Below, one piece after another: positions 1 to 64,000 of a DNA stretch of 64,000 nt (position 1 is its first letter; the number at the start of each line of letters is the position of its first letter). The position numbers and the translations under genes are program-made. Below the pieces are notes generated by a model. The model worked only from the letters and a program-made list of their open reading frames with translations, was not told the origin of the DNA and ran no database searches. The DNA is from Nitratidesulfovibrio termitidis HI1. GTDB taxonomy: Bacteria; Desulfobacterota; Desulfovibrionia; Desulfovibrionales; Desulfovibrionaceae. The stretch is from assembly GCF_000504305.1 (NCBI RefSeq), contig NZ_KI632512.1, forward strand, positions 3,128,220-3,192,219, read 5' to 3'.

Positions 1-770
1 CCCACCAGGTTGATGCGCCCGGCGTACATGCCGCCCAGAGCCGTGGAGTCGATGGCTACGGAGGGCGCGGGTGCCGCGTCGGGCGCTGCGGGCGTGACCG
101 TGCCGGTTGCGGGATCGTAGGTTCCCTTCCCGGCGATGATGTCGAGCCGGTTGGCCTGAATTTCCGCGTTGATGCGCGCCGTACGGCTGACGATCTCGAA
201 GGCGTCCAGGTTCGTGACATTGATGCCCGCGCCGTCGACCAGCACGTCCCCGCGCGAGACGTCGAGTTGCACGTTGCCCCCGGTCACCCTGGGCACGCCG
301 GTGGTCACCGTGGCCTTGGGCGTGCCGATGAACCCGCCGCCGTTGATGGTGACGCCGTTGGGGTTGGCGAAGATGTATTGCCCGCCGCCGAAGACCTCGG
401 TGTAGCCTTCGATCAGCGACCGGTTGGAACTGGTCACTTCGTTCAGGATCAGGCTTGCCTTGCGCCCGTCGGTGAAATTGGGGTTGTTGGCAAGCACCCC
501 GCCCAGTTGGCTGACGCCGGGCTGGTTGCTGTTGTTGATGATGACGCCCTTGGGCTCCACGTTGAAGTCGTGGAACATGTTGTGCGAGACGCCGCCGCCG
601 TTGGGCCGCACGATGTTGACCACGGGCACGCCGTTCTTGGCGGCATCCATGCCGGGCCGGTTGGCGGCGGGCGCATCGGGCGCGGGGCGGATGCCCTCGG
701 CCATGGCGGGCGGGCAGACCAACAGGACAACAAGAACGGAGCAGAGCAGCTTGCGGAAGCGTTCGTACAT
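1..770 (-). CDS. TpsA-type filamentous haemagglutinin-like exoprotein (partial, N-terminal part)
   Basis: Only the first 256 codons lie in the window; the gene continues past the left edge. Translation from the ATG at 770 gives a signal peptide (MYERFRKLLCSVLVVLLVCP, cleavage probably after PAMA). The haemagglutination-activity (TPS) domain follows, with the family motifs VVNIVRPNGGGVSHNMF, FNVEPKGVIINNS and NPNGVTINGGGFIGTP. This domain is recognised by the outer-membrane partner and starts secretion as a beta-helix. The partner transporter is encoded 56 bp upstream. A GGGGAGGG ribosome site precedes the ATG by about 7 bp. The passenger or effector part is out of view, so adhesin and contact-dependent toxin cannot be told apart. 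Confidence 0.9.
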   Translation of the reverse strand, partial: MYERFRKLLCSVLVVLLVCPPAMAEGIRPAPDAPAANRPGMDAAKNGVPVVNIVRPNGGGVSHNMFHDFNVEPKGVIINNSNQPGVSQLGGVLANNPNFTDGRKASLILNEVTSSNRSLIEGYTEVFGGGQYIFANPNGVTINGGGFIGTPKATVTTGVPRVTGGNVQLDVSRGDVLVDGAGINVTNLDAFEIVSRTARINAEIQANRLDIIAGKGTYDPATGTVTPAAPDAAPAPSVAIDSTALGGMYAGRINLV

Positions 771-826
771 GAAAGGCCCTCCCCAGGGCTTCCGGTGCGA
801 AAGGCGGGCGCGTTCGCGCGCCGTCC

Positions 827-2581
827 CTAGAACGTGAGCATCAACGAAGCGTAGACATCCAGGTCGTCGCGTTCGACATAGCCGGGTGCGTCCAGCGGCT
901 TGGACACCGCCAGTTCCGCATGCACGTCGCCCCCCAGCAGGCGCGCGCCGACAACGGCGCCCTGCACGGAGCCACGCTCGTATTCCTCGCGGGAATCACG
1001 CTGGATGAACCCGGCGTCGTAGCCGACGTAGAACTGGGCGTTGGTGAACCGGGCGGTCAGCAGGGGGTCTTGCAGGTCCAGCGGCAGGCTGATGGCCAGT
1101 TCGTTGCGGGCATAACCGCCGCTGTCGCCGTCCAGGCTGTCCTCGTGAAAGCCGCGCACCGTGTACCGGCTGCCGATGCTGGCGCGTTCGGCGCTGTACA
1201 GGGTGTCCGGCGACCACTGCCCCCACACGCGGGTACTCCAACTGAACTGTTGGTCCAGCAACTGGAATGGCCGGTAGAAGCTGGCCGTGGCCGTATACTT
1301 CTCGAATTCCGCCTTGGGCACGGTCAGCGGGTCGTCATCCGGGTCCGAGTGCGCACCGAACAACGGCACGCCGCGCCGGAATTCGCCACTCAGCGTTGCC
1401 ACGCCGCCAAGGGCGCGGTGGGTGTGCGTGGCGGATGCCGAGAACGCCGAAAGCACCTGGCTGCTGGCCTTCAGTTGCACCCCGGCAAGATAGTTGGAGG
1501 TGTCCCGGACAAGGACTCCGGCCCCGAGGGAGGTCTTGCTGTCGGCATCGCGGTGGATCACGCGGTCCACCGTCAATGTCGAGGTGGTCGTGTCACCGGC
1601 GCTGGAAAAGTCCATGGAGGAGCCGTCAAGCATGTTCCGGTACGAGAACCGGCTGAGGCTGCCGGTGACGGTCCAGTACCCCACGGCAAAGGAGTAGAAG
1701 GCGGAAAGACTCTGGCTGTCCTGATGCTCTCCCGCGGTCATGGAATCGTAGTCCGCGTTCATGTTGAGCGAAAGCAGGTCGTTGCTGTGCAGCAGATTGT
1801 CCTTTTCGAAACCGAGCAGGTACTGCAATTCGCCCGTGGATTTCTGGCCGGAATTGTCCAGCCCGGCGCTGGCGCGCCACGTCTTGCCAGGCGTGTTGGC
1901 AATGCGCACGCGGCTCATGCCCGTGGCGGAACCGGGCACAAGCTCCATGGTCGCATCGTTGGAGGGCAGGCGGTTGAGTTGGTCCAGCCCCTGTTCCAGG
2001 TCGCGGATGTTCAGCGCATTGCCGACAACCCCGGGAAAGGCCAGGCGCAACTTCTGCCCGGCAAAGGGCACATCGTCCGAGAACTCGATGCCCTCGACCT
2101 TTCCCTCGATGATCAGGATGATCAGTTCGCCGCCGGAGAGGTCCTGCTGCGGCACTGCCGCGCGGGTAGTGACGTACCCTTTGTCGACGTAGGCGTTGGT
2201 GATGTCGCGGACAAGGTTGTTGATGTCCGCCAGGGTAAGGCAGCGCCCCAGATACGGGGACGTGAGCGCGCGTTGCTCGCGCTCGGAAAGAAGGGTCGCT
2301 CCGTCAAGCCGGATGCGCGCCACCTCGAAGCAGCGTGCGTCCGCCTCGCCTTCAGGGGCAGGTGGCGGGGCGAGGGGGTGCTCGACAGGCGGAGTTTCCA
2401 GGCTTTCGCGGTGTCGTCGTTCCAGTTCCTGCCTGCGTTGCTCTTCGCGCTGTTGCAGGATCTGTTGCTGGCGGATTGCCTCGTTGGGCGAGGCGGCCCG
2501 GCAGGGTGACGCGGACAGGAAAAGGCACAGAAACAGCATTGGCGCGCATAGCAATGCGCGCCGGAACGGGTGAGGTGTCAT
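827..2581 (-). CDS. TpsB outer-membrane transporter (ShlB/FhaC/HecB family)
   Basis: Two-partner-secretion translocator that exports the TpsA protein encoded just downstream. The chosen ATG starts MTPHPFRRALLCAPMLFLCL, a clear signal peptide, and has GGGGAG just upstream; an in-frame ATG at 2635 would only add 18 residues before the signal. After a Q/E/R-rich helix (the FhaC H1-like plug) come POTRA-like sequences (CFEVARIRLDGATLL, with GEVKGI-type strands). A 16-strand-type barrel follows. The diagnostic Omp85/TpsB motif is present as SRYTVRGFHED, and the protein ends in Phe (YASLMLTF), as outer-membrane barrels do. Length, about 584 residues, is normal. It forms an operon with the TpsA gene. 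Confidence 0.92.
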   Translation of the reverse strand: MTPHPFRRALLCAPMLFLCLFLSASPCRAASPNEAIRQQQILQQREEQRRQELERRHRESLETPPVEHPLAPPPAPEGEADARCFEVARIRLDGATLLSEREQRALTSPYLGRCLTLADINNLVRDITNAYVDKGYVTTRAAVPQQDLSGGELIILIIEGKVEGIEFSDDVPFAGQKLRLAFPGVVGNALNIRDLEQGLDQLNRLPSNDATMELVPGSATGMSRVRIANTPGKTWRASAGLDNSGQKSTGELQYLLGFEKDNLLHSNDLLSLNMNADYDSMTAGEHQDSQSLSAFYSFAVGYWTVTGSLSRFSYRNMLDGSSMDFSSAGDTTTSTLTVDRVIHRDADSKTSLGAGVLVRDTSNYLAGVQLKASSQVLSAFSASATHTHRALGGVATLSGEFRRGVPLFGAHSDPDDDPLTVPKAEFEKYTATASFYRPFQLLDQQFSWSTRVWGQWSPDTLYSAERASIGSRYTVRGFHEDSLDGDSGGYARNELAISLPLDLQDPLLTARFTNAQFYVGYDAGFIQRDSREEYERGSVQGAVVGARLLGGDVHAELAVSKPLDAPGYVERDDLDVYASLMLTF

Positions 2582-2661
2582 CGTCTCCCCTGGGGCCGGA
2601 TGCCGCACCAGTTTCCCCCAAGTGCGTTCCGGCATAGCCTATTGGTTCCTGCGAACGTAGA

Positions 2662-2675
2662 TATGTGAGCACATA
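2662..2675. promoter_or_regulatory. Inverted repeat over the tps -10 region
   Basis: TATGTG-AG-CACATA, a 6-bp inverted repeat with a 2-bp centre that covers the predicted -10 hexamer of the tps promoter. Its arms resemble a CRP/FNR-type half-site. The position would suit a repressor, but this is inferred from symmetry alone. Confidence 0.4.
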
Positions 2676-2699
2676 CTTTTGTGTTTTGAGAAATGTCAA
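2670..2699 (-). promoter_or_regulatory. Sigma-70 type promoter for the tps operon
   Basis: Read on the minus strand: a perfect -35 TTGACA (2694-2699), 18 bp, then TATGTG (2670-2675). It lies in an AT-rich patch about 90 bp upstream of the TpsB start and is flanked by two palindromes. Confidence 0.55.
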
Positions 2700-2718
2700 G
2701 GAGCATCTATATTTATTT

Positions 2719-2740
2719 ACATGTCTTATATAAGACATGT
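2719..2740. promoter_or_regulatory. 22-bp perfect palindrome, candidate operator
   Basis: The half-site ACATGTCTTAT is followed directly by its exact reverse complement, with no spacer. Its inner edge lies 20 bp upstream of the -35 box of the tps promoter, where an activator dimer would sit. It is not followed by a T-tract and lies between two genes that both read leftward, so a binding site is more likely than a terminator. Confidence 0.55.
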
Positions 2741-2873
2741 GCAGCACTATAGATTTCGAGTGGGGTGAAAATCTTTTTTCGATTGGCCTATGGAATATAT
2801 TGCGCAGTGACAGGGTAAGGTCGCAGGGGCAGGACGATGGAAGAAATCCGGGTTGTTTGCCCATCATGTTGCC

Positions 2874-2920
2874 CAGAAAACACAACACGGGGCATGCTAC
2901 CAAATGGTGCATGCCCCGTG
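2874..2920 (-). terminator. Rho-independent terminator of adhE
   Basis: A 12-bp perfect stem, CACGGGGCATGC paired with GCATGCCCCGTG (2886-2897 with 2909-2920), whose loop contains a further ACCA/TGGT pairing. On the minus strand it is followed by TTGTGTTTTC. It lies about 70 bp after the adhE stop. Confidence 0.8.
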
Positions 2921-2987
2921 CATTCGTGGTGCTGTGGCGGTACGTGTGCGCCGCCGCTCAGCTTGTTCCTGCTCTTTCCTTCCCCGG

Positions 2988-5699
2988 CTACTTCACCGTC
3001 AGCGACGCCAGCGGCTCGCCGTAATACGCCTTCAGGTACAGTTCGCGGATTTCGGCGATCAGCGGGTAGCGCGGGTTGCCGCCGGTGCATTGATCGTCGA
3101 AGGCCTGTTCGGCCAGCAGATCCACCCCCGCCAGAAAGTCCGCCTCGGCAATGCCTGCCTCGCGCAGCGAGCCGGGAACGTTCAGGTCGGTCTTCAGCTT
3201 CTCTATGGCCTGCACCAGCCGGGCCACCTTGCGGTCGCGGGCGTCGCCGCAGCCTTCGGTCAGTCCCAGCATGTCGGCGATGCGCGCGTAGCGCCCCTTG
3301 ACGAAGGGGTAGCGGTACTGCGGCATCAGCCCCTGCTTGGTGGGGGTGTCGGTGGCGTTGTATTCGATGACGTGTGAAAGCAGCAGCGCGTTGGCCAGGC
3401 CGTGCGGCATGTGGAACGCCGCCCCCAGCTTGTGCGCCATGGAATGGCACACGCCAAGGAACGCATTGGCAAAGGCCATGCCCGCAATGGTGCCCGCATA
3501 GTGCATCTTTTCGCGGGCCATTACGTCGCGCGCGCCATCATTGTAGGCCCGGCGCAGGTACTTGAAGACCAGCCGCACGGCCTCCAGCGCGTTGCCATCG
3601 CTGAAGTTGTTGGCATAGGTGGAGGTAAAGGCCTCCACCGCGTGGGTCAGGGCGTCCAGCCCGGAATGCGCGGTGAGCGTCCTTGGCATGTCCATGACGA
3701 ATTCCGGGTCCACGATGGCCATGTCCGGCGTCAGGGCATAGTCGGCGATGGGGTACTTCATGCCCGTGACGTCGTCGGTGATGACGGCAAAGGGCGTCAC
3801 CTCCGACCCGGTGCCCGAGGTGGTGGGCACCGCCACCATCACCGCCTTTTTGCCCAGTTCCGGAAAGGCGTAGACCCGCTTGCGGATGTCCATGAAGCGC
3901 AGGGATATTTCCTCGAACTTCAGGTCCGGCTGCTCGTACATCAGCCACATGATCTTGGCGGCGTCCATGGGCGATCCGCCGCCGAGCGCGATGAACATGT
4001 CCGGCTGGAAGGCGCGGATGGAATCGAGCGCGGCGTAGGTGCCGGTCAGGTCCGGGTCTGGCTTCACGTCGCTGAACACCCGGAACTGGATGCCCAGCTT
4101 TTCCAGCACGCTGGTCACCTTGCCCACGTGCCCCAGGTCTTCCATGGTGCGGTCGGTGACGATGAAGGCGCGCTTTCTGTCGCGCATGTCTTCCAGCGCC
4201 AGGCGCAGCGCCCCCATCTTGAAGTAGATTTTCGGGGGCACCCGGAACCACAGCATGTTCTCGCGCCGTTCGGCCACGGTCTTCACGTTCATGAGATGCT
4301 TCACCCCGATGTTTTCGCTGACGGAATTGCCGCCCCACGAACCGCAGCCCAGCGTCAGCGAGGGCGCCAGCTCGAAGTTGTACACGTCGCCTATGGCCCC
4401 CTGCGACGAGGGCATGTTGATGAGCGTGCGCCCGGTGGTCAGCACGTTCTGGAAGTGGACGATGCGCTCGTGGTTGGCTTCGTCGGTATACAGCACGGAG
4501 GTGTGCCCGGCCCCGCCCAGTTCCACCAGGCGCTGGGCCATGTCCACGGCTGTGGAAAAGTCGGGCGCGCGGTAGAAGCCCAGCACCGGGGAAAGCTTTT
4601 CGTGCGCGAACGGGTCCAGCGGGTCGATGGCGTCGCGCTCCGCAATGAGGATCTTGGTGGTCGGCGGCACGGTGATGCCCGCCATGGCCGCGATTTCGGC
4701 AGCGCTACGCCCCACGATGGCCGCGTTGAGCTTGCCGTCGGTGAACACCACGCCCGCCAGGGCCTCCGCCTCTTGCGGCGTGGCGAAATGGCAGCCGCGC
4801 GCCGCAAATTCCGCCTTCACCGCGTCGGCTGCCGCGTCCTCCACGATCACCGCCTGCTCCGAGGCGCAGATCATGCCGTTGTCGAAGGTTTTCGACAGGA
4901 TGACGGAGTTCACCGCCATCTTCACGTTGGCCGTGGCGTCCATCACCACCGGGGTGTTGCCCGCGCCCACGCCGATGGCGGGCTTGCCCGAGCTGTAGGC
5001 GGCATGCACCATGCCCGGCCCGCCCGTGGCCAGGATAAGCGCCACGCCCCGGTGCTGCATGATCTGGCGGGTAAGGTCGGGCGTGGGCGCTTCCACCCAG
5101 CCGATGACCCCGCGCGGCGCGCCTGCGGCCACGGCGGCCTCGTGCACGATGCGCGCGGCCTCTACCGTGGATTTGGCGGCGCGCGGGTGCGGCGCGAAGA
5201 TGATGCCGTTGCGCGTCTTCAGCGCCAGCAGCGCCTTGAAGATGGTGGTGGAGGTGGGGTTGGTGGTGGGAATGATGCCCGCAATGACCCCGATGGGCGC
5301 GGCCACTTCGCGGTAGCCGTAGGCCGGGTCGTCGCGGATGACCCCGCAGGTCTTGTCGTCCTTGTACTTGTTGTAGATGTATTCCGAGGCGAAGTGGTTC
5401 TTGATCACCTTGTCTTCCAGAATGCCCATGCCCGTTTCCTGCACGGCCAGGCGGGCAAGGTGGATGCGCTGCGCGGTGGCGGCGGCAGCGGCGGCGTGGA
5501 AGATGGCGTCCACCTGCTGCTGGGTGAAGTTGGCGAAGGCGCGCTGCGCCTCGTTGACGCGGGTGACGATGTCGTCAACGGAGACGTTGTTTGGCGAGAC
5601 GTTGTTTGGCGGGATGTTGTCTGGGGAAATGTCGTTCCGGGAGATGGCGTCCGGCGTGGTGGCCGGTTCCGGGTGCTGTGCGGTGGGCTTCTTGCTCAT
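2988..5699 (-). CDS. adhE: Bifunctional acetaldehyde-CoA dehydrogenase / iron-dependent alcohol dehydrogenase (AdhE)
   Basis: Cytoplasmic fermentation or ethanol-metabolism enzyme that interconverts acetyl-CoA, acetaldehyde and ethanol with NAD(H). At 903 residues it has the full family length. The N-terminal aldehyde dehydrogenase half (about 50-480) has the glycine-rich GVGAGNTPVVMDA and the catalytic-Cys segment GMICASEQAV. The C-terminal Fe-ADH half (about 490-890) has GGGSPMDAAK, TTSGTGSEVTPF and the metal-binding histidines in HSMAHKLGAAFHMPHGLANA. A short extra N-terminus (about 20-45) carries imprecise NNVSPNNVS-type repeats, from a 15-bp DNA repeat near 5580-5650. The start is set by a GGGGCTCC-like region just before ATG 5699; no strong Shine-Dalgarno sequence was seen. 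It is monocistronic with its own terminator. Confidence 0.96.
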   Translation of the reverse strand: MSKKPTAQHPEPATTPDAISRNDISPDNIPPNNVSPNNVSVDDIVTRVNEAQRAFANFTQQQVDAIFHAAAAAATAQRIHLARLAVQETGMGILEDKVIKNHFASEYIYNKYKDDKTCGVIRDDPAYGYREVAAPIGVIAGIIPTTNPTSTTIFKALLALKTRNGIIFAPHPRAAKSTVEAARIVHEAAVAAGAPRGVIGWVEAPTPDLTRQIMQHRGVALILATGGPGMVHAAYSSGKPAIGVGAGNTPVVMDATANVKMAVNSVILSKTFDNGMICASEQAVIVEDAAADAVKAEFAARGCHFATPQEAEALAGVVFTDGKLNAAIVGRSAAEIAAMAGITVPPTTKILIAERDAIDPLDPFAHEKLSPVLGFYRAPDFSTAVDMAQRLVELGGAGHTSVLYTDEANHERIVHFQNVLTTGRTLINMPSSQGAIGDVYNFELAPSLTLGCGSWGGNSVSENIGVKHLMNVKTVAERRENMLWFRVPPKIYFKMGALRLALEDMRDRKRAFIVTDRTMEDLGHVGKVTSVLEKLGIQFRVFSDVKPDPDLTGTYAALDSIRAFQPDMFIALGGGSPMDAAKIMWLMYEQPDLKFEEISLRFMDIRKRVYAFPELGKKAVMVAVPTTSGTGSEVTPFAVITDDVTGMKYPIADYALTPDMAIVDPEFVMDMPRTLTAHSGLDALTHAVEAFTSTYANNFSDGNALEAVRLVFKYLRRAYNDGARDVMAREKMHYAGTIAGMAFANAFLGVCHSMAHKLGAAFHMPHGLANALLLSHVIEYNATDTPTKQGLMPQYRYPFVKGRYARIADMLGLTEGCGDARDRKVARLVQAIEKLKTDLNVPGSLREAGIAEADFLAGVDLLAEQAFDDQCTGGNPRYPLIAEIRELYLKAYYGEPLASLTVK

Positions 5700-6199
5700 G
5701 GGGGCTCCTTGCCGACGGGAAGGGTGCGCCTGCCCGGCGGATGGGTTCCGGCGTCCGTTGCGCCGCTTGCGGGTTGCCCGTGGCCGCCGCCGTGTCGGGA
5801 TGGGCGGAGGCTGCGTCTATATTTGCGCATGCAACCACTCTTGGGCGAAGGCGTCAAGACCGGCATGGTCCGGAATGGGGGCGTGCTGGCGGGTGCGGGC
5901 TTGCCAGCGGGGTGTGAAGTGACCATTTTGTGAATTGCGGTCGCTACGGGATGTTTTGCAAGAAACAGACGTGAAGATTCAGGTGGATACGGCGTACGCA
6001 CTGTTGCGAAAGACTTCCCGCGCGCAAGGCGCGTTCCTCTTCCCCCTCGACGGACGGTCACGGGTTTGGCATGGTAGGGGTGTGAATTCACGTTTTCGGC
6101 AATCAGTAGCGCATGCATCCGGCCCGTCAGGCGGGATGCATGCGGTTTCGGGCGGCCACGGGCCATCAGACGCGGCAACGAAACAGCCAGGGAGGCCAC
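5700..6199. other. Divergent intergenic region, adhE / repeat protein
   Basis: 500 bp without a supported gene. It contains a perfect 10-bp palindrome GTGAATTCAC (6082-6091). It also holds a strong hairpin, GCATGCATCC paired with GGATGCATGC (6111-6120 with 6134-6143, extended by one C-G pair), about 56 bp before the start of the rightward gene. A TTGTGAA half-site at about 5929 resembles half of a Rex box but has no partner half. No promoter could be called with confidence. Confidence 0.4.
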
Positions 6200-7294
6200 A
6201 TGAGCGACCATCAGACAGCGCAGCCGGACGTCACGGCGATTCCGGGCGCGGTGGTGCAGTGCCTCCATCCGGACGGCAGTCCGGCAGAGGTGCTGTTGGA
6301 AGATCGGGTGGAACTGTTTACCCCGGCGGGCGTGCTGGTGCCCCAGTATGAGCCGGAAGACCCCCGCAGGCAGCGGGTGCAGCCGGTGGAATTGCACCCC
6401 GGCGGCGGGCTGAAGGCGGTGTCGTTGCAGGAAAGGGCGGTGATCGAAACGCCCGTGGGGCCCATGGCGGCGGAGCGGGTCACCTTTCACCCCGGCGGCC
6501 AGTTGCGACGGGTGTTCCCGCTGGACGGCAAGATTTCCGCCTACTGGAGCGTGGAGAACGAAACCGCCCTGGCCGGGCCGCAGCGCATGGCGACGCCCAT
6601 CGGCGTGGTCAGCGCGCGAATCATCTCGGTACACTTCTTTCCGTCCGGGGCGCTGCGCAGCGTCACCCTGTGGCCCGGCGAGCGGGTGACCATCACCACC
6701 CCGCAGGGTCCGGCCAGCGTCAGCGTGGGGTTTTCGTTCCACGAATCGGGCGCGTTGCGCTCGTTCGAGCCGGACGCCCCTTTCGAGGCAAAGACCCCCG
6801 TGGGTACTGTGCTGGCCTTCGACACGGACCCCGAGGGTGGCATGGCCGCCGACCTGAACTCGCTGCAATTCGACGAGGCGGGCAACGTGACCGCCCTGAC
6901 CACCGCCACCGACAAGGTGGTGGTGACCTGCAAGGCCGTGGCGGATGCGGGACCGGGCGGGAATGGCGGGGCCGGGAGCGGAGCCGAAGGGATTGGTGCC
7001 GCCGGCAATGGCCTGAACAGAACTGATGCTGGCGCCTGGCCCGCCTGTTGTCCGGACTGCGCCCGCTGGGTCGCCGCCACCGGCAGGCAGGTACGTCAGC
7101 CCGGACGTCTGGCCCTTGGCCCCGGCTTTCGGGAAAGCCTGTGCGGCACCACGCCCACCGACCTCGTCCCCCTGCGCATGGGCTTCACCGCCGACGCCGT
7201 GAGCCTGGACGGCCACGCCTTTTCCCGCGCCGGGCACGGCTTTTCCGTGCTGCGCGGGCTCATGCCCGTGGCGCGCACCACCTATTCGTGCTGA
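6200..7294 (+). CDS. Protein of tandem FHPxGxLRxV beta-repeats, function unknown
   Basis: 364 residues, cytoplasmic by appearance (no signal or membrane segment). The start ATG follows CAGGGAGGCCAC, a good ribosome site. The first 240 residues alternate two short motifs. One is a TPxG strand pair (ELFTPAGVL, IETPVGPM, MATPIGVV, TITTPQGPA, AKTPVGTV). The other is a MORN/YwqK-like unit (VELHPGGGLKAV, VTFHPGGQLRRV, VHFFPSGALRSV, FSFHESGALRSF, LQFDEAGNVTAL). A Gly/Ala-rich linker (about 250-275) leads to a C-terminal part with CCPDC and a final Cys. It looks like a beta-repeat scaffold. No catalytic motif was recognised, and the gene stands alone before a terminator. Confidence 0.75.
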   Translation: MSDHQTAQPDVTAIPGAVVQCLHPDGSPAEVLLEDRVELFTPAGVLVPQYEPEDPRRQRVQPVELHPGGGLKAVSLQERAVIETPVGPMAAERVTFHPGGQLRRVFPLDGKISAYWSVENETALAGPQRMATPIGVVSARIISVHFFPSGALRSVTLWPGERVTITTPQGPASVSVGFSFHESGALRSFEPDAPFEAKTPVGTVLAFDTDPEGGMAADLNSLQFDEAGNVTALTTATDKVVVTCKAVADAGPGGNGGAGSGAEGIGAAGNGLNRTDAGAWPACCPDCARWVAATGRQVRQPGRLALGPGFRESLCGTTPTDLVPLRMGFTADAVSLDGHAFSRAGHGFSVLRGLMPVARTTYSC

Positions 7295-7315
7295 GGGAAT
7301 GTTTTAAGAAAGCTT

Positions 7316-7381
7316 GCGGGGAGGGGACCCTTTAAAAAGGGTATCCCTCCCCGGCCCCCTCCCCCCCCAAATTTTTTTAGG
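7316..7381 (+). terminator. Terminator-like palindrome, copy A of a three-copy module
   Basis: The hairpin GGGGAGGG..CCCTTT-AA-AAAGGG..CCCTCCCC (7318-7352) is followed by a C-rich stretch and AAATTTTTTT. It ends the rightward gene. The same arrangement (hairpin, CCCCTCCCCC-type stretch, AAA-C/T-TTT) recurs in the opposite orientation at 9410-9470 and 56399-56470, each time at the 3' end of a gene. Confidence 0.8.
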
Positions 7382-7416
7382 GGTGGGGCAGGGGGGCGAG
7401 CGGATGCTGCTTTGCC

Positions 7417-8346
7417 TCAGACTTCCGGCGGTTCCCGGAAGCCCAGTCGCAACGCACCGCCGCGCGCGGCGCAGGCCGTGGCGCAGTCGCCGCAGTTGGT
7501 GCATTCGCTGCGCGGGGCGCGGGTGGGGATACGCGGGTCCAGGCCCAGGGAGCAGGCCCCGGCGCAGGCGCGGTCATTGGCGGCGCAGGTGCAGCGGCGC
7601 ATGTTGCGGCGGATGGCCAGCGCGCCCGGCCATAGCCGCGCGGCCAGGGACAGCAGCACCGACTGCGGGCACAGGTACCGGCACCACAGGCGGGTGCGGG
7701 TGCGCCATTCCGCCGCCAGCAGCGCGATGATCAGTGCAAGGCCCACCCACGGCCAATCTCGTGCGTCGGGGGCCGGATAGGCCAAGGCCAGCAGTTGCAG
7801 GGTGATCTCTCCGGGCAGGGAAAACCGGTTCAGCAACGGTGCGCCCGCCAGTGCCGTCAGGGCCAGCCCGGCGGCGACCAGGCCCGCCCGGACGGGGAAA
7901 CCGCCCCGCGCCGCAGAAGAGAATGCAAGGCGGGACGCTTGTTGGCTGACGGTATGTTCTGCATCTGCGGCAGCGGTCCGGCTGGCGGACAGGCCGGCGC
8001 TCCGCGCGCCGTGCCCGGTTTTCGCGCCTTTCCTGCGCCGGGCGTGCACCAGTTCCGACAGCAGCCCGTAAGGGCAGCCCCAGGAACAGAACACCCGGCC
8101 CAGCACCACGGCCACGGCCAGCACCAGCAGCCCACCCAGCAGAAGGCGCATGCCGGGCAATGCCCCGGCGGCCAGCACCTGTGCGGCGGCCAGCGGGTCG
8201 GCCAGCGGCAGGCCCCATGCCTCCAGCGAGAACAGCGTGCCGGACACGCCGTGGAATCCCTTGCGGTTCAGCCAGGGCAGCGCCGCGAACAGGGCCAGCA
8301 CGGCCCACTGCGCGGGACGCCGCCAGCGTGCGTGCCACGGTTTCAT
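7417..8346 (-). CDS. napH: NapH, membrane Fe-S quinol dehydrogenase subunit
   Basis: Part of the NapGH electron-entry module that passes electrons from the quinone pool toward periplasmic nitrate reduction. 309 residues. The N-terminus has two membrane segments (about 13-28 and 60-86). The NapH/NosR signature GRVFCSWGCPYGLLSE follows, then two more membrane segments (about 150-215), a CPQS motif and a cytoplasmic Cys-rich tail (CTCAANDRACAGAC, CTNCGDCATAC) that binds [4Fe-4S] clusters. A hydrophilic A/R-rich insert separates the second and third membrane segments. It overlaps napG by 4 bp (ATGA) and is the last gene of napCMADGH. Confidence 0.9.
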   Translation of the reverse strand: MKPWHARWRRPAQWAVLALFAALPWLNRKGFHGVSGTLFSLEAWGLPLADPLAAAQVLAAGALPGMRLLLGGLLVLAVAVVLGRVFCSWGCPYGLLSELVHARRRKGAKTGHGARSAGLSASRTAAADAEHTVSQQASRLAFSSAARGGFPVRAGLVAAGLALTALAGAPLLNRFSLPGEITLQLLALAYPAPDARDWPWVGLALIIALLAAEWRTRTRLWCRYLCPQSVLLSLAARLWPGALAIRRNMRRCTCAANDRACAGACSLGLDPRIPTRAPRSECTNCGDCATACAARGGALRLGFREPPEV

Positions 8347-9119
8347 GCCAGGTTCCCTCCGCGTCCGGGCGTGGCGTCGGCGGCGTCAGCCTTGCCTGCC
8401 GCCGCCTGTTGTCCAGCATTCTCATCCCTGTACGACGCGGCCCTGCGGCCCGCGTCTTCATCCATGTACGACGCCGTCCTGCGTCCGGCGACTTCATCCA
8501 TGTGCGACGCCGTCCTGCGTCCGGCGTCGGGTCGCACCACGATGGCGTCCACCGGGCAGACGTGTTCGCACACCCCGCAGCCCACGCAGGCGTCGGCCAC
8601 GGCGGGCATGTCGCCGCCTTCCAGCACCATGGCCGTACCGCGCAGCGGGCATTTGTCGTAGCAGGTGCGGCACAGCACCGTGCCCACCCAGTTGTGGCAG
8701 CGGTTCTTGAGCAGCACGGCCATGCCCATGTCCGCCCGCGCCATGTCGCGCACCGGCCGCAGCGCGCCGGAAGGGCACACCGGCGGGCATTTCATGCACA
8801 GCCAGCAGGGAACGGATTTGGCATGGATGTACGGCGTGTTGCGCACCTGGCCGAAGAACCCGGCCATGCGCCCGGCAGCCATGCGGATGGACCCGTAGGG
8901 GCAGGCTTCCGCGCATTTGCCGCAGTGGATGCACCGGGTGCGGAATTCCGCCTCGGCCCGCGCACCCGGCGGCCGCAACAGACCCGACGTCATGAGGCCC
9001 GACGCCATGCCGCCGGACGCCGGGAGTGCCCCCCCACCATCCGGCGATTTGGAGGATGTGGACACCTCAGGCGCTCCGGTGCCTGGGTTCCCACGGCGGA
9101 CACTTGATGGCGCCGCCAT
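8343..9119 (-). CDS. napG: NapG, polyferredoxin of the Nap system
   Basis: Electron-transfer ferredoxin with four [4Fe-4S] motifs: CIHCGKCAEACP, CWLCMKCPPVCP, the split set ending CRTCYDKCP, and CVGCGVCEHVCP. It aligns with NapG from LRPPGA onward. Two oddities are seen. The first 45 residues contain no twin-arginine RRxFLK motif, which NapG proteins usually carry, so the start is uncertain; ATGs at 9008 and 8993 are alternatives with weak ribosome sites. The C-terminus ends in three 12-residue repeats (AGRRTASYMDE-type) encoded by a 36-bp tandem repeat. It overlaps napD by 53 bp if the first ATG is used. Confidence 0.85.
   Translation of the reverse strand: MAAPSSVRRGNPGTGAPEVSTSSKSPDGGGALPASGGMASGLMTSGLLRPPGARAEAEFRTRCIHCGKCAEACPYGSIRMAAGRMAGFFGQVRNTPYIHAKSVPCWLCMKCPPVCPSGALRPVRDMARADMGMAVLLKNRCHNWVGTVLCRTCYDKCPLRGTAMVLEGGDMPAVADACVGCGVCEHVCPVDAIVVRPDAGRRTASHMDEVAGRRTASYMDEDAGRRAASYRDENAGQQAAAGKADAADATPGRGGNLA
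8420..8527. repeat. 36-bp tandem repeat inside napG
   Basis: Three consecutive 36-bp units (8420-8455, 8456-8491, 8492-8527). The last two differ at two positions; the first is more diverged. The period is a multiple of three, so copy-number change would keep the reading frame. They encode 12-residue units of the type DAGRRTASYMDE. Confidence 0.85.
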
Positions 9120-9357
9120 CGGCCAGTTCGTCCTCGTAGGTCAGGTAGGCCAGGTCCACGGACAGCACCCCGTCCCACGCCGCCAGCCGCTTGAATTCCT
9201 GCTCCATGCGGTCCGAATCGGCCTCCAGCACCGCCACCATCCGCCCCGGAATCTCGGCGCGGTGCGCCTCGGCAATGTGCGGGTCCACCGACAGCCGGGT
9301 CCATACCGCTTCCGCCGCGTCCGTGTCCGTCTGCACCAGAATGCCTGCTATGGCCAT
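9067..9357 (-). CDS. napD: NapD, Tat-proofreading chaperone for NapA
   Basis: Small cytoplasmic chaperone (96 residues) that binds the twin-arginine signal of NapA during cofactor loading. The sequence has the NapD ferredoxin-like fold pattern: an N-terminal strand MAIAGILVQT, then IPGRMVAVLEADSDRMEQEF, the loop GVLSVDLAYLTYEDE, and a short tail. It lies between napA and napG but is separated from napA by a terminator-like palindrome. Confidence 0.9.
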   Translation of the reverse strand: MAIAGILVQTDTDAAEAVWTRLSVDPHIAEAHRAEIPGRMVAVLEADSDRMEQEFKRLAAWDGVLSVDLAYLTYEDELADGGAIKCPPWEPRHRSA

Positions 9358-9409
9358 GATGCGTTCTCCGCTGGTGAGAATTGAGCCTTGGGGAGAAGCT
9401 CTATTCGTT

Positions 9410-9470
9410 GAAAAGTTTGGGGGGGAGGGGTCCGGGGAGGGAGACCCTTTTCAAAGGGTCCCCTCCCCGG
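9410..9470 (-). terminator. Terminator-like palindrome between napA and napD, copy B
   Basis: The arms CCGGGGAGGG..CCCTTT and AAAGGG..CCCTCCCCGG (9432-9450 with 9453-9470) enclose a 2-nt loop. On the minus strand they are followed by ACCCCTCCCCCCCAAACTTTTC. It lies 20 bp after the napA stop and about 50 bp before the napD start, inside the operon, so it may reduce expression of napDGH relative to napA. Confidence 0.7.
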
Positions 9471-9489
9471 TTCATTCCCCATCCGTGAA

Positions 9490-11757
9490 TCAAGCCTTGC
9501 GTATCCGCGCCGCGCATATCTTGTATTCCGGCTCGCGCGAGATGGGGTCTGTCGCGTCCAGGAACAGCTTGTTGACCAGCTTTTCCCGGTCGAAGAACGG
9601 CACGGCGATGAGCCCGGTGCGGCACACGTCGCTGACGCGCGCGGGCATGGTCAGCTTGTCGCGCCGGGTTTCCACCACGCAGGCGTCGCCGTGGGCGATG
9701 CCGAGGCTTTTGGCGTCGTCGCCGTTGATTTCCACGAAGGCCGAGGGGTTGGCCTTTTGCAGTTCCGGCACCTTTCCGGTCATGGTGGCGGTGTGCCAGT
9801 GGTCGATGACGCGCATGGAGGTCAGGTACAGGGGGTAGTCGGCGTCGGGCTCTTCCGCCGCGCCCTGGTAGGGGCGCATCCACAGGGCGGCCTTGCCGTC
9901 GGGCCTGCCGTAGAAGAAGAGCTTGTCCGGATGGTCTGCGGGCACGATGGGGTCTTCGCCGCGCACGTAGCGCAGCCGGGTGCCGGGGTGCTTTTCGTCC
10001 GGGCAGGGCCAGATGAGGCCCGATTCCTTGCGCAGCCGTTCGCGGGTCATGCCGTAGAAGTTGTAGGTGGTGCCCTTGCTGACGGTGCGCCATTCCTCCC
10101 ACACGTCGGCGGCGTTGCGGAACTCGACCAGCTTTGGGTCCACGCCCACGCGCCTGGCGAACTCCACCAGGGTGTTCACGGTGGGGCGGCAACCCTGCGG
10201 CGGCTCCACGGCCTTTTCGATGAGCGCGTAGCGGCGCTCGCCGCAGCCGTACACGCCGTCACGCTCGCACCAGAAGGCCGGGGCCAGCACCAGGTCGGCG
10301 TAGCGCAGGGTGACCGCGTCGGGGAAGGCCTCGATGACCGCGATGAACGAGTCCGGATGGCTCATGGCCTTGTGGACCTTGTTCAGGTTGGGCAGCGTGT
10401 GGGCGGGGTTGGTCTCGCAGATCAGCAGGGCCTTCACGTCGCCCCGGCCAAGGGCCTCGAACAGGGCCACGGTGTGATAGCCGGGGTCGGGCGAGATGGT
10501 GCCTTCGGGCAGGCCCCACAACTGCTCCATTTCGGCGCGGTGCCTGGGGTTGGCGATGGCGCGGCCCGCAGGCAACAGGTGCGACAGCGCGCCCGCGTCG
10601 CGCACGCCGCCGCAGGCGTTGGGCTGGCCGGTCAGTGAGAAGGGGGTGGCGCCGGGGCGGCAGATCTGCCCGCTGATCAGGTGCAGGTTGTGGATCAGGT
10701 TGTTGGCCCACACCCCGCGCACCCGCTGGTTGATGCCCATGCACCACAGCGACATGGTGGCGGGCGATTCCGCGAACAGGCGCGCGGCCTGCCATATCTG
10801 CTCTTCCGGAATGTGGCAGATGGCGGCGGCTTTTTCGGGGCGGTAATCTTCAAGAAACGCCTTGTAGTCGTCGAAGGTGCAGTCCTTGCCCTGGTTGTCC
10901 TTGAAGGCCACGTACTTGCCCCAGAAGCGGGCGTTGTCCAGTTCCTCGTGGATCATGACCCAGGCCATGGCGTTCATCAGGGCCAGGTCGGTGCCGGGGC
11001 GGAAGGCGATGTGCAGGTCGGCGATGCGCGAGGTGTTGGTGCGGCGCGGGTCGGCCACGATGATCTTGACGCCGGGCGTGGCCTGCTTGCGCCGCGCGAT
11101 GCGCCGGAACAGCACGGGGTGCGCTTCCGACGTGTTGGACCCGATGATGAAGAAGCACGAGGCCTGGTCGATGTCCTCGTAGGTGCCCATGGGCTCGTCC
11201 TTGCCGAACGAGGTCACGTAGCCGCCCACGGCGGACGCCATGCACAGGCGGGGGTTGCCGTCCACGTTGTTGGTGCGCAGCCCGGCCTTGAAGATCTTGC
11301 TGGCCAGGTACGATTCCTCGGTCAGACACTGCCCGGAGCCGTAGTAGGCCACGGACTTGGGACCATGGGTGTCGATGGCGGTGCGGAACTTCTTCGCCAG
11401 CAGGTCCAGCGCCTCGTCCCAGCCGATGGGTTCCAGCGGGCCGCCCTTGGTCTTGCGCGCCATGGGGCTGGTGACCCGGTCGGGCGAGTTCAGCACCGGG
11501 ATCAGCAGCGCGCCCTTGAGGCACAGCAGGCCCTTGTTGTGGTTGTCCGGGTCGCCCTTGATGGCCACGGCCTTGCCGTTCCTTACGCCCACCAGCACAC
11601 CGCATCCGGTGCCGCAGTATCGGCATACGCCCTTCACCCAGGTGTCGGGCTTTTCGTCCTGCTGGGCGGCCGATGCCGACAGCGGCGCGCCGCTGACGGC
11701 GGCCAGCGCGGCGGACAGGGCCATGTAGCGCAGAAAGTCGCGTCTGGAGCATTCCAT
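9490..11757 (-). CDS. napA: NapA, periplasmic nitrate reductase catalytic subunit
   Basis: Reduces nitrate to nitrite at a Mo-bis-MGD site in the periplasm. 755 residues. It has the Tat signal SRRDFLRYMALSAALAA. The [4Fe-4S] ligands are C45, C48, C52 and C79 (CRYCGTGCGVL ... LLCLKG). The molybdenum-ligand cysteine lies in DGNPRLCMAS (about C172), and the C-terminal molybdopterin-binding domain ends in EYKICAARI. Its length fits the monomeric NapA known from Desulfovibrio rather than the NapAB heterodimer type, and no napB is present here. The upstream gene napM and the downstream chaperone gene napD support the call. Confidence 0.97.
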   Translation of the reverse strand: MECSRRDFLRYMALSAALAAVSGAPLSASAAQQDEKPDTWVKGVCRYCGTGCGVLVGVRNGKAVAIKGDPDNHNKGLLCLKGALLIPVLNSPDRVTSPMARKTKGGPLEPIGWDEALDLLAKKFRTAIDTHGPKSVAYYGSGQCLTEESYLASKIFKAGLRTNNVDGNPRLCMASAVGGYVTSFGKDEPMGTYEDIDQASCFFIIGSNTSEAHPVLFRRIARRKQATPGVKIIVADPRRTNTSRIADLHIAFRPGTDLALMNAMAWVMIHEELDNARFWGKYVAFKDNQGKDCTFDDYKAFLEDYRPEKAAAICHIPEEQIWQAARLFAESPATMSLWCMGINQRVRGVWANNLIHNLHLISGQICRPGATPFSLTGQPNACGGVRDAGALSHLLPAGRAIANPRHRAEMEQLWGLPEGTISPDPGYHTVALFEALGRGDVKALLICETNPAHTLPNLNKVHKAMSHPDSFIAVIEAFPDAVTLRYADLVLAPAFWCERDGVYGCGERRYALIEKAVEPPQGCRPTVNTLVEFARRVGVDPKLVEFRNAADVWEEWRTVSKGTTYNFYGMTRERLRKESGLIWPCPDEKHPGTRLRYVRGEDPIVPADHPDKLFFYGRPDGKAALWMRPYQGAAEEPDADYPLYLTSMRVIDHWHTATMTGKVPELQKANPSAFVEINGDDAKSLGIAHGDACVVETRRDKLTMPARVSDVCRTGLIAVPFFDREKLVNKLFLDATDPISREPEYKICAARIRKA

Positions 11758-11787
11758 GGTTGTCTCCTTGCTATGGGGTCATGGTTG

Positions 11788-11913
11788 CAACGCAGGTTTT
11801 TTGTCCGCGGGCAAGGAAAACAAGCCTGACATCAGGGAGTATACGCTTGTGGTATTCGACCTGGGGGCAGGCGACGTTTGACGAAGCCAGCGGGCAAAAG
11901 GACGCGTTGCGGG
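11788..11913. repeat. Short copy of the dispersed inverted-repeat family (copy 1)
   Basis: This stretch between napM and napA shares GGCAAGGAAAACAAGCCTGA and GGGAGTATACG at its left end, and GGCAGGCGACGTTTGACGAA and AGCCAGCGGGCAAAAGGACG at its right end, with the outer parts of the longer elements at 27.5, 32.4 and 45.8 kb. The central core seen in those copies is missing, so it looks like an internally deleted copy. It sits within the nap transcript. Confidence 0.6.
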
Positions 11914-11919
11914 CATGCC

Positions 11920-12453
11920 CTAGTCCAGCGTGGTCTTTGTGGTGGCTTGCCGGTTGACGTAGGCGTCGCCGTGCATGGGATTCTGATGGTTGGGATGGCA
12001 CGTGGAACAGTTGCCGCGCGTGCCGAATTTGGCCTCCATGCGGTCCATGCTGGGGGCATGGCAGCGGGCGCATATTTCCACGCCGGGCGAGCGGTTGAAG
12101 GCGATGGCCCCCTTGCCGTCGGGCTGGCCGTGGCAGGTCTGGCAACGCACCAGGGTGATGCCGTGTTTGCCCTCGTACCAGTCCTGGGCCACGCGGGGCG
12201 TGGATTTTACGTGGCAGCCGTAGCAGTCGCCCATCTTTTCGGGCGCATCCAGGTGCCTGGCCGCCTCGCAGCGCACGCCGGGAAAGGCCAGGCGCACGTA
12301 CAGAAAGAACGCGGCCACCAGCAGGGCCGCGCCCGCCAGCACCACGAACACGCGGTTGCGCAGCAGCGGGTGGGCCAGGAAGGAGGTGGGCCGTGAGGCC
12401 GGAGTGGTTCCCGTGGGGTCGGGCTTCATACCTGGCGTCATACCGGGTTTCAT
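11920..12453 (-). CDS. napM: NapM, membrane-anchored tetrahaem cytochrome c
   Basis: Electron carrier thought to replace NapB in the Desulfovibrio Nap system. 177 residues. One N-terminal membrane anchor (VFVVLAGAALLVAAFFLYV, about 36-54) leads to a periplasmic part with four CxxCH haem sites: CYGCH, CQTCH, CARCH and CSTCH. The start ATG 12453 has AAGGAGG seven bases upstream and overlaps the napC stop by 4 bp, so the two are probably translationally coupled. Confidence 0.9.
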   Translation of the reverse strand: MKPGMTPGMKPDPTGTTPASRPTSFLAHPLLRNRVFVVLAGAALLVAAFFLYVRLAFPGVRCEAARHLDAPEKMGDCYGCHVKSTPRVAQDWYEGKHGITLVRCQTCHGQPDGKGAIAFNRSPGVEICARCHAPSMDRMEAKFGTRGNCSTCHPNHQNPMHGDAYVNRQATTKTTLD

Positions 12454-13022
12454 GGGCGTGCCTCCTTGAGCTTGGCGGCGAATTTGGCGTTGGCGGCAAG
12501 GCGCTGGTCGAAGCGCGGCAGGTGCGCCATGTTGCGGTGGCAGCCCGCGCAGCCGCTGCGGGATATGCCGTTCTTGCCCTCGTAGTTTTCGTGGGCCAGG
12601 CGTCCGGTTTCGGACACCGCTCCGTCGTTCTTGGCGTTGCGGGTCAGGTCCTGGTGGCAGGCGCGGCAGTTGGCGTCATCCACGAAGCGGCGCGCCATGG
12701 GCTGCATGGCGGCGCGGTCCATGTCCTCGCCTTCGCCGCCGTAGTGGGCCCAGATGTCCTTCACCCCCAGGTACGTCTTGGCGGCGACCATGCGCACAAG
12801 GCCCGTACCGGGGATGTGACATTGCGAGCACCCGATGGGTGCGCCCTTGGCGTCCTTGGCGTGGGGCGAGGCGTCCAGTTCCGTCTGGTAGACCTTCATT
12901 TCGTGACAGGACATGCAGAACGCGGTGGTGGACGTGGCCTTCACGCCATAGGCACTCGCGCCGAGGGCAACCACGGCCAGGCCCACGGCCATGATCCGGA
13001 AACTTCGGGAACGGGGTGGCAT
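12450..13022 (-). CDS. napC: NapC/NrfH-type membrane tetrahaem quinol dehydrogenase
   Basis: Oxidises quinol at the membrane and feeds the periplasmic cytochrome. The chosen start (MPPRSRSFRIMAV) has CGGAGG seven bases upstream; ATG 13028 is too close to that site, and an in-frame ATG at 13103 lacks one. One membrane helix (IMAVGLAVVALGASAYGV) precedes four CxxCH sites: CMSCH, CSQCH, CRACH and CAGCH. At about 190 residues it is short, as in the NapC/NrfH group. It is the first gene of napCMADGH. Confidence 0.88.
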   Translation of the reverse strand: MPPRSRSFRIMAVGLAVVALGASAYGVKATSTTAFCMSCHEMKVYQTELDASPHAKDAKGAPIGCSQCHIPGTGLVRMVAAKTYLGVKDIWAHYGGEGEDMDRAAMQPMARRFVDDANCRACHQDLTRNAKNDGAVSETGRLAHENYEGKNGISRSGCAGCHRNMAHLPRFDQRLAANAKFAAKLKEARP

Positions 13023-13079
13023 GCGCATGCCTCCGGCTGAGGGTTGGGGGATTGCGGACCCCATTGTGAAAGAATGCAC

Positions 13080-13096
13080 AGCAAGAGGCGGGCCAG
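13080..13096 (-). promoter_or_regulatory. Candidate sigma-54 (-24/-12) promoter of the nap operon
   Basis: On the minus strand the sequence reads CTGGCCCGCCTCTTGCT, against the consensus TGGCACG-N4-TTGCW. The GG and GC are spaced correctly (10 bp between them). The predicted transcription start would be about 45-50 bp upstream of napC. It has one mismatch (C for A) in the -24 element. No dedicated activator gene adjoins it. Confidence 0.45.
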
Positions 13097-13393
13097 CGTG
13101 CAAGTGGTCGCTAACATGCCGTAACCACGCGAGTTCACGCTGAAGGTGTGCGCGGCGCAGTCATGTTTTCATGAATTGCTGTCAGCTATTTCTGAAAATT
13201 CGTGTTTTTCGTACAGGCGAGGGGGCAGAGGAAGGGCCCGTGCACGGGGGCGGGGCGCAGGGGCAGAAGGCGGAGGGAACTGGCCGACCGCACGAGGCGT
13301 GGCCGAGGGGACCGTTGTGGGAGGGTGCGCGATGGGGGGCCATTGCGCCGCAACGCGTCAGGTCACGTCGACCGCGTCAAGTCATGCCAGCGT

Positions 13394-13501
13394 ACATGGA
13401 CCACATGGACCACATGGACCACATGGATCGCACAGGTCGCACAGGTTGCACAGGTCGCACAGGTTGCACAGGTCGCACAGGTCGCACAGGTTGCACGGAC
13501 G
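13394..13501. repeat. 9-bp minisatellite, twelve units
   Basis: Units of nine bases in direct tandem: ACATGGACC three times, one ACATGGATC, then seven GCACAGGTC/GCACAGGTT units and one degenerate unit. It lies in the 600-bp region between the hybrid kinase 3' end and napC. The rest of that region (13023-13622) shows no supported gene. Confidence 0.9.
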
Positions 13502-13622
13502 GCCGGGAATGGCGCGAATGGCGCAATGGCACGGACGGCGGGGAGGGCAAGGGTCACAGGGGGCACATGGGGGCGACAATGAACCGTGCGGCCCCCAGCC
13601 CAACGGGAAGGCGAGGGGGGGG

Positions 13623-17147
<3,525 letters not shown>

Positions 17148-17241
17148 GCGGCGGGTCCTGTGGGTGTGACGGCTGTGATGGGCGCGCGCGTGGGCGTACG
17201 GGGGGCGTGGCGCAGCGGGAACGGCGCAGGGCTGCGCCGGG

Positions 17242-18156
17242 TCACGGGCCGAGCCCGTCCCCGGTTTGTCCGGTTTGCCTGGCTTGCCCGTCCGGCGTTT
17301 CGGGGACGGACCAGGGCGGAAGGGTGGACGTGTCGAAGCCGAAGGGCCGCACCAGTGCAAGGTGCTCCGGTGTGCCGATGAAGGCGCGCAACTGTTCGTT
17401 CACCCTGTCCGCAAGGGGGGCGTCCTCCCTGCGAAAGGCAAAGGCGCACAATCCGGCCACGGATTTGCCGTCGATGATCGGTTGGGTGAAGGGCCGTGCG
17501 GCCTCCAGTTCGTCGGGGTGCTGGCGGGCCAGTACGGTCACCGTGGGGCCGGAAAGAGCCAGACCGTCCACGCGGCCCTTGCGCACGGCAGTCACGCCCG
17601 CGTGCGCGTCGGTCACGGTGAACAGCCGTTCGGCGGGCATGCCCAGCAGCAGCAACTGGCGGTGTTCCACCGCGCCGTCCAGCACGGCCAGGGATACTTC
17701 GCTGCGTTCGGCCAGCGATGCATAGTCGTGCAGGCCGCGCGGGTTGCCGCGCCGCACCAGCAGCCCCTGCCCCACGGAACTTGTGGGCAGCGAAAAGGCC
17801 ACGCGGGCGGCCCGTTCGGGCGTGACGAACATGCCCGCCGCGATCATGTCGATGTGCCCGGCCAGCAGGTCGGGGATCAGGGCATTGAAATCGCCGAGCA
17901 CCCAGCGCACCCGCGTGATGCCCGCGCGGGCCAGCGCGGCGCGGGCCACTTCCGGGGCCTCGCCGGTCACGGTGCCTTCCGGGGTACGGTAGGCGTACGG
18001 GGGTTCCAGGGCGTAGCCCACCCGGATGGTGCCCCCACGCCATGCCGTATCGTCCGGGTCGGGCAGTTCCAGCAGCGCGTAAAGCAGTGTTGTCACCGCG
18101 CAAGCCAGGGCGATGACGCCGAGCAACGAGGGGGCGGGGCGGGGAAGTCTGGGCAT
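17242..18156 (-). CDS. Periplasmic family-3 solute-binding protein
   Basis: 304 residues from the ATG at 18156 (AGGA ten bases upstream). The hydrophobic N-terminus (SLLGVIALACAVTTLLYALL) is a signal peptide or anchor. The SBP_bac_3 fold follows, with GGTIRVGYALEPPYAYRTPEG, LLAGHIDMIAAGMFVTPERA and VRKGRVDGLALSG. No permease or ATPase gene is nearby; instead a hybrid kinase follows on the same strand, which suggests a sensory rather than a transport role. The ligand is unknown; amino-acid-like ligands are typical of the family. An ATG at 18225 would add 23 residues. Confidence 0.85.
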   Translation of the reverse strand: MPRLPRPAPSLLGVIALACAVTTLLYALLELPDPDDTAWRGGTIRVGYALEPPYAYRTPEGTVTGEAPEVARAALARAGITRVRWVLGDFNALIPDLLAGHIDMIAAGMFVTPERAARVAFSLPTSSVGQGLLVRRGNPRGLHDYASLAERSEVSLAVLDGAVEHRQLLLLGMPAERLFTVTDAHAGVTAVRKGRVDGLALSGPTVTVLARQHPDELEAARPFTQPIIDGKSVAGLCAFAFRREDAPLADRVNEQLRAFIGTPEHLALVRPFGFDTSTLPPWSVPETPDGQARQTGQTGDGLGP

Positions 18157-18469
18157 GGGCTGCGTGTCCTGTGGTGCGGCGCGCGGGTGCGCCGACCAGA
18201 GCCGGTATTGCCGTCGCTGTGCCATATGCCAGCGTAGCGGAACATTATTCTTTGCCGCAGGATGGCCCGGCGTCAATTGGGGGCTGCCGCACCCTTGCCG
18301 GTGCTTTCCCATGGGGCAGGTAGGGTTAGCCCGCCATGTGCGGCACGGAAGCCCGCAATGGTCTGCAACGGCCTTGACACGGCGGGTAAGGAAATGAAGT
18401 ATGCGACAATCCACTGCCCGGGGAGGGCAGGACACCGGACGCGCCATGGCGCGCAGCAGGGGAGCACCC

Positions 18470-19213
18470 GTGCACGACGAACAATATCCGATCATACTTG
18501 GCGTCTACTCGTTGCAGCAGGACGCCGTGGTTGGCATAGGCGGCACCGCGTCGCAGCAGCGCCAGGTCACCTATTGGTATGCGCGCAAACTGGATGCAGC
18601 CACCTGCGAAGTACAGCCTCTCAACGTGCATCATGTACCGTCGGGTATTCGCAAGCCGATGGAAGAGCTTGATTTTCTTCGCAACTACATGCCGGAGCCA
18701 CTGTACTACAAGAATCATACGGTGCCCGCGCTGACGTCACTGCACCGCAAACTTGTGGAAGGTGAGGCCTGCCTGGCGGAACTGCGTCTGGACGATGCGG
18801 AAAAAGCGTTCATCAAGGCATTGATGATCGACGACCTGAACGTGCCCGCCAACTTCGGCCTGGGCGAGGTGTACGCGGAAAAGAAGGACGCGACCCGGCT
18901 GCGCAAGGTGTTGAATCTGCTCATGGGCAGTGATGAGGCGTTCCTGATGGAGCACAGGGTGCGCTTCAACAGGTTCGGCATCAGCCTGCGCAAGAACGGG
19001 CACTTCGACGATTCGCTGCGTTTCTACCACAAGGCGCTGGAGTGCCACGAAGACGAACACCTGCATTTCAACATTGCGCGAGTCCACTTCGACAAGGGTG
19101 ACACCGGCGCCTGCGTGCAGCACCTGACCAGGGCCCTGGCCATGCGCCCCGATTTTACCGAGGCGCAGCGCTTTCTGACCTTTTGCGGCGGCCAGACCTG
19201 CCCCGGCATGTAG
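18470..19213 (+). CDS. TPR-repeat protein
   Basis: 247 residues starting at a GTG with GGGGAG upstream (GGGGAGCACCCGTG). An ATG at 18446 is an alternative without a ribosome site. The N-terminal 90 residues (YPIILGVYSLQQ, ASQQRQVTYWYARKL) are not recognised. The rest is helical, with tetratricopeptide signatures: LAELRLDDAEKAFIKALMID, FGLGEVYAEK, GISLRKNGHFDDSLRFYHKA, HFNIARVHFDKGD and LTRALAMRPDF. It is probably a protein-interaction adaptor. A hairpin terminator follows. Confidence 0.75.
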   Translation: MHDEQYPIILGVYSLQQDAVVGIGGTASQQRQVTYWYARKLDAATCEVQPLNVHHVPSGIRKPMEELDFLRNYMPEPLYYKNHTVPALTSLHRKLVEGEACLAELRLDDAEKAFIKALMIDDLNVPANFGLGEVYAEKKDATRLRKVLNLLMGSDEAFLMEHRVRFNRFGISLRKNGHFDDSLRFYHKALECHEDEHLHFNIARVHFDKGDTGACVQHLTRALAMRPDFTEAQRFLTFCGGQTCPGM

Positions 19214-19254
19214 CCGGGCAGGAGCGCTGGCCCGCGCGATGATGCAGCAGGACG

Positions 19255-19287
19255 ACGAAGGCCGCCGCGTGATGTGGCGGCCTTCGT
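19255..19287. terminator. Hairpin between convergent genes
   Basis: A 12-bp perfect stem, ACGAAGGCCGCC paired with GGCGGCCTTCGT, with a 9-nt loop, placed between a rightward and a leftward gene. The following T-tract is weak on both strands, so it is probably a bidirectional but weak terminator. Confidence 0.6.
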
Positions 19288-19308
19288 GCGTTGTGGGGGA
19301 GGGGGGCG

Positions 19309-20208
19309 TCAGCCTCCGTTCCTGTTCCGGATGTATTGCGTGATGCCGCCGCGAGGGGTGGCCCTTTCCGCCAGTTCGAAAAAGCCGGAAAGGGCGCGGA
19401 CGAGACCCCCGAATTTGGCGTAGCCGTACATGCGGGAATCGAACTGCGGCTGCATCTGCAGGATGTTGCTGGCCACGCTGCTGAGCATCGCCCATCCATT
19501 GTCGTCCGATGTGGCTTCAACGGCCAGTTCGATGAGCCCGACGGGTACGGGTTTCTGTTTCTGTGTGCCCTTGCCCGGCTGCGGGATCCTGGCGGGAGCG
19601 GTTGCGGCTTTTTGCTGTGCTTTGGCGGGCAGTGGGGGTGCCTGCCTGGCCGCAACCTTGGGGGATATTTTTGCGGCGGCGGGTGCCGCTGCGGCAGGTA
19701 CCGTGGGGCGCAACGCCCCTGGCCGGAGCAGTTCGGTATAGATGAACCGGGTGCATGCCCTGACGAAGGCTTCCGGGGTCTTCTGTTCGCCGAATCCGTA
19801 GACCACCAGTCCTTCCTCGCGCAGGCGGGCGGCCAGCCGGGTGAAGTCGCTGTCGCTGGACACCAGGCAGAAACCGTCGAAGCGCCCGGTGTGCATCAGG
19901 TCCATGGCGTCGATGATCAGGGCGCAGTCTGTGGAGTTCTTGCCGTTGGTGTACTGGAACTGCTGGATGGGCAGCAGGGAATGGGCGTGCAGCATGTCCT
20001 TCCAGCCGGAAAGCGTCGGCCTTGTCCAGTCGCCGTATATCCGGCGTACGCAGGCCACCCCGAACCGGGAAATTTCGGCCAGCAGGGCCGGGGTGATGGC
20101 AGGCTGGGCGTTGTCCGCGTCGATGAGGACCGCAAGTTTCCGCTGGGCATCGTCAACGGGGGACGGGGCGGCGCAGGCAACTCGCTCTTGTGCGGTGGTT
20201 GGCGGCAT
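19309..20208 (-). CDS. NYN-domain (LabA/MARF1-like) nuclease with C-terminal OST-HTH/LOTUS domain
   Basis: 299 residues; the start ATG has GAGG five bases upstream. The N-terminal PIN-like NYN domain shows the acidic catalytic pattern: KLAVLIDADNAQ, then NSTDCALIIDAMDL and CLVSSDSDFTRL. A Pro/Ala/Lys-rich linker (about 185-225) joins it to a LOTUS/OST-HTH domain (SDDNGWAMLSSVASNI, SRMYGYAKFGGLVRALSGF), which typically binds RNA. Such proteins are thought to cleave or sequester RNA; no target is known. It stands alone. Confidence 0.85.
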   Translation of the reverse strand: MPPTTAQERVACAAPSPVDDAQRKLAVLIDADNAQPAITPALLAEISRFGVACVRRIYGDWTRPTLSGWKDMLHAHSLLPIQQFQYTNGKNSTDCALIIDAMDLMHTGRFDGFCLVSSDSDFTRLAARLREEGLVVYGFGEQKTPEAFVRACTRFIYTELLRPGALRPTVPAAAAPAAAKISPKVAARQAPPLPAKAQQKAATAPARIPQPGKGTQKQKPVPVGLIELAVEATSDDNGWAMLSSVASNILQMQPQFDSRMYGYAKFGGLVRALSGFFELAERATPRGGITQYIRNRNGG

Positions 20209-20363
20209 GAATGCCTCGCATCTTGAGGGGTAACATGTATGCATCCACCTATCACGGAATGGGGGGGGCAGGAACAGGGTGCGATTGCGCGCGTCAGAAG
20301 AGGGGGCAAACCGGGCCGGATCATACCAGGGCTGGCCTTGCGCTGTCGATGCGTTGGGCCGGG

Positions 20364-21656
20364 TCAGACGGTGGCGTCCCACGGACATTCGCCGGGTTGG
20401 GTGCCGTCCTGCGGCAGGTGGCGCTGCATGAACCGGGTGTCGATGGCCCGCTTGAGCAGGAAGGCCGCCCGGCCACCGAAGCACAGTGCGCCGCCCCACA
20501 GCGGGCGGTGCAATACCCCCGTGCCCGCGCCGGTATCCAGCACCAGCAGATGGCTGGGCCGGGGGATGTACGGGGAAGGAAGCGGCAGACCTGCTGACCG
20601 GGGCACGTGCGCCGGGCCCCGCGCGTGTTGGTCCAGCCGGGCCGCCAGATTGGCGGCCAACACCGGTCCCTGGCGCACGGCGTGCACCCCTACGCGGGGC
20701 AACGGGGCCGGGGTGAAATGAATGCAGTCGCCCCCGCCGAACAGATCCGGGTGGGCGATGGACTGAAGGTGCGCATTCACCGCAAGCCCGCCGTCTGGAC
20801 TTACAGGCAGATTGGATGCGGCGAACAGTGGCGACGGGGTCACGCCGGTGGCCAGCAGCACCATCTGCGCAGGCAGGCTGCGGCCATCGTCCAGCTGCAC
20901 ACCGTCTGTCGTGGCTTCCACGGCCCGCGCACCCTCCATGATGCGTACCCCGCGCGCGGCGGCCAATGCGCGGCACAGGGTGCGTGCCCGTTCCGGCAGG
21001 CCGGGCAGCAGCCCGCGCCCGGCCACCAGGGTGACCGAATCGCCGTCGGGAACGGCGGGAGCGGCGTTGCCCCTCGCCCGGGCAATACACACCGCCGCGT
21101 TGCAGGCCACCTCCAGCGCGGCAGGCCCGCCGCCTGCCACCACCACATGCACCGGGCCATGCGCGGTCAGACGCAGCAACGTCTGTCGGGCGCGGTACAG
21201 GTTCTCGATGGGTTTCACGGGCAGCACGGGTGGCGTCGGCAGGGACAGGGGCGCGGCGTCGTGGTCGCCACTGGCACCGTTGATATCAGCCTTGCCCGGC
21301 CCGCCGGCATCCCCCGGCAGGGTCTGGGCCACCAGCGACCCCACGTTGCACGAGCACACGTCATACTCCAGCCGCAGGCCGGAGGCGAAGTGCACGGCGT
21401 GACCTGGTGCATCAATACGCACCGCCGCGTCGGTGACAAAGGTGCCCTCCGCCGTTTCCACCATGCGCTGCACCGGCAGGGCCATGGCCTGCGGGGGATA
21501 CGTGCCGCCCAGCACGCCGGGGCCCATGCCGGAATAGTAGTGGCAGGGGCCGGGCCCGGCCACCGTCACCGCATGGCCGCGCGCGACAAGTGCCGGAATG
21601 GCGCGGATGGTGTCGAGGTGGGCGTGTCCCGCGCCAAGCAGCAGCAGGCGGGCCAT
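20364..21656 (-). CDS. FAD-dependent NAD(P)H oxidoreductase, SelD-associated N-terminal type
   Basis: 430 residues; AAGGAGACACC precedes the ATG. A dinucleotide-binding site lies at the very N-terminus (LLLLGAGHAHLDTIRA). The segment GPGPCHYYSGMGPGVLGGTY is typical of the NDH-2-like flavoproteins that occur fused to or beside selenophosphate synthase SelD. A second nucleotide fold follows (VHVVVAGGGPAALEVACNA), and the FAD-binding end has DLFGGGDCIHF. No selD adjoins it here. It could act as a type II NADH dehydrogenase or sulfide:quinone-like oxidase; the substrate cannot be told from sequence. Confidence 0.8.
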   Translation of the reverse strand: MARLLLLGAGHAHLDTIRAIPALVARGHAVTVAGPGPCHYYSGMGPGVLGGTYPPQAMALPVQRMVETAEGTFVTDAAVRIDAPGHAVHFASGLRLEYDVCSCNVGSLVAQTLPGDAGGPGKADINGASGDHDAAPLSLPTPPVLPVKPIENLYRARQTLLRLTAHGPVHVVVAGGGPAALEVACNAAVCIARARGNAAPAVPDGDSVTLVAGRGLLPGLPERARTLCRALAAARGVRIMEGARAVEATTDGVQLDDGRSLPAQMVLLATGVTPSPLFAASNLPVSPDGGLAVNAHLQSIAHPDLFGGGDCIHFTPAPLPRVGVHAVRQGPVLAANLAARLDQHARGPAHVPRSAGLPLPSPYIPRPSHLLVLDTGAGTGVLHRPLWGGALCFGGRAAFLLKRAIDTRFMQRHLPQDGTQPGECPWDATV

Positions 21657-21794
21657 GGTGTCTCCTTGAATGGCGTGGGAAATGGCTGTCCCACCGTAGC
21701 AGCGGACGCCGGGCGCGGCAACGCGACGGTCGATGCGGCAAGGCCGTTCCGCATGCGTTGTCCTTTCTCCTTTCCCGGTGCCCCGGCAACGCGA

Positions 21795-21826
21795 CCGCCC
21801 CGCACTCCATGCGGAATGCGGGGCGG
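21795..21826. terminator. Hairpin downstream of the PHP-GT4 gene
   Basis: A 10-bp perfect stem, CCGCCCCGCA paired with TGCGGGGCGG, with a 12-nt loop, about 50 bp after the leftward glycosyltransferase stop. There is no clear T-tract, so termination is uncertain. Confidence 0.4.
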
Positions 21827-21872
21827 CGTGCGGGATGGGACGGGGTGCGGAGGCTACGGAAACGTTGTCTGG

Positions 21873-24674
21873 CTATGCGGCGTTGCGGTCGCGGTACATG
21901 GCCCACTGCTGCAGAAAGGCCGCCTCGAAGGACCGGCTTTCGGCGTAGGCGCGGGCATCGGTGCGCATGGTGTTCAGCCTGGCCGGGTCGGCGGCCATGT
22001 CCAGCATGGCCTGGGCCATGGCCGTGGCGTCGCCTTCCGGCACGATGGCCCCGGTGCGTCCGGGTAGCAGGTTTTCCTGCGGCCCGCCCTTGTCGGTGAC
22101 CACCACCGGCAGGCCGGAGGCCTGCGCCTCCAGCACCACGTTGCCGAAGGTGTCGGTGCCGGAGGGAAACACGAAGATGTCCGACGAGGCGTAGGCGTTG
22201 GCCAGGTCGTCGCCGGTAAGGTACCCGGTGAAGGTCACCGGCAGGCCGCGCAGGGTTTCTTCCAGTTCCGCGCGGGCCGGGCCGTCGCCCACCAGCACCA
22301 GCCGCAGGTGCGGGGCGCGGGCGGCCACCAGCCGGTAGGCGTCGGCCAGCACGTGCAGGTTCTTTTCTCGCGACAGACGCCCCACGTACAGAAAGCGCAC
22401 CGGCTGGGCCGCGTCGTGCGCCGTCGTTCGGCCCGGACCTGCGGCGCGGGCCGCTTCGCTGTTCAGGAAGGTGCGCGGCAGGGTCACGGTGTTGCCGTCG
22501 TACCGGTTGAAGAACCCGTTGCGGCGGGCCGGGGTGAAGGTTTCGGTATCGATGCCGCGCGGGTAGAAGGCGATGCGTTCGCGCGCGATGCCCCGTTCCG
22601 CCAGTTCGTCCCCGGTGGCGTGCGAGGGCACGTACACCCGGTCCATCTGGTTGTAGTACCAGATCATGTAGCGCCACATGGCTTCTTCCAGCCCGGCGTC
22701 CTCGGTCAGCATCATCACGTATTGCGGGAAGGCGGTGTGGTAGGTGGCGTGGATGGGCAGGCGCAGGATGCGCGCCGCCGCCAGCGCCACCAGCCCCACC
22801 GGGCCGGGGGTGGCCGAGTGCAGGTGGGTGAAGCCCTGGCGGTAGCAGTGGTCCAGCATCTTCAGCACCGGCGGGTAGTACAGGGCAAGGCCGGGGTACT
22901 CAGGCATGGCGAACGAGCCGATGGGCGAAAAGGTGAACACGTCGGAGCGGTCGGCCAGTTCCGGGTCGGCCACGCCTTCCGGGGCGCAGGTGATGACCTG
23001 CAACCGCTTGTCGTTGCGGCGGGCGATGTCCAGTTGCATCTGCAGGGTGCGGGCCACGCCATTGACGTCGTAGAAGGTGTCGGTGAAGTGGCCGACGTTC
23101 AGGCGGCCCGTGGCGTGCCATTCGTCCGGGTCCGTGACATTGGAAGCATGGGGAGCATGGGCGGCATGGAGGCGGTCGCCGGGCATGGTGGCAGCCTGCC
23201 CCGGCGTGCCCAGCGCCGCTTCTGCCTCGTGCGGCAGGAAGTGGTCGCGGCAGGCGCGGGCAAAGGCCCGGTCCTTGGTGAACAGGGTGTACCCCACGAA
23301 GTACGGGGCCAGGATGGCGTAGAGCGACCCGGCGGAGCCCACCACGTTGAACACGCTGAACAGGTCCGCGCCCATGGCGTTGTCCAGCAGGGTGTCGGCG
23401 AAGGTACGCAGCACCTTTTCCGAGGCCTGGTCGGCAAAGCGCATCCAGGCCTGTTCGGTGCGTTCGCCGGTGATGTCGGCGGCGGGGCTGTCCAGCAGCC
23501 CGCGCAATTCCGGGTCGCGGCGGATGATCTCTGCCGCTTCGGTTTGCAGGTGGTCCTGCACGGTGCGCGAGGTGGACGCCGAAAAGGACAGCCGGGGGCG
23601 GCGATACCCGATGAGGCCGTGCAGCCTGGTCAGCAGGCCGCCTTCCGGTTCCGGCGCGCCGGTCAGCACCCTGTCGGCAAAGCGCAGCACCGTGTCGCGG
23701 TTGACGTGGCGGGCCAGGCCGAAGCGCTGCTTATAGAACTGGTAGGCGATGGAATACAGGTTGTGGGCCATGGTCACCGGGGTGGCGGCGCTGCCGTGCG
23801 GCGTGCCCCGCCCTTCCATCACCCCGCGCAGCGCGTCGCGCACGCGGCCATGCCCCACGCCGGAAACCCCTTCGATGATGGTGTGGCTGCGGGCGATGTT
23901 CAGCGAGGAATGGTCGTCAGACCCGGCCATGAGGTGCTTTACCCACGCCCGTTCCATGCGCGGGGTCATGTCCTGCCGGTCGGCCATGGCGTCCATGTCC
24001 GCCGGGGTCAGCCCCTGCACGATGGCCCGCAGGATGCCGTTCTGAAAGTCGTCGCGCGAACCGTTCAGCTCGAACACCCGAAAGAGCAGCAGCAGCCGTT
24101 CCATGTGGTCCAGGGTCAGCCGCTCGTTCAGCGAGTACATGGCGTGGGCGCAGGCATGGGGAATGCCCGACACGGTCAGGTAGTCCACGAGATCGTAAAT
24201 GTTTTCGCGCAGGCGGGTGATGTCGGCGTGGTGGGCCTCGGTCAGGTCCCAGGCTAGCACGTGGATCTTGCAGCGGTCTTCGGGGAAATAGGCGGTGATT
24301 TCCTCGCTGACGAAGGTGTGGTCGAGGTGGGCTATTTCAAGGCTGCCCGCCAGGGTGTTGTGGTCGGTGATGGTGACAAGGTCCATGCCCCGGCGGCGGG
24401 CGATGTCGTACAGCGCTTTCGGGTCGGTGTAGCTTTCCGCGCAGCCCAGCTTTTGCAGTATCCACTGCGAGGGGCGGGTGGAATGGCGCGAGTGCACGTG
24501 CAGGTCGATGGAAAGCGGAGGGGACTGGGACGGGGCAGCTGATGTGGACGGCGACGGGGACGGCGATGTGCCCGATGATGTGTTGATGGCTGCGGATTCC
24601 TGCGTCTGGCCGGAACGGGTAGCGGATTGGCGTGCGGCGGTACGGGACGCGGAACGGGGTGCGCCAGTGGCCAT
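21873..24674 (-). CDS. PHP-domain and GT4 glycosyltransferase fusion protein
   Basis: 933 residues from the ATG at 24674 (AGGAGGT eight bases upstream). After a Ser/Pro/Thr-rich start, residues about 35-330 form a PHP phosphoesterase domain with metal-binding motifs (IDLHVHSRHS, LVTITDHNTLAGS, MAGSDDHSSLN). A middle part of about 200 residues is not recognised. Residues about 520-930 are a GT-B family 4 glycosyltransferase (LNVGHFTDTFYDVNGVARTL, HSATPGPVGLVALAAARIL, FLYVGRLSREKNL, FPSGTDTFGNVVLEAQASGLP). The C-terminal half resembles the sugar transferases that glycosylate lipids. The two activities together suggest glycoside synthesis and phosphate release in one chain. A GT2 gene lies upstream on the same strand, so an envelope glycan role is likely. 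Confidence 0.88.
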   Translation of the reverse strand: MATGAPRSASRTAARQSATRSGQTQESAAINTSSGTSPSPSPSTSAAPSQSPPLSIDLHVHSRHSTRPSQWILQKLGCAESYTDPKALYDIARRRGMDLVTITDHNTLAGSLEIAHLDHTFVSEEITAYFPEDRCKIHVLAWDLTEAHHADITRLRENIYDLVDYLTVSGIPHACAHAMYSLNERLTLDHMERLLLLFRVFELNGSRDDFQNGILRAIVQGLTPADMDAMADRQDMTPRMERAWVKHLMAGSDDHSSLNIARSHTIIEGVSGVGHGRVRDALRGVMEGRGTPHGSAATPVTMAHNLYSIAYQFYKQRFGLARHVNRDTVLRFADRVLTGAPEPEGGLLTRLHGLIGYRRPRLSFSASTSRTVQDHLQTEAAEIIRRDPELRGLLDSPAADITGERTEQAWMRFADQASEKVLRTFADTLLDNAMGADLFSVFNVVGSAGSLYAILAPYFVGYTLFTKDRAFARACRDHFLPHEAEAALGTPGQAATMPGDRLHAAHAPHASNVTDPDEWHATGRLNVGHFTDTFYDVNGVARTLQMQLDIARRNDKRLQVITCAPEGVADPELADRSDVFTFSPIGSFAMPEYPGLALYYPPVLKMLDHCYRQGFTHLHSATPGPVGLVALAAARILRLPIHATYHTAFPQYVMMLTEDAGLEEAMWRYMIWYYNQMDRVYVPSHATGDELAERGIARERIAFYPRGIDTETFTPARRNGFFNRYDGNTVTLPRTFLNSEAARAAGPGRTTAHDAAQPVRFLYVGRLSREKNLHVLADAYRLVAARAPHLRLVLVGDGPARAELEETLRGLPVTFTGYLTGDDLANAYASSDIFVFPSGTDTFGNVVLEAQASGLPVVVTDKGGPQENLLPGRTGAIVPEGDATAMAQAMLDMAADPARLNTMRTDARAYAESRSFEAAFLQQWAMYRDRNAA

Positions 24675-24923
24675 GAAGTGCGACCTCCTGCGGGTTCCGG
24701 GGCCGCGCGGGCGGTGCGAGCGCATTGGCGCGGCGGCGGGTTGGGCGATTCTGGAAAGAGTCTACAGATCGCCTGTCGGTGATGCAGGAGGAATGCGCCC
24801 CGGCGGTGGCGCATGTGTGTCGGTGTGGTGAATCTTGCGGACGGTTGGGTGACGTTGCGGCGGCGGGGGTTGGAAGGAGGTGGGCGAGATCAAGACAGGG
24901 GGATGCTGTGGGGGGCGCTCGCC

Positions 24924-25949
24924 TCACGCAGCCAGAATGTAGTCCCGGCCTTGCACGTAACCCGCGCCGTCAAGGAAGGCGGTCAGTTCTTCCGCCGCGC
25001 CGTGTCCGGCAAGGTACGCCACCAGAAAGCCTTGGCCGGGCGCGGGCATGGCCTCGCGCCCCAGCACGGGCAGGCCGTCCACCCGGTTGCCGATCTTGCG
25101 CGGGTCGATGTCGATCCACGCGCGCACCGTAATACCCTGCTCCATCAACTGGCGCGCCCGGCGGCGGCTGGTGCGACCCGCGCCCACCACCCATACCTCG
25201 GGGTGGTGCGGGTTGTGCCGGGCCAGCCAGCGGGCCAGGTACAGCCCCTTCAGGGTGTAGAAGCCGTCTTCCGCGTAGTTGGGGTGGGTGCGCGAAAGGC
25301 GGTCCGGCGGGTCGTTCCAGGTCAGCAGGGTGTGCGGCAGCTTGGCCATGGCCACGCCCGCGTCCATCCAGCGCAGCCACAGTTCGTAGTCTTCCGGAAA
25401 GGGGCCGTCGAGGTACGCGCCGTGCAGGCCGGGAAGTTCCGCGCGGAACATCACGGAAGGATGCGCGAAGGGCGATTCGCGAAAGCGCGCCAGCGCGATG
25501 TCCGTGGGGTCCAGCAGGGTGTTCACCCAGTCCACGTGCCGGGCGTAGCCGCCGCAGCGTTCGCGGTCGCCGCCGAAGTCCACCCGGCAGCCCACCAGTC
25601 CGATGTGCGGGTGCGCGTCCAGATAGGCGCATTGCAGGGCCAGGCGTTGCGGGTGGCAGGTGTCGTCGGCGTCCATGCGGGCGATGTAGCGGCCACGGGC
25701 AAGGGCAAGGCCGTGATTCAGCGCGGCCACGATGCCGCCGTGGGGGATGCGCGCCGGGCGGATGCGGGCATCCAGCGCGGCAAAGGCGGCGAGCAGGTCG
25801 GGGGTGGCGTCGGTGGAGCCGTCGTCCACTGCCACCACCTCGAAGTCCGCGCCGGTTTGCGCCAGCAGGCTTTTAAGCGTGGCGGGCAGGGTGGCGGCGG
25901 CGTTCCAGACGGGCAGCACGACGCTGACGGCGGGGCAGGGCTGGGGCAT
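24924..25949 (-). CDS. Family 2 glycosyltransferase
   Basis: 341 residues. The GT-A fold of family 2 is clear: VSVVLPVWNAAATLPATLKS, FEVVAVDDGSTDATPDLL, the DXD-type motif ARMDADDTCHPQRL and the acceptor region GPFPEDYELWLRWMDAG. The C-terminal 80 residues (VWVVGAGRTSRRRARQLMEQ, IDIDPRKIGN) resemble a small nucleotide-binding fold and are unusual for a plain GT2. No good ribosome site precedes the ATG. It is transcribed toward the PHP-GT4 gene. Confidence 0.88.
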   Translation of the reverse strand: MPQPCPAVSVVLPVWNAAATLPATLKSLLAQTGADFEVVAVDDGSTDATPDLLAAFAALDARIRPARIPHGGIVAALNHGLALARGRYIARMDADDTCHPQRLALQCAYLDAHPHIGLVGCRVDFGGDRERCGGYARHVDWVNTLLDPTDIALARFRESPFAHPSVMFRAELPGLHGAYLDGPFPEDYELWLRWMDAGVAMAKLPHTLLTWNDPPDRLSRTHPNYAEDGFYTLKGLYLARWLARHNPHHPEVWVVGAGRTSRRRARQLMEQGITVRAWIDIDPRKIGNRVDGLPVLGREAMPAPGQGFLVAYLAGHGAAEELTAFLDGAGYVQGRDYILAA

Positions 25950-26035
25950 GGCGGCGCGGGTTGGGGGTGGAGGGGGAGTGCGGGAAGGCTATTGTTTGCG
26001 CGGACACGCTGCTCGCGGAATCCGCGCGTTGCGGT

Positions 26036-26185
26036 CGTCATCCGTAAGGCTCTCAAGCTCGCCTAACGGCTGTCGCCTTTTGCCGCCGTGCGGCGTTGAA
26101 TCAAGTTTTTTGATGCTCACGTACATGAGTACAGCGCTGCTTTCGCCATCCGTAAGACTCGCGCGTTGCGCTCGCCTAACGGCTG
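26036..26185. repeat. Two core units of the dispersed repeat family (copy 2, no clear terminal repeats)
   Basis: The core TCATCCGTAAGGCTC..CTCGCCTAACGGCTG occurs at about 26037-26069 and, more degenerate, at about 26147-26186. The core is itself palindromic (CCGT-A-AGG facing CCT-A-ACGG). The flanks lack the GGGCTGTTTCC-type ends seen in other copies. The 459-bp gap between the GT2 and TtuA-like genes otherwise holds only hairpins. Confidence 0.6.
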
Positions 26186-26222
26186 CCGATTTCCGCTCAA
26201 AAAACGTGATTCGCCTTGCACG

Positions 26223-26290
26223 GCGGGCAAAACTTGTAATTCCTTGCATCTTGCCCGCACCAGCCCCCGCGACGGAAAGACCGTCGCGGG
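26223..26290. other. Two hairpins in the intergenic region
   Basis: GCGGGCAA (26223-26230) is repeated inverted as TTGCCCGC (26251-26258). Next to it is a perfect 10-bp stem, CCCGCGACGG paired with CCGTCGCGGG (26266-26290), with a 5-nt loop. There is no T-tract. It lies between the 3' end of the TtuA-like gene and the 5' end of the GT2 gene. Confidence 0.45.
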
Positions 26291-26361
26291 AATAAGGAAG
26301 AAAGGCAATCGGCACGTGGGGGCGTTTGTGTCGCTGATGCGGATTCAGTCCGAGAGGCATT

Positions 26362-26401
26362 GAAAAACGGGGAAGGAGACAGGTACTCCTCCCCCGTTTC
26401 T
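26362..26401 (-). terminator. Rho-independent terminator of the TtuA-like gene
   Basis: On the minus strand: AACGGGGGAGGAG, a short loop, then CTCC..CCCCGTT followed by TTTTTC, directly after the stop codon of the leftward gene. The pairing is near-perfect. Confidence 0.85.
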
Positions 26402-26408
26402 GCCTCTA

Positions 26409-27353
26409 CTATTCCACCCCTTCCGCGCCGTCTGCCCCATCCGCCCCGACGGGCTTGTCGCGCAGGGCATCGCGGATGCGGCATACCCCGCACACCTCGT
26501 TGGAGGTGGGGTAGCCGCATTGGGTGCAGCCGCTCAGGTCCACGCCGTCCTCGTTGTCGGCACGGGCGAACACGGGGCGGCCCCGTTCCAGAAAGCCCTG
26601 GTAGAAGTCCAGCTTGCGTCCGGGCATTTCTTCCTCAAGGTCGGTCCACAGCTTCTTGTAGAAGGTGAAGCTGGCCCCGCCGGAATACGGGCAGGGCGCG
26701 TAGTGGTGTTCGATGCCCATGAGGAAGGCGTAGTTGGCCGTCTCGAATTCCGAAAGCCGCCACAAGGGCTTCACCTTGCGGGCAAAGCCGCCGTCGGCGG
26801 CAAGGTCCGGGCCCTGGTCGCTCAGGTAGGCCACGTCCCAGCGCAGGGTGTTGCTGAACAGCCGGGCGATTTCGTCATCCAGGTTGTGGCCGGTGGCCAG
26901 CACGGTGAAGTTTTCGTCCAGCGCGGTCTTGTTGAAGAAATAGCGCTTGATCTTGCCGCAGGCCGAACATATCGGGCGATTCAGCCGGGCCTTCACGTCG
27001 GGAATGGCCAGCCCCTCGGCCCCCATTTCCTTCACGATCAGGTTCAGGCCGTGCTTTTCGCAGAAGCGTTCCACCACGCCGCGTGCGACGGGCGAGGAAC
27101 CGGGAATGGCCAGGTCGATGTGCAGGCCTGTGACGTCGTAGCCCTGCCGCGAAAGTTCCAGCATCAGGCTCAGCGAATCCTTGCCGCCGGAAAGCGCGAC
27201 CAGGATGCGGTCGTCATGGGTGAACAGTTTGCGTTCCTTGATGCCGCGCTCCACCTGCCGGGTGAAGAACAGCAGGAAGCATTCGGCGCAGAATCCGGTA
27301 TGATGGCTGGGCAGGGCGACGACGGCCGTCTCCTTGCAGCGTTTGCATTTCAT
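26409..27353 (-). CDS. TtuA-like tRNA 2-thiolation enzyme (CTU1/NCS6/TtuA group)
   Basis: 314 residues; AAAGGA precedes the ATG. ATP-dependent thiolase of the PP-loop family that adenylates a tRNA uridine and inserts sulfur. In order: an N-terminal zinc finger (MKCKRC, FCAEC); PP-loop SGGKDS at 55-60; cysteines C129 and C132 in PICSACG and C221 in APCPYSGG, spaced as the three [4Fe-4S] ligands of Thermus TtuA; GHNLDDE; and a C-terminal zinc finger (CTQCGYPTSNEVCGVC). TtuA differs from TtcA by these zinc fingers. A ubiquitin-like sulfur carrier gene lies upstream on the same strand, its usual partner. An Asp/Gly-rich tail ends the protein. Confidence 0.88.
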   Translation of the reverse strand: MKCKRCKETAVVALPSHHTGFCAECFLLFFTRQVERGIKERKLFTHDDRILVALSGGKDSLSLMLELSRQGYDVTGLHIDLAIPGSSPVARGVVERFCEKHGLNLIVKEMGAEGLAIPDVKARLNRPICSACGKIKRYFFNKTALDENFTVLATGHNLDDEIARLFSNTLRWDVAYLSDQGPDLAADGGFARKVKPLWRLSEFETANYAFLMGIEHHYAPCPYSGGASFTFYKKLWTDLEEEMPGRKLDFYQGFLERGRPVFARADNEDGVDLSGCTQCGYPTSNEVCGVCRIRDALRDKPVGADGADGAEGVE

Positions 27354-27474
27354 GGCGTGTGATCCTTTCGGGGTTGCGGTGCGTGCGGTGCCCATGGTGA
27401 AGGGCGCCGGCCACAAGCCTGGGGAGTAAAGACGGTTCCAGTCTGTCGGAAGTGAAGGCGCGCCGCGTGCGGAA

Positions 27475-27742
27475 GGGCTGTTCCCAAATCAGGATTTTCG
27501 TTCGTTGGCGAGTCTTCGAGCTTTACGGATGAGGACCGCAACGCGCTCTTACCGTATTCGACCGAGCCTTAGCCGTTAGGTGAGCTTGCGAACCTTACGG
27601 ATAAGGACAGCAACGCTATGGCAGGCGACGTTTGACCTCGTTGCGCACGATGTCCGTAGGGCTCGCAAGCTCGCCCAACGGCCACGCTTCGCGCCCTTCG
27701 GGTCGGAAGCCAACGGGCGAAAGGACGATTTGGGGACAGTCC
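27475..27742. repeat. Dispersed inverted-repeat element, copy 3 (268 bp)
   Basis: The left end GGGCTGTTCCCAAAT and the right end, read inverted, GGACTGTCCCCAAAT form terminal inverted repeats that continue imperfectly (TTTTCGTTCGTTGGC against CTTTCGCCCGTTGGC). Inside are three palindromic cores of the CCGTAAGG..CCTAACGG type in both orientations. The right end abuts the TAA stop of the sulfur-carrier gene. Confidence 0.8.
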
Positions 27743-27994
27743 TTACCCGCTGGAAGTGACTATACGGATCAACAGCTCATCATCCGGCAGCACTTCGCGG
27801 TCGGGGGTCAGCAGGCCGCCGTCGCGGGCCACGATGGCCGTGGTGGGGCGGATGCCCAGCTTGCGCAGCACCTGCAGCACGGTCTTCTCGCGCGGCATGG
27901 TCAGCAGCTGTTCCTTGGGTTGCAGGCGCACCGTGATGGTGCGCGGGGCGAACGTGCGGCGTTCGCGGGGGGTGGTTTCCGGGGTGTGTTCCAT
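27743..27994 (-). CDS. ThiS/MoaD/TtuB-like sulfur carrier protein
   Basis: 83 residues. After a basic start (MEHTPETTPRERR) the beta-grasp pattern is visible: TITVRLQPKEQLLTMPREKT, VLQVLRKLGIRPTTAIVARD, LLTPDREVLPDDELLIRIV. It resembles the TtuB sulfur donor of the TtuA thiolase encoded downstream. The C-terminus is SSG rather than the Gly-Gly that is normally adenylated and thiocarboxylated. The stop codon abuts a 268-bp repeat element, so the original end may have been altered. Only a weak ribosome site is seen. Confidence 0.8.
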   Translation of the reverse strand: MEHTPETTPRERRTFAPRTITVRLQPKEQLLTMPREKTVLQVLRKLGIRPTTAIVARDGGLLTPDREVLPDDELLIRIVTSSG

Positions 27995-28214
27995 GGTCCC
28001 GTCTCTTGGTGAGGGTTCGTGGGAGGGCGCGACCGCAACGTTTTCCACGGCGGCGCCCGGGCCGCGTACCGGAAGCGCACCATACCCGTTTGCCCCCCGA
28101 TGGCAAGGCGCGGCATTCAGGCCGCCGCTGGCGCCCGACGGCAGGCCGGGCGGTGGGACGTCGTCGCCATTCCTTGCACGGGCGTGAAGATGCCATGCCG
28201 TCCGGGCGGGTTGC

Positions 28215-28243
28215 TTGTCTTCACCGCGTGCCTGTACTATTCT
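28215..28243 (+). promoter_or_regulatory. Candidate sigma-70 promoter for the receiver gene
   Basis: TTGTCT (28215-28220), 17 bp, TATTCT (28238-28243), giving a leader of about 145 bp before the receiver start. Hexamers match 4 of 6 each. Confidence 0.4.
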
Positions 28244-28394
28244 TGGCAAAGGTCCGGGGACAGCCAGACATCCGCGTGCCCGCGAGGGCACACCACCCGA
28301 GCTCCCTGCGCCCCTGTGTTCGTTGCGGTACGGCGCGGCGCCCCGCAGCCCTCGCCCTCATCCCCCCAGCGTCCCGAGCCTTCGGAGGTGAACC

Positions 28395-28763
28395 ATGTCG
28401 GCCAAGAAGATTCTTGTCGTGGACGATGAAAAGCACATCCGCATGCTGTACCAGGAAGAACTGGAGAGCGAAGGCTACACCGTGGCCGTGTCCGACGGGC
28501 GAGAACCCATCCTCGATGTGGTGGCCCGCGAAAAGCCCCTGGTGGTGGTGCTGGACATCAAGCTGGGGCCGGACCTTTCGGGGCTGGACCTGTTGCAGGA
28601 AATCCGCCGGGGCGAACCCACCCTGCCGGTCATTCTGTCCACGGCCTACGATTCCTTCCAGCACGACCTGAAGTCGGTGGTGGCGGACTACTACGTGGTC
28701 AAGTCCGTGGATCTCACGGAACTGAAGGCCAAGGTGGCGCTGGCTGTCGAAAAACGCGCCTAG
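28395..28763 (+). CDS. Single-domain response regulator (CheY-like)
   Basis: 122 residues; GGAGGTGAACC precedes the ATG. A receiver domain only: acidic pair in VVDDEKHIRM, phospho-acceptor Asp in VVVLDIKLGPDLSGLD, Thr switch in ILSTAYDSF, and a Lys in YYVVKSVDLTELK. There is no output domain. It lies 400 bp upstream of a sensor kinase gene on the same strand and may be phosphorylated by it. Confidence 0.92.
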   Translation: MSAKKILVVDDEKHIRMLYQEELESEGYTVAVSDGREPILDVVAREKPLVVVLDIKLGPDLSGLDLLQEIRRGEPTLPVILSTAYDSFQHDLKSVVADYYVVKSVDLTELKAKVALAVEKRA

Positions 28764-29162
28764 CGCTTTTATCCCCTCCTTCCGTCCTCATCTTCTCCGC
28801 ACCGGCTGGTGGCGGCGCTCCCGCCCCGCATTCCTCGCGCAGATGGCATGCCCCTTGCTTTTACCCTGTGGGGCGGGTTTTGGCTTGCGCGATATTGCGC
28901 GATAGTCACGCCGTGCAGCCGTCACGCGGATTGCGTGCCGCGTGCGCCTGCCCGCGCTGCCCGGCGCGGCCCGCCCCGTTTTAAAAGCCCGCGCGCCGAC
29001 GCCAGTCTGCCCGTGCGTGCCCGTGCGTGCCCGTGCGTAAAGGCCCAATGGCCTCAACGCGCCGCCTGCGCGATTACGTGTTGCGCTGCCGGGGCTGCCC
29101 GGCCCGGCGGCGTCGCGCCTGTTCCCTGCCCGCACCGCCCGGTGCCAACCACAGAGGTGCCC
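28764..29162 (+). other. Intergenic region with a 10-bp triplicate
   Basis: 399 bp between the receiver and kinase genes. It contains three tandem GCCCGTGCGT units (29009-29038). No promoter, hairpin or gene is supported elsewhere in it. Confidence 0.5.
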
Positions 29163-30989
29163 ATGCCGGATTCCCTGTTCCCCGTCGGCCGTCGCGTCGC
29201 GCTGAACCGGCTCATCTACATGGGCATCCTTGTGGCGTCGGTACTGCCGCTGGTGCTTATCCTCGGGGTCATGAACCTGCACCTCGGGGTGTCGTTCCGC
29301 GAAATGGTCTTTGGCCAGGCGCGCGAAATAGCCGACCGGCACAGCCAGAAGATCGACGACTTCCTGCACGAACGCCTTGCCAGCGTGCAGATGCTGGTGG
29401 AGGCGCAAGGCGCGGGCCTGCTGGACCCGGCCAACCTGAACCGCAAGCTGGAAGCCATGCGCAACGCCTACCGCGGCGTGTACGTGGACCTGGGCATGGT
29501 GGACGATGCGGGCATCCAGCGGGTGTACGCCGGTCCGCACCGTCTGGAAGGCACCGACTATTCGCACGAGAACTGGTTCCTGCAGGCCAGCGCGCGCGAC
29601 GTGTTCATCAGCGACGTGTTCATGGGGGTGCGCAAGTCGCCGCACTTCATCGTGGCCGTCAAGCTGATGGTGGACGGCAGGGCATGGATACTGCGCTCCA
29701 CCATCGACTTCGCCAGCTTCGTCTCGCTGGTGGAGGACATCCGCGTGGGGGCCACGGGCCAGGCCTGCATCATCAACCGGGGCGGGGCGTTCCAGACTTC
29801 CGGGGGACGCCATTCGGCGGGCGACGGTGCGCAACTGGCGGAATTCGCCCGTCGGGTGTTCGGCGGCGGCATAGCGGGCATGGATCAGGACCGTGCCTTC
29901 GAGGAAGGCGACATGGTCTACGCCATGTCGCGCCTGAAGGGCGGGGACTGGGTGCTGGTGTTCCAGCAGTCCTCGCGCGAGGCGTTGCAGGGCCTGCACG
30001 CCGCCCAGCGCACCCTGTTCCTGGTGCTGGGGCTGGCCTCCATCGCGGTGCTGGTGCTGGGCATGTTCCTGGCCCAGCGCATCATTGAACGCATCGACGG
30101 GCTGGAGCGCGAAATGGCCGCCCTCAACGCCCAGGTGGTGGAGGCGGGCAAACTGTCGGCCCTGGGCGAGATGGCGGCGGGCATCGCCCACGAGATCAAC
30201 AACCCCGTGGCCATCATGATGGAAGAGGCGGGCTGGATAGAAGACGTGCTGGGCGAATTGCAGGAGCAGGACGCCGTGCGCGAGATAGGCGACAGCGCCC
30301 GCCAGATCCGCACCCAGGGGGTGCGCTGCCGCGACATCACCCACAAGCTGCTCAGCTTCGCCCGCCGCTCCGACCGCGAGGTGCACGCGGTGGACATCAA
30401 CGCCATGGTCACCGAGATGGTGGAGCTTTCCGGCCAGAAGGCGCGCACCGTCAGCGTGCATGTGGTGGTGGCCCTGTCCGAGGGGCTGCCGCCGGTTGCC
30501 GCCTCGCCCTCCGAGTTGCAGCAGGTGTTCCTGAACCTGTTCAACAACGCCTTCGACGCCATGGAAGGTTCCGGCGGCACCCTGAAGGTGGCCACCCTGA
30601 TGAGCGACAACGGCATGGTGGCCGTGAACGTGGCCGATACCGGCCCCGGCATGCCGGAGGCCATCCTGCAACGCATTTACGATCCGTTCTTCACCACCAA
30701 GCCGGTGGGCAAGGGCACGGGCCTTGGCCTGTCCATATGCTACGGCATCATCAACAAGATGGGCGGCGAGATAAAGGTGAGCAGCATCGTGGGGGTGGGC
30801 ACCACCTTTCAGGTGCTGCTGCCGCCGTTCGACCCGGCGGTGCATGCGGCGCAGGTCGCCCAGGGCGTGGGGTTGCTGGCTGGCGGCGGGCGTCTGGCTG
30901 CGGCCTGCCCGACGCCGGTTCCGTCCGGCGCAAAGCCCGCACCCCCCGGCGCCACGCCCCCCGACGGGGGAGGCAAGGATACGGCATGA
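29163..30989 (+). CDS. Membrane sensor histidine kinase with periplasmic Cache-like domain
   Basis: 608 residues; AGAGGTGCCC precedes the ATG. A first membrane helix (LIYMGILVASVLPLVLILGV) is followed by a periplasmic domain of about 240 residues with dCache features (YRGVYVDLGMVDDAGIQRVY, HENWFLQASARDVFISDVF, SPHFIVAVKLM), a second helix (LFLVLGLASIAVLVLGMFLA), and a HisKA with phospho-acceptor His 343 in GIAHEINNPVAIM. The HATPase has FLNLFNNAFDAM, DTGPGMP and GTGLGLSICYG. The N-box and HEINNP resemble the NtrB/DctB group. The stop overlaps the next receiver gene by 4 bp (ATGA), so kinase and receiver are coupled. Confidence 0.93.
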   Translation: MPDSLFPVGRRVALNRLIYMGILVASVLPLVLILGVMNLHLGVSFREMVFGQAREIADRHSQKIDDFLHERLASVQMLVEAQGAGLLDPANLNRKLEAMRNAYRGVYVDLGMVDDAGIQRVYAGPHRLEGTDYSHENWFLQASARDVFISDVFMGVRKSPHFIVAVKLMVDGRAWILRSTIDFASFVSLVEDIRVGATGQACIINRGGAFQTSGGRHSAGDGAQLAEFARRVFGGGIAGMDQDRAFEEGDMVYAMSRLKGGDWVLVFQQSSREALQGLHAAQRTLFLVLGLASIAVLVLGMFLAQRIIERIDGLEREMAALNAQVVEAGKLSALGEMAAGIAHEINNPVAIMMEEAGWIEDVLGELQEQDAVREIGDSARQIRTQGVRCRDITHKLLSFARRSDREVHAVDINAMVTEMVELSGQKARTVSVHVVVALSEGLPPVAASPSELQQVFLNLFNNAFDAMEGSGGTLKVATLMSDNGMVAVNVADTGPGMPEAILQRIYDPFFTTKPVGKGTGLGLSICYGIINKMGGEIKVSSIVGVGTTFQVLLPPFDPAVHAAQVAQGVGLLAGGGRLAAACPTPVPSGAKPAPPGATPPDGGGKDTA

Positions 30990-31441
30990 GCGAGATCCAT
31001 TCCAACACTGCGCCGCCGGGGACGCCGCCCTGCGCGGAATCCGGCCCCGGGCCCAGAGACGCAAGGGCACCCGTCCGGCTGCTGCTGGTGGACGACGAGG
31101 CGGGCTTCATCCGGGTGATGCAGAAGCGTCTTTCCCGGCGCGGCTACGTGGTGGACACGGCGGGCAGCGGGGCAGAGGCCCTGCGCGCCCTGCGCAACGC
31201 CATCTACGATGCGGCGGTGTTCGACCTGAAGATGGACGACATGGACGGCTTCGAACTGCTGCGGGTGGTGCGGCGCATGGCCCCGGAAATGGCCGTGATC
31301 ATGCTGACCGGCCACGGCGGCGCGGAAGAGGCCCGCGAGGGCATGCGCCTGGGCGCGGCGGGATACCTGCTGAAACCCTGCGAGATGGAGGAACTGGTCT
31401 GCGCCATAGAACGGGCCCTGGGGCGCGGCGCGCCGGGGTAG
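30986..31441 (+). CDS. Single-domain response regulator, partner of the upstream kinase
   Basis: 151 residues. A Pro-rich lead of about 28 residues, then a receiver: LLLVDDEAGF, phospho-acceptor Asp in AAVFDLKMDDMDGFE, MLTGHGGAEEA, and Lys in GYLLKPCEMEEL. There is no DNA-binding domain. The ATGA overlap with the kinase stop indicates translational coupling. Confidence 0.92.
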   Translation: MSEIHSNTAPPGTPPCAESGPGPRDARAPVRLLLVDDEAGFIRVMQKRLSRRGYVVDTAGSGAEALRALRNAIYDAAVFDLKMDDMDGFELLRVVRRMAPEMAVIMLTGHGGAEEAREGMRLGAAGYLLKPCEMEELVCAIERALGRGAPG

Positions 31442-31591
31442 TTTCGCGCGGTCGGGCCGCCGGGCATGCACCCGGGAACCGTCTTATCCGTTCAGTACGT
31501 TGCATCACTCCCGGGCCACTTCGAGGCCGTGGCCCGCGACGGCTTCAGCGGCCTCGGTCGTGTTCGGTGGGTTTCGCGGGCACGATTGTCC

Positions 31592-31665
31592 GAACGGGCC
31601 GAACGGGCCGAACGGGCTCGACTGGCGCAACTGGCGCAACTGCTCAACTGCTCAACTGGCGCAAG
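31592..31665. repeat. Short tandem repeats upstream of the protease gene
   Basis: Three GAACGGGCC/T units (31592-31618) are followed by ACTGGCGCA and ACTGCTCA type units to about 31665. Lies in the 282-bp gap before the M50 gene; nothing else is recognised there. Confidence 0.7.
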
Positions 31666-31723
31666 CCCCGCGCAGCCCCATCCCCCTTGCCCTGCCCCCG
31701 CCTTCGTGGTAGCCGCAGGGGTC

Positions 31724-32398
31724 ATGTTCGATACCGATCTTGCCGTCAATATCAAGCGACTGGCCGTCGCCTTCGTGCCCATGCTGCTCGGCATGGTCTG
31801 CCACGAGGTGGCGCACGGCTGGGCCGCCTGGAAGCGCGGCGACCCCACTGCCAAGATGCTGGGGCGGCTGACCCTGAACCCGCTGCCGCATCTGGACGTG
31901 ATGGGCTCGCTGCTGTTCGTGTTCACCGCCCTGACCAGTCCGTTCATTCTCGGCTGGGCCAAGCCCGTGCCGGTCAACACCCGGCATTTCCGGTCGCCCC
32001 GGCGCGACATGGCGCTGGTCTCGTTTGCCGGTCCGCTGGCCAACATCGTGGTGGCCGTGGGCTTTGCCGTGGCCTACCGTCTGCTTACCCTCGCCATGCC
32101 CATCTCGCAGTGGGAAGGCAACGGCGTGTACGAATTCTTCCTGAACATGTGCGCCGTGGGCGTATGGGTGAACTTCACCCTGGCATGGTTCAACCTGACC
32201 CCCATCCCGCCGCTGGACGGCAGCAACATCCTGGCCGGGTTCCTGCCGCGCAAGCTGGCATGGCACTACTACAGGCTGGAGCGCTACGGGCTGATCCTGG
32301 TGGTCATCCTGCTGGCCACCGGGATGCTGTTCAAGGTGGTCTGGCCGCTGGTGCAGATGTCCGTGGATATTGTCTCGGCCATCGTGGGCATCGGGTAG
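31724..32398 (+). CDS. Site-2 protease family (M50) membrane metalloprotease
   Basis: 224 residues, four to five membrane helices. The zinc site HEVAH is at 27-31 within MVCHEVAHGWAAWKRGD, and the third-ligand motif PIPPLDG is near 165. This is the compact M50B/YwhC-type that lacks PDZ domains. Its substrate is unknown; relatives cleave membrane-bound regulators. AGGGGTC precedes the ATG. The stop codon TAG shares its last base with a repeat element. Confidence 0.88.
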   Translation: MFDTDLAVNIKRLAVAFVPMLLGMVCHEVAHGWAAWKRGDPTAKMLGRLTLNPLPHLDVMGSLLFVFTALTSPFILGWAKPVPVNTRHFRSPRRDMALVSFAGPLANIVVAVGFAVAYRLLTLAMPISQWEGNGVYEFFLNMCAVGVWVNFTLAWFNLTPIPPLDGSNILAGFLPRKLAWHYYRLERYGLILVVILLATGMLFKVVWPLVQMSVDIVSAIVGIG

Positions 32399-32643
32399 GG
32401 GCTGTTTCCAAATAGTCCTTTCGCCCGTTGGCTGTGTCAAACTTCGCCCGCCATAGCGTTGCTGTCCTTATCCGTAAGGTTCGCAAGCTCACCTAACGGC
32501 TAAGGCTCGGTCAAATACGACAAGAGCGCGTTGCGGTCCTCATCCGTAAGGCTCGAAGACTCACCAACGGCTGAGGCATGCTCCCTCATGACAGGCTCGT
32601 TTTCCTTGCCAACGAACGAAAATCCTAATTTGGAAATAGCCCC
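32398..32643. repeat. Dispersed inverted-repeat element, copy 4 (246 bp)
   Basis: The ends GGGGCTGTTTCCAAAT and, read inverted, GGGGCTATTTCCAAAT form clear terminal inverted repeats. They extend inward as TTTCGCCCGTTGGC against TTTTCGTTCGTTGGC. Two palindromic cores (TTATCCGTAAGGTTCGCAAG.. at about 32467 and TCATCCGTAAGGCTCGAAGA.. at about 32540) lie in direct orientation. The element starts on the final base of the M50 stop codon. The remaining 150 bp to trpS (32644-32794) show no feature beyond the trpS ribosome site. Confidence 0.85.
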
Positions 32644-32794
32644 AGGTTCGCCCTAAGGCCCGCCAGCCTGCCCCGCGCCGGTGCGGTTTGCGTCGCCCGG
32701 CGCGCCTGTTTTGCATAATTCCGCACGCCGCGCGGCCTCGCCGCCTGCGCGGCATGCTGCGACATCCCATTCCCTCCCGGAGGAACCACAGATC

Positions 32795-33784
32795 ATGACC
32801 ACCCCTGACAAGCGCACCGTTTCCGGCATGCGGCCCACCGGGCCGTTGCACCTTGGCCACTACTTCGGCGTGCTGAAGAACTGGGTCGAGATGCAGCATG
32901 AAATGGAGGCGTTCTTCTTCGTGGCCGACTGGCACGCCCTGACCAGCGACTACGCCGACCCCAAGCGCATCCGCGAGTTCGTGCCCGAACTGGTCACCGA
33001 CTGGGTGGCCGCAGGCCTGGACCCGGAAAAGTGCGTGATGTTCCAGCAGTCGCACATCAAGGAACACGCGGAGCTGCACCTCATCCTGTCCATGATCACC
33101 CCGGTGAGCTGGCTGGAGCGCAACCCCACCTACAAGGAACAGAAGCAGGAAGTGGTCAACAAGGACCTCGGCAACTACGGGTTCCTGGGGTACCCGGTGC
33201 TGATGGCCTCCGACATCCTGATCTACCACCCCAAGTGGGTGCCCGTGGGCCAGGATCAGCTGCCTCACCTGGAGCTGACCCGCGAAATCGCGCGCCGCTT
33301 CAACTTCCTGTATGGCGAATATTTCCCCGAGCCGGAAGCGCGCCTGACCCCGGCGGCCAAGTGTCCCGGCCTTGACGGTCGCAAGATGTCCAAAAGCTAC
33401 GGCAACGCCATCTACCTGCGCGATACCATGGAGGAAATCACCCCCAAGGTACGCGGCATGTTCACCGACACCAACCGCCTGCGCAAGAGCGATCCCGGCA
33501 ACCCCGACGTGTGCAACCTGTTCCCCTACCACGAATTGATGGCCAGCCCGGAACAGCAGGCCGAAATCCGCCAGGGCTGCACCTCTGCCTCGCTGGGCTG
33601 CGTGGACTGCAAGAAGATCTTCCTCGAAAACCTGGGCGCCTTCCTGGGGCCGCTGCACGAGCGCCGCGCCGCCCTGCTGGCCAACCCCAAGGGCATTCAG
33701 GACATCCTGGAGGCCGGGGACACCCGCGCCCGCGCCGAGGCGTCGAGGATTATGGGTGGCGTCCGCGACCGCCTCAACTTCTAG
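32795..33784 (+). CDS. trpS: Tryptophan--tRNA ligase
   Basis: 329 residues, normal length. Charges tRNA-Trp. Class I signatures: the HIGH box as GPLHLGHYFG and the KMSKS box as DGRKMSKSYGN. Also AFFFVADWHALTSDY and GFLGYPVLMASDILIYHP are typical. GGAGG precedes the ATG by eleven bases. The internal pair CVDCKK occurs in the C-terminal domain. Confidence 0.97.
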   Translation: MTTPDKRTVSGMRPTGPLHLGHYFGVLKNWVEMQHEMEAFFFVADWHALTSDYADPKRIREFVPELVTDWVAAGLDPEKCVMFQQSHIKEHAELHLILSMITPVSWLERNPTYKEQKQEVVNKDLGNYGFLGYPVLMASDILIYHPKWVPVGQDQLPHLELTREIARRFNFLYGEYFPEPEARLTPAAKCPGLDGRKMSKSYGNAIYLRDTMEEITPKVRGMFTDTNRLRKSDPGNPDVCNLFPYHELMASPEQQAEIRQGCTSASLGCVDCKKIFLENLGAFLGPLHERRAALLANPKGIQDILEAGDTRARAEASRIMGGVRDRLNF

Positions 33785-33981
33785 GCGGCACCGCCACAAG
33801 GTGCCTTTTGCCCTCTGCCTGCGTCGGAACGTCTTTGGATTCCGGTCGAGTACGATAAGAGCGCGCTGCGGTCGCCATCCGTAAATGCTCGAAGACTCGC
33901 ATAACGGCTGCCGCACTCCCTTCATCCAAAGGCGTTCCTCCTTGGCAGAGAACAAAATGCCCTCTTGTGACGGCGCCGCCT
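33784..33981. repeat. Dispersed inverted-repeat element, copy 5 (198 bp, variant ends)
   Basis: Begins on the last base of the trpS stop codon. The ends GGCGGCACCGCCACAAG and, inverted, GGCGGCGCCGTCACAAG match over about 55 bp (both continue with TTTTG..CTCTGCC..CTTTGGAT) but differ from the GGGCTGTTTCC ends of other copies. The middle has the shared core (GAGTACGATAAGAGCGCGCT, then GGTCGCCATCCGTAAATGCTC, GCATAACGGCTG). No gene is seen up to the start at 34116. Confidence 0.75.
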
Positions 33982-34115
33982 GTTGCCGCAATGTCGGGTA
34001 CTTTGTTTGGCGGAGGATGGCCGAATCCCATTGATCATGATGGGTGTGCTTCGGCTCACTCGAATTCAAAAGATGACCGCGCCGGACATCCGACGCACTG
34101 CCAAGCGAGGCGACG

Positions 34116-34937
34116 ATGACCGGCGAGACGAGCAACTGTAGCGGATGTGCCCCGGCAGGTACGGAAGTGGCGCAGGGCGACGAGACCCAGGCCTTTCTGG
34201 AAAGCCTGCCGGAACTGCATGCGGGCCAGACCTTTCAGTTTGCCTGCCATCCCGGCGTGCGTTGCTTCAACGCCTGCTGTTCCGACCTGAACATGCCGCT
34301 CACGCCGTATGACGTGTTGCGGTTGCGCCGCAACCTGGGCATGGGTAGCGAGGCATTCATCAATACCCACGCCCGCGTGGGCCAGTATCCGGACACCGGC
34401 TTTCCCGCCCTGTTCCTGCGCATGAGCGATCACCCGCTGAAGCTGTGCCCCTTCGTCAGCGATGCCGGGTGCACCGTGTATCCCGACCGTTCCGGGGCCT
34501 GCCGCACCTATCCGCTGGGCCGCGCCACCAAGGAAGACGAGGCGGGCAACGTGGTGGAGCAGTTTTTCGTGGTGCGCGAGGAGCACTGTAGGGGCTTCGA
34601 TGAAACGGGCCAGTGGTCCAGTGGCACATGGCTGGCCGATCAGGGGCTGGAGCCGTACAATGCCTCCAACGACCGCTACATGCGCCTCATGGCGCGCTGC
34701 AAGCGGCGGGGCACGGCCATCAGCCCCAAGCAGGCCACCATGGTCTTGCTGGCGTGCTATCAGTTGGACCGCTTTGCCGATTTCATCCAGGGCGTGAAAC
34801 TGTTCGACCGGCTGGAGATGGATGCGGCCCGCCAGCAGCAGGTGCTGGACGACGAGGAAGCCCGGCTGGATTTCGCCTATGACTGGGCGGAACTGGTGCT
34901 GTTCGGTGATTGCGCGGCCCTGCGCATGAAAGGATAA
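34116..34937 (+). CDS. CxxCxxxCC (YkgJ-type) metal-binding protein
   Basis: 273 residues; GCGAGG precedes the ATG. It has the zinc/iron-chelating Cys cluster of the YkgJ family in variant form: FACHPGVRCFNACCSDLNMPL, then LCPFVSDAGCTVYPDRSGAC and REEHCRGF. The C-terminal helical part (ISPKQATMVLLACYQLDRFA) is not recognised. Function in this family is unproven. A CRISPR-like array starts 9 bp after the stop. Confidence 0.8.
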   Translation: MTGETSNCSGCAPAGTEVAQGDETQAFLESLPELHAGQTFQFACHPGVRCFNACCSDLNMPLTPYDVLRLRRNLGMGSEAFINTHARVGQYPDTGFPALFLRMSDHPLKLCPFVSDAGCTVYPDRSGACRTYPLGRATKEDEAGNVVEQFFVVREEHCRGFDETGQWSSGTWLADQGLEPYNASNDRYMRLMARCKRRGTAISPKQATMVLLACYQLDRFADFIQGVKLFDRLEMDAARQQQVLDDEEARLDFAYDWAELVLFGDCAALRMKG

Positions 34938-34946
34938 TCAGAGTGT

Positions 34947-35241
34947 TGCGCACCCCTCGTGGGTGCGTGGGTTGAAACTCCAGGTTGGCAGGCTTGTTCT
35001 TGTAGAGCGCCTCGTCGCACCCCTCGCGGGTGCGTGAATAGAAACATGCATTGGGCGTTCGGAACCGGGCAGTTCGACAGCCGCACCGCTCGCGGGGGCG
35101 TGGATAGAAACCTGGGTGCCTACGCCCAAGGCCAGCGCATGCCGGTCGCACCCCTCGTGGGTGCGTGGGTTGAAACTGCGCGTCCACAGTGACTATCTGG
35201 CTCTTTTCCGTCGCACTCCTCCGGTGTGCGCACCACGCGGC
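34947..35241 (+). CRISPR. Short degenerate CRISPR array, type I-C-like repeats, no cas genes
   Basis: Four 32-bp repeats at 34947-34978, 35014-35045, 35080-35111 and 35145-35176, with a fifth, truncated-looking one at 35210-35241. Spacers are 35, 34, 33 and 33 bp. The repeats start GTCGCACCCCTCG, contain an imperfect GCACCCCTCGTGGGTGC hairpin and end GAAAC, as type I-C repeats do. Repeats 1 and 4 are nearly identical (ending GTGGGTTGAAAC). Repeats 2 and 3 have drifted (ATAGAAAC ends). Repeat 5 keeps only its 5' half. No leader is possible on the left (stop codon 9 bp away) and no cas gene is in the window. It appears to be a decaying or orphan array. Confidence 0.85.
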
Positions 35242-35376
35242 CGCGTTTGGGTGTTGAGGCGGCCCATTTCCGCCCCGTTTCCTCAGCGTCATCGTCCCCG
35301 CGCCCAATGTTCAACCAATGTCCAATGCACGCCCGGCGCATGTCCCATGCCCTCCGGGCGGCCTCCGGAGCCATCC

Positions 35377-35919
35377 ATGGACACCTCCCGGCCTGACCTG
35401 AGCCATCCCGCCGTGGTGGACCGCGCCGCGCTGCCCGGCCTGCTGGCCCCCCGCCGTGCCGCCGGGCAGCGGGTGGTGTTTACCAACGGCTGCTACGACA
35501 TCCTGCACCCCGGCCACGTCGACCTGCTGGCCCGCGCCCGCGCCGAGGGCGACCTGCTGGTGCTGGGCCTGAATTCCGACGCCTCGGTGCGCCGCCAGGG
35601 CAAAGGCGCCGACCGTCCGGTGAATCCTTTCGTCGTGCGGGCCTACGTGCTGGCCCATCTGGCCAGCGTGGACCATGTGGTGGAGTTCGACGAGGACACG
35701 CCCCACGCGCTCATCGCGGAAATCCAGCCCGACGTGCTGGTCAAGGGCGGCGACTGGACCGTGGACCGCATCGTGGGCCGCGACATCGTGCAAGCCCGTG
35801 GCGGGCGGGTGCTCAGCCTGCCCCTGCTGCCCGGCTTTTCCACCACCGGACTCATCCGGCGCATTCGGGCCGGGCTGTCGGCAGGCGAGAAAGAATACCC
35901 GCAACCTCCTTTCGGGTGA
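35377..35919 (+). CDS. rfaE2: D-glycero-beta-D-manno-heptose 1-phosphate adenylyltransferase
   Basis: 180 residues, a stand-alone version of the HldE C-terminal domain. Transfers AMP to heptose-1-phosphate for LPS core synthesis. Nucleotidyltransferase motifs: [19 protein letters not shown] (HxGH), [20 protein letters not shown] and the ISSS-like [14 protein letters not shown] precedes the ATG by six bases. Ends before a strong terminator. Confidence 0.93.
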
Positions 35920-35960
35920 CAGCGAAGGGTTCATGCGCGTTTCTGTCGGGCTCTATGTGC

Positions 35961-36003
35961 AAAACACCCCGATATTCCATGGGAATATCGGGGTGTTTTT
36001 GTC
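35961..36003. terminator. Bidirectional intrinsic terminator
   Basis: A 17-bp perfect stem, AAAACACCCCGATATTC paired with GAATATCGGGGTGTTTT, with a 5-nt loop. It is followed by TTTG on the plus strand and has A-runs that serve the minus strand. It lies between the converging rfaE2 and PEP-synthase-like genes. Confidence 0.92.
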
Positions 36004-36075
36004 TTTGCGCAAGGTTTTCGCGCAGACGTTATCGCGCCGTTTGCGTTTTGCGTGATTGTTTTGCGTCTGCCTGCC

Positions 36076-38679
36076 CTAGTGGTAGCGGCCCTGCAGGAAA
36101 TTATCCGCGAAGCGTTGCACCGCCGCCTCGTCCACCATCAGCATGTCCAACTGGCGGGTGACGATGAGCAGCCGCCCCAGTTGCACCAGCCGCTCGGCGA
36201 TCTGCGGCGCCGCGAACTTCTGGTAACGGGCCGTGACCATGTCGCCACGTACCTCGACGTGGAATCCGATGGATTCCAGAATGATGCCGATGCAGCGCAC
36301 CCGGCGGTTCTTGCGCGTTTCGTCCGCTGCCCCGCCCTTGAACTGGAAGGTGATGTAGTTCTTGTTCATGGTCTGGCCGCAGTAGGCGTCCAGCACCCCG
36401 TAATGGTAGCCCACACGTGAACTGAAGTTCAGGTATTTGTCGGAGATCAGCGCATAGCTGCGGTCGCCGAAGCGCTGCCCGTGCATGGTGGGCGGCTCGA
36501 TCATGTGGCGGCTCATGACGGACAGAAAGCCGCTGACATCCACCGGGCGCGGGCCGCTCTGGTGCACGTCCGGGTCCAGCATGCCGCCCAGCAGGGCCTT
36601 GAACGGGGCGGATGTCACCTGTTCCGGCCACACGTAGGGACCGTCGACTTCGGCCAGCCCTCCGCCCAGGTCGATGACATGCAGGTCAAGCGGTACACGG
36701 GCCTTCATTTCCACGGCCACCGCCCCGGCATCGGAGACGGTGTCCGACAGCTGGAACATGTGGGCATAGGACAGCTCGTGCACGAAGCGCATCACGTCGT
36801 GGATGGTCCGGCATGCGGCGGGGGTGAAATCGTTGGCCTTGGGGTCGTGCAGGTTGAGGGGCGAGATCAGCGCGGCGACCTGCTTGAGCAGGTTGTGGAT
36901 GGGCGTGTCGCGCAGGCACACGGCGCGTTCCTCGCGCAGGGGCAGCAGTTCCTCTACCCGGCCCTGGTAGACCCGGCAGGAAAAGGCATCCACGGTCACC
37001 TGCGCGCCCACGGGGAGCGCGGCTATGGCTCCGGGCGCGTTGACGATGGTGGGCACGCCGAATTCCCGCGCCAGCGAGGCCATGTGCCCGGTAATGCTGC
37101 CCGCCTCGGCCACGATGGCCTGGGCGCGCTGCATGACCAGCACGTATGAGGGCGAGGAGTGCGTGGCCACCAGTATGCCCCCTTCCGGGAACAGGGCCAG
37201 TTCCTCGGCGTTGGCGGGCTGCACCACCGGGCCGCAGCCCACGCCGGGGCAGGCGGGTTCGCCGCCGTGCAACAGCACCGGGTAGCCTTCGATGCGCGGG
37301 GTGGTGCGCGCTGCACCGCTCGGGGTGGTGGTCAGCGGGCGGGCCTGGAGCAGCAGCAGCCGCCCGGCAGGGTCCAGCGCCCATTCCACGTCCTGCGGCA
37401 CGCCATAGTGCGCTTCCACCCGCATGCCGATACCGGCCAGTTCGGCGGCCTGGGCGTCGGTCAGACAGGGAAGGTCGCGCTGGGGTTCGGGCACGTCCTC
37501 CTCGCGCAGGCGGCCATCGTCGCCGGGGGCCAGGCGGTGCGCCTTGCAGGCCACGTTGCGTGACAGCGGACGGGGGGCATCCTGGCGGCTGAACAGCCAG
37601 GTGTCCGGCTCCATCTCGCCGTCCACCACTGCGGCGCCCAGCCCCCATGCGGCGTTGATGACCATGGAATCGGACAGCAGGTCCACCGGGTGGCGGGTGA
37701 ACAGCACCCCGGCGGCTACGGAATCGACCATTTCCATGCAGGCCACGGCCATGGCGCTGGCGTCCAGGGTGATGCCCTGATGCAGCCGGTACACGATGGC
37801 CTGGGGCATGAACAGGCTTGCCACCACCCGTTTCCATGCGTCCACCACGCCGTCGCGGCTGACGTTCAGCACCGACAGATACTGCCCGGCAAAGGAAACG
37901 TGGCTGTCCTCGCTGAGGGCGCTGGAGCGCACGGCCAGCCGCAATGGGGCGTCGGCGCCTTCTGTTCCGGGTGCCCCGAAGGCCTCGTCGCAGGCGGTCT
38001 GCAAGGCGTCCACCACATCCGGCGGCACGCTGGCGGCCACGAACAGGGCCTGGATGTCCTCGGCCACGTCCAGCACGCTTTCCGGATCCTGGGTATCCAC
38101 ATCGCGCAGACGTTTGCGTATTTCGCCCATCAGCCCGTCATGTTCTATGAAGGCGTAGTAGGCGCGGGTGGTTACGGCAAAGCCGCGGGGCACCGGCACC
38201 CCCACGCGCGAGGTCAGTTCGCCAAGGTTGGCGCACTTGCCGCCCACCCAGTCCACCATGTCGCCGTTGATGGCGGCAAAGGGCAGGGCGTAGGCCTCCA
38301 CCGTGGCCTGGGGGCGGCTTTCCAGCAGTCCGGTGATGTTGGCGTTGATGCGTTCCACCACGCCGGGCAGGGTGGGGTACGCGCCATCCGAAATGGCATT
38401 GAGCGCGGTGGCCATGCGCATGGCGTGGAACACCGCCCGCGTGGCTTGCGAGCGCAGCCACGTGGCCCCGAACAGGGTGCACCCCGCGATCTTCTCGTCC
38501 ATGTCGGCGAGAATGCGCGCCAGTCCGGCGTTGGAGTCCAGCAGGTCCTTGAAGTGGGCATAGCGGGCGCGGAATACCCGCATGACCCGTTCGCGCGATT
38601 CGGCGTCCACGGCGCGCCTGCGGCCAAACAGCCCGCGCAGGCGTTCCAGCAGAGAGACAGGCGGCGGCGCGGCCAGCAT
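36076..38679 (-). CDS. PEP-synthase-like phosphotransferase lacking the C-terminal PEP/pyruvate barrel
   Basis: 867 residues; CGGAGG seven bases before the ATG lies within the end of the upstream gene. Residues 1-130 are helical and not recognised. 137-448 form the PPDK/PEPS ATP-grasp domain (GGKCANLGELTSRVGVPVPR, LAVRSSALSEDSHVSFAGQ, ending LLLLQARPLT). 495-572 is the swivelling domain with phospho-acceptor His 532 in GSITGHMASLAREFGVP. Residues 575-867 replace the usual PEP/pyruvate-binding TIM barrel by a domain of unknown kind (DLGGGLAEVDGPYVWPE, NFSSRVGYHYGVLDAY). ATP-driven phospho-His chemistry is likely, but the acceptor is unknown. It is coupled to the sigma-54 activator gene 3 bp upstream. 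Confidence 0.85.
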   Translation of the reverse strand: MLAAPPPVSLLERLRGLFGRRRAVDAESRERVMRVFRARYAHFKDLLDSNAGLARILADMDEKIAGCTLFGATWLRSQATRAVFHAMRMATALNAISDGAYPTLPGVVERINANITGLLESRPQATVEAYALPFAAINGDMVDWVGGKCANLGELTSRVGVPVPRGFAVTTRAYYAFIEHDGLMGEIRKRLRDVDTQDPESVLDVAEDIQALFVAASVPPDVVDALQTACDEAFGAPGTEGADAPLRLAVRSSALSEDSHVSFAGQYLSVLNVSRDGVVDAWKRVVASLFMPQAIVYRLHQGITLDASAMAVACMEMVDSVAAGVLFTRHPVDLLSDSMVINAAWGLGAAVVDGEMEPDTWLFSRQDAPRPLSRNVACKAHRLAPGDDGRLREEDVPEPQRDLPCLTDAQAAELAGIGMRVEAHYGVPQDVEWALDPAGRLLLLQARPLTTTPSGAARTTPRIEGYPVLLHGGEPACPGVGCGPVVQPANAEELALFPEGGILVATHSSPSYVLVMQRAQAIVAEAGSITGHMASLAREFGVPTIVNAPGAIAALPVGAQVTVDAFSCRVYQGRVEELLPLREERAVCLRDTPIHNLLKQVAALISPLNLHDPKANDFTPAACRTIHDVMRFVHELSYAHMFQLSDTVSDAGAVAVEMKARVPLDLHVIDLGGGLAEVDGPYVWPEQVTSAPFKALLGGMLDPDVHQSGPRPVDVSGFLSVMSRHMIEPPTMHGQRFGDRSYALISDKYLNFSSRVGYHYGVLDAYCGQTMNKNYITFQFKGGAADETRKNRRVRCIGIILESIGFHVEVRGDMVTARYQKFAAPQIAERLVQLGRLLIVTRQLDMLMVDEAAVQRFADNFLQGRYH

Positions 38680-38682
38680 GGT

Positions 38683-41517
38683 CTACCTCCGTGGCGGTAC
38701 CGGCACGCCGCCATCCGTCAGCACGTACCGGGTGGCGGGGCCCTTGCCCACCTTGCGGATGAAGCCCTTGCGCACCATGTCCTGCAGGTCGTACTGCGCC
38801 GTGCGCACGGGTATCTCGTTGCCCACGATGTCCTGATACTGGGTGCGGGTGATGCCGCCGTTGCGGCTGATGAACTCCCAGGCGGCACGTTGGCGCGGGT
38901 TCAGTGTGGAGAGGGGCGGCACGGCCCCGCCGTCCTGCCCGTTGCGCATCTGGCGTCCGTTGCCGGGGGGCATGCCCGCGCGGTCGTTTCTGCCCTGCGC
39001 GCCGTGCTGGGCGGCGCCCGATCTGTCCGACCAGTCCTGCCCGCCAGTGCCGGGGCCGGTGGCCACGATGCGCCCGCTGACCGGGTCGTAGATGGTGCCC
39101 GTCTGCGCGGACATGGGCGCATTGCCGGATGCGCCGGGCATGCCGTACGCCGCCTGCGCGCCATACGGAACCGCATGGACGGCGCCGTCACCGGGGTAGG
39201 GCGCGGTGGGCTGGCCATGCCCCTGGGGCATGACGCCCTGCGGGTGGGCGGGCTGGCCCGTGTGCGCAGGTGCCGGACTTGGCGGCAGCAACGCCCCGTG
39301 CGACAGGGTGGGGTCCAGTTCCGCGCCAAAGCGCAGGTCTTCGGCGTACAGGGTGTCCCCTTCGGCAAAGGCCACCGCGCGGGTGATGCAGTTCTTCACT
39401 TCGCGCACGTTGCCCGGCCAGCCGTAGGCCAGCAGTTTTTCCAGCGCCCCGCGCGAAAGGCCCATGGCCGGGCGCTTCAGGGTTTGCGCGGCCTGCTTCA
39501 GAAAGTAGTCGGCCAGGGCGGGGATGTCCTCGCGCCGATCGCGCAAGGGGGGCGTGTTGATGGTGATCACCGCCAGCCGGTAGTACAGGTCCTCGCGGAA
39601 GGCGCCCTGCCGGGCGCATTCCTTCAGGTCCACGTTGGTGGCGGCAATGATGCGCGCCTCGAAGGGCGTTTCGTCGTCGCTGCCCAGGGGACGGATGCGC
39701 CGCACCGACAGGGCGCGCAGCAGGGCCTGCTGCACCTTGGGCGAGGCGTTGCCGATTTCGTCGAGGTGCAGCGTGCCGCCGTCTGCGGCCACGAAGGCCC
39801 CCTTGCGCTCGCCCCGCGCCTCGGAAAAGGCTCCCTTCACGTGCCCGAACAGGGCGTCCAGCAGCAGGTTTTCATCCAGCGCCCCGCAATTGATGGAAAT
39901 GAACGGCCCGCCCGCCCGGTCGCTGGTCATGTGGATGGCCTCGGCGGCCAGTTCCTTGCCGGTGCCCGTTTCGCCGATGATCAGCACGTCGGCCTCGACA
40001 CCGGCGGCCTTGCGGATCATCCCGCGCAGGCTGCGCACCGTTTCGCTGGTGCCCACGATGCCGGGCATGGTGTCCTGCGGCGAAAGCTGGCTCTGTGGCT
40101 GCTGTTGCGCGATTTCCGTGTCCAGGCAGACCCGCTGCCGCCGCCGGGTGGACTGGATGTGTTCCTCGCGCAGGCGCAGCTCCTCGTTGCGAGCCTGCAA
40201 GGCGGCCAGCATGGCGTTGGTGGTCTGGCGCAGGGCTTCCGCCTCCGGGTGCACCCGGCCCATCTCTATGGGGGCAAGGTCGCCCGATTCCAGCTTGCCG
40301 CTGGTTTCCTCGGCGATGCGGTGCAGCGGCCCGGCAATGCCGCGCCCCAGCATGCCCAGGATGAATGCGGCCGCCGCGCTGGCGCACAGCCCGAACACGA
40401 ACAGCGCCCCGTACATCTTGTAGGACGCGGCCATGGCCAGGAAGCTGGTGTCGGTGTACGCGATGCCGCCCACCACCACGGTATTGGCGTCGGGCCCTTC
40501 GCTGAAGGTGACCGGCGCGTAGCTGATGTAGAAGGCTCGGTTCATGGGCGAAGGGTCTTCCAGCATGGTGCCCAGGCGACTCTGGCCGGAATTGCCGGAC
40601 TGCACATCGGTGACCATGCCCCAGTATCGTTCCTGCTCCGGGTTGGGGCGGAAGGCCGCCTCGAAGCCGGAACGGCCGAAGTCGCCGCGCATGCCCGAAC
40701 GCACCGTGTCGGTGGACAGGTCAAGGTTGGGATGTTCCGGCGATTCCGACTGGAACAGGATCCACCCGTGCGCGTCGAAGAAGAAGCTGCGGTGCTTCTC
40801 CGTCTCTTCCGGAAAGATGTACAGCGGCGACCGGCGCGATGCGTAGACCGACAGCACGTTGCGCAGGGCCAGCATGTCCACCGACAGGGTGAGCAGCCCG
40901 GTCTGGTTGCCCGCGGCATCCAGCACGGGCGTGGTCAGCCGCAGCACGTGCATGGACAGCCCCTGCACGGTGCCCGCCGTGGGCACCGAGGGGTAGACCA
41001 CCTCCGTGGGGGCGGAAATGCGCACGAAGCCGGGCTTGGGCTCTTGCGCGTTCTGGCGGGTAAGCGGGCCGAACCGGGTGGCCAGGGCCTGTTCCAGCGG
41101 CACCATCCATACGTCGCGTCCGGTGTTCAGCAACACCAGGCGATTGTCCGGCGTGGCCCCCTGATAGGCGATCTCGCGGTACAGGGTGCCCATGGTTTCT
41201 GCGCGGGTGCGCAGATGGTGGGCCAGCGAGGCAGGGGAGATGTCGGTGCGGGCAAGGTACAGCAGTTCACGCCGGGCCTGCTGGAGCACCTGCTCCATCT
41301 CGTGGGCCTGGGCCAGGGTGGCCAGCAGTGAACTGCGCCCCAGCGCGTCGTGCAGGAAGTTCTGGGAGATGCGGTGGGATATGACCCCGCTGATGACCAG
41401 CAGCAGCATGAATGCGGGCAGCGCCGCGAAGAGCAGCCGTTTGGCGATGCTCCATTCCGAGAAATTACCTTCCAGGCGGAACAGCGTGCCGAGCAGCGGC
41501 GGCCGATAGTAGCGCAT
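38683..41517 (-). CDS. Membrane-anchored sigma-54-type activator with sensor domain and atypical GAFTGA loop
   Basis: 944 residues from ATG 41517 (GGGAGAAGGC upstream). A membrane helix at 30-48, an extracytoplasmic sensor domain to about 365, a second helix about 367-390, a HAMP-like linker, then an AAA+ domain of the enhancer-binding class from about 487. Walker A is GETGTGKE (515-522), Walker B GGTLHLDEIG (580-589), with REDLYYRLAV and GYGWPGNVRE-type sensor II (AYGWPGNVREVKN). The sigma-54 contact loop reads GAFSEA (562-567) instead of GAFTGA. After a long Pro/Gly-rich linker (about 735-860) the C-terminus is a winged-helix-like segment (LNPRQRAAWEFISRNGGITR) rather than a Fis-type helix-turn-helix. 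It is divergent from a sigma-54 promoter, so it probably controls that operon. Confidence 0.85.
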   Translation of the reverse strand: MRYYRPPLLGTLFRLEGNFSEWSIAKRLLFAALPAFMLLLVISGVISHRISQNFLHDALGRSSLLATLAQAHEMEQVLQQARRELLYLARTDISPASLAHHLRTRAETMGTLYREIAYQGATPDNRLVLLNTGRDVWMVPLEQALATRFGPLTRQNAQEPKPGFVRISAPTEVVYPSVPTAGTVQGLSMHVLRLTTPVLDAAGNQTGLLTLSVDMLALRNVLSVYASRRSPLYIFPEETEKHRSFFFDAHGWILFQSESPEHPNLDLSTDTVRSGMRGDFGRSGFEAAFRPNPEQERYWGMVTDVQSGNSGQSRLGTMLEDPSPMNRAFYISYAPVTFSEGPDANTVVVGGIAYTDTSFLAMAASYKMYGALFVFGLCASAAAAFILGMLGRGIAGPLHRIAEETSGKLESGDLAPIEMGRVHPEAEALRQTTNAMLAALQARNEELRLREEHIQSTRRRQRVCLDTEIAQQQPQSQLSPQDTMPGIVGTSETVRSLRGMIRKAAGVEADVLIIGETGTGKELAAEAIHMTSDRAGGPFISINCGALDENLLLDALFGHVKGAFSEARGERKGAFVAADGGTLHLDEIGNASPKVQQALLRALSVRRIRPLGSDDETPFEARIIAATNVDLKECARQGAFREDLYYRLAVITINTPPLRDRREDIPALADYFLKQAAQTLKRPAMGLSRGALEKLLAYGWPGNVREVKNCITRAVAFAEGDTLYAEDLRFGAELDPTLSHGALLPPSPAPAHTGQPAHPQGVMPQGHGQPTAPYPGDGAVHAVPYGAQAAYGMPGASGNAPMSAQTGTIYDPVSGRIVATGPGTGGQDWSDRSGAAQHGAQGRNDRAGMPPGNGRQMRNGQDGGAVPPLSTLNPRQRAAWEFISRNGGITRTQYQDIVGNEIPVRTAQYDLQDMVRKGFIRKVGKGPATRYVLTDGGVPVPPRR

Positions 41518-41821
41518 GCCTTCTCCCTGCCGTGGGTGCGGGGCGGTGGCCGCCCGTATGGGACCGGAGCGCCGGAATGCCGGGGTGGGCGACACCGGTG
41601 GCTTCGTCGTTTCAGGCCGCCGGGGCGGGCGTCTTTCCTGCGGCGGAAGGTCCGCTCCGAGCCGCCACGCCCGTGCATTTCCACTGCATTCGCATGAGGT
41701 GTACGCCTTTGCTTATGCGCGTTTCGCCCGTCTTTCGCAACTGGCGGCGCGAAAGGGGCGTGGCTGCGCGGGGGCGGCCCGTTCCTTTTGCGATGGCGAT
41801 TGAGAAATTTTGTACAAGTCT
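41518..41821. other. Divergent region between activator and permease operon, left part
   Basis: 300 bp with no supported gene. GC-rich near the activator start, turning AT-rich at about 41805. The promoter of the leftward activator gene must lie here but no clear hexamers were found. Confidence 0.35.
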
Positions 41822-41850
41822 TTGCGCAATCGTGCAAGCGCAACTTGCGC
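41822..41850. promoter_or_regulatory. Candidate activator binding sites (TTGCGC/GCGCAA repeats)
   Basis: The half-sites TTGCGC (41822), GCGCAA (41838) and TTGCGC (41845) include a perfect 13-bp inverted repeat GCGCAACTTGCGC (41838-41850). They lie about 45-70 bp upstream of the -24 element of the sigma-54 promoter, where an enhancer-binding protein could act. Confidence 0.5.
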
Positions 41851-41890
41851 GAAATGAAATTTATTACAAAATATTACCATGTTAATTTGA

Positions 41891-41908
41891 CTGGCACGCG
41901 GGTTGCTA
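41891..41908 (+). promoter_or_regulatory. Sigma-54 promoter of the TauE/SafE operon
   Basis: CTGGCACGCGGGTTGCTA matches the consensus TGGCACG-N4-TTGCW at every conserved base, with GG at 41893-41894 and GC at 41905-41906. The predicted start is near 41918, giving a leader of about 170 bp to the first gene. The promoter lies in an AT-rich patch. Confidence 0.88.
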
Positions 41909-42086
41909 TGCCCAGATCGCGCGGCAACTGCTGCGCAATGCACAGGACGAAAACCGCACTCCAAGGGGGGGTGCGGGTGGACGCAAAGGCGGACTCCGCC
42001 GCTGGACGGGATCGCTTGAAGCGAGGACGGGCCGGAGGCGGCAGTCGAAAAGGGCGGCAGAGCTGCCCGCAATCTGGAGGATGCAC

Positions 42087-42380
42087 ATGAGAAGGATCAA
42101 GACGCTGTTCATGTCGCTGCTGACGTTCGTGCTGGCCATTCCCGGCCTGGCGCTGGCCGCAGGCGGTGGCGGCGCACCCGTGGTCATCGTGGCCGACACC
42201 CGCAAGCTGGACGGCGTGATGGCCTGGTGGGCCAACCTGTACAACGAGAGCCACGTCCAGTTCACCACCCTTACCATCATCCTGATCCCGCTGGTGGGCG
42301 TGATCTTCGGCGTGATCGCCGACATCGTGATGAACTGGATCGGCATCGACCTGAAGTCCCGCGAACTGGCCGAGCACTAG
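42087..42380 (+). CDS. Small membrane protein, first gene of the sigma-54 operon
   Basis: 97 residues from the second of two close ATGs (CTGGAGG six bases upstream; ATG 42081 is too close). An N-terminal signal-like helix (TLFMSLLTFVLAIPGLALA) is followed by a short periplasmic part (VVIVADTRKLDGVMAWWANL) and a second helix (TLTIILIPLVGVIFGVIADI). The family was not recognised. The stop is 28 bp before a TauE/SafE permease, so the two may act together in the membrane. Confidence 0.75.
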   Translation: MRRIKTLFMSLLTFVLAIPGLALAAGGGGAPVVIVADTRKLDGVMAWWANLYNESHVQFTTLTIILIPLVGVIFGVIADIVMNWIGIDLKSRELAEH

Positions 42381-42408
42381 GCCGCGTCCGCACCAAAGGA
42401 GAACAACG

Positions 42409-43461
42409 ATGGAATGGCTCTATATCCTCATGCCCATCGCGGGCGTTAAGATCTTCTGGCCCGGCCTGATCATTCTCGGCGTGGGCGTCGGCATCATCGG
42501 CGGCTTCTTCGGCATGGGCGGCGCCTGGATGGTTACCCCCGGCCTGAACATCCTCGGCTTTCCCATGGCCTTCGCCATCGGGACCGACATCGCCCACATG
42601 GCGGGCAAGTCGCTCATTTCAACCATGCGCCACGGCAGGTTCGGCAACGTGGACTACAAGCTGGGCCTGATCATGCTGGTCGGCACCGTCGTGGGCTTCG
42701 AAGTGGGCGCCCAGATGGTCATGTGGCTCGAGCGTGTCGGCAACGTCGAAAAGGTCGTGCGCTGGATCTACATCGCCCTGCTGACCCTGATCGCGTGGAT
42801 GGTCTTCCATGACGTGGCCAAGCGCCGCGAAAAGGAACGCCAGGCCGCCGCGCGCGGTGAAACCCTGGCCGCCGGGGCCACCGGCGTCGAGTGGCACAAG
42901 GCCCTGCACAAGATCAAGATTCCCCCCATGGTGCATCTGCATGAAGCCGGCATCTACTGCTCCGCGTGGCTGCCCATCTTCGTCAGCTTCGCCACCGGCT
43001 GGCTGGCCGGCATCCTGGGCATCGGCGGCGGCCTCATCCGCATGCCCGCCCTCATCTACCTCATCGGCTGCCCGACCCACGTGGCCGTCGGCACCGACCT
43101 GTTCGAAGTCATGATCTCCGGCCTGTACGGCGCCGCCACCTACACCTACAAGGGCCGCACCGAACTCGTCGCCGCCATGATCATGCTGGTGGGCGCTTCC
43201 GTGGGCGCGCAGGTCGGCGCCGTGGCGACCAAGTACATCAAGGGTTACGGCATCCGCATCGCCTTCGGTCTCGCCGTGGTCGGCTGCGCCGTCTCCATCC
43301 TCATGAAGCTCGTGCAGCCCTGGGTGCCCCAGTTCAAGTCCGCGCTGGACACCGGCGCCACCGTTCTGGTGCTGGGCCTGGTTTCCGGCATGTCGCTGTA
43401 CATCTTCGTCCGCATGGTTCAGGGCGTGAAGATGGAACTGGCCCGCAAGAAGGCCGCCTAG
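42409..43461 (+). CDS. TauE/SafE family anion permease
   Basis: 350 residues, about eight membrane helices; AAAGGAG precedes the ATG. Two homologous halves carry the family's glycine-rich motif: GGFFGMGGAWMVTPGLNILG and GILGIGGGLIRMPALIYLIG. Each is followed by a conserved short segment (FAIGTDIAHM, VAVGTDLFEV). Relatives export or import sulfite, sulfonates or sulfoacetate. In a sulfate reducer sulfite or a related sulfur anion is plausible, but the substrate is inferred only from the family. Confidence 0.9.
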   Translation: MEWLYILMPIAGVKIFWPGLIILGVGVGIIGGFFGMGGAWMVTPGLNILGFPMAFAIGTDIAHMAGKSLISTMRHGRFGNVDYKLGLIMLVGTVVGFEVGAQMVMWLERVGNVEKVVRWIYIALLTLIAWMVFHDVAKRREKERQAAARGETLAAGATGVEWHKALHKIKIPPMVHLHEAGIYCSAWLPIFVSFATGWLAGILGIGGGLIRMPALIYLIGCPTHVAVGTDLFEVMISGLYGAATYTYKGRTELVAAMIMLVGASVGAQVGAVATKYIKGYGIRIAFGLAVVGCAVSILMKLVQPWVPQFKSALDTGATVLVLGLVSGMSLYIFVRMVQGVKMELARKKAA

Positions 43462-43489
43462 CGTACCGCACGAGAGAAGGAGAAAACAT

Positions 43490-44095
43490 ATGAGACGCTT
43501 TCTGCTGATGCTGCTCGTGGTGGCGCTGCCCCTCGGCCTCGTGGGCTGCGGCGAATACGGCAAGGTGGACCAGGGCCGGGTGATCGCATACGACAAGAAC
43601 GCGAAAACCGTCACCCTGATCCAGGACAAGGCCATGGAGCCGCTGAACCCGGACTACTCCATCCTGCCTCCGCATACCTACAAGCTGCCCACCGACCCCG
43701 CCGAAATGGGTCCGGAACCCCGGGCCGGGCAGCGCATGAAGCTGGATACCAAGGCCAACATCATCCGCATCTTCAACACCAAGACCCAGGCGTTCGAAGA
43801 CATCGCGTTCAAGATGGTGGACCTGCAGGAGAACATCGACCGCAACCATCCGCTGGTGTTCGACAAGGCCACGGAAACCGCCAAGAAGTTCCCCATGGTG
43901 GACCGCGACAAGAAGACCGTGACCATCTACTCCGGTCGCCAGAAGATGCTGTGCACCATCTCGCTGCCTGACGAATACTTCGCCCTGCCCGATGCCACCT
44001 GGGATGCCGGCGACGAAGTGCGCGTGTACTACAAGGCCGAGGGCGTGTCCCTGCGCTTCATGAACATCTCCAGAACCGACATCTTCAAGAAGTAG
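43490..44095 (+). CDS. DUF4881-type lipoprotein
   Basis: 201 residues; GGAGAAAACAT precedes the ATG. A lipoprotein signal with lipobox LVGC (Cys 19). The mature protein is beta-rich with repeated strand patterns (RVIAYDKNAKTVTLIQDK, KTVTIYSGRQKML, VRVYYKAEGVSLRF). It fits the DUF4881 family of Desulfovibrio-type bacteria. It sits on the periplasmic side of the inner or the outer membrane; function unknown. Third gene of the permease operon. Confidence 0.8.
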   Translation: MRRFLLMLLVVALPLGLVGCGEYGKVDQGRVIAYDKNAKTVTLIQDKAMEPLNPDYSILPPHTYKLPTDPAEMGPEPRAGQRMKLDTKANIIRIFNTKTQAFEDIAFKMVDLQENIDRNHPLVFDKATETAKKFPMVDRDKKTVTIYSGRQKMLCTISLPDEYFALPDATWDAGDEVRVYYKAEGVSLRFMNISRTDIFKK

Positions 44096-44230
44096 CCTGA
44101 CGGCGGCGGGGCCGGACACGGTCCCGCCGCTTCCTCCCCTTCCGCCCCGCCACCCACCCCACGGGGAGCGCTGATGGCGGGCCGGAACGGGCGGAAGAAG
44201 CCCGAGGACAACATGACAAGGAGCGACACC

Positions 44231-44455
44231 GTGGAAGACCAGATGGATTACGCAACCACCGTGGCCCACAAGCTGCTGGTACTGACCATGAACCTGCTGG
44301 CCATCGCGGCGGTGTGCGCGGGCATGTACCGCGCCTCGTTCGTGCCGGACGAGTTCACCCCGGTGTTCTTCAAGACCTTCTTCGCGGTGCTGGCGCCTTC
44401 GCTGGTGCTGGGCTGGTGCGCCAAGCGCTGGCTGCGCGCACGGGGCCAGGCGTGA
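44231..44455 (+). CDS. Small two-helix membrane protein
   Basis: 74 residues from a GTG that has AAGGAG seven bases upstream; ATGs at 44174 and 44213 lack a site. Two membrane helices (LLVLTMNLLAIAAVCAGMY and FFAVLAPSLVLGWCAKRWL). Not recognised. Its stop overlaps the next start by four bases (GTGA). Confidence 0.7.
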   Translation: MEDQMDYATTVAHKLLVLTMNLLAIAAVCAGMYRASFVPDEFTPVFFKTFFAVLAPSLVLGWCAKRWLRARGQA

Positions 44456-45273
44456 CCGGATCGGTACACCTGGCGCGCCTGCACCAGCGTTCCGGGCGGG
44501 TGGCGCTGCTGCTGCTGCTGGTCTGCGCGCTCAGTCTCGTGGACGGGCTGGTGGGCAGGATGCAGCAGGGCTTCAACCGCACCGACGCGCTGCCCGGCGG
44601 CGAATATCCGGTCAGCGGGCCGTTGCCGCCCCGTACCGAAGCCATCGAGGACATGGTCATCGAGGGCGGCACGGATGACAGGCAGGTGCGCCTTGTGCCC
44701 TACGAAATCTATTCCGGCTACTGGCTGGGCGGAAAGATGTGGCGCGGCGCCATCAAGGTGGGGGCCAGCCCCGCCTCGGGCGAATACGTCATTCGCGTGC
44801 ACGACAAGTACGGAGAAAAGCAGAACCCCACCCTGATCTTTGCGGTGGTGGTGTGGCCCGACGAGGCCACCATGAAGGCCAATTCTCCGGAACGGCTCAC
44901 CCGCTGGTTCGGCGTCAGCGCCTTTGGCCTGTCCGCGCTGGTGCTGCCCTTCGCCCTGCTGGCGGGGTTCGGCAACTTCATGCTGGGCCGGGCCTGGAAC
45001 CGGGCGCTGCTGGCCGAGCGCAGCGCGGAAATCTACAAGCTGCTGCCCGCGCCGGACGGCGGCGGCAAGGACGTTACCTTCGGGCTTGGCGTGCAGCACG
45101 GGGCCAGCCCCGGCATGCGCTGCCGCATCAGCCGTCCGGACGGCACGCCCGTGGGCGAGGCCCGGGTGGTGGAATGCACGGCGCGCGATTGCGTGGCCCG
45201 CATACCGCATGGCCTGAACGTGCAACCCGGCGACGTGGTGACCCTGCCCGACATCGTGGCTCCGCCCGTATAA
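44452..45273 (+). CDS. Membrane protein with periplasmic loop and cytoplasmic tail, function unknown
   Basis: 273 residues from a GTG overlapping the previous stop. Helix 1 (VALLLLLVCALSLVDGLVG), a periplasmic domain of about 130 residues with beta strands (YEIYSGYWLGGKMWRGAIKV, SGEYVIRVHDKYGEKQN), helix 2 (FGVSAFGLSALVLPFALLAG), and a cytoplasmic beta-rich tail (LGVQHGASPGMRCRISRPDG, GLNVQPGDVVTLPD). The overlap suggests coupled synthesis with the small membrane protein, possibly as a complex with the permease. No known family seen. Confidence 0.7.
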   Translation: MTGSVHLARLHQRSGRVALLLLLVCALSLVDGLVGRMQQGFNRTDALPGGEYPVSGPLPPRTEAIEDMVIEGGTDDRQVRLVPYEIYSGYWLGGKMWRGAIKVGASPASGEYVIRVHDKYGEKQNPTLIFAVVVWPDEATMKANSPERLTRWFGVSAFGLSALVLPFALLAGFGNFMLGRAWNRALLAERSAEIYKLLPAPDGGGKDVTFGLGVQHGASPGMRCRISRPDGTPVGEARVVECTARDCVARIPHGLNVQPGDVVTLPDIVAPPV

Positions 45274-45333
45274 ACCCGCGCGCGTGAACTCGGGAGTGGC
45301 GTTTGCCGGATTGGCAGGGCTGGCGCGTTGGCA

Positions 45334-45357
45334 GACTGACGGACTGACGGACTGACG
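45334..45357. repeat. 8-bp tandem triplicate
   Basis: Three consecutive GACTGACG units, followed by ACTGGTGGGACTGGCGGG, in the 120-bp gap before the receiver gene. Confidence 0.7.
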
Positions 45358-45394
45358 GAACTGGTGGGACTGGCGGGAAGGCCCGGAGGAGAGC

Positions 45395-45805
45395 ATGGAC
45401 TGTCCGGAATTGCTGAAAAGCTGCCGCATTCTGCTGGTGGACGACGAGGACGGCTTTCGTGATGCGCTGTTGCGCCGCATGCGCAAGCGCGGCGTGACCA
45501 TGGATGGCGTGGCCAGCGGCCGGGACGCGCTGGATTGGCTGGCCCGCCAGACGGTGGACGTGGTGATCCTGGACATCCAGCTGGGCGACATGGATGGCCG
45601 CGACGTGCTGCGCGAAATCCGCAAGTCCGGCGGTGAAGACCCGGCGGTGATCATCCTGAGCGGGCACGCTTACACGGATATCGCCCTGGACGCCATGCGC
45701 GCCGGGGCCAGCGACTACCTGCTCAAGCCCTGCCCGGTGGAAGAGTTGCTGGAGCGCATCGAGACCGCGTTCGAGCAGGTGTTGGAGCGCCGCGCCGCGC
45801 AGTGA
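45395..45805 (+). CDS. Single-domain response regulator
   Basis: 136 residues; GGAGGAGAGC precedes the ATG. A receiver domain only: ILLVDDEDGF, phospho-acceptor Asp in VVILDIQLGDMDGRD, ILSGHAYTD, and Lys in YLLKPCPVEEL. It resembles the receiver at 30986 (same LLVDDE and LLKPC motifs). It follows the permease operon after 120 bp and may or may not be co-transcribed. The cognate kinase is not obvious. Confidence 0.9.
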   Translation: MDCPELLKSCRILLVDDEDGFRDALLRRMRKRGVTMDGVASGRDALDWLARQTVDVVILDIQLGDMDGRDVLREIRKSGGEDPAVIILSGHAYTDIALDAMRAGASDYLLKPCPVEELLERIETAFEQVLERRAAQ

Positions 45806-46002
45806 GGGCTGTTTCCCAATGGTCTTTCCGCCTGCTGGCTTCGTCAAGCTTCGCCCAGCATTTCAGTCGAATACGATAAGAGTACGCGCTGCGGTCGCCA
45901 TCCGTAAGGCTCGCAAGCTCGCCTGACGGCTGCCGCACTCCCTCATGCCAGGCTTGCTTTCCTTGCCAGCAAACGGAAATCCTGCTTGGGAAAACAGCCC
46001 TC
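45804..46002. repeat. Dispersed inverted-repeat element, copy 6 (199 bp)
   Basis: Starts inside the TGA stop of the receiver gene. The ends GAGGGCTGTTTCCCAA and, inverted, GAGGGCTGTTTTCCCAA form terminal inverted repeats, continuing as TTTCCGCCTGCTGGC against TTTCCGTTTGCTGGC. The middle contains GAATACGATAAGAGTACGCG and one core (GGTCGCCATCCGTAAGGCTC, GCAAGCTCGCCTGACGGCTG). Confidence 0.85.
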
Positions 46003-46049
46003 AAGAGCCAAGAGCGAGCGGAACAAACGGCAAGCGTGGGAGTGAATTT

Positions 46050-46164
46050 TGCCGGGCAATCCCGGCACGGCGTGCACCCGCCGCAAGTGTCCCACGACAG
46101 CATACGCCCATCCCCCTCGCAGTCCGGGGCGGAACCTTCGCAGCAGACGGTTCCGCCCCGGACT
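46050..46164. other. Two strong hairpins in the gap before the methyltransferase gene end
   Basis: TGCCGGG-CAAT-CCCGGCA (46050-46067), then a 16-bp perfect stem AGTCCGGGGCGGAACC paired with GGTTCCGCCCCGGACT around a 12-nt loop (46121-46164). Neither is followed by a T-tract on either strand. The 320-bp gap 46003-46325 has no supported gene. Confidence 0.6.
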
Positions 46165-46325
46165 CACGTTGTGGGGGGAAATGGCGCAGGAAAAGGCCCT
46201 GCCAGCAGGCACGGGCAGCGGCCTCGGATGGGGCAGGTGACGTTTTGGATGGAGGCGGGGCGTGGATGCGGGAAGGGGATGGCCCCAGGGCGCGGATGCT
46301 GGTCAGGGCGCGGCAACGGCCCGCG

Positions 46326-47258
46326 TCAGTCGCGCAGCAGCACCCAGGTCAGCTCGTGCTTGTTGTGGGCCAAGTGCAGCAGGCGCGACCCCGGCACGGC
46401 CGCAAAGGCACGGGCCGTGGCGTGGTCCGTCTCTGCCTGGAACTTCAGGGTGCACACGAAGTTGCGGCACTGGCCCAGTTCCAGCCAACGGCCCACGGTG
46501 GCCAGCAGCCTGTCGGGGTAGCAGATCACGTCCGAGAACAGCCAGTCCACGGCCCCGGCGTGGCGCGGGTCCAGCCCGAAGGCGCTGCCGGTACAGAAGT
46601 TCACGTTGGGGTGGGCGGCGATGTGCGGAGCGATGTCCGCCTTGTCCACGCTGAACACGCGCGCCCCCAGTTCCGCCAGCACCCAGGTCCATCCGCCGGG
46701 GCAGCTGCCCAGGTCCAGACACAGTTCGCCGGGGCCGGGGCGTTTGCCGATGAGCGTGAACAATTCCCACAGCTTCAGGTAGGCGCGGGTGGGCGGCACG
46801 GTGCGGTTTTCCTCGAAGCGGGGTTCGCCGTCGGGGAAGGGGCTGGTGCAGCGGGCGGATGCCAGCACCAGGTCCGGCTCCCACAGGGTCCATGAACCCA
46901 GCGGGGCGGTGGGCGGCGCATCGCCGAATGCCACGGGCCGGGCGGCCACGCGGGGCAGTTGTTCCTGAATCAGCGCGGCCCGGCGGTGGTGCCCGGTGGC
47001 GTGCAGATGCCAGTTGCGCTGGATGGCCTTCAGCTTGCGGGCCGCATCGCCGATGGAGGCCACGGGGATGGCCACGGGCTCCAGCCAGACGTTCTGCGCC
47101 CATGCCGCAGGACGGGGCGGACCTTCGGCCACCACCAGCCTGTCGCGCACCTCCAGCACGCGCGCGCCATGCAGGTCCTCGAGCTCGTGGACGAGGTCGT
47201 CGGTGAACCCGGCGGCGGCGACATAGATGGTGCGGTCGTCAAGGTGGGGGGCGGTCAT
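46326..47258 (-). CDS. RlmM-like FtsJ-type SAM-dependent RNA methyltransferase
   Basis: 310 residues; AGGGA seven bases before the ATG. The N-terminal half (IYVAAAGFTDDLVHELEDLH) resembles a THUMP-like RNA-binding part; LFTLIGKRPGPGELCLDLGS leads into the Rossmann methyltransferase with SAM motif DLGSCPGGWTWVLAELG. Likely catalytic residues are a Lys upstream (KLWELF), Asp in LFSDVICYP and Lys in VCTLKFQAETDH, in keeping with 2'-O-methyltransferases such as RlmM (C2498 of 23S rRNA). It stands alone. Confidence 0.85.
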   Translation of the reverse strand: MTAPHLDDRTIYVAAAGFTDDLVHELEDLHGARVLEVRDRLVVAEGPPRPAAWAQNVWLEPVAIPVASIGDAARKLKAIQRNWHLHATGHHRRAALIQEQLPRVAARPVAFGDAPPTAPLGSWTLWEPDLVLASARCTSPFPDGEPRFEENRTVPPTRAYLKLWELFTLIGKRPGPGELCLDLGSCPGGWTWVLAELGARVFSVDKADIAPHIAAHPNVNFCTGSAFGLDPRHAGAVDWLFSDVICYPDRLLATVGRWLELGQCRNFVCTLKFQAETDHATARAFAAVPGSRLLHLAHNKHELTWVLLRD

Positions 47259-47487
47259 GTTCGTGTCCCTGCGAAGGTGAAGGCGGTATGGGGGTGCGGC
47301 GGCGTGGGCGTGCCTGTAGCGCGGCGCGGCCCATATGGCAAGGGCGGCCCGCCCGGCCATCCGTGGGCGTCTCCGCGTCTGCACCACCGTGCTTGCACCC
47401 GGCCCCGCAATGCCTGTACAGGGCAGTATCGTCGCAACTTCGCATCCATTGTCATAACCCGCTGCCGGAACAGCCACCGGAATCGTC

Positions 47488-48462
47488 ATGCCTCCGCCCA
47501 ACCGCCATTCCGACGGCGCGCCCTCCCCGCGCCTTCCCGTGTCTGCCTCTGTGTCTGGCTGCGTGCCCGTTGGCGCATATGGCCGCCGCCTGGCGGCCCT
47601 GTGCCCATTGTTGGTGCTGCTGCTGCCCTTTCTGGCGGGCGTGGGGCTGACGGCGGTCCAGTCGCTGGGATGGCTGCTGCCGATCCAGTACCTGCCGGAA
47701 CAGGCCGCGCAGGGGCTTTCCGCGCCGGACACCCTGGCGGGGTGGCGGCAGCTGGCGCAGCCGCACATGGCGGGTTCGCTGCTGCTGGGGCTGCGCGTGG
47801 CCGGGGCGGCGGCCCTGCTTTCCGTGGCGGGGGGCGCGCTGCTGGCCTACGGGGTGTGGCGGTTGCCCGCCCGCATGCAACTGGCGGCGCTGGTGTTCCG
47901 GGTGCCGCTGGTGCTGCCGCACATCGTGGTGGCCTTTCTGGCCATCGTGTTCTGGAGCCGTTCCGGTCTGGTGTCCGCCGCGCTGCATCAGGCCGGGATC
48001 ATCGGCGGACAGGCGCAGTTTCCCGCGCTGCTCTGGGGCGGCGACGGCATGGGCATGGTGCTGGCCTACACCTACAAGGAACTGCCCTTCGTCATGCTGC
48101 TGGCCGTGGCCTCGTTGCGGCGGCTGGACCCGCGCCTGATCGAGACGGCCCGCATGCTGGGGGCCGGGCGTTGGGCCGTGCTGCGTGACGTGGTGGTGCC
48201 GCACCTTGTCCCGGTGCTGCATGCCTCGTTCCTGATCCTGTTCCTGTATGCCTTCGGCGCGGTGGAAATTCCCCTGCTGCTGGGCGAATCCACCCCGGCC
48301 ATGCCGGGGGTGGCGGCCTACGACCTGTACTTCCTGCGATCGCTGGAAGACCGCCCCGCAGCCGCCGCCCTGCTGACCCTGTTGCTGCTGTGCTGCGCCG
48401 GGTTCGTGGCGGCCTACGTGCGGTTGGTGGCGGGCCTGCGCGGACGGGAGCGCCAGTTGTGA
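47488..48462 (+). CDS. ABC transporter permease (first of a pair)
   Basis: 324 residues, about six membrane helices. BPD_transp_1 fold with the EAA-loop segment ETARMLGAGRWAVLRDVVVP that contacts the ATPase, and VPLVLPHIVVAFLAIVFWSR. Resembles the permeases of YnjC, thiamine or iron(III) type uptake systems. The ribosome site is weak. The stop overlaps the second permease (GTGA). No ATPase or binding protein gene is adjacent. Confidence 0.85.
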   Translation: MPPPNRHSDGAPSPRLPVSASVSGCVPVGAYGRRLAALCPLLVLLLPFLAGVGLTAVQSLGWLLPIQYLPEQAAQGLSAPDTLAGWRQLAQPHMAGSLLLGLRVAGAAALLSVAGGALLAYGVWRLPARMQLAALVFRVPLVLPHIVVAFLAIVFWSRSGLVSAALHQAGIIGGQAQFPALLWGGDGMGMVLAYTYKELPFVMLLAVASLRRLDPRLIETARMLGAGRWAVLRDVVVPHLVPVLHASFLILFLYAFGAVEIPLLLGESTPAMPGVAAYDLYFLRSLEDRPAAAALLTLLLLCCAGFVAAYVRLVAGLRGRERQL

Positions 48463-49361
48463 CCCCCCGCGACGGCAACGATCGGGCCGGACTGCCGGTG
48501 GATCGGGCTGGTTCGCGCCCTGATTCGCGGCCTGATTCGCATTCGGGTGCGCTTCCGGGATCCCGCCCCGGTTCCCGCCCCGGATCCCATATGTTCCTGA
48601 CGTTGCTGTGGCTGCTGTTCGGCCTGCCGCTGCCAGTGCTGGCCCTGTGGGCCGCCGCGCCCGGCTGGGCCTGGCCCGACCTGTGGCCCGCCGCCCTTGG
48701 CGGGCGCACGGCGGCCTTCGTGCTGGCCCACCGGCAGGCCATCGCCGGGGCGCTGGCCTCGTCCACCCTATACTCGCTGGCCGTGGTGGCGGTAACCCTG
48801 TGCGCCTGCCTGGCCCCGGCGCGACTGCTGGCCTTCGGGCGGTTCCGGGGGCGCGCGGCGCTGGAGGGACTGTTGCTGGCTCCGGCCCTGCTGCCTGCCA
48901 TGGGCTTTGCCCTTGGGCTGTACGGCACCCTGGTGCGCCTTGGACTGGCGGATACCCCGGCGGGCGTGGTGCTGGTGCTTTCGGTGGTGTCGTATCCGTA
49001 CATGCTGCGGGCGCTGGCCTCCGGTTTCGAGACCGTGGGGCCGGACTATGGCCGGTGCGCCGCCAACCTGGGCGCCGGGCCATTGTTGCGCCTGCTGGCC
49101 GTGGAACTGCCGCTGCTGCTGCCCGCCGCCGTGGCGGGCGGGTCGGTGGTGTTTCTGGTGGCCTTTTCCGACTATTTCCTGGTGCAGCTGGTGGGCGGTG
49201 GGGTTGTTCCCTCCTTCACCGGGTACCTGTTCCCGGTGTTGCAGTCGCCGGACAGGGGGCTTGCGGCCATGCTGTCGCTGGTCTTTCTCGTGGTGCCCGT
49301 ATCGCTGTTCGTGCTGGTGGAGGGGGTGGTGCTGGCCGTGTACCGGCGGCGCGGCATGTAG
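48459..49361 (+). CDS. ABC transporter permease (second of a pair)
   Basis: 300 residues from a GTG overlapping the first permease stop. The first 45 residues are an unusual hydrophilic lead with RPDSRPDSHSGALPGSRPGS-type repeats. Six helices follow with the EAA-loop segment GRCAANLGAGPLLRLLAVEL and FLVAFSDYFLVQLVGG. Together with the previous gene it should form the membrane channel of an importer. The substrate is unknown. Confidence 0.84.
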   Translation: MTPRDGNDRAGLPVDRAGSRPDSRPDSHSGALPGSRPGSRPGSHMFLTLLWLLFGLPLPVLALWAAAPGWAWPDLWPAALGGRTAAFVLAHRQAIAGALASSTLYSLAVVAVTLCACLAPARLLAFGRFRGRAALEGLLLAPALLPAMGFALGLYGTLVRLGLADTPAGVVLVLSVVSYPYMLRALASGFETVGPDYGRCAANLGAGPLLRLLAVELPLLLPAAVAGGSVVFLVAFSDYFLVQLVGGGVVPSFTGYLFPVLQSPDRGLAAMLSLVFLVVPVSLFVLVEGVVLAVYRRRGM

Positions 49362-49562
49362 GGGGGGAGCGCGGAAACGGAAAGTGATGCCTTGCCGACG
49401 TCATTGCGCGTGCAATCCTTGTCGTGGCGTGGTATGCTGCATCATGGGCCTGTACTCGCCGTTCTGGACGGGGAGTGTGTCCCCCTGCAAAGGGGATCAC
49501 CACGGGCGCAAGAGTCCGGGGCGGCGCGGATGACGGCATGAATCGGGCCGCAAGGGGGGCGT

Positions 49563-52553
49563 ATGGATTTCATCAACATCGGCGAACGGACACGGAACCG
49601 TTGGCAGCAGTCGCTGGACACCCTGGCGCGGCTGCTGGGCATTCGGGCGGCGGCCATCATGCGGCGGCACCCGGGGGGGCTGTCGGTGCTGTTGTCCAGC
49701 AACACGGCGGGCAACCCGCTGTTGCCGGGCATGCGCATCGCCACCATGGCAGGCGGCACGTACTGCGACGCGGTCATCGAGGCGGGACAGCCGGTCTACG
49801 TGCAGAACGCCCTGGACGACCCGCGCTGGCGCGACAGCCCCATGGTGCAGGCGGGCTTTGTCGCGTATCTGGGCTATCCCCTGCTGCTGCCCGACGGGCA
49901 GCTGTACGGCACGCTGTGCCTGCTGGAGACGCGCCAGTGGCCCGTTTCGGAGGTGCACCGGGGCATAGTGGAAGATTTCCATGCCCAGGTGGAGGAAACC
50001 CTGGCCCTGGCCTACGAGAACGCCCTGTTCGGCGCGCAGCAGGACACCCTGCCTTCTGCCGCGCTGACCGTGAACACCCATGGCCAGGTGGTGCGGGTCA
50101 ACCGCCGCTTTCCGAAGTTGTGGGGCATCGATGCGGATGCGCCCGGGCTGGTGGGCCGTCCGCTGGCCGAGGTGCGTACCCTGCTGGCCGACCGCTTGAG
50201 TGACCCTGCCGCCATTACCAGCGTCCTGCCCGATGGCGAGGCGGGCCCGGCGACATTTTCCGCACCAGACGCGCCGGGCGCACTGGCCGTTCCGTCGCGG
50301 ATGCCGAACGGAGCAGGTGGGCACCCGGTGTTGCTGGCCGATGGCCGGGTGCTGCGGTGTACCCATCGGACCCTGCGCGGCGAGTACGGGCGGGCCTGGG
50401 GGCGTGTGTGGCTGTTCGAGGACGTCACCGCGGAAGTGCGCGGCCAGGAAGCCCTTGAGCGCAGCGAGGAACGACTGAAGCTGGCCCTGGACGCCGCCAG
50501 CGAGGCCCACTGGGACTGGAACTTCGAGACCGGCGAACTGTATTGCAGCCCCCGCTATTACGAGATGCTGGGGTACGTGCCCGGTGAATTCGAGTGTACC
50601 CATTACGCCCTGCGCGACCTGATGCACCCCGACGACCTCGGCGAGGTCACGACCGCCCTGTGCCTGCCGGACCCGGCGGTATCGGATGCGGTGACCACCT
50701 GCGGCGTGGGCCAGTTCGAGGTGCAGTTCCGCCTGCGCACCAAGGACGGCGGCTGGAAGTGGATGCTGGCGCGGGGGCGCGTGCTGGCCCGGCGCGCGGA
50801 CGGTTCGCCCGCGCGGGTGGTGGGCACGCACATGGACATCTCCGCCGCAGTCAGCCAGCAGCTGGCGCTGGGCCGCAGCGAGGAACTGTTCCGGGGCATT
50901 TTCAGCACCGCCTCGGTGGGTATCGTGCTGCTGGATCGCTTCGGCCTGCTGATGCGGGTCAACGATGCCTGCGCGTGCATGCTGGGTTATGGCGTCGACG
51001 AGATGCGCGGCCAGCACTTCAGCCGGTTCATGCACGTCGACGAAACCCCGGTGGCCGCCACCACCCTGACCAGCCTGCTGGATCGCACCCAGTCCGCCAG
51101 CCGCCTGCAACATCGCCTGCGCCACAAGAACGGCGGCTACCTGTGGACCGACATCAGCGCCTCGCCGCTGGAAGGGCCGGATGGAGAGGTGGAAGCGGCC
51201 CTGGCCATCATCGTGGACATCAACGAGCAGCGCGCGGCCCAGCAGGCCCAGGAAGACAGCGAGCGTCGCTACCGAGCCCTGTTCGAGAACGCCCAGGTGG
51301 GCATCTTTCGCACGCGCATCGCCGACGGCAGATTCCTGGAGGCCAACAGCCGGATCATCGAAATGTACGGATGGACGGACCGTGCGGAATTCATGGAAAA
51401 GATGCGCTCCACCGAATGGTACGTGGACCCGGAGGCGCGTGGCCGCATGGTGACTACGCTGCTGCGCCGGGGGGAATTCCGCAACATGGAGGTGGAAATG
51501 CGCCGCCGCGACGACTCCACCGTGTGGTTCGAGTATTCCGGCAAGCTGGATGGCGACACCATCATCGGGGTGGCCCAGGACGTCACGCAGCGCCGGGCGG
51601 CGGAAGCGGCGCGCCAGCGGTCCGAGGCGCACTACCGCCTGCTGTTCGAGGCCGCCGCCGACGCCATCTTCCTGCACGACACCGAGGGGCGCTTCCTGGA
51701 CGTGAACGAGGTGGCCTGCCGTCGCCTGGGCTACACCCGGAGCGAACTGCTGGCCATGTCCCCGAAGAAACTGGATGCCGAGGAATTTGCCGAGCAGGTG
51801 GAGGATCGCATCCGGCAACTGCGCGAGGAAGGGTCGCTGACCTTCGAATCGGCCCACCGCACCCGCACAGGCAGTGTCCTGCCCGTTGAAATTCACGCCA
51901 AGCTGCTCGACTTCGACGGCAAGCCCGTGGTGCTCAGCATCGCGCGGGACATCACCGACCGCAAGCGGCTGGAACAGGCCCTGATGCGCGAGGCCACCAC
52001 CGACCCGCTGACAGGTATCCGCAACCGGCGACAGTTCTTTGCGGATGCGGAGCGGGAAATGGGCCGTGCCGTGCGCTACGGCCACCCGCTGGCCGTGCTG
52101 ATGCTGGACCTGGACCGCTTCAAGCGCGTCAACGACCGCTTTGGCCACCATGCGGGTGACGCCGTGCTGCGGGGCTGCGTGCAGGCCTGCCAGCAGGCCC
52201 TGCGCGATACCGACATACTGGGTCGGTTGGGCGGCGAGGAATTCGCGGCGGTGCTGCTGGAAACGGACATGGACGATGCGCTGGCCGCCGCCGAGCGGCT
52301 GCGCCGCGCCGTGGAGGAAATGGACGTGCCGTTCAGCGGGCAGCAGTTGCGCTGCACGGTGAGCATTGGCCTGGCCCTGCGCGGGGCGGGAGACAGCGCG
52401 CTGGACGACATCCTGCGCCGGGCAGACTCCGCGCTGTATGCCGCCAAGGAAGCGGGTCGCAACCGGGTGATGCTGGCGCGCCCCGTCAACGGCGGCGTGG
52501 AGGACCAGAATCGCCGCTGGAGCAGCGGCGGGGTGCTGCGCGGCGACGGTTGA
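49563..52553 (+). CDS. Diguanylate cyclase with GAF and several PAS domains
   Basis: 996 residues, cytoplasmic. Domains in order: GAF about 10-160 (YCDAVIEAGQPVYVQNALDD, AYLGYPLLLPDGQLYGTLCL); PAS about 165-290; PAS about 300-430 (HWDWNFETGELYCSPRYYEM); PAS about 440-560; PAS about 570-690; PAS about 690-805; GGDEF about 805-985 with active site GGEEF (near 890) and the inhibitory RxxD site (RDTD) five residues before it. Makes cyclic di-GMP from two GTP; no EAL domain. No membrane segment, so it should sense a soluble signal. A hairpin terminator follows. Confidence 0.94.
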   Translation: MDFINIGERTRNRWQQSLDTLARLLGIRAAAIMRRHPGGLSVLLSSNTAGNPLLPGMRIATMAGGTYCDAVIEAGQPVYVQNALDDPRWRDSPMVQAGFVAYLGYPLLLPDGQLYGTLCLLETRQWPVSEVHRGIVEDFHAQVEETLALAYENALFGAQQDTLPSAALTVNTHGQVVRVNRRFPKLWGIDADAPGLVGRPLAEVRTLLADRLSDPAAITSVLPDGEAGPATFSAPDAPGALAVPSRMPNGAGGHPVLLADGRVLRCTHRTLRGEYGRAWGRVWLFEDVTAEVRGQEALERSEERLKLALDAASEAHWDWNFETGELYCSPRYYEMLGYVPGEFECTHYALRDLMHPDDLGEVTTALCLPDPAVSDAVTTCGVGQFEVQFRLRTKDGGWKWMLARGRVLARRADGSPARVVGTHMDISAAVSQQLALGRSEELFRGIFSTASVGIVLLDRFGLLMRVNDACACMLGYGVDEMRGQHFSRFMHVDETPVAATTLTSLLDRTQSASRLQHRLRHKNGGYLWTDISASPLEGPDGEVEAALAIIVDINEQRAAQQAQEDSERRYRALFENAQVGIFRTRIADGRFLEANSRIIEMYGWTDRAEFMEKMRSTEWYVDPEARGRMVTTLLRRGEFRNMEVEMRRRDDSTVWFEYSGKLDGDTIIGVAQDVTQRRAAEAARQRSEAHYRLLFEAAADAIFLHDTEGRFLDVNEVACRRLGYTRSELLAMSPKKLDAEEFAEQVEDRIRQLREEGSLTFESAHRTRTGSVLPVEIHAKLLDFDGKPVVLSIARDITDRKRLEQALMREATTDPLTGIRNRRQFFADAEREMGRAVRYGHPLAVLMLDLDRFKRVNDRFGHHAGDAVLRGCVQACQQALRDTDILGRLGGEEFAAVLLETDMDDALAAAERLRRAVEEMDVPFSGQQLRCTVSIGLALRGAGDSALDDILRRADSALYAAKEAGRNRVMLARPVNGGVEDQNRRWSSGGVLRGDG

Positions 52554-52630
52554 TAGGGGCAGGCCCTGCCCCAGCGGGGGCGGACCCTGCACATCCGGCG
52601 CGTTGGCGAGGATGGCGAAAGAATACAGAG

Positions 52631-52672
52631 CGGGCGCTTTCCGGAGGGTTTCCGGAAGGCGCCCGTTGCGTT
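52631..52672 (+). terminator. Intrinsic terminator after the diguanylate cyclase
   Basis: CGGGCGCTTTCCGGA pairs with TCCGGAAGGCGCCCG (15 bp including one G-U pair) around a 5-nt loop, then TTGCGTTGT. It lies between converging genes and may act on both strands. Confidence 0.75.
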
Positions 52673-52749
52673 GTCTGCGTTGCGGAAATGGGCTGTGTAG
52701 GCCGTGGGAATGACTGCGTCGGTCGCCGGAATGGGCCGTGGCGTGCGGA

Positions 52750-55134
52750 TTATGGCGAGCGGGTGGCGTTGGCGGCGGGTGTTTCCACGCCGGTCGGGGC
52801 CGAGCCTGCCGGAGCTGAACCTGCCGGGGGCGGGGTGTCTTGGGAATTGGCGGGGGCTGGCTGCGCTGCCGTGGCGGTGGGGGCTGTTGCGCTTGCGGCG
52901 CCAGCAGGCGCGGTGTTCGCCGTGCCGCCTGCCGTGCTTTGTCCGGTCAGGGGAGGCGGGGCGGATTGGGCGGCCTCGCGCGGGGTGACGGGGGCACGGA
53001 CACCGGCGTTTGTCGGCACGGTGGCGTTGGCCCCCGTGCTTGCGTTTCCGGCGGGTGCGGTACCACGCGGCAGGGGTGCCGGGGCCGGTTTGACGGCATT
53101 CGCGTCCGGTACGCCCGGCGCCGCATCCCCGGCTGTGCCCGTGCCGGGCTCGGCGGCCTTGTCTCCCGCACTGGACGTTGTGTCCTTGTCCTGCATCTTC
53201 GGGGCGTTGCCCGTCGTGCCAGTGGAGGCAGGGGTGCCGGTTGCGGCTGCGGCGTCCGTGGGGTTCACGGGCGTGGCGGGCGTGCCCTGGGTTGTGGCCT
53301 GGTCGGCCCCTCTGGCGCGCCCGCCGCGCTGGAAGCGGTTCACGGCGCGGTTGTGTTCGTCCAGCGTGGCGCTGAACTGGTGCGAGCCGTCATTGCGCGA
53401 CACGAAGTAGAAATAGCCGTGCTTTTCCGGCGTGGTGGCCGCACGCAGCGATTCCAGCCCCGGTGAGCAGATGGGGCCGGGGGGCAGGCCGGGGCGGCGA
53501 TAGGTATTGTACGGGTTGGCGGCGTCCTGCAGGTGCGGGCGGCGCAGGTTGCCGTCAAAGGTGTCGCCCAGGCCGTAGATGGTGGTGGGGTCTGCCTGCA
53601 ACAGCATGCCGGTGCGCAGCCGGTTGGCGTACACCCCGGCCACGCGCCCGCGTTCCGAGGGTTGGCCGGTCTCCTTTTCCACGATGGAGGCCAGAATGAC
53701 CAGTCGCCGCAGTTCGTCGCGGGCGGGGCGGCCATCGGGCCAGACCTGCGCGGCGCGCCGCCAGAAGGTATCCACCATTCGCCCGGCCACGGCGCGGGCC
53801 GATTCCCGGTCGGGCACGGGCGGCTTCTTGATCAGGTAGGTATCGGGAAACAGAAAGCCTTCCGCCGTGTCGAAGGGGATGCCCCAGTGGCGCAGAAAGG
53901 TCGGGTCGGTGATGACCGCGCGGAAGTCCTCCACGGTGACGAAGCCCTCGACTTCCAGCAGGCGGGCGGTTTCCCACCAGGTCAGCCCTTCACGCAGGGT
54001 GATGCGCGACAGCACCGGCTGTCCGTTCACCAGTTGGTCCAGTACGCGGAAGGGCGTCCAGCCGCTGTGCACCAGAAAGCGTCCGGCCTTCAGCGAGGTT
54101 TCCCAGCGGTGATAGTGGGCCAGCAGCTTGAAGCGCCAGTCGCTGGCCACCGCGCCCTTGTCCGTCAGCTGTTTCGTCACCTTGTCGAAGGTGGCGCCGG
54201 GTTCCACGTCCACGTAGACGTCCGCACCCGGCGAGGCGGACGGGGTGTGCAGGAAGCGCCAGGCGTCATAGCCCGCATAGCCGCACGCCAGAAGTGCCAG
54301 CAACACCAGCGTGGCCAGCACGCGCAACAGGATGCGCACCACCGGGCTGCCCGGAGTGGGGCTGGCGGGGGGCGGTGTCACGGATTGGGCGGTCGGGCCG
54401 GTTAGGGATGCCGGGTCAGCCGGGCCGGTCGGATTGGGCGGGCCGGTCGGGCTAGCCGGGCCGGTCGGATTGGGCGGGCCGGTCGGATTGGGCGAGGCGG
54501 CGGATGGAGTGGTCGTTTCGGGGGAGGATGCGGACGGTGCAGGCGCGGGGGCATCTGCGGAGGCAGTGGGTGATGCTGGAACGGACGCCGCAGCTTCCGA
54601 GGCGGGTTGTGCCGGGGGCGTTTCCGTTGCGGCGGTGGAGGTGCCAGACTCCGAAGGAGTCGAAGTGCTGGACTCGTCCTTGGAACCGGTGCCCTTTGGC
54701 GCGGCTACGGGCGCATCGGGTGACACGGCGTGAGCGTCCTTGGGATCAGGGAGAGCAGGGGAAGCGTTGGAGCCTGGGGCCTTAGGGGCTTCCGCGACGT
54801 GCTGGGCTGACTCCGCCGGTTCGACCGCTGGCACTTCTGCCGAGTCGCCCGCCTGAGCGACAGGGGGGGCGGCTGTGTCCGACGAGTCGGGCCCGCCGGA
54901 CGTTGCGGTCGCGGCGGCACTGTCGCCGGAGCCGGATGCCTGTGCGGCGTCGGCGGGGCTGGCCTCGTCGGGCTTGCGTTCGCCGTCCGGCTGTTGCGGG
55001 GTGGAAGCAGCGGTGGCCGCGACAGGCGCGTCAGCAGCCACATCGGGGGCCACGGGTAGCGCGCCCTGCTCCTGTGCGGATGTCGGTGCGGAGGCGGGGG
55101 AAATTTCCGGAGATGCTTTGGGGGTGTCGCTCAT
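52750..55134 (-). CDS. mltG: MltG, endolytic peptidoglycan transglycosylase with long disordered extensions
   Basis: Cleaves nascent glycan strands at the inner membrane and so ends their growth. 794 residues, against about 340 in typical MltG. Residues 1-262 are an Ala/Pro/Ser/Thr-rich cytoplasmic tail, including NPTGPPNPTGPASPTG-type repeats at about 215-240. One membrane helix is at 265-286. The YceG domain is at about 305-600, with EGFLFPDTYLI, the catalytic-Glu motif ASIVEKETGQPSERGRVAGV and LPPGPICSPGLESLRA. A second disordered tail of nearly 190 residues follows. It starts 17 bp after ruvX, a common pairing. Confidence 0.92.
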   Translation of the reverse strand: MSDTPKASPEISPASAPTSAQEQGALPVAPDVAADAPVAATAASTPQQPDGERKPDEASPADAAQASGSGDSAAATATSGGPDSSDTAAPPVAQAGDSAEVPAVEPAESAQHVAEAPKAPGSNASPALPDPKDAHAVSPDAPVAAPKGTGSKDESSTSTPSESGTSTAATETPPAQPASEAAASVPASPTASADAPAPAPSASSPETTTPSAASPNPTGPPNPTGPASPTGPPNPTGPADPASLTGPTAQSVTPPPASPTPGSPVVRILLRVLATLVLLALLACGYAGYDAWRFLHTPSASPGADVYVDVEPGATFDKVTKQLTDKGAVASDWRFKLLAHYHRWETSLKAGRFLVHSGWTPFRVLDQLVNGQPVLSRITLREGLTWWETARLLEVEGFVTVEDFRAVITDPTFLRHWGIPFDTAEGFLFPDTYLIKKPPVPDRESARAVAGRMVDTFWRRAAQVWPDGRPARDELRRLVILASIVEKETGQPSERGRVAGVYANRLRTGMLLQADPTTIYGLGDTFDGNLRRPHLQDAANPYNTYRRPGLPPGPICSPGLESLRAATTPEKHGYFYFVSRNDGSHQFSATLDEHNRAVNRFQRGGRARGADQATTQGTPATPVNPTDAAAATGTPASTGTTGNAPKMQDKDTTSSAGDKAAEPGTGTAGDAAPGVPDANAVKPAPAPLPRGTAPAGNASTGANATVPTNAGVRAPVTPREAAQSAPPPLTGQSTAGGTANTAPAGAASATAPTATAAQPAPANSQDTPPPAGSAPAGSAPTGVETPAANATRSP

Positions 55135-55151
55135 GCGGTGATGCTATCCGG

Positions 55152-55580
55152 TCAGGCGGGGGTCCGCCGGGATTCTGGCAGGTTGAGGAACGATTGCAGG
55201 ATGCGCACGGCCGCCTGCTGGTCCACCACGGCCTCCAGCGCCCTGCCGGAAAGCCCGGCGTTGCGCAGGTCGTCCTCGGCCTCGTAGGAGCTCAAAAACT
55301 CCTCCATGAGGTAGACGGGCAGGGTGGTGCGGCGCTTCAGCCGTTCCACGAAGTTGCGCACCTGCCGGGTGGTCAGGGTGTCCGTGCCGTCGTGCAGCAG
55401 CGGCAGCCCCACCACGTAGGCCTCGGCGCGCTCTTCCTCGGCCACGGCCAGCAACTCGGCAAAGAACCGGTCGCGGGTGGTCATGACGATGGTGCGGCGC
55501 GGAAAGGCCATGCTGCCGCCCGTGTCGCTGGCCGCAACGCCGGTGCGCTTCGTGCCGTAGTCTATGCCAAGGTACTTCAT
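55152..55580 (-). CDS. ruvX: RuvX/YqgF, putative pre-16S rRNA nuclease / Holliday-junction resolvase
   Basis: 142 residues, normal size. RNase H fold with [16 protein letters not shown] at the N-terminus, [26 protein letters not shown] and a final [13 protein letters not shown]. Relatives process the 5' end of 16S rRNA. No Shine-Dalgarno sequence precedes the ATG: the upstream bases are the end of an AT-rich gene whose stop lies 5 bp away. This suggests either translational coupling or that an insertion removed the native leader. Confidence 0.92.
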
Positions 55581-55585
55581 GTATG

Positions 55586-56296
55586 CTAGTCAGCTTTTTC
55601 GTATTTAAGTCGTCTTTGTACTAATATTTCTATATTATTCATGATGTTGGTAATTTCTTTGAAGAATTTTTTCGAGGCTTCAGACATCATTCTGTGGTCT
55701 CTGTCTTCAGTGCCAATTTCTCGTTCGAGAATGCAGCTCCATATCATGTCAGAAGCTTTAACAAATTCTGCTTTCAACGGTTCGCTGAGGAAGATTTTAT
55801 TCCTGTTGATATAATCATGGAATTCAGCACAATGCTTCTTTGCAAGGTGGGTATCTCTTCTTATTGATATTTCGTAGTATACATTGTTTTTATTTTTATC
55901 TGCTAGCCGTATTTTTTCTTTTGCAGTTTCTGGGAAGTCTAATCCAGAAAGAGCCTCTTCCAATTCTTCTGAAGTCATTTTGTTAAAATCTGGGTACATC
56001 CGTAATTGTCGGAGTACGAGCTCTGCGTGTGATATAGCGTCTATGAATTTTTCCCATGCAATGGGTATGATCTCAAATTCCTTTTGATGTATTTTTGATA
56101 TCCTGTTGAACAGAATTGCTATTTCGTTTTTATATGTTTCGATTTCTTTTGCGTGATCATGCCTGAGCTTTTGCAACTGCTTTTCAAAAATGCTTTCTAT
56201 CCAGCGTTTGCCAAAAAACCTCAATATGACGAGCGTTATCGGTACGGATACGCCTATGTAGCTGAGCAAGGTGATGGCAATGTCGCGATAGTCCAT
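55586..56296 (-). CDS. AT-rich membrane-anchored coiled-coil protein of unknown function
   Basis: 236 residues. Base composition is visibly much richer in A and T than the neighbours, and codons such as ATA, AAA and TTT are common. One N-terminal membrane helix ([20 protein letters not shown]), then a helical, charged region ([20 protein letters not shown]) likely to form a coiled coil, then helices to the end. There are no recognised catalytic motifs. It is wedged between ruvX and the lactate-dehydrogenase-type gene, both typical core genes, which suggests transfer from a lower-GC source. Confidence 0.75.
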
Positions 56297-56398
56297 GATG
56301 AGCCGACCTTTTGGTTGAAGGTCTTAGGACACAAAAAACAAGGAGTTACTCACGGGCTTCGGGGTATGTTGCACCCAAGTAGAAGGGAGACGTCAACT

Positions 56399-56470
56399 GA
56401 AAAGTTTGAAGGGGTGGAAGGGGTCCGGGGGAGGAGGGGAAACTTTTCAAAGTTTCCCCTCCTCCCCCGG
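56399..56470 (-). terminator. Perfect 22-bp palindromic terminator-like element, copy C
   Basis: Left arm 56425-56446 and right arm 56449-56470 are exact reverse complements (starting CCGGGGGAGGAGGGG) around a 2-nt loop. On the minus strand, the stretch ACCCCTTCCACCCCTTCAAA and then CTTTTC follows, as in copies A and B. It lies just after the stop of the leftward gene. Confidence 0.8.
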
Positions 56471-56497
56471 TTCGTTCTTTCAGTCTTTCGTTTTTTC

Positions 56498-59400
56498 TTA
56501 CAAGCCGCCGTCATCCACCACGCGCACTCCACCCTCGTCTTTCGCCTGGTCGGCGGCCTTGCGCAATATCTTGCGCCAGTCCGCGCCCTTGGCCAGTTCC
56601 GCCAGCCATTCCAGGGTATGCAGCACGGGGCGCTTGTCCTTCAGGGCCAGCATGGTGCGCTTGATGCCCACCTTGCACGAGGGGCAGCCCACGATAACGG
56701 GCGCGTTGTCGGCGTAGGTCATGAAGTCCGCCTCAAGGCGCATCCGTTTGCGGGCACGCAGCTTGTTGTAGATGGCGGGCGAGGTCATGGCGCCCATGCC
56801 AGATTCGCCGCAGCAGCCGGGGTTGACGCGGACCTTCGCGCCGGTGAAGGCAGCCACGGCCTGCGCGTAGATGTTCGCGGCCTTGCCCTTGTGCACACCC
56901 ACCCATTCCGCATGGCACGAGGGATGGTAGAGCACCTCGGTTCCGGCAGCGGGCTTTTCCGCACCCGTAAGGGCGTTGGCGGGCAGACGTTCCAGCAGGA
57001 ATTGCACCATGTCCTTGTGGAGCATGGCCGGGGCGTTGCCTTGCGCCCCCAGCAGTTCGTGCCGCTGGATGCCGTCGCGGCACGAGCCGCAGGCGGTGAT
57101 GACGTGGGTGACGTTGAGCCCCGCCGCGCGCGCCTTGTCCAGTGCGGCCCTGATGGCTTGCACGTTGTGGTCGCGGTTGGTGGCGAAGGCGTTGTCGGCC
57201 CCGGCGGACAGCAGGGGATAGCCGCAGCACAGGTGCTGTTCCGGCATGACCACGGCCACGCCGGATTTCAGCATCAGCATCAGCCCGGCCAGGCCGATGT
57301 TGCGGTAGAACAGCCCGCCCCCGCAGCCGGGGAAGTAGAACACCGCTTCCACGGGTTCGCCGGTGGCCGCCGCACGCTGTCTGGCGCTGGCGGGCACGAA
57401 GATGCCGCCCTTGCCCAGGTGCAGGGTTTCCGCAAGGTTCTTGTAGCCCACTTCCGGTCCGGGACCGGCGAACAGCGGGCTTTCGAAACGTTCGCGCCAC
57501 CCGGCGGGCACCAGGCCCACGAAGCGGTTCTGGAAGCGCTGGCCCATGGATGCGGCCTTGGCCGCGCGCGGCACGCGCGATGCCGGATCGGCGGACAGCC
57601 ATTCCAGCACCTTGCGTTTGATGGGGTGGCCGCCCGCGTTTTCCGATTCCAGAAAGGCGCGCATGGCCAGGGCCACGCCGGACGAATCGATCTTTACCGG
57701 GCAGACCGAGGTGCAGCGGCCGCAGCCGGTGCAGTGCTCCATCATGGTGCGCAGTTCGCCCAGCAGGAAGGGATCGGGCCGGCCCTTGTTGACCTGCGAA
57801 TAGTACACCGCCTCCACCAGCGCGCCGAGGGCGATGTTCTTGTTGCGCGGGTGGTATTGCAGCGACTGTTCCGGGTAGAACATGGGGCAGACCTGCTTGC
57901 ACTTGCCGCAGCGGGTACAGATCTGCACGTTGGCCAGCAGCTGGATGAGTCGTTCCTTGTCGGGCAGGCCGCTCTGGCGGATGTCCTCTATGAGCCGGTT
58001 GAACGAGAAGGTGAACGGGCGCACCGGCAGTTCGCGCTGGGTCAGCTTGGCGGGGTTCAGCACGTTGCGCGGGTCCACGCGCTCCTTGAAGGCGCGCAGG
58101 GCGTCCATCTTCTCCTTGCGCAGGAAGGCGATCTTGGTGATGCCGATGCCGTGCTCGCCAGAGACTTCGCCGCCCACCTCCTGGGCCTTGGCCATGACGC
58201 GGTGGGCCACCTGCTCGGCATTGTGCAGCATGACCGGGTCGTTGGAGTTGACCGGGATGTTGACGTGACAGTTGCCGTCGCCCGCGTGCATGTGGCTGGC
58301 CACCTCGATGCGGGTGGCCTGCATGTGGTCCTTGATGCGCTCTATCTTGCGGGCCAGGTTGGGGTGCGCGTTGGCCAGTTCGCCCAGAAAGACCACGGCG
58401 CGGATCTGCATTTCCTCGTCCGAGATGTCCTTGGCCGAAACCTCTCCCTTGGCCACCTTGGAGGCGTAGGTGAATTCGCGGTTGAACTCCCTGTCGTCCA
58501 GCGGCATGCCCGCCAGGCGTCCCACCTCTTGCAGGGCGGAACGGTAGGCGGCGGCCGCGCATTCCAGGTTCACCTGCTCCAGGAAATCAGCGAACTCGGG
58601 CACGCCGTCGATGGGGATGACCACGTCCTCGTTGATCTTGAAGCCGGAGGTGCGCCGGGCGATGGCGGACAGCTTGTGGCGGTCTTCCCAGAAGATTTCG
58701 GCTTCCTTCTCGTCGCGCGCGGCAAAGATGTCCGCCCCGTCGTAGGGGTTCACGATGTCCAGGATCTGGTGCACGGCGCGGTCCAGGTGGAACTCGTCGT
58801 CGCCATCCAGTTGCACGATGAGCACCGAGATGGGGTCGCCCTCGTACTCCGAAGACTTTTTCTTGTATTCTATGGCCTTGACGTACTTGGAGTTGAACTC
58901 CTCCAGGGCCGACACCTTCACGTGGTCGCCTTCGCGGCGGATGGTGTCGCGGTAGCCCACCACGTCCTTGATGACCTGCATGGCGCTGTTCATGGAGCGC
59001 CCGAAGAATTCCAGCACCAGCACGCGCGAGTGGACCGGCTTCTTGTGCAGCACGAAGCAGGCCTCGACGATGATGCCGTCAACGCCTTCCTTCTGCATGC
59101 CGGGCAGGCCGCCCAGGGTCTTGTTGGTCACGTCCTTGCCAAGGCCGGGCAGGCGGATTTCCTCGCCACGCAGGGACACCACGTTGCGCACGCCGCCGCT
59201 CAGGTCGCGGATTTCGAAGGTGGCCGTCTCGTCGGGCATGATCTTGTGGCGCGGGTGGTCCACCCGGGCCACGTCGATGATCTCGCCGGTGGGGGTGACC
59301 ATGCGCCACGAGAGCAGGTTGTCGAGGGTGGTGCCGTATTCGAAGGCAAAGGGGCCGCCCGCGTTTTCGGCAATGTTGCCCCCGATGGACGAGGCCAGCT

Positions 59401-60100
59401 TTGAGGCCGGGTCCACGGTGAACAGCAGGCCCTTCTTGCCCGCCGCCGCGATGGCGTCGTTGGTGATGACGCCCGCCTCGCAGCACAGCACCTTGTTCTG
59501 TTCGTCGATGCTGACGATGCGGGTAAGGCGGCCAAGGCTGAGGATCACCGTGCGCTTGCGGGCAGGCACGGCGCCGCCGGTCAGGCCGGAACCGCCACCG
59601 CGCGGAATGATGGCGAACTTCAGCTCGTTGGCCAGCTTGACCACGGCGCTGACCTGTTCGGCGGACGCGGGGCTGACCACCAGCATGGGCAGTTCCATGC
59701 GCAGGTCGGTGGCGTCGGTGGAATTTTCCACCAGCGCGCCGGGGCGGGTGTCTATGCACTCGCGCGGCATGACGGCGGCAAGGCGCTTCACCAGTTCGTC
59801 GCGGTAGGCCACCTCGGCCTCGTGCGCGCTCCAGAACATGGTGATGCCTTCGCCGATGCTGGTGGCGTAATGGTGGGCAAGTGCCGCCTTTTCGCCCTCG
59901 AAACGCGCGCGAACGCTCGCTTTCACCGTTTCCGCGTCGATGAACGGGTTGTATACGACGAGGAACAGTTCTTCCGCGATTTCGATGGCGAGGTGGCGCA
60001 CGGACTCGGGCCAGTCCTCGAATTCGTCGAGATTGATACGCAGGATACGATTGACGACGAAATCCGCGGATATGGAGATATGCGGGCCTTTATGGGGCAT
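56498..60100 (-). CDS. FAD/Fe-S/CCG-domain oxidoreductase, D-lactate dehydrogenase type (GlcD-GlpC fusion)
   Basis: 1200 residues. About 130-600 is an FAD-binding oxidase (PCMH fold: AIIPRGGGSGLTGGAVP, SIGGNIAENAGGPFAFEYGT) with the FAD-oxidase C-terminal domain (HMHAGDGNCHVNIPV, GEVSGEHGIG). A double [4Fe-4S] region follows (CTRCGKCKQVCP, CTGCGRCTSVCP). Two CCG (Cys-rich) domains end the protein (CCGYPLLSAGA, ACGSCRDGI, CCGESGMGAM, CPSC). This composition is seen in LldE/Dld-II-like lactate or glycolate dehydrogenases of sulfate reducers; it passes electrons to the membrane pool. The 120-residue N-terminus (FVVNRILRINLDEFEDWPES) is extra. Lactate is the likely substrate, but this is inference. 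Confidence 0.9.
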   Translation of the reverse strand: MPHKGPHISISADFVVNRILRINLDEFEDWPESVRHLAIEIAEELFLVVYNPFIDAETVKASVRARFEGEKAALAHHYATSIGEGITMFWSAHEAEVAYRDELVKRLAAVMPRECIDTRPGALVENSTDATDLRMELPMLVVSPASAEQVSAVVKLANELKFAIIPRGGGSGLTGGAVPARKRTVILSLGRLTRIVSIDEQNKVLCCEAGVITNDAIAAAGKKGLLFTVDPASKLASSIGGNIAENAGGPFAFEYGTTLDNLLSWRMVTPTGEIIDVARVDHPRHKIMPDETATFEIRDLSGGVRNVVSLRGEEIRLPGLGKDVTNKTLGGLPGMQKEGVDGIIVEACFVLHKKPVHSRVLVLEFFGRSMNSAMQVIKDVVGYRDTIRREGDHVKVSALEEFNSKYVKAIEYKKKSSEYEGDPISVLIVQLDGDDEFHLDRAVHQILDIVNPYDGADIFAARDEKEAEIFWEDRHKLSAIARRTSGFKINEDVVIPIDGVPEFADFLEQVNLECAAAAYRSALQEVGRLAGMPLDDREFNREFTYASKVAKGEVSAKDISDEEMQIRAVVFLGELANAHPNLARKIERIKDHMQATRIEVASHMHAGDGNCHVNIPVNSNDPVMLHNAEQVAHRVMAKAQEVGGEVSGEHGIGITKIAFLRKEKMDALRAFKERVDPRNVLNPAKLTQRELPVRPFTFSFNRLIEDIRQSGLPDKERLIQLLANVQICTRCGKCKQVCPMFYPEQSLQYHPRNKNIALGALVEAVYYSQVNKGRPDPFLLGELRTMMEHCTGCGRCTSVCPVKIDSSGVALAMRAFLESENAGGHPIKRKVLEWLSADPASRVPRAAKAASMGQRFQNRFVGLVPAGWRERFESPLFAGPGPEVGYKNLAETLHLGKGGIFVPASARQRAAATGEPVEAVFYFPGCGGGLFYRNIGLAGLMLMLKSGVAVVMPEQHLCCGYPLLSAGADNAFATNRDHNVQAIRAALDKARAAGLNVTHVITACGSCRDGIQRHELLGAQGNAPAMLHKDMVQFLLERLPANALTGAEKPAAGTEVLYHPSCHAEWVGVHKGKAANIYAQAVAAFTGAKVRVNPGCCGESGMGAMTSPAIYNKLRARKRMRLEADFMTYADNAPVIVGCPSCKVGIKRTMLALKDKRPVLHTLEWLAELAKGADWRKILRKAADQAKDEGGVRVVDDGGL

Positions 60101-60329
60101 GGGCGGGCTCTCTCTCGGGTTGCGGTGAGAGGAAGCCGCTGACTATAGGCGCGCGAGGCCCGGTTGGCAAGTTGAGTGAGCGCACGATGTTTCGGCGGGG
60201 GGCGGTACCGGCGTGGCCGGGAGCAGCCGGATGTGCCGGCAGGCTGTTCATCGGAAAAAAATATGCGCGGTGGTGGCGGCACAATGACAGGCTAGAATCA
60301 GGAGAATGACGCTATGTTTGCATGAATAA
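60101..60329. other. Divergent intergenic region, left part
   Basis: About 230 bp with no supported gene or hairpin. It turns AT-rich from about 60290, toward the promoter of the rightward ATPase gene. Confidence 0.35.
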
Positions 60330-60433
60330 ACTCTATTGTATGATAGAGTGTTGTGTGCAGTTTGTGCATGCGAACAGTGTAATGATGCTGTGTTGCCCGA
60401 GCTGTATTAACTGTAAGATCAATCAAGTGATTG
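60330..60433. promoter_or_regulatory. Candidate operators upstream of the ATPase gene
   Basis: Two inverted repeats in an AT-rich patch: ACTCTAT-N6-ATAGAGT (60330-60349) and CAATCA-AG-TGATTG (60420-60433). The second ends 3 bp before a -35 box. Confidence 0.4.
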
Positions 60434-60436
60434 TAA

Positions 60437-60465
60437 TTGACTCTTTGTCGCGTTTGGTGTGTAGC
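60437..60465 (+). promoter_or_regulatory. Candidate sigma-70 promoter of the ATPase gene
   Basis: TTGACT, 17 bp, TGTAGC. The -35 matches 5 of 6 and the -10 only 3 of 6. It would give a leader of about 25 bp to the ATG at 60497. Confidence 0.4.
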
Positions 60466-60496
60466 ATGGTGCATGCTCCCAGAAAGGAGGAATGCC

Positions 60497-62017
60497 ATGC
60501 CGCACGCACTGCCACGCGCCGATGTCATGGGACGCCTTGCCGCGGACAACCCGTGGTGGGCCGACGAGCTTGCCCGCCCCTTTGCGGCGGATCTGCCGCA
60601 GCGCGACCACTTCGCGCCATTCTTCGAACTTGCCGCCGACTGTGCGCTGCACCGGGCCGTGGTGCTGATGGGGCCGCGCCGGGTGGGCAAGACGGTGCTG
60701 TTGCACCAGGTGGTGGATACCCTGCTGCAACAGGGGGCCGAACGCCGCCAGATACTGTTCGCCACACTGGACGCCCCGGCCTACACCGGCATGGAACTGG
60801 CCGACTTTGTGGAACTGGCCGCCGAAATGTCGGGCCTGGACCCCAACCGCCCCGGCTGGGTCATCTTTGATGAAATCCAGTACATGGCCGACTGGGAGCG
60901 CGGGCTGGACACCCTGGCCGCCCGCTGGCCCGCGCTGCGCTGCACGGTGTGCGGTTCCGCCGCGCCCGCCCTGCGCCGCATGGGCGATGCCGAGGCGGCG
61001 GGCCGTTTTGCGGTGTACATGCTGCCGCCGCTGTCCTTCGCCGAATTTCTGCGCCTGTCCGGCGGGCAGCGCCGCGACATGAAGCAGTTGTTCACGCCCG
61101 AACGCATGGACGAACTGAACGAACTGCTGGTGCGGTACATGAATTTTGGCGGCTACCCGGAAGCCGTGGTGTCCGAGCGGGTGCGCGCGGACATGGCGCG
61201 TTTTCTGCGCAGCGAGATCATCGACCGGGTGCTGTGCAGCGACATGCCCGGCCTGTACGGCATCTCGGACGTGCAGGAACTGAACCGCCTGCTGGCCGTG
61301 CTGGCCCTGAACAGCGGGCGCGAGGTGACTCTGGAGGATCTGCGGGGCGAATCGGGCATCGCGGTGAACACCCTTAAGCGCTACCTCGACTATCTGGAGG
61401 CGGCCTTCCTGGTGGTGCGGCTGCGGCGCATCGACGATGCGGGCCGCCGCTTCCGGCGCGACCGCAGCTTCAAGGTGTACCTGGCCAACCCCTCCATGCG
61501 CACGGCGCTGTTCGCGCCCATCACCGGCCCGGACGACCCCGGCCTGCAACCGTTGCTGGAAACCGCCGTGGTGGGGCAGCTCTTGTGCAGCCCGGCCCTG
61601 TCCCGCAACACCTGCTACGCCCGCTGGGACGGCGGCGAGGTGGCGCTGGTGGGCCTGCACCCGGTGCACGGCAAGCCGGTGCTGGCCTTCGACATTCGCT
61701 GGAGTGACGAGGGCATCGCCGCCGGCCAGAAGAACGGCAACGGTCGCTGCGGCGCGTCCGCCGGGCCCGCAGCCACCACCCGCGCCGCGCGCAAGGCGGC
61801 GGGCAACGGAAACGGGGCGCAGTTGCGGCCCCTGTTCGAGTTTGCCCGGCGGCACAACGTGCGCAAGTCGTACGTGACCACCCGCACCACCTTTACGGTG
61901 GGGGTGCAGGGAGCCACGGAATTTTCCTACCTGCCTGCGGGCATGCTGGCCTTTACCCTGTCCAGCCAGGCGGCGGAGCGGATCTTCGCCAAGCTGGTAA
62001 CGGCGGACTGCGGGTAG
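60497..62017 (+). CDS. AAA_14/DUF4143-type ATPase
   Basis: 506 residues; AAGGAGG six bases before the ATG. Walker A GPRRVGKTVLLHQVVD, Walker B WVIFDEIQYMADW, sensor segment LRCTVCGSAAPALRR, then a winged-helix and DUF4143 part (FGGYPEAV, GESGIAVNTLKRYLDYLEAA, FLVVRLRRIDD). The C-terminal nuclease-like fold (HPVHGKPVLAFDIRW) is interrupted by a Gly/Asn/Ala-rich insert (about 415-440). The family is common in mobile and defence-related regions but has no settled role. A terminator follows. Confidence 0.85.
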   Translation: MPHALPRADVMGRLAADNPWWADELARPFAADLPQRDHFAPFFELAADCALHRAVVLMGPRRVGKTVLLHQVVDTLLQQGAERRQILFATLDAPAYTGMELADFVELAAEMSGLDPNRPGWVIFDEIQYMADWERGLDTLAARWPALRCTVCGSAAPALRRMGDAEAAGRFAVYMLPPLSFAEFLRLSGGQRRDMKQLFTPERMDELNELLVRYMNFGGYPEAVVSERVRADMARFLRSEIIDRVLCSDMPGLYGISDVQELNRLLAVLALNSGREVTLEDLRGESGIAVNTLKRYLDYLEAAFLVVRLRRIDDAGRRFRRDRSFKVYLANPSMRTALFAPITGPDDPGLQPLLETAVVGQLLCSPALSRNTCYARWDGGEVALVGLHPVHGKPVLAFDIRWSDEGIAAGQKNGNGRCGASAGPAATTRAARKAAGNGNGAQLRPLFEFARRHNVRKSYVTTRTTFTVGVQGATEFSYLPAGMLAFTLSSQAAERIFAKLVTADCG

Positions 62018-62130
62018 GCACGGAGCCGGGCAGGGAGATATCCCGGGAAAGGGACAGGCAAGAGCGGAGTGCGGATGCCCGCCGCCCCACAGCGACGGTG
62101 TGGCGGCGGCGGGACGAACGCACGAGTACG

Positions 62131-62195
62131 GGGCGGTGCGCTTGGTGGAGCTTCTGTGGGGAAGCGAGACCGCAGGCGCACCGCCCGCTTTTTTT
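62131..62195 (+). terminator. Intrinsic terminator after the ATPase gene
   Basis: GGGCGGTGCGC (62131-62141) pairs with GCGCACCGCCC (62176-62186), with an inner GCTTC/GAAGC stem in the loop, followed by GC and seven T (62189-62195). Confidence 0.85.
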
Positions 62196-62288
62196 CGGGG
62201 GGGGAAAGGGAAAGGTGGGTAGCCGTGGCATGGCTGACTGCGTCACTGCCGGGTTGCCCCTCTTCCCTTGTGCTCGGCCACGTCTCCA

Positions 62289-62317
62289 TTGACTCGGTAC
62301 CTGATTCTGGCTAAATT
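62289..62317 (+). promoter_or_regulatory. Sigma-70 promoter of the toxin-antitoxin pair
   Basis: TTGACT, 17 bp, TAAATT, about 25 bp upstream of a GGAGG ribosome site. GGTC (62319) and GACC (62331) form a possible short operator at the transcription start, as expected for an autoregulated antitoxin. Confidence 0.65.
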
Positions 62318-62347
62318 TGGTCATATGAAAGACCTGACGGAGGCACC

Positions 62348-62632
62348 ATGCGCCTGAGTGAAGACATCAAGTCCATCAGCTACGTGAAGGCCAACACCGG
62401 AAAGGTGCTGGAGAAAGTGAACACCTCCGGCCCCATGATCATTACCCAGAATGGCGAGGCTTCCGCCGTGCTCATGGGGGTCAAAGACTATGACCTTCTG
62501 ACCGAAGGCATCGCCTTGTTGAAAATCCTTTCCATGGGCGAAAAGAGCCTTCAGGAAGGCTACGGGGTTTCGGTTAATGACGCCTTTGCCCACATCCGGG
62601 CCAGGATACGAGAGGCCAAGGCCAATGGCTGA
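62348..62632 (+). CDS. Phd/YefM-type antitoxin
   Basis: 94 residues; GGAGGCACC precedes the ATG. Typical Phd/YefM pattern: DIKSISYVKANTGKVLEKVN, PMIITQNGEASAVLMGVKDY, then a charged C-terminal helix (AFAHIRARIREAKANG) that would embrace the toxin. Likely binds its own promoter and neutralises the downstream toxin. The stop lies inside the toxin gene (8-bp overlap). Confidence 0.92.
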   Translation: MRLSEDIKSISYVKANTGKVLEKVNTSGPMIITQNGEASAVLMGVKDYDLLTEGIALLKILSMGEKSLQEGYGVSVNDAFAHIRARIREAKANG

Positions 62633-62945
62633 CGTTGTCCTGACGCCGGAGGCCATTGAGGACATCCTGGAAATATACGGCTACATCCTTGAGCGCGACG
62701 GCAAGGAGCAGGCCGAGTCCATTCTGGGCCGACTGGAAGGAAGAATTCGCGAGCTTGCAACGCTTGCGCTGCGTGGCAAGTTTCCTGAAGAGCTTGTGCT
62801 GTTCGGCAACAGAAAAATCCGCGAGGTGCAGGAAGCGCCCTGGCGGATTTTTTATCGCCCCGAGGGCGAGAAGGTTTTCGTGCTTGGCGTGCTGGATGGG
62901 AGGCGGTCACTCAGGGAAATGCTCGAACAGCGCCTGCTGTCGTGA
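62625..62945 (+). CDS. ParE/RelE superfamily toxin
   Basis: 106 residues from the ATG at 62625, inside the end of the antitoxin gene. RelE/ParE fold: VVLTPEAIEDILEIYGYILE at the start, then IREVQEAPWRIFYRPEGEKV and FVLGVLDGRRSLREMLEQRL. The family includes mRNA interferases and gyrase inhibitors; the C-terminal basic and Ser-rich end does not decide between them. Confidence 0.9.
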   Translation: MADVVLTPEAIEDILEIYGYILERDGKEQAESILGRLEGRIRELATLALRGKFPEELVLFGNRKIREVQEAPWRIFYRPEGEKVFVLGVLDGRRSLREMLEQRLLS

Positions 62946-63037
62946 CGCCACGAAGGCGGGTAAGGTGTTCATTCCCTGAAAGAGCGGCTGCGCCCCCCTG
63001 CGAGTTTCAGAAGAGAAAAAGGCGAGGGTGGCGGATG
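62946..63037. other. Gap between convergent toxin and hypF genes
   Basis: About 90 bp. An inverted CTGAAA/TTTCAG pair frames it, and on the minus strand a TTTTTCTCTTC stretch follows the hypF stop. No clear terminator stem. Confidence 0.3.
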
Positions 63038-64000
63038 CTATCCCCGCCCGGCCAGCACCCGGCGCGCCCAGGCGGCCTGCCCCAGCGAGATGCAGCCGTC
63101 GCCGGGGGGCAGTTCCGCGTGGGTCAGCACGGTCAGCCCGCGCGCCGCAAGGGCCTGCGGCAGGCGCACGGACAGGGTGAGATTCTGCATGGCTCCGCCG
63201 GACAGGGCCACCACCGGCACGTCCATCACCCCGGCCACGGCGGCGGCCATGTCGGCAAGGCCCGCCACCAGCCCGGCGTGAAAGCGGCGCGATACCTCTG
63301 CGGGAGTGGTGCCGCGCGCCCAGTCGTCGTGCACGGCGCGGAACAGCGCATGCGTGTCCAGCACCAGTGTTTCGCTGCCGTCTCGTGCGCCGCGCAGGGG
63401 GCAGGGGTAGGCGTGGGCGAAGAAGGAATCGTGGCTGCCGCCATGCGGAGCTATGGCATCCTGCGCGTGTTCCAGCCGGATGGCCGCCTGCCCTTCGTAG
63501 GTGACGGTGTCGCACAGCCCCAGCAGGGCGGACACCGCGTCGAACAGCCGTCCGCAACTGGAGGTGAGCGGGGTGTTGATCCCGCGTTCCAGCAGGCGCG
63601 GCAGAAAGGCGGCGGCCTGGGCGTGGCCGCGCAGCCACGGCCAGGGGCGTGCGCCGTCCGCTGCGGGTTCGCGCAGGCCCAGTTGCCACAGCAGTCCCTG
63701 CGCGATGCGCCACGGTTCGCGGATGGCGGCCTCGCCCCCCGGCAGGGGGATGCGGGCCAGCCGCCCCAGCCGCTGGTGGTCCAGCGCCACGTTGTCCACG
63801 TACAGCATCTCGCCCCCCCATACCGTGCCGTCGTCGCCGTGGCCGGTGCCGTCCAGCGCCAGCCCCAGGGCCGGGCCGTCGTGCCGGTTTTCGGCCAGTA
63901 CGGCATGGATGTGCGCGAAGTGGTGTTGCAGCGTCAGCACGGGCAGGCCGCTCTGCTGCGCTTCCGCCGTGGTCATGTAGTCTGGGTGCAGGTCGCGCAC
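63038..64000 (-). CDS. hypF: HypF, carbamoyltransferase for [NiFe]-hydrogenase maturation (partial, C-terminal part)
   Basis: 320 residues in view; the reading frame is open to the right edge, so the N-terminal acylphosphatase, zinc-finger and YrdC parts are outside the window. What is seen is the Kae1/TsaD-like carbamoyl-transfer domain: DLHPDYMTTAEAQ, LTLQHHFAHIHAVLAEN (metal-binding HHxxH), LALDGTGHGDDGTVWGGEML, SCGRLFDAVSALLGL, VALSGGAMQNLTL and PPGDGCISLGQAAWA. Makes the cyanide ligand precursor of the hydrogenase active site together with HypE. Confidence 0.94.
   Translation of the reverse strand: MRDLHPDYMTTAEAQQSGLPVLTLQHHFAHIHAVLAENRHDGPALGLALDGTGHGDDGTVWGGEMLYVDNVALDHQRLGRLARIPLPGGEAAIREPWRIAQGLLWQLGLREPAADGARPWPWLRGHAQAAAFLPRLLERGINTPLTSSCGRLFDAVSALLGLCDTVTYEGQAAIRLEHAQDAIAPHGGSHDSFFAHAYPCPLRGARDGSETLVLDTHALFRAVHDDWARGTTPAEVSRRFHAGLVAGLADMAAAVAGVMDVPVVALSGGAMQNLTLSVRLPQALAARGLTVLTHAELPPGDGCISLGQAAWARRVLAGRG

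Follow-up and report, generated by a model that had tools for sequence, protein, structure and literature searches.

The TauE/SafE permeases form a common and poorly understood family. Sulfate reducers carry many of their genes, several of which are clustered with the same phosphohistidine enzyme. For Desulfovibrio vulgaris, comparative genomics predicted that DVU0151 is a single-component bEBP with a GAFSEA motif and that its target is DVU0150-DVU0146, labelled 'transmembrane transport' (Kazakov et al. 2015, PMC4641369). According to that paper, the Fis HTH is missing from DVU0151, a winged-helix match is found in some orthologues, and the sigma-54 promoter is divergent. A wet test of this promoter-activator-operon link was not found in the literature, and searches on DVU0149, DVU0150, DVU0152, DUF4881 or the G20 loci returned nothing beyond Kazakov et al. 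For the 'nitrate cluster' of D. vulgaris, Korte et al. (2014, PMC4001038) isolated mutants that were hit in TauE, in DVU0250, in the receiver or in the PEP-synthase-like (PPS-like) enzyme; these grow in 100 mM nitrate, in which the control does not grow, and a leaky thiosulfate transporter was proposed. A cluster of this kind decides whether nitrate halts growth, which is relevant to the control of oil-field souring.

The window (the whole stretch of DNA analysed, 64,000 nucleotides of the Nitratidesulfovibrio termitidis HI1 genome) is identified by sequence comparison as carrying the DVU0151 regulon in a Nitratidesulfovibrio relative, L039-L043 being the named near relatives. Its features are as follows.

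36076-38679, minus strand: PPS-like phosphotransferase with ATP-grasp, a swivel domain bearing His532, and a C-terminal domain at 36076-36951 (PF01326, PF00391).
38683-41517, minus strand: membrane bEBP in the predicted order TM, periplasmic dCache, TM, HAMP, AAA+ (GAFSEA), winged helix (PF00158, fold model, conservation).
41822-41850, no strand assigned: predicted activator-binding cluster (UAS), from half-site enrichment and conservation in the genus.
41892-41907, plus strand: sigma-54 promoter TGGCACG-CGGG-TTGCT, from the consensus and its recurrence in activator-bearing loci.
41918-42086, plus strand: predicted structured 5' leader RNA of the operon, conserved in the genus (fold z-score, identity).
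42087-42380, plus strand: DVU0150-family small protein, with signal/TM segments by inspection (NCBIfam NF040783, E 2e-44).
42409-43461, plus strand: TauE/SafE-family permease (PF01925, E 1e-58).
43490-44095, plus strand: DUF4881 lipoprotein, which marks the type I clade (PF16222, E 4e-87).
44174-44455, plus strand: small membrane protein S6, start codon uncertain (ORF with homologues in conserved position).
44446-45273, plus strand: membrane-anchored protein S7, start codon uncertain (ORF with homologues in nearly all loci).
45395-45805, plus strand: receiver-only response regulator (PF00072, E 1e-27), kept in the loci of the genus and in the f3g46 loci.

Of the genes downstream of the promoter, the preliminary description had correctly listed the TauE/SafE permease, the DUF4881 lipoprotein and further proteins, and had left out the receiver-only response regulator. 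Elsewhere in the window, 34949-35177 contains a small array or remnant in which a 31-nt CRISPR-like repeat (CGCACCCCTCGTGGGTGCGTGGGTTGAAACT) occurs four times at a spacing of 65-67 nt.

The product of the operon's first gene scored 149.8 bits against the NF040783 cut-off of 70, and its family is present in 155 of 348 genomes of the order. The permease scored 198.9 bits against the curated PF01925 cut-off of 32.6 and is 65-88% identical in 17 relatives; searches of the PDB by sequence and by fold gave no usable solved-structure relative for it. It is 88-91% identical to the TauE of L044 and L073 (family f3) and L118 (family f20), above most genomes of its own family. Conservation of the cluster across Desulfovibrionales, which the preliminary description had named as a check on its reading, was observed: the activator is divergent from DVU0150-TauE-(DUF4881)-S6-S7 in nearly all mapped loci. 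In the TauE tree a DUF4881 clade (44 rows) and a non-DUF4881 clade (19 rows) form a perfect split with 100/100 support, and the window clusters with f3 loci and with f20 loci from outside the order at 91/94, just below the starred threshold, a placement that suggests, short of establishing it, horizontal transfer of the cluster between families. In many other genera, as read from the sequences of L050, L054, L059, L066-L069, L072, L074, L075, L082 and L087, the sigma-54 promoter is separated from the DVU0150 gene by a gene for a UspA-like universal stress protein.

The PPS-like protein has 867 residues, and its ORF begins 3 bp past the activator stop codon. It has the ATP-grasp and phosphohistidine swivel of PEP synthase, and the motifs RSSA..ED, QDxEWA and GHM..REF with the swivel His532 are conserved among 26 aligned proteins, a comparison by which the catalytic residues are intact. 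The PEP/pyruvate-binding TIM barrel (PF02896) gave no match in the enzyme, whether in Pfam or among PDB chains, and the protein fell below all NCBIfam equivalog cut-offs. Its C-terminal domain of 291 residues is strongly conserved; no relative was detected in Pfam or, by profile, among PDB chains, and a fold search with the model (pLDDT 79, a predicted alpha/beta fold) was unconvincing, with a best E of 0.012 at a target TM of 0.35. Because this domain has neither the barrel nor a known match, the enzyme does not classify as a PEP synthase.

A sample of 297 genomes from across the phylum had the C-terminal domain in 107, or about a third. Linkage was counted in 16 domain-bearing genomes from outside the order, in which 33 of 44 copies lie no more than 10 kb from a TauE gene against 1.9 expected, and 23 no more than 5 kb against 0.95 expected. 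When copies were reduced to independent clusters in these genomes, the nearest TauE was within 10 kb in 21 of 30; 11 of the 44 enzyme copies are not near TauE. In 20 loci fetched from outside the order, TauE stands beside the DVU0150 gene in all 20, the enzyme is present in 19, and a DVU0151-type activator in seven, and several of the activator-less loci also show sigma-54-like sites. Judged by these neighbourhoods, the pairing of permease and enzyme seems to be the core with the wider distribution, and the dCache/sigma-54 switch is mostly a Desulfovibrionales feature. The presence of the enzyme beside the activator, which the preliminary description had considered unexpected, is by this genomic comparison a recurrent one, the enzyme being a regular companion of TauE of this type throughout the phylum. 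Gene neighbourhood alone falls short of proving a joint function of the two.

The host genome carries 11 TauE genes and four PPS-like copies, all in TauE clusters: one in the window, two at 2.56 Mb, and the last at C1:2.855-2.866 Mb, in a cluster orthologous to the nitrate cluster. Compared with the TauE of these other PPS-like clusters in the genome, the window TauE shows an identity of only about 30%. At 2.56 Mb (L092, G000:C1:2557000-2575000) a TauE gene and two PPS-like enzymes are accompanied by receiver proteins, a histidine kinase whose dCache match is below threshold, and an Fe/Mn superoxide dismutase. The nitrate-cluster orthologue (L093, G000:C1:2850000-2868000) has the order DUF169, TauE, hypothetical, kinase, receiver, enzyme and dual-specificity phosphatase, and an ArsP-type permease adjoins it. 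A paralogous system in the same genome (L047, G000:C1:1998000-2016000) consists of a divergent DVU0151-like activator, a DVU0150-like gene, a TauE (64%), a short DUF4881-like protein and S7, with the sigma-54-like sequence TGGTCCGGAGATTGCT, and is without GCGCAA sites and without a local PPS-like gene.

The reading that is favoured here, and that is considered fairly probable, is a signal-controlled anion transport module composed of a dCache bEBP, a sigma-54 operon, and a PPS-like enzyme acting on TauE or its regulator. An external ligand would be sensed by the periplasmic dCache of the DVU0151-type bEBP, whose winged helix would then sit on the GCGCAA/TTGCGC cluster with the protein as an AAA+ hexamer, a binding that we infer from homology and from the sites. 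The AAA+ domain would open the sigma-54 promoter at 41892, giving an open complex, and the promoter would drive the DVU0150-like protein, the TauE/SafE permease, the DUF4881 lipoprotein, two accessory membrane proteins and the receiver protein. The PPS-like enzyme, made with the activator, would transfer phosphate from ATP to the swivel histidine, for which the residues are present, and the new C-terminal domain would hand the phosphate on, in place of PEP/pyruvate. As the linkage and the sister-cluster phenotype suggest, phosphate delivered to an acceptor would activate or power the TauE permease or its regulator. The likeliest substrates would be small oxyanions such as thiosulfate, sulfite or nitrate. 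As to direction, the sole genetic evidence, by analogy with the distantly related nitrate cluster, points to uptake (nitrate entry, possibly thiosulfate); transfer of a substrate assignment from that cluster to the window is weak because the TauE proteins are about 30% identical, and export of sulfur anions by the window system, as the preliminary description proposed, is possible.

It is also conceivable, if unlikely, that the enzyme serves signalling, phosphorylating via the receiver or the activator and so tuning expression of the operon and not transport itself. The enzyme is co-directional with the activator and adjoins receiver and histidine kinase genes in the sister clusters, and the nitrate-cluster response regulator mutant has an identical phenotype (PMC4001038), all of which would suit such a role; however, the enzyme-TauE pairing persists where the activator is absent, and searches by Pfam, PDB profile and fold brought out no similarity of the C-terminal domain to DNA-binding or HPt domains. 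It is distinctly improbable that the enzyme has a metabolic role and is tied to the activator by nothing more than a common transcript, the permease operon working without it. Such independence would fit the six loci (L049, L054, L063, L067, L068 and L075) in which no PPS-like gene lies within the fetched 18 kb, as well as the TauE-bearing paralogue L047, but the linkage of enzyme and TauE is far above chance in varied gene orders and orientations across the phylum, the nitrate-cluster enzyme mutant has the phenotype of the TauE mutant (PMC4001038), and the PEP/pyruvate barrel is absent.

The sequence TGGCACGCGGGTTGCT at 41892-41907 on the plus strand is a perfect -24/-12 site, spanned by CTGGCACGCGGGTTGCTA at 41891-41908 on the same strand, with the -24 GG and -12 GC elements at the fixed spacing of sigma-54 promoters; the position of the -12 GC places the predicted +1 near 41918. 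The preliminary description had rated the site at 41891 as near-perfect. A scan of the window with the pattern TGGCACGNNNNTTGCW returned it as the sole match with zero mismatches, and the pattern TGGCACGNNNNTTGCT occurs six times across the 4.26-Mb genome, in which the reversed control occurs zero times. Comparison of site and bEBP positions placed four of the six perfect sites within about 3 kb of a bEBP gene, and an rpoN gene is present in the genome. At G000:C1:3613548-3614049 a frameshift has apparently split a bEBP gene, which shows as two overlapping PF00158 pieces, and a further perfect sigma-54 site lies next to it at 3614726.

A window-based scan for related loci yielded eight distinct loci, mostly near relatives of the window, and 40 loci were fetched for the mapping of Desulfovibrionales. 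Intergenic sequences were scored on the -24/-12 consensus, with a strong site defined as at least 26 of 29.5, a score that shuffles almost never reach. Such a site was present in 43 of 45 Desulfovibrionales loci with the divergent activator, and the three loci of the order that are without it scored 21.5, 22.0 and 19.5, which is the level of shuffles and gives no strong site.

The predicted UAS is made up of TTGCGCAA at 41822-41829, GCGCAA at 41838-41843 and TTGCGC at 41845-41850, within a conserved block (41801-41855) whose centre is about 80 bp upstream of the predicted start; the paired sites reported earlier are in place. The word TTGCGC is not rare in the window (92 occurrences against 87 expected), so clustering and conservation must carry the argument. 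In activator-bearing Desulfovibrionales loci 95 half-sites were counted against 27.3 +/- 4.9 in dinucleotide shuffles, an excess found mainly in loci of the DUF4881-bearing type; type II loci have few or no GCGCAA sites, and several, including the paralogue L047, have none. Across the eight loci of the genus, identity was 0.92 in the block 41801-41855, 0.83 in the promoter and 0.93 in the leader core, against 0.57 in the spacer, 0.54 in the far intergenic sequence and 0.54-0.59 in flanking spacers. The footprint of conservation is thus confined to the UAS, promoter and leader, and, since the eight loci are closely related, it is a footprint within a single genus.

The start of the activator was assigned by conservation to the ATG at 41517. 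The divergent transmembrane AAA+ activator of the preliminary description was recovered with two TM segments, a periplasmic sensor, a HAMP-like match and PF00158 (E 3e-58, residues 513-679), after which a lid domain follows. Its AAA+ domain contains GETGTGKE and GAFSEA, as expected of a bEBP, and most relatives have GAFSEA or GAFTEA; GAFSEA deviates from GAFTGA, which counts against the favoured reading, and is accepted as functional in PMC4641369. No Fis or HTH_8 match to the Fis-type C-terminal HTH, a usual but not universal feature of bEBPs, was obtained with Pfam, and the C-terminal region is conserved and corresponds to the winged helix described in PMC4641369. A model of residues 45-490 (pLDDT 83) comprises a long N-terminal helix, two PAS-like modules, the second TM and the HAMP region. 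Foldseek matched it to dCache domains of chemoreceptors (TlpA at E of about 1e-9, TlpC at 4e-8, ranging to 1e-7, with target TM 0.6-0.7), and Pfam gave no Cache match; the modelled sensor, in which a long N-terminal helix precedes a stack of two PAS-like modules and TM helices lie on either side, has the dCache fold. That another bEBP fires the promoter, and that the divergent protein has its role elsewhere or represses, is very improbable: the genome has about 40 bEBP genes, the GAFSEA motif is a variant, and other NtrC-type genes lie near the cluster outside the order (L111, L117), but within the order the promoter is lost where the divergent gene is lost (0 of 3 versus 43 of 45) and the half-site cluster is conserved together with that gene.

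Regulation of the transport operon by the membrane activator through the sigma-54 promoter is strongly supported by these comparative data. The preliminary description was right in this link; the link is not new because Kazakov et al. (2015, PMC4641369) had predicted it for D. vulgaris Hildenborough, and the promoter result is a confirmation and not a novelty. That published prediction and the structured leader at 41918-42089 were both absent from the preliminary description.

The 172 nt after the predicted start have a fold z-score of -4.86 against shuffles. One clear copy of the leader was found in each of the eight genus members, and none elsewhere among 59 searched relatives; Rfam gave no match. 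Covariation was weak, with one compensatory pair, and is uninformative because the sequences are too alike. A c-di-GMP-I (GEMM) riboswitch, suggested by eye from GGACGCAAAG, was rejected, as no Rfam GEMM match was obtained at E<=10 and none at the gathering threshold, and the motif ACGCAAAG varies within the genus. An intrinsic terminator was likewise rejected, as no T-run follows the last hairpin and no terminator was called there.

The new part, as far as gene neighbourhoods indicate, is that a PPS-like phosphate-transferring enzyme sits beside this TauE type across the whole phylum. Control of the permease by the enzyme, if real, would offer a testable mechanism by which anions enter sulfate reducers and would assign a function to a new enzyme domain. 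Tentatively, and with more doubt than confidence, the locus may represent a widespread unrecognised class of Desulfobacterota transport systems. In these, TauE/SafE would be gated or powered by an ATP-dependent phosphohistidine enzyme that carries a new acceptor domain; the arrangement would parallel PTS-type phosphorelay control but be driven by ATP, and the dCache/sigma-54 pair would be the Desulfovibrionales on-switch.

Compared with known systems, the PPS-like enzyme has the ATP-grasp and swivelling phosphohistidine domains in common with PEP synthase/pyruvate phosphate dikinase and rifampin phosphotransferase (Rph), whereas its substrate domain differs from the PEP/pyruvate barrel and has no relative in Pfam or among solved structures. 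The DVU0151/DVU0150-DVU0146 regulon of D. vulgaris Hildenborough has the orthologous activator, the divergent sigma-54 promoter and the DVU0150-family first gene, as in the window, and its regulatory link is essentially identical; the accessible text of PMC4641369 mentions no leader RNA and does not count the PPS-like enzyme among the components. In the nitrate cluster (DVU0251-DVU0245 and Dde_0597-Dde_0605, PMC4001038) TauE, a PPS-like enzyme and a receiver protein occur together, as they do in the window, but that cluster has a histidine kinase, DUF169 and a dual-specificity phosphatase where the window has a dCache bEBP and DUF4881 instead, and the TauE and PPS-like proteins of the two are distant, at about 30-35% identity.
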